15,703 bases of DNA. It comes from an uncultured Kangiella sp. (lineage in GTDB: Bacteria > Pseudomonadota > Gammaproteobacteria > Enterobacterales > DSM-103792). The position numbers and the translations under genes are program-made. The DNA lies in the NCBI GenBank assembly GCA_946480585.1, contig CAMLKQ010000015.1:1-15703 (forward strand). Direction: 5' to 3'. How positions within the stretch are numbered: position 1 is the stretch's first letter; the number at the start of each line of letters is the position of its first letter. A model generated the notes under the pieces. The model saw nothing but the letters and a program-made list of their open reading frames with translations. It ran no database searches and was not told where the DNA came from. Positions 1 through 15,703 of the stretch are shown piece by piece.

Positions 1-92
1 AGCGAATCGCCGACCACCAGCACGGTGTTGGCAAAGGCGGTCAGTGGTTGCAGCAAAAGGGTCAGGACGACGAGCGACAAACGAATCAGCAT
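1..92 (-). CDS. tesA: TesA-type GDSL esterase/thioesterase, 5' end only (cut by window edge)
   Basis: Thirty complete codons are visible, read leftwards from an ATG at 92-90. The product starts MLIRLSLVVLTLLL, a short hydrophobic signal peptide ending near the TAFA at residues 18-21, so it is probably exported to the periplasm. It continues NTVLVVGDS and then a CT that can only encode Leu, giving the GDSL block with the nucleophilic Ser at residue 30. E. coli TesA has the same arrangement (ADTLLILGDSL just after its signal peptide). TesA is acyl-CoA thioesterase I/protease I/lysophospholipase L1, a periplasmic SGNH hydrolase. In E. coli it lies divergently next to ybbAP, and ybbAP is present in this window at 6689-9909, which supports the call. 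Another secreted GDSL arylesterase cannot be excluded from 30 residues. Confidence 0.82.
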   Translation of the reverse strand, partial: MLIRLSLVVLTLLLQPLTAFANTVLVVGDS

Positions 93-133
93 CACGGACG
101 GTACCTGAATGGGAAGTTGCTTGATGGTACGTG

Positions 134-163
134 ATTTGACCTCGTCCGGACGCCTTCGTGCAA
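134..163 (-). promoter_or_regulatory. Possible sigma70 promoter for tesA
   Basis: On the minus strand a TTGCAC (163-158) is followed after 18 nt by TCAAAT (139-134), which would start transcription roughly 35 nt before the tesA ATG. Both hexamers match the consensus only partly, so this is a weak, context-based proposal. Confidence 0.25.
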
Positions 164-307
164 CGGTCACCACCGGGACAAAGCGTGAGCAAATGTGACG
201 GCCGGGCGGTGCTGGTTCACAATCTCTCCACGCTGTCTGCTCGCTTGCTATGCAATGCTGGCGCCTACTGTCTCTGCCAATCGGCATCTGCATTGAAGGA
301 GACAGCA

Positions 308-724
308 ATGAACACGCGCAAGCAATGGTACGCCCCGCTGGCGATCACCCTGTTGGTGGCGGCACCGGTCGCACTGGCGGGCAAAGACCGCGATCACGGC
401 GATGGTTTTGGCCCTGGCGGCGGCTTCATGGCACAGGCGGTGGAGGCCTGTGTTGGCAAATCCGCCGGCGCCGAGGTGACCCTGACCGGCCGCGACGGCG
501 TCACGATGGCGGCCGTCTGCACCGAACGACCGGCCCAGCTGGTGGCGATGCCGAAAGCGCATCTGGAGCGGCTGGCGCAGGCCAAGACGGCCTGCAACGG
601 GCTCGCGCAGGGCGCCGCGGCGGTGGTGAGTTTGCCGGATGGCCGCAATGTGGCGGCGACCTGTCAGCTGCGTCACGGTGAGTTGCTCGCGGTGCCAACC
701 GAGCGCCCACGCCGGCCGCGCTGA
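308..724 (+). CDS. Small secreted protein with two 48-residue cysteine repeats, function unknown
   Basis: The 138-residue product begins with a clear signal peptide (MNTRKQWYAPLAITLLVAAP, cleavage likely after the ALA at 22-24), so it should be periplasmic. I chose the ATG at 308 because AGGAG lies 6 nt upstream (297-301) and the signal peptide begins exactly there; an in-frame upstream extension has neither. After a Gly/Asp/His-rich linker (25-40) come two copies of one unit, residues 46-82 and 94-130. They align without gaps at a 48-residue offset with 14 of 37 identities. The shared pattern is AC-x-G-x3-GA, then DG, AA-x-C, L-x-A-x-P. The four cysteines are C48, C71, C96 and C119, so each repeat spaces its pair by exactly 23 residues, suggesting one disulfide or metal site per repeat. 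I recognise no named family. Its place in front of baeSR suggests an envelope-stress role, which is inference. Confidence 0.8.
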   Translation: MNTRKQWYAPLAITLLVAAPVALAGKDRDHGDGFGPGGGFMAQAVEACVGKSAGAEVTLTGRDGVTMAAVCTERPAQLVAMPKAHLERLAQAKTACNGLAQGAAAVVSLPDGRNVAATCQLRHGELLAVPTERPRRPR

Positions 725-751
725 ACTTGCGCGCGTTGTGCCGGATTGCCG

Positions 752-775
752 ACAACCCGCCCGCTGGCGGGTTGT
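752..775 (+). terminator. Terminator-like hairpin between the small secreted protein and baeS
   Basis: A perfect 10-bp stem, ACAACCCGCC (752-761) and GGCGGGTTGT (766-775), encloses a 4-nt CGCT loop and is followed by TCGGTTGG. The GC-rich core and T-rich 3' flank look like an intrinsic terminator, though without a clean T-run. Between two genes of one strand it could act as a partial terminator, keeping the sensor kinase at lower level than the small protein. Confidence 0.5.
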
Positions 776-800
776 TCGGTTGGCAGCGCGCGTGTTTTCA

Positions 801-822
801 CGCGCAAAGAACGCGCAAAGAA
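801..822 (+). repeat. Perfect 11-bp tandem repeat upstream of baeS (candidate response-regulator site)
   Basis: CGCGCAAAGAA occurs twice head to tail (801-811 and 812-822), ending 15 nt before the baeS ATG. The first copy overlaps the right arm of a 7-bp hairpin, GCGCGTG (788-794) with CACGCGC (799-805) and a TTTT loop. Direct repeats with 11-bp spacing are the usual half-site geometry of OmpR/PhoB-family regulators, to which BaeR belongs, but the sequence does not resemble the E. coli BaeR box. The position, close to the start codon, would be unusual for an activator site. Confidence 0.4.
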
Positions 823-837
823 CTGGGAGTCTCACGC

Positions 838-2271
838 ATGGCGCGCCTGTCGCTGACAATGCGTTTTTTTCTGGCGCTGGCCGCGCTGACCTTGGCATTG
901 ATCATCTTGCCGGCGCTTGCTGTTCGCTGGAGCGTACGTCACGACATCGTCGATTATTTTCAGCGGCGCGAATTTGCCCGCCTGCAACCGTTGCAGGAAT
1001 TGCTCATCGAGCAATGGGCGGTCGAGCAGAGCTGGCAATTTCTGCAGGCTGATTCAGGTCGGCTGCCGCAGTTGATTCAGCAGAGCGGCATCAACGAACG
1101 GCGTTTGCTGCGCTGGCCACGGCCGACCGAACGCCAGATGCCAGCTCCGCCCGGTGAAAGTGAACCGCCGCCGCTGCACCACCGTCTGCAGATTGTCGAT
1201 GTCGAGGGCCGGCTGGTGGTGGGGCATGCGCCGCCGCCGGGCGTTACACTCGCTCGGCAACCGCTGGAATGGCAGGGCCGCCCGATCGGCGAGCTGCGCT
1301 TGTTCATTCCGCCGTTTGTCCGTGACGGGCTCGAGCAGCGTTTTCTCAGCGGCCAGCTGAATACCTTGCTGGTGATTTCCGGGGTTGCGATGTTGCTCGC
1401 GCTGGCGGTCGCCTGGTGGCTCGGCCGGGGTCTGGCTCGTCCAATTCTGTCGGTGGCCGGCACCGTGCGCGAACTTGCGCAAGGCAAGCTGGAGGCGCGC
1501 ACGGCGGTACGCAGTCAGGACGAGATCGGCGCGCTGGCGCGCGATGTTGATCGTTTGGCGGAAACGCTGACTGCCAACGAAAAACTGCGCCGCGAATCAA
1601 TGGCCGATATCTCGCACGAATTCCGCACGCCGCTGGCGCTGATGCAGGGCAAGATTGAAGCGATGCAGGACGGCGTGTTGCCGTCCGATGCCGCCGCCTT
1701 GCACAGTCTGCACGATGCCACCTTGCGGCTCAGTCGCATGGTCGACGATCTCTATCACGTTGCCTTGGCCGATACCGGCGCGCTGCGTCTGGAATGGCAA
1801 ACGGTTGACCTGCACGCGCTGCTGGCGCAGGCGCTGCAGGACAATGCCGCGCAAATTGCGGCGGCGGGTTTGCAGGTGCAGTTGGTAGGCGAAGAGACGC
1901 TGTCGCTGCGTGCTGATCGTCAACGCTTGCGGCAAGTCATCGACAATTTGTTGCACAACAGCTGCCGCTACACCAACGCTGGCGGCCAGATCCGGGTGAC
2001 GCTGCAGCGGCAGGGTGATCAGCTGGTGCTGGTCGTGGAAGATTCCGCGCCCGGGGTGCCAGCGGCGGCGTTGCCGCACTTGTTCGAACGGTTTTTCCGC
2101 GTTGAAGGCTCGCGCAGCCGCGATGCCGGTGGTAGCGGGCTTGGGCTCAGCGTCGTCAAGGCGATCATCCAGGCGCACGGCGGCCAGATCAGCGCGGCGC
2201 CGTCGGCACTTGGCGGCCTCGCGATCCGCATTGAACTGCCCTTGAATACCGAGACGGAGCCGACCGCATGA
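838..2271 (+). CDS. baeS: BaeS-like envelope-stress sensor histidine kinase
   Basis: A 477-residue inner-membrane sensor kinase. Transmembrane segment 1 is at about residues 9-30 and segment 2 at about 174-196. The periplasmic loop between them is about 140 residues and has a Pro-rich stretch near 95-120. A HAMP linker follows, then the dimerisation helix with the phosphoacceptor H260 in DISHEFRTPLAL. The ATPase domain has N374 in NLLHNSCRYT, a G1 box DSAPGVP (402-408), an LFERFFR F-box, and GGSGLGL (431-437). BaeS-like details are the I/KIEAMQDGV after the H-box, the DSAPGV form of G1, and the RVEGSRSR run before G2. I start it at the ATG at 838, with GGGAG 8 nt upstream and the hydrophobic segment right after; an in-frame start 37 codons earlier lacks both. 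The last codons overlap the regulator gene by ATGA. It would autophosphorylate on envelope damage and pass the phosphate to the adjacent regulator. Confidence 0.93.
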   Translation: MARLSLTMRFFLALAALTLALIILPALAVRWSVRHDIVDYFQRREFARLQPLQELLIEQWAVEQSWQFLQADSGRLPQLIQQSGINERRLLRWPRPTERQMPAPPGESEPPPLHHRLQIVDVEGRLVVGHAPPPGVTLARQPLEWQGRPIGELRLFIPPFVRDGLEQRFLSGQLNTLLVISGVAMLLALAVAWWLGRGLARPILSVAGTVRELAQGKLEARTAVRSQDEIGALARDVDRLAETLTANEKLRRESMADISHEFRTPLALMQGKIEAMQDGVLPSDAAALHSLHDATLRLSRMVDDLYHVALADTGALRLEWQTVDLHALLAQALQDNAAQIAAAGLQVQLVGEETLSLRADRQRLRQVIDNLLHNSCRYTNAGGQIRVTLQRQGDQLVLVVEDSAPGVPAAALPHLFERFFRVEGSRSRDAGGSGLGLSVVKAIIQAHGGQISAAPSALGGLAIRIELPLNTETEPTA

Positions 2272-2969
2272 GCAGCGATGTCCGGGTCTGGATTGTGGAA
2301 GACGAAGTCGAGTTGGCCGAGTTGCTGGCGGGCTATCTGCGCCGCGAAGGTTATCAGGTCGAGCTCATGCACCGCGGCGATGGCGTGCTCAGTCGCTTGC
2401 GCCAGCAGCCGCCGTCCATTCTGCTACTTGATGTGATGTTGCCCGGTCAGGACGGATTGAGCATTTGCCGTGAATTGCGCCAGTTTTCCCAGCTGCCGGT
2501 GTTGATGCTGACGGCTCGCGTTGAAGAAATCGATCGCCTGCTTGGTCTCGAACTCGGCGCCGACGATTACCTGTGCAAACCCTACAGCCCGCGCGAAGTC
2601 GTCGCCCGGGTGAAGGCGCTGCTGCGCCGGGTACAACCGACGTTTGGTCAGGGCATGCTGCCGTCGTCACGCCTGCAGTTCGACGACGCCGCGCTGGCGG
2701 CTCGGTTCGATGGTGCGCTGCTCGATTTGACCGTGGTCGAGTACCGCTTGCTGCGCCAATTGGCAAGCCATCCGGGCCGCATTTATTCCCGCCAGCAACT
2801 GCTGGATGCGGCCCACGATGAGCACCGGGTGGTGACCGAACGCACCGTCGATTCCCATATCAAGAACCTGCGCCGGAAGCTGCGCGACGCGCAAGCCAGT
2901 GAAGATGAGTTGATTCATTCGGTATATGGCGTGGGCTACAAGTTTGACGAAACCCTGGCGGCGCGCTGA
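2268..2969 (+). CDS. baeR: BaeR-like OmpR-family response regulator
   Basis: A 233-residue two-domain DNA-binding regulator. The receiver domain (about 1-120) has the acidic pair E11/D12, phosphoacceptor D55 in LLLDVMLPG, T82 in LMLTARVEE and K104 in CKPYSP. The stretch EEIDRLLGLELGADDYLCKP followed by YSPREVVARVK is almost identical to E. coli BaeR, which makes the assignment specific rather than generic OmpR. The C-terminal winged helix (about 130-230) carries LDLT-x2-E-x-RLL and the recognition region RTVDSHIKNLRRKL, then SVYGVGYKF. Its ATG overlaps the baeS stop, so the pair is translationally coupled. In E. coli BaeR activates spy, mdtABC and acrD. Here the genes directly downstream are an ABC-type exporter and its adaptor, which are the obvious candidate targets (inference). 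Confidence 0.95.
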   Translation: MSSDVRVWIVEDEVELAELLAGYLRREGYQVELMHRGDGVLSRLRQQPPSILLLDVMLPGQDGLSICRELRQFSQLPVLMLTARVEEIDRLLGLELGADDYLCKPYSPREVVARVKALLRRVQPTFGQGMLPSSRLQFDDAALAARFDGALLDLTVVEYRLLRQLASHPGRIYSRQQLLDAAHDEHRVVTERTVDSHIKNLRRKLRDAQASEDELIHSVYGVGYKFDETLAAR

Positions 2970-2992
2970 GCGCCGCTGAATTGGAGCAGAAG

Positions 2993-4501
2993 ATGTCGGA
3001 AGTGTTGTCAGGTTCTCCGGTCGCTGACGCAGCGCTGGGTGCGCTGCCGTCGCGGCGCTCGCGTTCGCTGTTTCGTTGGTGGTTGCTCGCATTGCTGCTG
3101 ATGGCGGCGCTGCTGAGCTGGTGGTTCTGGCCAGCCGGCGAGGCCGCGCCGGCATACAAAACCGCGACGGTCGACCGGGGGCCGGTGATTCGGCAAGTGT
3201 CGGTGGTCGGCACGCTCAATCCGGTCGCCACCGTTGAAGTCGGTGCGCAAGTGTCGGGGCAAATTATCGAGTTGCTCGCCGACTTCAATTCGGTAGTCAA
3301 GAAAGGCCAGATCCTCGCCAAGCTCAATCCGAAACAAATCAACGCCAAGATCCAGCAGGCCGAAGCCGATCTGGCGATTGCCCGCGCCAACCTCAGCTCA
3401 GCGAAAGCGGCGCTGCTGGAAGCGCAAGTGAGCCAGAAAGATGCTGAGCGGCAGTTGCAGCGGGCGCGTGATCTCTATGGCCGCAAACTGCTGGCGGAAA
3501 CCGATGTCGAAGCCGCGGCGTTGAAAGCGGAACAAGCGGTCGCGCAGCTCGCCAGTCGCAGCGCCAGCGTCGAAGTGGCGCAGGCAAGCATCCGTCAGCG
3601 CGAAGCGGCGCTGACCGATGCCCAGACCAATCTGGAATACACCATCATCCGGGCGCCGGTGGCGGGCATGGTCATTCAGCGCAAGGTCAATGTCGGCCAG
3701 ACACTGGTTTCGAACATGCAGACGCCGGTGCTGTTCGTGATTGCCGAAGCGCTCGAACAAATGCAGCTCGAAGCGAGTGTCGATGAAGCCGATATTGGTG
3801 TCGTCGAAGTCGGCCAGCCGGTCAGCTTTACCGTCGATGCCTTTGGCGAGCAGAAATTTGCCGGTGAAGTCGCGTCGGTGCGGATGGTGCCCACCTCGGT
3901 GCAAAACGTCGTGACCTACACCGTGATCATCCGGGTCAGCAATGCCAACCAGCGCCTGCTGCCCGGCATGACGGCGAATGCCAACATCGAAATCGCTCGG
4001 CTCGACGATACGCTACGGGTGCCGAACGCCGCGCTGCGTTTTCAGCCGGAGGCGACCGAAACCGCTGGCGGCAATGCTGCCCGTAACGGTGGCGGCATGA
4101 TCGAACGCTTTGCCAGCCAACTCGAACTGGATGCGGCCCAGAAAGCGAGCCTGCAGAAGCGCTTGCAGGCGGTGATGAGTCAGCAGAACAGCATGCCGCC
4201 GCCACCGGGTGCCAGCGGTGGTAGTGCCAGTGCCAGCGGCGGCGGTCGCGGTGCGTTTCGTGAAGTGTTGAAAGCGTTCCGCACTGAACTGCGGCCGGAT
4301 CAGCAGGGCAAACTCGATGCGCTGCTGGCGGAGTGGGGCGGTGGCAATCGCAAGCGGATTTGGCTGCTTGATGCCGAGGACCGCTTGCAACCGGTACCGG
4401 TTCGGCTCGGCGCCAGCGATGACAGCTACACCGCCATCACCGGTGGCGATCTCACCGAAGGTGCGCGAGTGGTGATCGGGCGCGAGCGGCCGGCATCATG
4501 A
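2993..4501 (+). CDS. MacA-like periplasmic adaptor of an ABC exporter, with an inserted Spy/CpxP-like LTxxQ segment
   Basis: A 502-residue membrane-fusion protein. A single N-terminal membrane anchor (about 27-47) is followed by a lipoyl/barrel-sandwich half-motif (GAQVSGQIIEL), a long Ala/Gln/Glu-rich coiled-coil hairpin (about 120-210), the second lipoyl half (IRAPVAGMVIQRKVNVGQTL) and a beta-barrel domain ending near RLLPGMTANANIEI. The ATG at 2993 is preferred because GGAG lies 6 nt upstream; a TTG in frame at 2981 would place that site inside the gene. Between the beta-barrel and the last strands, residues 369-448 form an extra helical segment not expected in a standard MacA. It has L379-D-A-A-Q383 and L433-R-P-D-Q437, both fitting the LTxxQ pattern, joined by a Pro/Gly/Ser linker (402-420). 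Canonical E. coli MacA is about 370 residues, so this protein is about 130 longer. The stop overlaps the ATPase start by ATGA. Confidence 0.9.
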   Translation: MSEVLSGSPVADAALGALPSRRSRSLFRWWLLALLLMAALLSWWFWPAGEAAPAYKTATVDRGPVIRQVSVVGTLNPVATVEVGAQVSGQIIELLADFNSVVKKGQILAKLNPKQINAKIQQAEADLAIARANLSSAKAALLEAQVSQKDAERQLQRARDLYGRKLLAETDVEAAALKAEQAVAQLASRSASVEVAQASIRQREAALTDAQTNLEYTIIRAPVAGMVIQRKVNVGQTLVSNMQTPVLFVIAEALEQMQLEASVDEADIGVVEVGQPVSFTVDAFGEQKFAGEVASVRMVPTSVQNVVTYTVIIRVSNANQRLLPGMTANANIEIARLDDTLRVPNAALRFQPEATETAGGNAARNGGGMIERFASQLELDAAQKASLQKRLQAVMSQQNSMPPPPGASGGSASASGGGRGAFREVLKAFRTELRPDQQGKLDALLAEWGGGNRKRIWLLDAEDRLQPVPVRLGASDDSYTAITGGDLTEGARVVIGRERPAS

Positions 4502-5244
4502 CTGGCATCCGTACCGGCCACAGTACCGGGTTCAGTGCTGGGACAGCGACACCCTTGATTCGGGTGCAGGATCTGCGCAAGGTGTATCGCAACGGTGAGC
4601 AGGAAACTGTTGCGCTGGCCGGCGTCAGCACCACGATTGAAGCCGGTGAATATGTCGCGATTGTCGGCGCCTCCGGCTCCGGCAAATCGACTTTCATGAC
4701 GCTGATTGGTTTGCTCGATCAGGCTACGTCAGGCCGTTACTGGCTGGACGGTCAGGACGTCACCGGATTGGATGTCAACACGCTGGCGGCGCTGCGTAAC
4801 CGTAGCTTCGGTTTTGTTTTCCAATCGTTTCATCTGTTGCCGCGTTTGAATGCGCTGGACAATGTGATCGTGCCGCTGCTTTATGCCGGCGTATCGCGCG
4901 ACGAGCGGCGAGAGCGTGCGTATGCCGCGTTGCAGGCAGTGGGCCTTGCCGATCGCTGGCAGCATTTGCCGAGTCAGTTGTCCGGCGGTCAGAACCAGCG
5001 CGTGGCCATTGCCCGCGCCATGGTCAATTCACCGCGCATCCTGCTCGCCGACGAGCCGACTGGCGCGCTCGATTCTCGCACCGGTCGCGATATTCTGGCG
5101 CTGTTCGAGCAACTTCAAGCGCGCGGCATTACCGTGATTCTGGTGACCCATGACAAAAGCGTGGCGGAACGGGCAGCGCGGCAAATCACCTTTCTCGATG
5201 GTCAGATCATCGCCGACAGCCGGTCGGTTGCGGAGGTCGCATGA
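4498..5244 (+). CDS. MacB-like ABC transporter ATP-binding protein (separate subunit)
   Basis: A 248-residue cytoplasmic ATPase of the MacB/LolD type. Visible motifs are Walker A GASGSGKST (57-65), Q-loop Q109 in FVFQSFHLLP, signature LSGGQNQR (161-168), Walker B ILLADEP (181-187) with catalytic E186, the D-loop ALD and the switch H218 in VTHD. The signature has Asn at the position that is usually Gln (LSGGQQQR). Residues 1-19 are an unusual Gly/Thr/Ser-rich extension before the ATPase fold, so the true start could be slightly further in; the ATG at 4498 overlaps the adaptor stop and fits coupled translation. It would pair with the permease directly downstream. In E. coli MacB both halves are one polypeptide, while here they are split, as is common elsewhere. 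Confidence 0.93.
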   Translation: MTGIRTGHSTGFSAGTATPLIRVQDLRKVYRNGEQETVALAGVSTTIEAGEYVAIVGASGSGKSTFMTLIGLLDQATSGRYWLDGQDVTGLDVNTLAALRNRSFGFVFQSFHLLPRLNALDNVIVPLLYAGVSRDERRERAYAALQAVGLADRWQHLPSQLSGGQNQRVAIARAMVNSPRILLADEPTGALDSRTGRDILALFEQLQARGITVILVTHDKSVAERAARQITFLDGQIIADSRSVAEVA

Positions 5245-6470
5245 ATGCCAGCGATTACCTGACCAATGCGCTCGCGGCGCTGCGCGGCAACCCGCTGCGC
5301 AGCTTGTTGACCACGCTCGGTATTGTGTTTGGGGTGGCGTCATTGATCGCAATGATGGCGATCGGCAATGGCGCGACCGCACGCATCGACAAACTGATCC
5401 AGAGTTTTGGCAGCAACACGCTGACCATCACGCCTGGCTCGGCGCAATCGGGTGGCGCCCGTACCGGTGCCGGCAGCAAACCCAGCTTACGTGATCGCGA
5501 TGCCGCGGCGATTCTGCGCGAGGCCGACGGCGTCGTCGCGGTGTCGCCGCAGCTCAACACGGGCGGTCAGTTGATCGCTGGCAACCTGAACTGGTCCAGT
5601 CAGGTGCAGGGCGTGACGGCGGCGCATTTTGATGTCGCAAGCTGGACGCTGGCCGATGGCCGCCTGCTTGAACAGGCCGACAGTCGTAGCGCCGCCCGGG
5701 TGGCGGTGCTCGGGCAAACAGTCGCGCGCGAATTGTTTCCGGATCGCAGCCCGGTCGGTGAAAGCCTGCGCATCAATCGCAGCAATTTCACCGTGATCGG
5801 CGTGCTCGAAGCCAAGGGCCAGACCTCGTTTGGTCGCGATCAGGATGATGTGGTGTTTGTGCCGCTGGAATCGCTGCGTCGGCACCTGCTCGGCGATCCG
5901 TTGATGGCCGATGCGGTCGGCAGCTTGCTGGTCAAGGCCGCCGATGGCGTCAATCTCGATGAGCTGCAGTTGGCGCTCGGTGAAATCCTGCGCCAGAGCC
6001 ACCGGCTTAGCGCCAACGAAGAAGACGATTTTCGTATCCGCAATTTCGCCCAGACCGTAGCAGCGCGCAGCGAAACCCTGCGCATCATGACCGGCTTTCT
6101 GGCGATGGTGGCCGGCATTGCCTTGCTGGTCGGCGGCATCGGCATCATGAACATCATGCTGGTCACGGTGACCGAGCGCACCAAGGAAATTGGTCTGCGC
6201 ATGGCCGTTGGTGCGCCGCCGCGCGCGATTCTGATCCAGTTTGTCATCGAAGCGGCATTGCTGGCGTTCGCCGGCGGGCTCATTGGCGTGCTGCTTGGTG
6301 TGCTCGGTGCCTGGGGCGCTGGCAAACTGACCGGCATGGATGTGGTCCTTGATACCGGCAGCATCGCACTCGGCGCGGCGTCGTCGATCGCCACCGGCCT
6401 GTTCTTCGGCTATTACCCGGCGCTGCGGGCGTCGCGACTTAGCCCAATGGAGGCGCTGCGCACCGAATGA
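5241..6470 (+). CDS. MacB-like ABC transporter permease (FtsX fold)
   Basis: A 409-residue membrane subunit with the four-helix MacB topology. Helix 1 lies near residues 22-42 (LLTTLGIVFGVASLIAMMAI), followed by a large periplasmic domain of about 235 residues, then helices near 282-308, 330-355 and 370-395. The coupling region TVTERTKEIGLRMAVGA after helix 2 and the C-terminal YYPALRASRLSPMEALR are diagnostic of the MacB/FtsX permease family. The periplasmic part has a small Gly/Ser-rich loop (SAQSGGARTGAGS) near residues 70-83. The ATG overlaps the ATPase stop by ATGA. Together the ATPase, permease and adaptor would form an inner-membrane mechanotransmission pump that drives substrate from the periplasm through a TolC-like channel. 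The substrate cannot be read from the sequence; macrolides, peptides and lipids are all known for relatives. Confidence 0.93.
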   Translation: MNASDYLTNALAALRGNPLRSLLTTLGIVFGVASLIAMMAIGNGATARIDKLIQSFGSNTLTITPGSAQSGGARTGAGSKPSLRDRDAAAILREADGVVAVSPQLNTGGQLIAGNLNWSSQVQGVTAAHFDVASWTLADGRLLEQADSRSAARVAVLGQTVARELFPDRSPVGESLRINRSNFTVIGVLEAKGQTSFGRDQDDVVFVPLESLRRHLLGDPLMADAVGSLLVKAADGVNLDELQLALGEILRQSHRLSANEEDDFRIRNFAQTVAARSETLRIMTGFLAMVAGIALLVGGIGIMNIMLVTVTERTKEIGLRMAVGAPPRAILIQFVIEAALLAFAGGLIGVLLGVLGAWGAGKLTGMDVVLDTGSIALGAASSIATGLFFGYYPALRASRLSPMEALRTE

Positions 6471-6589
6471 GCCAGTCAAACGGTTGCTGCAAAGGTGTTG
6501 GCGTTAACCGGCGCTTGCGTTGACCGGTGCCGTTGCTGCGACCAGCAGCCATCTGTTCCGGCGGCGGCCTCGTAGAATACGCCAAGCTG

Positions 6590-6617
6590 CCGGTCAGAAC
6601 CTGTTACAACTGACCGG
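6590..6617. repeat. Inverted repeat CCGGTCAG/CTGACCGG upstream of ybbA
   Basis: Perfect 8-bp arms (6590-6597 and 6610-6617) are separated by 12 nt. A further copy, TGACCGGT, lies at 6521-6528, and TGACCGGT is repeated at 6611-6618, so three related units sit in the 218-nt gap between the exporter operon and ybbA. No T-run follows, so an operator is as likely as a terminator. A TAGAAT at 6573-6578 could be a -10 box but lacks a convincing -35. Confidence 0.4.
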
Positions 6618-6688
6618 TCGGGTTCGCTGCAGCCAACTCGTTATGCTGTGGTCTATGGCTAGTCTTTCGTGATCAGGAATCCCCTCTT

Positions 6689-7420
6689 ATGGAACAGCAC
6701 CGTACTTCGGCCCATGACTCCCATCCTGCCTCGCTGCCAGCGCGTGAAGTGGTGCGCTGTGAAGGCGTCAGCCAGCGGGTGCCGACCGCGGAAGGACCGC
6801 TCGATATCCTGACTGACATCAGCTTCGCCATTCAGTCCGGTGAGTCGGTGGCGATTGTCGGCGCCTCCGGTTCCGGCAAGTCGACACTACTCGGTTTGCT
6901 CGCCGGCCTCGATACGCCGAGCCACGGCGACATCTGGCTCGATGGCGAACCGCTGCGTGCGCTCGATGAAGACAGCCGCGCCAGTCTGCGCGCGCGCAAA
7001 GTCGGTTTTGTCTTTCAGTCGTTTCACCTGTTGCCGGCGCTGACGGCGCTGGAAAACGTCATGTTGCCGCTCGAAATTGCCGGCCACAGCGATGCCGACA
7101 AAACCGCGCGTCACTGGCTGGAGCGGGTCGGTCTTGGCAGCCGTTTGAGCCATACGCCGCGCCAGTTGTCCGGTGGCGAACAGCAACGCGTTGCCATTGC
7201 CCGGGCGTTCGCCGCGCAGCCGGCGATTCTGTTCGCCGACGAGCCGACCGGTAACCTCGATCGCGCCACCGGTTCGCGCATCATCGAGTTGTTGTTCAGC
7301 CTGAACGCCGAGCAGGGCACGACACTGGTGCTGGTCACCCACGATGACGCGCTCGCGCGCCGCTGTCAGCGTCGCCTGATGCTCGCGGCCGGACGTCTGG
7401 TGACGGAGGTAGCGGGATGA
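6689..7420 (+). CDS. ybbA: YbbA, ATP-binding subunit of the YbbAP ABC transporter
   Basis: A 243-residue cytoplasmic ATPase. Motifs are Walker A GASGSGKST (58-66), Q110 in FVFQSFHLLP, signature LSGGEQQR (160-167), Walker B ILFADEP (180-186) with E185, and H218 in VTHD. The run GNLDRATG with IIELLFSLN and GTTLVLVTHD just after it closely follows E. coli YbbA (GNLDRQTG, ADLLFSLN, GTTLIMVTHD), which separates it from LolD and from the MacB-type ATPase upstream. AGGA about 10 nt before the ATG serves as ribosome site. It overlaps ybbP by ATGA. YbbAP belongs to the MacB-like mechanotransmission group and functionally partners with TesA in E. coli. Here the tesA start lies about 6.6 kb away on the other side of the efflux block. 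Confidence 0.93.
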   Translation: MEQHRTSAHDSHPASLPAREVVRCEGVSQRVPTAEGPLDILTDISFAIQSGESVAIVGASGSGKSTLLGLLAGLDTPSHGDIWLDGEPLRALDEDSRASLRARKVGFVFQSFHLLPALTALENVMLPLEIAGHSDADKTARHWLERVGLGSRLSHTPRQLSGGEQQRVAIARAFAAQPAILFADEPTGNLDRATGSRIIELLFSLNAEQGTTLVLVTHDDALARRCQRRLMLAAGRLVTEVAG

Positions 7421-9909
7421 AACTCTGGCGTCTCGCTCTGGCGACGCTGCGGCGCGAACGGCGCAGCAGCGAAATCCGCGTACTGTTGCTGGCACTGGCC
7501 ATTGGCGTTGGCAGTGTCAGCACCACCGGTTTTCTCGGTGATCGGCTCGATCGCGCCATCACCGAACGCGGCGGCGATTTTCTCGGCGCCGATGCCCAGC
7601 TCAGCAGCCCGGTGCAACTGGAGCCAGAGCTGCTTGATACCGACCCGCTGAAAACCGGCCCGCTGCAGCAAAGCAACGGGCTGGAATTCGCCAGCATGTT
7701 GGCGAAAGGCGATGCGTTTCAGCTCGCCAGTGTGCGCGCCATCGATGGCCAGTATCCGTTGCGCGGCAAAGTCGTCATTGCGCCGGATGTGGCAGCCGCT
7801 GGCAATGTGCAAAAAGCGCAGCCGAATCCGGGGGAAATTTTTGTCGATGGCCAGCTGCTGACGCTGCTCAATGTCGCAGTTGGTGACAGCGTTGAAGTCG
7901 GTGCCGCCGCGTTTCGCATTGCCGGCATCGTGCAGGACGAACCAGGTCGTGCTGGTGCCGTGTTCGGGCTGGCGCCGCGGGTGTTCATGCGGCTCGATGA
8001 AGTCGGTAAAACCGAGGTGGTGCAGCCCGGTAGCCGGGTCACGTGGCTGTATTATTTTGCTGGCGAACCGGAGGCGATCAGCGCTTTCGTCAAGGACAGC
8101 AAACCGAAGCTGACCAGCAGCCAGCGTCTGGTCGGTGGCCGCGAAGGTTCGGAAGCGGTCAGTGGCGCGTTTGCCCGCACCAGTCAGTTCGGTTCGCTGG
8201 CGAGTCTGGTCAGTTTGCTGATGGCGACGCTGGCCGTGGCACTGGCGGCACGCCGCTACGCGCTGCGCCATTTTGATCAGGCGGCGCTGATGCGCTGCTT
8301 CGGGTTGGCGAGCGCGGATCTGCGCAGCTTTTATGCGCTGCAATTGTTGTTGCTCGGTGTCATCGGCAGCGTCATTGGTTTGCTGATTGGTTATGGCGGT
8401 CACTGGCTGCTGCTGCAATCGTTTGCGCCGGATTTGGCCGAGCGTTTGCCGCCGGTCAGCCCGATGCCGGTGATTGCCGGTTTGGGCAGCGGTTTGCTGG
8501 CGCTGTCGGGTGCGGCCTTGCCGTCCTTGCTGCGTTTGGCGCAAGTGCCGCCGCTGCGGGTGCTGCGCCGGGAAATGGTGCCGCTGACCCGTGGCGCCTG
8601 GGCGCTGGTGTTGCTCAGTCTGTCGCTGCTGGTGCTGCTCTGCTGGTGGTATGCCGGCAGCGTCAGAATGGTGGCGATTTTCATCGGCGCGCTGGCGGCG
8701 TTTGCCGTGGTGCTGTGGGGCCTGTCGCTGGTGACGTTGCAAAGCGGCCATCTGCTGCGCAAGTTGTCGCCGGGCGCGCTGCGCTTTGGCATCGCGCAGT
8801 TGCTGCGGCATCGTTACGCCGCCAGCATTCAGCTCGGTGCATTCGCCTTGGCGTTGCTGCTGATGGGCTCGGTGGCATTGGTGCGCACCGATCTGATCGA
8901 CAGCTGGCAGCAGCAATTGCCTCCGGATGCACCGAATCATTTCTTGGTGAACATCGCACCGGAACAGGATGCACAAGTGACGGCGTTTCTTGCTGAGCGC
9001 AACCTGAAAGTCTCGCGCAGTTATGCGATGGTGCGTGGCCGCCTGACTGGAAAAGCCGGGAAAGACATCAAAGAAATGGTGCCGGAATCGGCCCGCGAAG
9101 ATAATCAGTTGCGACGCGAGCTGAACCTGACCTGGAGCGAGGCGCTGCCGCCGAACAACACCATTACCGCCGGTGAGTGGCATGGCACCAGCACCACCGG
9201 CCAGATCTCGATGGAAGACAAGCTGGCGAAGCGGCTCGGCATCCAGCTTGGCGATGTGCTGACCTTCACCATTGCTGATCGCGAGATCAGCTTGCCGGTA
9301 ACCAGTTTTCGTGAAGTGAAGTGGGATTCGATGCAGCCGAACTTCTTCGTCATTTTCTCGCCCGGCACGCTCGACGGTTACCCGGCGAGTTTCATTTCGG
9401 CGATGCATGTGCCGAGCGAGGACACGAGCACGTTGCCGGCGTTCGTGCAGGCCTTCCCGACCGTCACGGTGATCGCGCTCGACCGCATCATCCGCGATGT
9501 CCAGAAGGTCATCGCTCAGGTCGTTGTCGCGGTCGAGTTGTTGCTCTCGTTCCTGTTGCTGTCCGGCGTGGCGGTGTTGATCGCAGCCTTGCTGGCCAGT
9601 CTGGATGAGCGCCGTCGTGAGGCGGTCGTACTACGTACACTCGGCGCCAGCCGCGGTTTCCTGCAGCGCAGCCTGCTCGCTGAGTTCAGTCTGCTCGGCC
9701 TGCTGGCGGGCCTGCTGGCGGCCGCCGGCACCGAAGGCGTGGCCGCCCTCATCAACGGCCAAGTCTTTGATTTGGAAGCCCGTTTTCACCCATGGCTGTG
9801 GCTGTCGGCACCACTTATCGGGGCGGTGATCGTGGCCCTGTCCGGCACGCTGGCGACCCGTCGGATCCAGCAGGTCAGCCCGGCCGTGGCGCTGCGGGAA
9901 ACGGCCTGA
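7417..9909 (+). CDS. ybbP: YbbP, permease subunit of the YbbAP ABC transporter
   Basis: An 830-residue membrane protein (E. coli YbbP is about 804). Hydrophobic segments fit the ten-helix, duplicated-FtsX plan: about 20-40, 265-285, 305-330, 350-370, 390-415, 420-445, 475-495, 705-730, 755-775 and 795-815. Two periplasmic domains lie at about 45-260 and 500-700. YbbP-specific landmarks shared with the E. coli protein are VQPGSRVTW near 205, QQQLPPDAPNHFLVNIAPEQ near 500-520, RRELNLTW near 565, SMEDKLAKRLGI near 595 and PNFFVIFSPGTLDG near 645. The gene begins inside the ybbA stop. YbbP is thought to extract hydrophobic compounds from the inner membrane and offer them to the TesA hydrolase. 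Nothing looks truncated, and no good terminator follows before the topA promoter. Confidence 0.94.
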   Translation: MKLWRLALATLRRERRSSEIRVLLLALAIGVGSVSTTGFLGDRLDRAITERGGDFLGADAQLSSPVQLEPELLDTDPLKTGPLQQSNGLEFASMLAKGDAFQLASVRAIDGQYPLRGKVVIAPDVAAAGNVQKAQPNPGEIFVDGQLLTLLNVAVGDSVEVGAAAFRIAGIVQDEPGRAGAVFGLAPRVFMRLDEVGKTEVVQPGSRVTWLYYFAGEPEAISAFVKDSKPKLTSSQRLVGGREGSEAVSGAFARTSQFGSLASLVSLLMATLAVALAARRYALRHFDQAALMRCFGLASADLRSFYALQLLLLGVIGSVIGLLIGYGGHWLLLQSFAPDLAERLPPVSPMPVIAGLGSGLLALSGAALPSLLRLAQVPPLRVLRREMVPLTRGAWALVLLSLSLLVLLCWWYAGSVRMVAIFIGALAAFAVVLWGLSLVTLQSGHLLRKLSPGALRFGIAQLLRHRYAASIQLGAFALALLLMGSVALVRTDLIDSWQQQLPPDAPNHFLVNIAPEQDAQVTAFLAERNLKVSRSYAMVRGRLTGKAGKDIKEMVPESAREDNQLRRELNLTWSEALPPNNTITAGEWHGTSTTGQISMEDKLAKRLGIQLGDVLTFTIADREISLPVTSFREVKWDSMQPNFFVIFSPGTLDGYPASFISAMHVPSEDTSTLPAFVQAFPTVTVIALDRIIRDVQKVIAQVVVAVELLLSFLLLSGVAVLIAALLASLDERRREAVVLRTLGASRGFLQRSLLAEFSLLGLLAGLLAAAGTEGVAALINGQVFDLEARFHPWLWLSAPLIGAVIVALSGTLATRRIQQVSPAVALRETA

Positions 9910-9979
9910 TTGCGGTCCGGGCTTTGCGCAAGGACGCGAAAACCCGCTATGGTAAAAAAAGACAAGGTGAACGGGTCGC

Positions 9980-10009
9980 TTGACCCGGGCTTGCTCCGGC
10001 ACCTATAAA
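9980..10009 (+). promoter_or_regulatory. topA: Sigma70-type promoter of topA
   Basis: TTGACC (9980-9985) and TATAAA (10004-10009) are 18 nt apart, the best promoter match in the window, and would start transcription near 10016, about 140 nt before the topA ATG. The -35 box sits inside a small inverted repeat, CGGGTC (9972-9977) with GACCCG (9982-9987). A second AT-rich patch, TATATA at 10075-10080, could be another -10 box but lacks a convincing -35. Confidence 0.65.
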
Positions 10010-10108
10010 GCGCCGCCTGTGTGGCGCACTTTCCGGAACTCGCGTCACCTGCTGCCGACGGTCGGCGCCCTGCATATATAGGTAGGGCCGCCGGTCGCCG
10101 GACCTTTC

Positions 10109-10127
10109 GCCCGGCACCTTGCCGGGC
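10109..10127 (+). terminator. Terminator-like hairpin in the topA leader
   Basis: Perfect 8-bp stem GCCCGGCA (10109-10116) and TGCCGGGC (10120-10127), CCT loop, followed by TTTACGTT. It lies between the predicted topA promoter and the start codon, only 28 nt before the ATG. It might stop ybbAP read-through, or act as an attenuator of topA; the T-tract is short, so some read-through would be expected. Confidence 0.5.
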
Positions 10128-10155
10128 TTTACGTTACGGGACCCTAGACATCGTC

Positions 10156-12924
10156 ATGTCAAAATCGCTGGTCATTGTGGAGTCGCCGGCCAAGGCCAAG
10201 ACCATCAACAAATACCTCGGCAAGGATTTCATTGTGAAATCCAGTGTCGGCCACGTTCGCGATTTGCCCACCGGTGCCAAGACCGAAGAAGACGGTGGCG
10301 AACCGAAACCCAAGAAAACCGTCGCCAAAAGCAAGGCGCTGGCGATCGATCCGAAAATCAAGGAACGGCAGAAACTGTTCGAGCGCATGGGCATCAACCC
10401 GGAAAAAGGTTGGGATGCGCGTTACCAGATTCTTCCGGGCAAAGAAAAAGTCATCAAGGATCTGAAAGAAGCCGCCGAGAAAGTCGACACCGTCTATCTG
10501 GCAACCGACTTGGACCGCGAAGGGGAAGCCATTGCCTGGCACCTGCGCGAGATCATCGGTGGCGAACCGAAGCGCTTCAAGCGCGTGGTGTTCAACGAAA
10601 TCACCAAGAAAGCGATTCAGGAAGCGTTCGCCGATCCGGGCGATCTCGACATGAATTACGTCAACGCCCAGCAAGCGCGCCGTTTCCTCGACCGCGTGGT
10701 CGGCTACATGGTATCGCCGCTGCTGTGGAAGAAAGTCGCGCGCGGTTTGTCGGCCGGTCGGGTGCAGTCGGTCGCGGTGCGGCTGATTACGGAACGTGAA
10801 CGCGAAATCCGCGCGTTCATTCCGGAAGAGTATTGGGATGTCCATGCCAAGCTTGGGTCGAGCAAAGGCGATGTGACGATGGAAGTCGCCAAAGAAGGCG
10901 GCAAGGAATTCCGGCCCACCAACGAGGCCGACACCAAGGCAGCGATGGCGCGGCTGGAAAAAGCCAACATTGTCATCAGCAAGCGCGAAGACAAGCCGAG
11001 CAAATCCACTCCGAACGCGCCGTTCACCACTTCAACCCTGCAACAGGCCGCCAGCAACCGGATGGGGTTCAGCGTCAAGAAAACCATGACGCTGGCGCAG
11101 CGTCTGTACGAAGCCGGCCACATCACCTATATGCGTACCGACAGCACCAACCTGTCGGAAGATGCGCTGCACGCGGTGCGTGAATTCATCCACAAGGAAT
11201 TCGGTGAGCAGTACTTGCCGCCACGCGCGCATTACTACAGTAGCAAGGAAGGCGCGCAGGAAGCGCACGAAGCGATTCGCCCGACCAACGTCCAGATCAA
11301 GCCGGGCGCGCTGTCGGACATGGAAGAAGACGCGCAGAAGCTGTATCAGCTGATCTGGCGTCAATTCGTTGCCTGCCAGATGACCAATGCCGAATACGAC
11401 ACCACCGGCATCGTTGCCACCGCTGGCAGCTTCGAGCTGCGCGTGCGTGGCCGCGTGCTGCGTTTCGACGGCTGGACTCGTGTGCTACCGCCGCAGAAGA
11501 AAAGCGATGAAGACGTCGAGCTGCCGGATCTGAAGGAAGGCGACAAGCTCAATCTGAACGAACTGCTGCCGAAACAACATTTCACCAAACCGACCGCGCG
11601 CTTCACCGAAGCGACGCTGGTCCGTGAACTGGAAAAACGCGGCATTGGCCGGCCGTCGACCTATGCGGCGATCATCTCGACCATTCAGGATCGCGGCTAC
11701 GTCTCGCTGAAGCAGCGCCGGTTCTACGCCGAAAAAATGGGCGAGATCGTTACCGACCGTCTGGTCGAGTCGTTCAGCAATCTGCTCGATTACAGCTTCA
11801 CTGCCCAGATGGAAGAGCAGCTCGACGTGGTCGCGCAAGGCGATGCCGACTGGAAAGGCACGCTCGACGAGTTCTACGCCGATTTCGTCAAAAAGCTCGA
11901 AGCGGCGGAAGGCGATCGCGGCGGCATGCGCTGGTCGCAGCCGGTCGAAACCAGCATTGCCTGCCCGGATTGTGGCCGCGCGATGGCGATTCGCACTGCC
12001 ACCACCGGCGTGTTCCTCGGCTGCACCGGCTTCAACCTGCCGCCGAAAGAGCGCTGCAAGAAAACCATCAACCTGCTCAGTGCCGATGAAGTCGTCTCGA
12101 CCGAGGACGAAGAAGCCGAAGCGCTCGAACTGCGTGCCAAGAAGCGCTGCCCGAAATGCGGCACCGCGATGTCGGCCTACATGGTCGACGAAGGCCGCAA
12201 ACTGCACGTCTGTGGCAACAACCCGGAATGCGATGGCTATGTCATCGAGCAGGGCTCGTTCCGGTTGAAGGGCTACGAAGGTCCGATCATCCAGTGCGAG
12301 AAGTGCAGCAGCGACATGCAGCTGAAAGTCGGCCGGTTCGGCAAATACTTTGGCTGCACCAACACCAGCTGCGGCAATACCCGCAAGCTGCTGCGCAACG
12401 GTCAGGCGGCGCCGCCGCGTGAAGATCCCATCCCGATGCCGCACCTCAAGTGCGACAAGGCCGATGATCATTACATTCTGCGTGATGGTGCCGCCGGTTT
12501 GTTCTTGGCTGCCAGCAAGTTCCCGAAAATTCGGGAAACCCGGCCGCCGAAAATTAGCGAGCTGAAAACGGTCAAGGATCAGCTGCACGAAAAATTCCGC
12601 TATCTGCTGCAAGCACCGGAAACTGATCCGGAAGGTAATGTCACGGTGCTGCGGTTCTCGCGCAAGAGCGGCGTGCAGTTTGTTGCCAGCGAGAAAGACG
12701 GTAAGCAAACCGGCTGGAGCGCGTTCTACATCGACGGCAAATGGCAGCAGAAAGCCGAGGAGGCGGACGATGCCAAGCCGGCAAAAGCCGTCAAGGCCAC
12801 CACCGCTGCCGCGGTGAAAGCTGATGCCGCCGCCGCAACCAAGGCGGCGCCAAAAGCGAAAGCCGCGGCCAAGCCGGCAGCCAAAGCCGCTAGCAAATCG
12901 AAGAAACCTGCTGCCAAGAAATAA
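10156..12924 (+). CDS. topA: DNA topoisomerase I (type IA)
   Basis: A 922-residue enzyme that relaxes negative supercoils by single-strand passage. The TOPRIM domain has E9 in [11 protein letters not shown] and the metal triad D118, D120, E122 in [10 protein letters not shown]. The nucleophile is Y325 in [10 protein letters not shown]. Family blocks [34 protein letters not shown] and [12 protein letters not shown] are intact. Three C-terminal Cys4 zinc ribbons follow, beginning ACPDCG, RCPKCG and IQCEKC, as in E. coli. The E. coli-like end ([11 protein letters not shown]) is followed by an extra tail, residues 866-922, made almost entirely of Ala, Lys and Pro like histone H1. I start at the ATG at 10156 because the essential E9 follows at the usual distance; an in-frame GTG 45 codons earlier has no ribosome site and adds non-conserved sequence. 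No clear Shine-Dalgarno precedes the chosen ATG. Confidence 0.97.
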
Positions 12925-12968
12925 CTGTACGCGGCGTATGCCACGCACCATTCGTTCGGTAGCACAAC

Positions 12969-12992
12969 CGACCCCGGCTTCTGCCGGGGTCG
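12969..12992 (+). terminator. Probable topA terminator hairpin
   Basis: A perfect 10-bp GC-rich stem, CGACCCCGGC (12969-12978) and GCCGGGGTCG (12983-12992), with a TTCT loop lies 44 nt after the topA stop. CTGTTTG follows rather than a full T-run, so termination may be incomplete. Confidence 0.6.
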
Positions 12993-13023
12993 CTGTTTGC
13001 CGGTGCGGCATAAGAGCATGCGG

Positions 13024-13049
13024 CCATTGTTAACGCCCTCGCACAATGG
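13024..13049. repeat. Inverted repeat CCATTGT/ACAATGG upstream of pyrD
   Basis: Perfect 7-bp arms (13024-13030 and 13043-13049) with a 12-nt spacer, ending 70 nt before the pyrD ATG. The arm spacing is suited to a dimeric regulator, but it matches no operator I recognise and does not resemble a PurR site. No convincing -35/-10 pair was found nearby. Confidence 0.35.
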
Positions 13050-13119
13050 GGGCACAGATTGTTCGTTCGCATCAACGCGTGCGGCGAATCGTTGACTCAA
13101 GTTCGACAGAGAGATTGTC

Positions 13120-14139
13120 ATGTACGCCTTCGCTCGTTCCTTGTTGTTCCGTCTAGAGCCCGAAACTGCTCACCACGTGGCGCTCGGTGGTTTGCGCACG
13201 CTGGAGCGGACGCCATTGCGCGGTTTGTTCGCGCAGCAGATTCCTGCTGATCCGGTTGAGCTTTGGGGCCTGACCTTCCCGCATCGGGTCGGTCTTGCTG
13301 CCGGCCTCGACAAAAATGCTGACTATCTCGACGCGCTGGCGATGCTGGGCTTCGGCTTCATCGAAGTCGGCACCGTGACGCCGCGGCCGCAGCCGGGCAA
13401 CCCGAAGCCGCGCATGTTCCGTTTGCCGGAGGCGACCGGCATCATCAACCGGCTGGGCTTCAATAACCAAGGTGTCGATTACCTGCTGGAGAATGTCCGC
13501 AAGAGCAAGTACCGCGGCATTCTCGGCATCAACATCGGCAAGAACTTCGATACCCCGGTTGAGAAAGCCAATGACGATTATTTGATCTGTTTGCGCAAGG
13601 TGTACGAATACGCGCACTACATCACGGTCAATATTTCGTCGCCAAATACTCAAGGGCTGCGCAGCTTGCAGTTTGGTGAGGCGCTCGATTCGCTGCTCGG
13701 CACGCTGAAAGCCGAGCAGGCCGTGTTGCAACAGAAGCACGGCAAGTATGTGCCGTTGCTGCTGAAAATCGCGCCCGATCTGTCACGCGAAGAAGTGGCG
13801 CAGGTGGCCGAGGCCTTGCTGAAGCACAAATTCGATGGCGCGATTGCTACCAACACCACGGTCGGCCGCACTGGCGTCGAAGGCTTGCAACACGCCACCG
13901 AAACTGGCGGCTTGTCCGGCGCGCCGGTGTTTGCCAAGAGCACTGAAGTGCTCGGCTGGCTCGCCAGCGAAATCAACGGCAAGATGCCGATCATCGGTGT
14001 GGGCGGTATCACCAACGGTGAACAAGCTGCCGCCAAAATCAAGGCGGGTGCGAGTCTGGTGCAGGTTTACTCTGGCTTTATTTATCGCGGTCCGGCATTG
14101 ATTCGAGAGGCCGCGATCAGCGCATCGAACGTCGCTTGA
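13120..14139 (+). CDS. pyrD: Dihydroorotate dehydrogenase (quinone), class 2
   Basis: A 339-residue FMN enzyme of pyrimidine synthesis that oxidises dihydroorotate to orotate and passes electrons to membrane ubiquinone. The N-terminal helical part ([19 protein letters not shown]) is the class 2 membrane-association region. It is followed by [47 protein letters not shown] and GINIGKN. The catalytic base S174 and its partners N171 and N176 are in NISSPNT, matching N172/S175/N177 of E. coli. FMN phosphate contacts are in IIGVGGI and [12 protein letters not shown], all intact. Length is the same as the E. coli enzyme (336). The ribosome site is weak (AGAGAG about 7 nt before the ATG). The gene stands alone upstream but is 21 nt from a small zinc-ribbon gene that is probably cotranscribed. 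Confidence 0.97.
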
Positions 14140-14160
14140 TTGCCAAGGAGAACGACAAAG

Positions 14161-14511
14161 ATGGATCTGTTTGATGTGTTTCAGCAGTTTCGTATTCGCC
14201 AGGCGGAGTCTTCCGCTGATCGCGCCACCGCCAAGGCCGCGGATACCGCAATCGATGTTCGCATGATGCAACAGCGGCTAGACCATCTGTCCTTGGTCTG
14301 CCTTGCAATGTGGGAAATGCTTGAGGAAAACGGCTACTCCAAGGAGCGTCTGTTCGAGAAGATCGAGCGAATCGACCTCAAGGATGGCAAGCGAGATGGC
14401 AAGGCGGCAATGGTCGTGACACATTGTGACGATTGCGGCCGAAAGGTCAGTGCCCGGCATCTGAACTGTTTTTACTGCGGCGCCCGCGTCTCCCACAACG
14501 GGTTGTTGTAA
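14161..14511 (+). CDS. Small zinc-ribbon protein downstream of pyrD, function unknown
   Basis: A 116-residue soluble protein with no signal peptide. Residues 1-80 are mostly helical and charged, with a central apolar patch (HLSLVCLAMWEMLEENGY, 42-59). The C-terminal part has a treble-clef/zinc-ribbon knuckle pair, C89-x2-C92 and C103-x2-C106, in HCDDCGRKVSARHLNCFYCG, so it likely binds one zinc. I use the ATG at 14161 because AAGGAG lies 10 nt upstream; a TTG seven codons earlier overlaps the pyrD stop and has no site of its own. The gene starts 21 nt after pyrD and is followed by a hairpin, so it looks like the second gene of a two-gene unit. I do not recognise the family. A regulatory or nucleic-acid-binding role is possible but not shown. 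Confidence 0.78.
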   Translation: MDLFDVFQQFRIRQAESSADRATAKAADTAIDVRMMQQRLDHLSLVCLAMWEMLEENGYSKERLFEKIERIDLKDGKRDGKAAMVVTHCDDCGRKVSARHLNCFYCGARVSHNGLL

Positions 14512-14528
14512 ACCGTCTTTTCGCGCAA

Positions 14529-14547
14529 GCCCGGCGAATGGCCGGGC
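14529..14547 (+). terminator. Hairpin after the zinc-ribbon gene
   Basis: A perfect 7-bp stem GCCCGGC/GCCGGGC with a GAATG loop lies 17 nt after the stop at 14511. No T-run follows on the plus strand. A shorter TTCCGG/CCGGAA hairpin (14556-14561 and 14567-14572) lies just downstream. A terminator is likely from position but weak by sequence. Confidence 0.4.
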
Positions 14548-14592
14548 AGCATGACTTCCGGCACATCCGGAAAGCCTGCCACATCCTTAAGC

Positions 14593-14625
14593 TGAGGCCA
14601 TTCCCCTAATGTTGGAGTGGCCTCA
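14593..14625 (+). promoter_or_regulatory. Inverted repeat enclosing the ribosome site of the CxxCH protein gene
   Basis: TGAGGCCA (14593-14600) pairs perfectly with TGGCCTCA (14618-14625), whose last base is the A of the ATG. The 17-nt loop holds the Shine-Dalgarno GGAG (14614-14617). In RNA this would place the ribosome site in a loop and the start codon at the foot of a stem, a layout that could tune translation. It is also simply a palindrome and could be a DNA operator. Confidence 0.4.
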
Positions 14626-15500
14626 TGAAGTCCTGCCTGCCCGTCAGTCTCCTGGTTGCTGTCTTGCTGGCAACGCCTGCTGTTGCCAATGAGGCGTCGC
14701 GTCCCGCGTCGAACCCGGATCGTAATCAACCATTGCTGGCTGAAGCCGAAAGCCAGTTCTTTCATGCCCTCAATGAAAAACCGAAGCGCGGAAAAAACAG
14801 TCTGGAAGGTTTGACGTTGGCCTATGCGGTCGCGCCGACCGATGGTCGCACGAACTTGTTGCTCGGCCTGAACCATCTTTGGCTCGCCGCGGAAGCGCCG
14901 CGGCAGGATCCGATGACGCTGCAGCATGTGATTTTGTCCGACTACTTCCTTGATCGAGCTGAGCGGTTGACCGGTGATTACCGCATTCCGAGTTGGCGGA
15001 TTTCAATCCAGTTGACGCTGGCCCGCCGTGATGGCGATCAGAAAGCGGTCGACCGCCATTACGCCGAGTTCTTGAAGGCCTACAAGAAGAATCCGGATTT
15101 TCATTCCTTTGTGTTGGCGCTGCTAGCGTTTGACGAGCCGGTCGACAGCAGGGATTTTCAGCGCGGTTTGAAAGCAATGCGGGCAGCGGAAAGCTGTGGC
15201 GAGCACAATCCTTCCTGTCAGAACCTGCCGCGCTGGCCGCACAACGTCGAGGCCTATGCCGTGTTCATGGCCGATTTCGAAGCGAAAGCTGGTGATGAGG
15301 CGGCCGCCAGAAAATGGTTGGCGCTGGCCGAACAGTACGCAACCGCAACGGGTTGGGCTTATTTGCCGGCGATTACCGAACGTCAGCAGCAGTTGCCGGA
15401 ACGGATGGCGCGTTATGCCAACACCGATCGGCAAGATGACCCGGCCGGCCTGTTCGATGAGTACCAGCAGGAAACCTGTCAGCTCTGCCATCGGCAATGA
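14625..15500 (+). CDS. Exported protein with a C-terminal CxxCH motif, function unknown
   Basis: A 291-residue product with a signal peptide (cleavage likely after A19-V20-A21), so periplasmic. GGAG lies 7 nt before the ATG. The mature part is mainly alpha-helical with TPR-like spacing of apolar residues (SLEGLTLAYAVAP, LLGLNHLWLAAEAP, DEAAARKWLALAEQYA), but I cannot count clean TPR units. Two cysteines lie mid-protein in ESCGEHNPSCQNL, and the protein ends ETCQLCHRQ, giving C285-x2-C288-H289. CxxCH is the covalent haem c attachment signature; at the extreme C-terminus, with no cytochrome-like sequence around it, it may instead be a thiol or metal site. I do not recognise the family. It is monocistronic, bounded by hairpins on both sides. 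Confidence 0.82.
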   Translation: MKSCLPVSLLVAVLLATPAVANEASRPASNPDRNQPLLAEAESQFFHALNEKPKRGKNSLEGLTLAYAVAPTDGRTNLLLGLNHLWLAAEAPRQDPMTLQHVILSDYFLDRAERLTGDYRIPSWRISIQLTLARRDGDQKAVDRHYAEFLKAYKKNPDFHSFVLALLAFDEPVDSRDFQRGLKAMRAAESCGEHNPSCQNLPRWPHNVEAYAVFMADFEAKAGDEAAARKWLALAEQYATATGWAYLPAITERQQQLPERMARYANTDRQDDPAGLFDEYQQETCQLCHRQ

Positions 15501-15561
15501 CCACCCCAAAACAGCAAGGCTTCCAGAAACTGCCACTCATCGAAAAAAAACGTCCTTCAGA

Positions 15562-15596
15562 AACACCAACGCCTCCGTTTTGGAGGCGTTGGTGTT
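15562..15596. terminator. Strong hairpin between convergent genes (bidirectional terminator)
   Basis: A perfect 15-bp stem, AACACCAACGCCTCC (15562-15576) and its complement (15582-15596), with a 5-nt GTTTT loop. It lies 62 nt after the plus-strand stop and 22 nt after the minus-strand stop at 15618. On the minus strand the stem ends in TGTTTC and a T8 run (15550-15543 on the plus strand is A8) follows 11 nt later, so termination should be better in that direction. Confidence 0.75.
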
Positions 15597-15617
15597 GGGG
15601 GCTAGTGTGTCAGCATG

Positions 15618-15703
15618 TTACTTGCCGCTGGCGGCGAATTGCTCGACCCGTTCCATCACGCGCAGCACGTTGCCGCTCATGATTTTGCTGATGTCGGCTT
15701 CTT
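15618..15703 (-). CDS. C-terminal end of a probable M19 membrane dipeptidase (cut by window edge)
   Basis: Reading leftwards, the frame gives EADISKIMSGNVLRVMERVE followed by QFAASGK and a TAA at 15620-15618. The pattern [E/D]ADI-x-KI-x-G-x-N-x-LRV-x-x-x-VE is the typical last helix of renal-type (microsomal) dipeptidases, zinc enzymes that cleave dipeptides. Only 27 residues are present and no metal ligand is visible, so another amidohydrolase-like protein remains possible. It converges on the CxxCH-protein gene with a strong hairpin between them. Confidence 0.62.
   Translation of the reverse strand, partial: EADISKIMSGNVLRVMERVEQFAASGK

Follow-up and report, generated by a model that had tools for sequence, protein, structure and literature searches.

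An LTxxQ (Spy/CpxP superfamily) module within a MacA-like adaptor and its possible link to MacAB-type export

Genes of the locus

In this study, we analyzed a stretch of 15,703 nucleotides (the window) whose plus strand carries an operon-like gene series with overlapping or closely spaced ends, encoding a BaeS-like kinase, a BaeR-like regulator, a MacA-like adaptor, and a MacB-type ATPase and permease (Table 1). The ATPase and permease, encoded by separate, overlapping genes (4498-6470) in the same operon as the adaptor, give the exporter a MacAB-type organization. The adaptor model contains hairpin, lipoyl, barrel, and membrane-proximal (MP) domains, and the protein scores 138 bits against the RND_mfp subfamily TIGR01730 (cut-off 94.9) and 170 bits against the MacA equivalog NF008606 (cut-off 342); judged by these scores, it is MacA-like and not MacA itself. 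Domain and profile matches, modeled domains, and the MacB-type genes downstream identify this protein as the MacA-type adaptor of a MacB-type exporter, in agreement with the sequence-only reading, which had called it a MacA-type exporter adaptor and had correctly placed it 23 nt past the end of the baeR-like gene (ATG 2993). The names that it gave to the two-component genes stood in part: BaeS and BaeR are the best-scoring names, but both matches fall below the NCBI cut-offs, the kinase having been scored as the frame from 727. Residues 25-45 of the adaptor, a helix in the model, are probably a membrane anchor, to judge from their hydrophobicity, and the Permianibacter homologues P0011, P0005, and P0003 are 72, 87, and 95% identical to the adaptor, which makes that genus the probable source of the window.

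A promoter scan of the window found none, and no copy of TCTNCANAA, the consensus of the E. coli-type BaeR box, occurs in it. Before the baeS-like gene, positions 308-724 encode a secreted-looking protein of 138 aa with two similar C-x-G-type segments, which has no NCBIfam match; the longer open reading frame from 158 has no significant Pfam match. Past the MacAB genes, positions 6689-9909 encode a YbbA/YbbP-like ABC transporter (293.6 and 561.6 bits, below the cut-offs), and the minus strand at 1-121 resembles, by eye, the start of tesA, so that two genes adjacent to each other in E. coli may here flank the baeSR-macAB block.

Table 1. Window positions of the exporter and regulator genes and of the adaptor's parts
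Feature	Position	Strand	Basis or remark
BaeS-like sensor kinase	838..2271	+	BaeS_SmeS best match, 374.7 bits (cut-off 500)
BaeR-like response regulator	2268..2969	+	BaeR best match, 302.7 bits (cut-off 380)
MacA-like periplasmic adaptor, 502 aa	2993..4501	+	ATG 2993; TTG 2981 is an alternative start
N-terminal helix, residues 25-45	3065..3127	+	helix in model
First helix pair, residues 368-376 and 381-400	4094..4192	+	model; mean pLDDT 87-92 over 371-400
LTxxQ (Spy/CpxP superfamily) insertion, residues 369-448	4097..4336	+	profiles, motifs, model
First motif LDAAQ, residues 379-383	4127..4141	+	motif scan, alignment
Pro/Gly/Ser linker, residues 401-416	4193..4240	+	model, low confidence
Second helix pair, residues 417-432 and 435-449	4241..4339	+	model
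Second motif LRPDQ, residues 433-437	4289..4303	+	motif scan, alignment
MacB-type ATPase	4498..5244	+	MacB best NCBIfam match, 282.6 bits, below the fused-protein cut-off
MacB-type permease	5241..6470	+	MacB_PCD and FtsX domains

The adaptor insertion and its kinship with Spy

Residues 369-448 of the adaptor very probably form a genuine helical module of the LTxxQ (Spy/CpxP) superfamily, which interrupts the MP domain between model strands 327-344 and 453-459. Paired LTxxQ motifs are typical of the periplasmic chaperones Spy and CpxP, and this was the premise of the sequence-only reading, whose LDAAQ at residue 379, LRPDQ at 433, and Pro/Gly/Ser linker between them are all found when residues are counted from ATG 2993. 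The structure prediction places helix pairs around both motifs, in the layout helix-LxxxQ-helix-linker-helix-LxxxQ-helix, with each motif at the start of a helix (381-400 and 435-449) and with a mean pLDDT for the second pair of 88-91 over residues 421-440 and 75 over 441-450. The motifs themselves were borne out in their L and Q, which are near-invariant, but not in the threonine, whose place is taken by D and R, so that "LTxxQ-like" is the right term for them.

An alignment of 68 full-length sequences (the window and 67 of its 120 listed homologues, chosen for having the insertion, with insertion-less sequences and many near-duplicates left out) retains L379 in 66, Q383 in all 68, L433 in 67, and Q437 in 65, a conservation that goes beyond chance. 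Over the whole insertion, conservation averages 48% and 43% for the two helical parts and 36% for the linker, whose length varies widely while the motif residues stay fixed. Similarly, when seven close relatives (overall identity 72-95%) are compared with the window, mean identity is 82% and 78% over the helix pairs and 56% and 58% over the two linkers. Among the segments of the window and all 120 listed homologues, 109 out of 121 hold at least two L-x-x-x-Q-like motifs, 4 hold one, and 8 hold none. The smallest motif spacings, 36 residues in 3 of the 68 aligned sequences (by sequence probably P0012-P0014), perhaps mark a reduced module.

Kinship with Spy is supported by the profile of the insertion family, by Pfam LTXXQ (PF07813), and, more tentatively, by the predicted helix arrangement. 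Run against the PDB sequences, a profile built from 20 diverse insertions has Spy as its top hit, in a match that spans both motifs (E 9.6e-8), and picks up CpxP weakly (E 0.13-0.17); the best structural neighbors of the modeled segment are Spy and STV. The LTxxQ profile match that the sequence-only reading had named as a check holds for the family, with Pfam LTXXQ matched by 17 of the 20 insertions and relatives reaching E 1.2e-10, but the window segment itself falls just short: alone, it matches profile positions 2-37 of 100 at E 2.7e-4, two cuts of it reach 22.1 and 22.5 bits where 24.3 is the cut-off, and the whole adaptor gives E 0.66. This shortfall, an Ala/Gly/Arg-rich composition, and a Foldseek search with the insertion that returned no significant match would fit a charged helical segment that mimics LTxxQ by chance, which is nonetheless very improbable given that the family profile reaches Spy over both motifs, that shuffled, reversed, and coiled-coil controls fail, and that the motif residues are near-invariant.

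A search with the insertion region alone gave only 8 close relatives, and more distant ones were therefore reached through the whole adaptor. Precomputed database annotation already places PF07813 in the adaptors P0067 and P0109, so the architecture is visible there, yet it is apparently undescribed in the open-access literature as far as this can be searched: neither insertion nor operon was found in open-access titles and the starts of abstracts.

Fused and separate LTxxQ modules beside MacA-like adaptors

In our scan of genome contigs, which kept the best 80 of 552 adaptor relatives, the insertion (called by its profile at E under 1e-5) was present in 42 loci, among them L052, which is cut by its contig end, and absent in 38. 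When the insertion columns are left out of the tree, 3 changes account for the 43 carriers (window included), compared to a mean of 27 in shuffles, and all carriers fall in one group of 45 (SH-aLRT 97), in which only L057 and L065 lack the insertion. This quick, midpoint-rooted tree fits, without proving, a single ancient gain, for the most part within Pseudomonadota, followed by two losses. L065 and L057 are natural cases for what goes missing when the insertion is lost. At large, the insertion is a minority trait: among 274 genomes from the class of G009, the genome in which L001 lies, the adaptor is matched at E 1e-50 in 27, and 2 of the 29 loci fetched from that class carry the insertion, one of them the L001 locus again. 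Crude clustering of open reading frames around the 42 carrier loci showed no clear further operon partner besides the MacB-type genes and a two-component system in Lysobacterales, nor did the stretches around them contain a stand-alone LTxxQ open reading frame at E 0.01.

The sequence-only reading had further expected the insertion to be enriched beside baeSR, and this expectation is not supported. Among the best 80 of 552 loci, counting those with at least 3 kb upstream, a same-strand OmpR-type regulator lies within 5 kb of 12 out of 37 insertion-bearing and 0 out of 32 insertion-less loci. However, the 12 belong without exception to a single Lysobacterales-type clade (17 rows) and may thus reflect one event, and the five regulators tested all match the CopR/CztR subfamily best (190-201 bits, compared to 125-139 for BaeR), with kinases beside them whose best-scoring names vary. 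The BaeSR link is thus seen only in the window, the 80 loci including no record titled Permianibacter, and we rejected BaeSR as a general partner.

A second arrangement ties the same kind of module to MacA-like adaptors. In all five Aminicenantes loci among the best 80 of 552, the adaptor lacks the insertion and a separate LTxxQ gene, whose product bears two LTxxQ-type motifs behind a hydrophobic stretch at its N-terminal end, lies directly upstream of it. Pfam LTXXQ matches all five proteins at E ≤4e-4 (one above the cut-off) and Metal_resist two of them; over the six stand-alone proteins tested, the matches are 6/6 and 3/6. Their profile finds Spy best in the PDB (1.8e-6), the match stopping short of Spy's second motif, and hhalign aligns it to the insertion profile over both motifs (97.8%, score 73.9), with controls at ≤12.5 (20 column-shuffled profiles), 12.4 (reversed), and 9.9 (the adaptor's own coiled coil), although part of this similarity is by selection, since the genes were detected with the insertion profile.

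The pairing is regular in these genomes. Of 100 genomes from the class to which the L076 genome belongs, 47 match the LTxxQ gene at E under 1e-30 (two being source loci of the profile), and in 46 of the 47 the gene lies directly upstream of a MacA-like gene, one of these adaptors being cut by its contig end; in 45 the gap to the same-strand adaptor is -10 to 140 bp, and in the remaining one (L146) a TolC-like gene follows instead. Conversely, 45 of the 82 adaptor matches in this 100-genome sample, and 45 of the best 49, have the LTxxQ gene upstream, and six weaker LTxxQ matches in the same genomes have no adjacent adaptor. All 30 loci fetched carry an ECF sigma factor and a putative anti-sigma factor before the LTxxQ gene, and the adaptor follows it in 29. 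The order at L144-L173, L025, L051, L061 (whose stretch begins at the anti-sigma factor), L069, and L076 is ECF sigma (identity checked in Pfam at one locus), putative zinc-finger anti-sigma, membrane-anchored LTxxQ protein, and MacA-like adaptor, followed by MacB-type genes where the sequence extends far enough. The anti-sigma factor is named from its position and an HxxxCxxC motif (35/35 open reading frames, two of them duplicates), and had no Pfam match at one locus.

The pairing is limited to a sub-clade: in a phylum sample of 30 loci (L110-L139), a same-strand LTxxQ open reading frame is present only at L110, the locus of the query itself, while L130 has one on the opposite strand, and L111-L114, whose adaptors are closest to that of L061, have none detected upstream. 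At L028, a sixth insertion-less locus of this kind, a 599-codon open frame separates a stand-alone LTxxQ open reading frame from the adaptor, and we therefore did not count the two as adjacent. In a background sample of 60 loci (L204-L263, the best LTXXQ matches of two other samples, with 1.5-kb flanks), none has a same-strand MacA-like neighbor and two have one on the opposite strand (L232, weak, and L236), while 27 have an OmpR-type regulator gene within 1.5 kb; cpxP likewise has a regulator gene nearby. Two side observations concern L087, L130, and L236, where an opposite-strand LTxxQ open reading frame just before a MacA-like adaptor may form a divergent arrangement, and L240 and L246, whose open frames of 534 and 530 codons bear an LTxxQ segment near the C-terminus and do not match the window adaptor.

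In two lineages an LTxxQ module goes with a MacA-like adaptor, fused to it in one and paired with it by gene order in the other, and the Aminicenantes operon gives independent support to the coupling of such modules to MacAB-type exporters. A module built into the adaptor in one group and encoded beside the pump genes in another suggests that chaperone-like binding and export are coupled.

Possible roles and comparison with known systems

The role that we favor, at roughly even chances, is that of a client-binding module on the MacB-contacting domain, which would feed or gate the export of unfolded or amphipathic periplasmic substrates. What favors it is a combination of published observations: in MacAB-TolC the MP domain of MacA packs against MacB, the pump acts on periplasmic substrates, a small peptide among them, and the title of a cited study calls the MP domain a switch for the MacB ATPase (excerpt of PMC5985334), while Spy binds unfolded clients in its cradle (excerpt of PMC8144458). 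The adaptor would serve the ATPase and permease encoded directly downstream, and the modules of a presumed adaptor hexamer would surround the periplasmic mouth of MacB, where they could bind amphipathic peptides or unfolded proteins. Bound clients might then be handed to the exporter, or their binding might switch the ATPase activity of MacB, and the adjacent two-component system could raise pump levels under envelope stress.

The chief rival, given the resemblance of the Aminicenantes gene order to CnrYXH, is that the module does not feed the pump but gauges the load of substrate or unfolded protein and signals it to an envelope-stress regulator (BaeS in the window, another kinase in Lysobacterales, the anti-sigma factor in Aminicenantes), as CnrX does for CnrY/CnrH by sensing metal and freeing the sigma factor (excerpt of PMC7689651). 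The sigma and anti-sigma genes at 30 out of 30 Aminicenantes-class loci and the regulators near 12 of 37 insertion-bearing and 27 of 60 stand-alone loci speak for such a sensor, yet we think it rather unlikely as the sole role: at 25 of the 37 insertion-bearing loci, the 5 kb around the adaptor hold no OmpR-type regulator (the only type sought) on the same strand, BaeSR is seen in the window only, and signaling needs no fusion to every adaptor subunit. Capture and sensing are, in any case, compatible and not mutually exclusive.

We also regard it as unlikely that an LTxxQ-derived hairpin only braces neighboring adaptors or the MacB periplasmic domain and binds no client. Its site in the domain that packs against MacB (excerpt of PMC5985334) and a linker that is highly variable in length beside constant motif residues would suit a brace, but relatives lacking the insertion likewise have MacB-type partners (among the best 80 of 552 loci, one or more MacB-type genes at 36 of the 38 without the insertion and 40 of the 42 with it), and some insertion-less adaptors are accompanied by a separate LTxxQ protein. 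A ZraP/CnrX-type metal-sensing or metal-binding module, which Metal_resist matches to 3 of 20 insertions (best E 0.0011) and 3 of 6 stand-alone proteins and the CopR/CztR-like Lysobacterales regulators might recall, is very unlikely from composition, with cysteine in 0 and histidine in 9 of 121 segments (neither in the window's; the count covered these two residues) and no invariant His or Cys in the five aligned Aminicenantes proteins.

Returning to capture coupled to export, we tentatively propose, as a possible generalization, that LTxxQ modules and MacAB-type exporters form one system of chaperone-coupled periplasmic export, either fused (mostly Pseudomonadota) or as an ECF sigma/anti-sigma/LTxxQ/MacA/MacB operon (Aminicenantes), in which the module would recognize clients that are unfolded or amphipathic, act as a gate for the ATPase, and inform the local envelope-stress regulator of the load. 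If so, misfolded or toxic peptides would be exported instead of being refolded or degraded. Substrate recognition and adaptor sensing in MacAB-type systems are only partly known, and a client-binding type of fold in the adaptor domain presumed to touch MacB would be a concrete, testable recognition element. Such a module would bring chaperone and efflux, both of them outputs of envelope stress, together in a single protein, with the Aminicenantes operon as a second, separable version of the pairing.

Among known systems, Spy resembles the module in its profile match over both motifs, its four helices, and, more tentatively, its place, with STV, as best structural neighbor of the model, but it is a free dimer with longer middle helices, whereas the module is embedded in an adaptor and has a low-confidence linker midway. 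CpxP, an LTxxQ protein tied to an envelope-stress kinase, matches the profile weakly and is a separate protein outside any exporter. Spy is controlled by BaeSR and CpxAR (excerpt of PMC8144458), and the window adaptor has a BaeR-like gene beside it. MacA of MacAB-TolC shares with the adaptor the hairpin, lipoyl, barrel, and MP domains and the MacB-type partner, but, in our alignment, E. coli MacA has only a short loop at the module's site.

MdtABC is an RND pump. In the E. coli mdtABCD-baeSR operon, as in the window, BaeSR accompanies an exporter, and BaeR binds upstream of both spy and mdtA (excerpt of PMC7657598), in line with the statement of the sequence-only reading that spy is a BaeR target; Spy is encoded there by a separate gene. 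Finally, CnrX of CnrYXH from Cupriavidus is, like the Aminicenantes protein, membrane-anchored, periplasmic, and helical, and goes with an anti-sigma factor, an ECF sigma factor, and an efflux pump; CnrX, however, binds Co/Ni and serves an RND pump (excerpt of PMC7689651), whereas the Aminicenantes proteins have no invariant His or Cys and are encoded with a MacB-type exporter.
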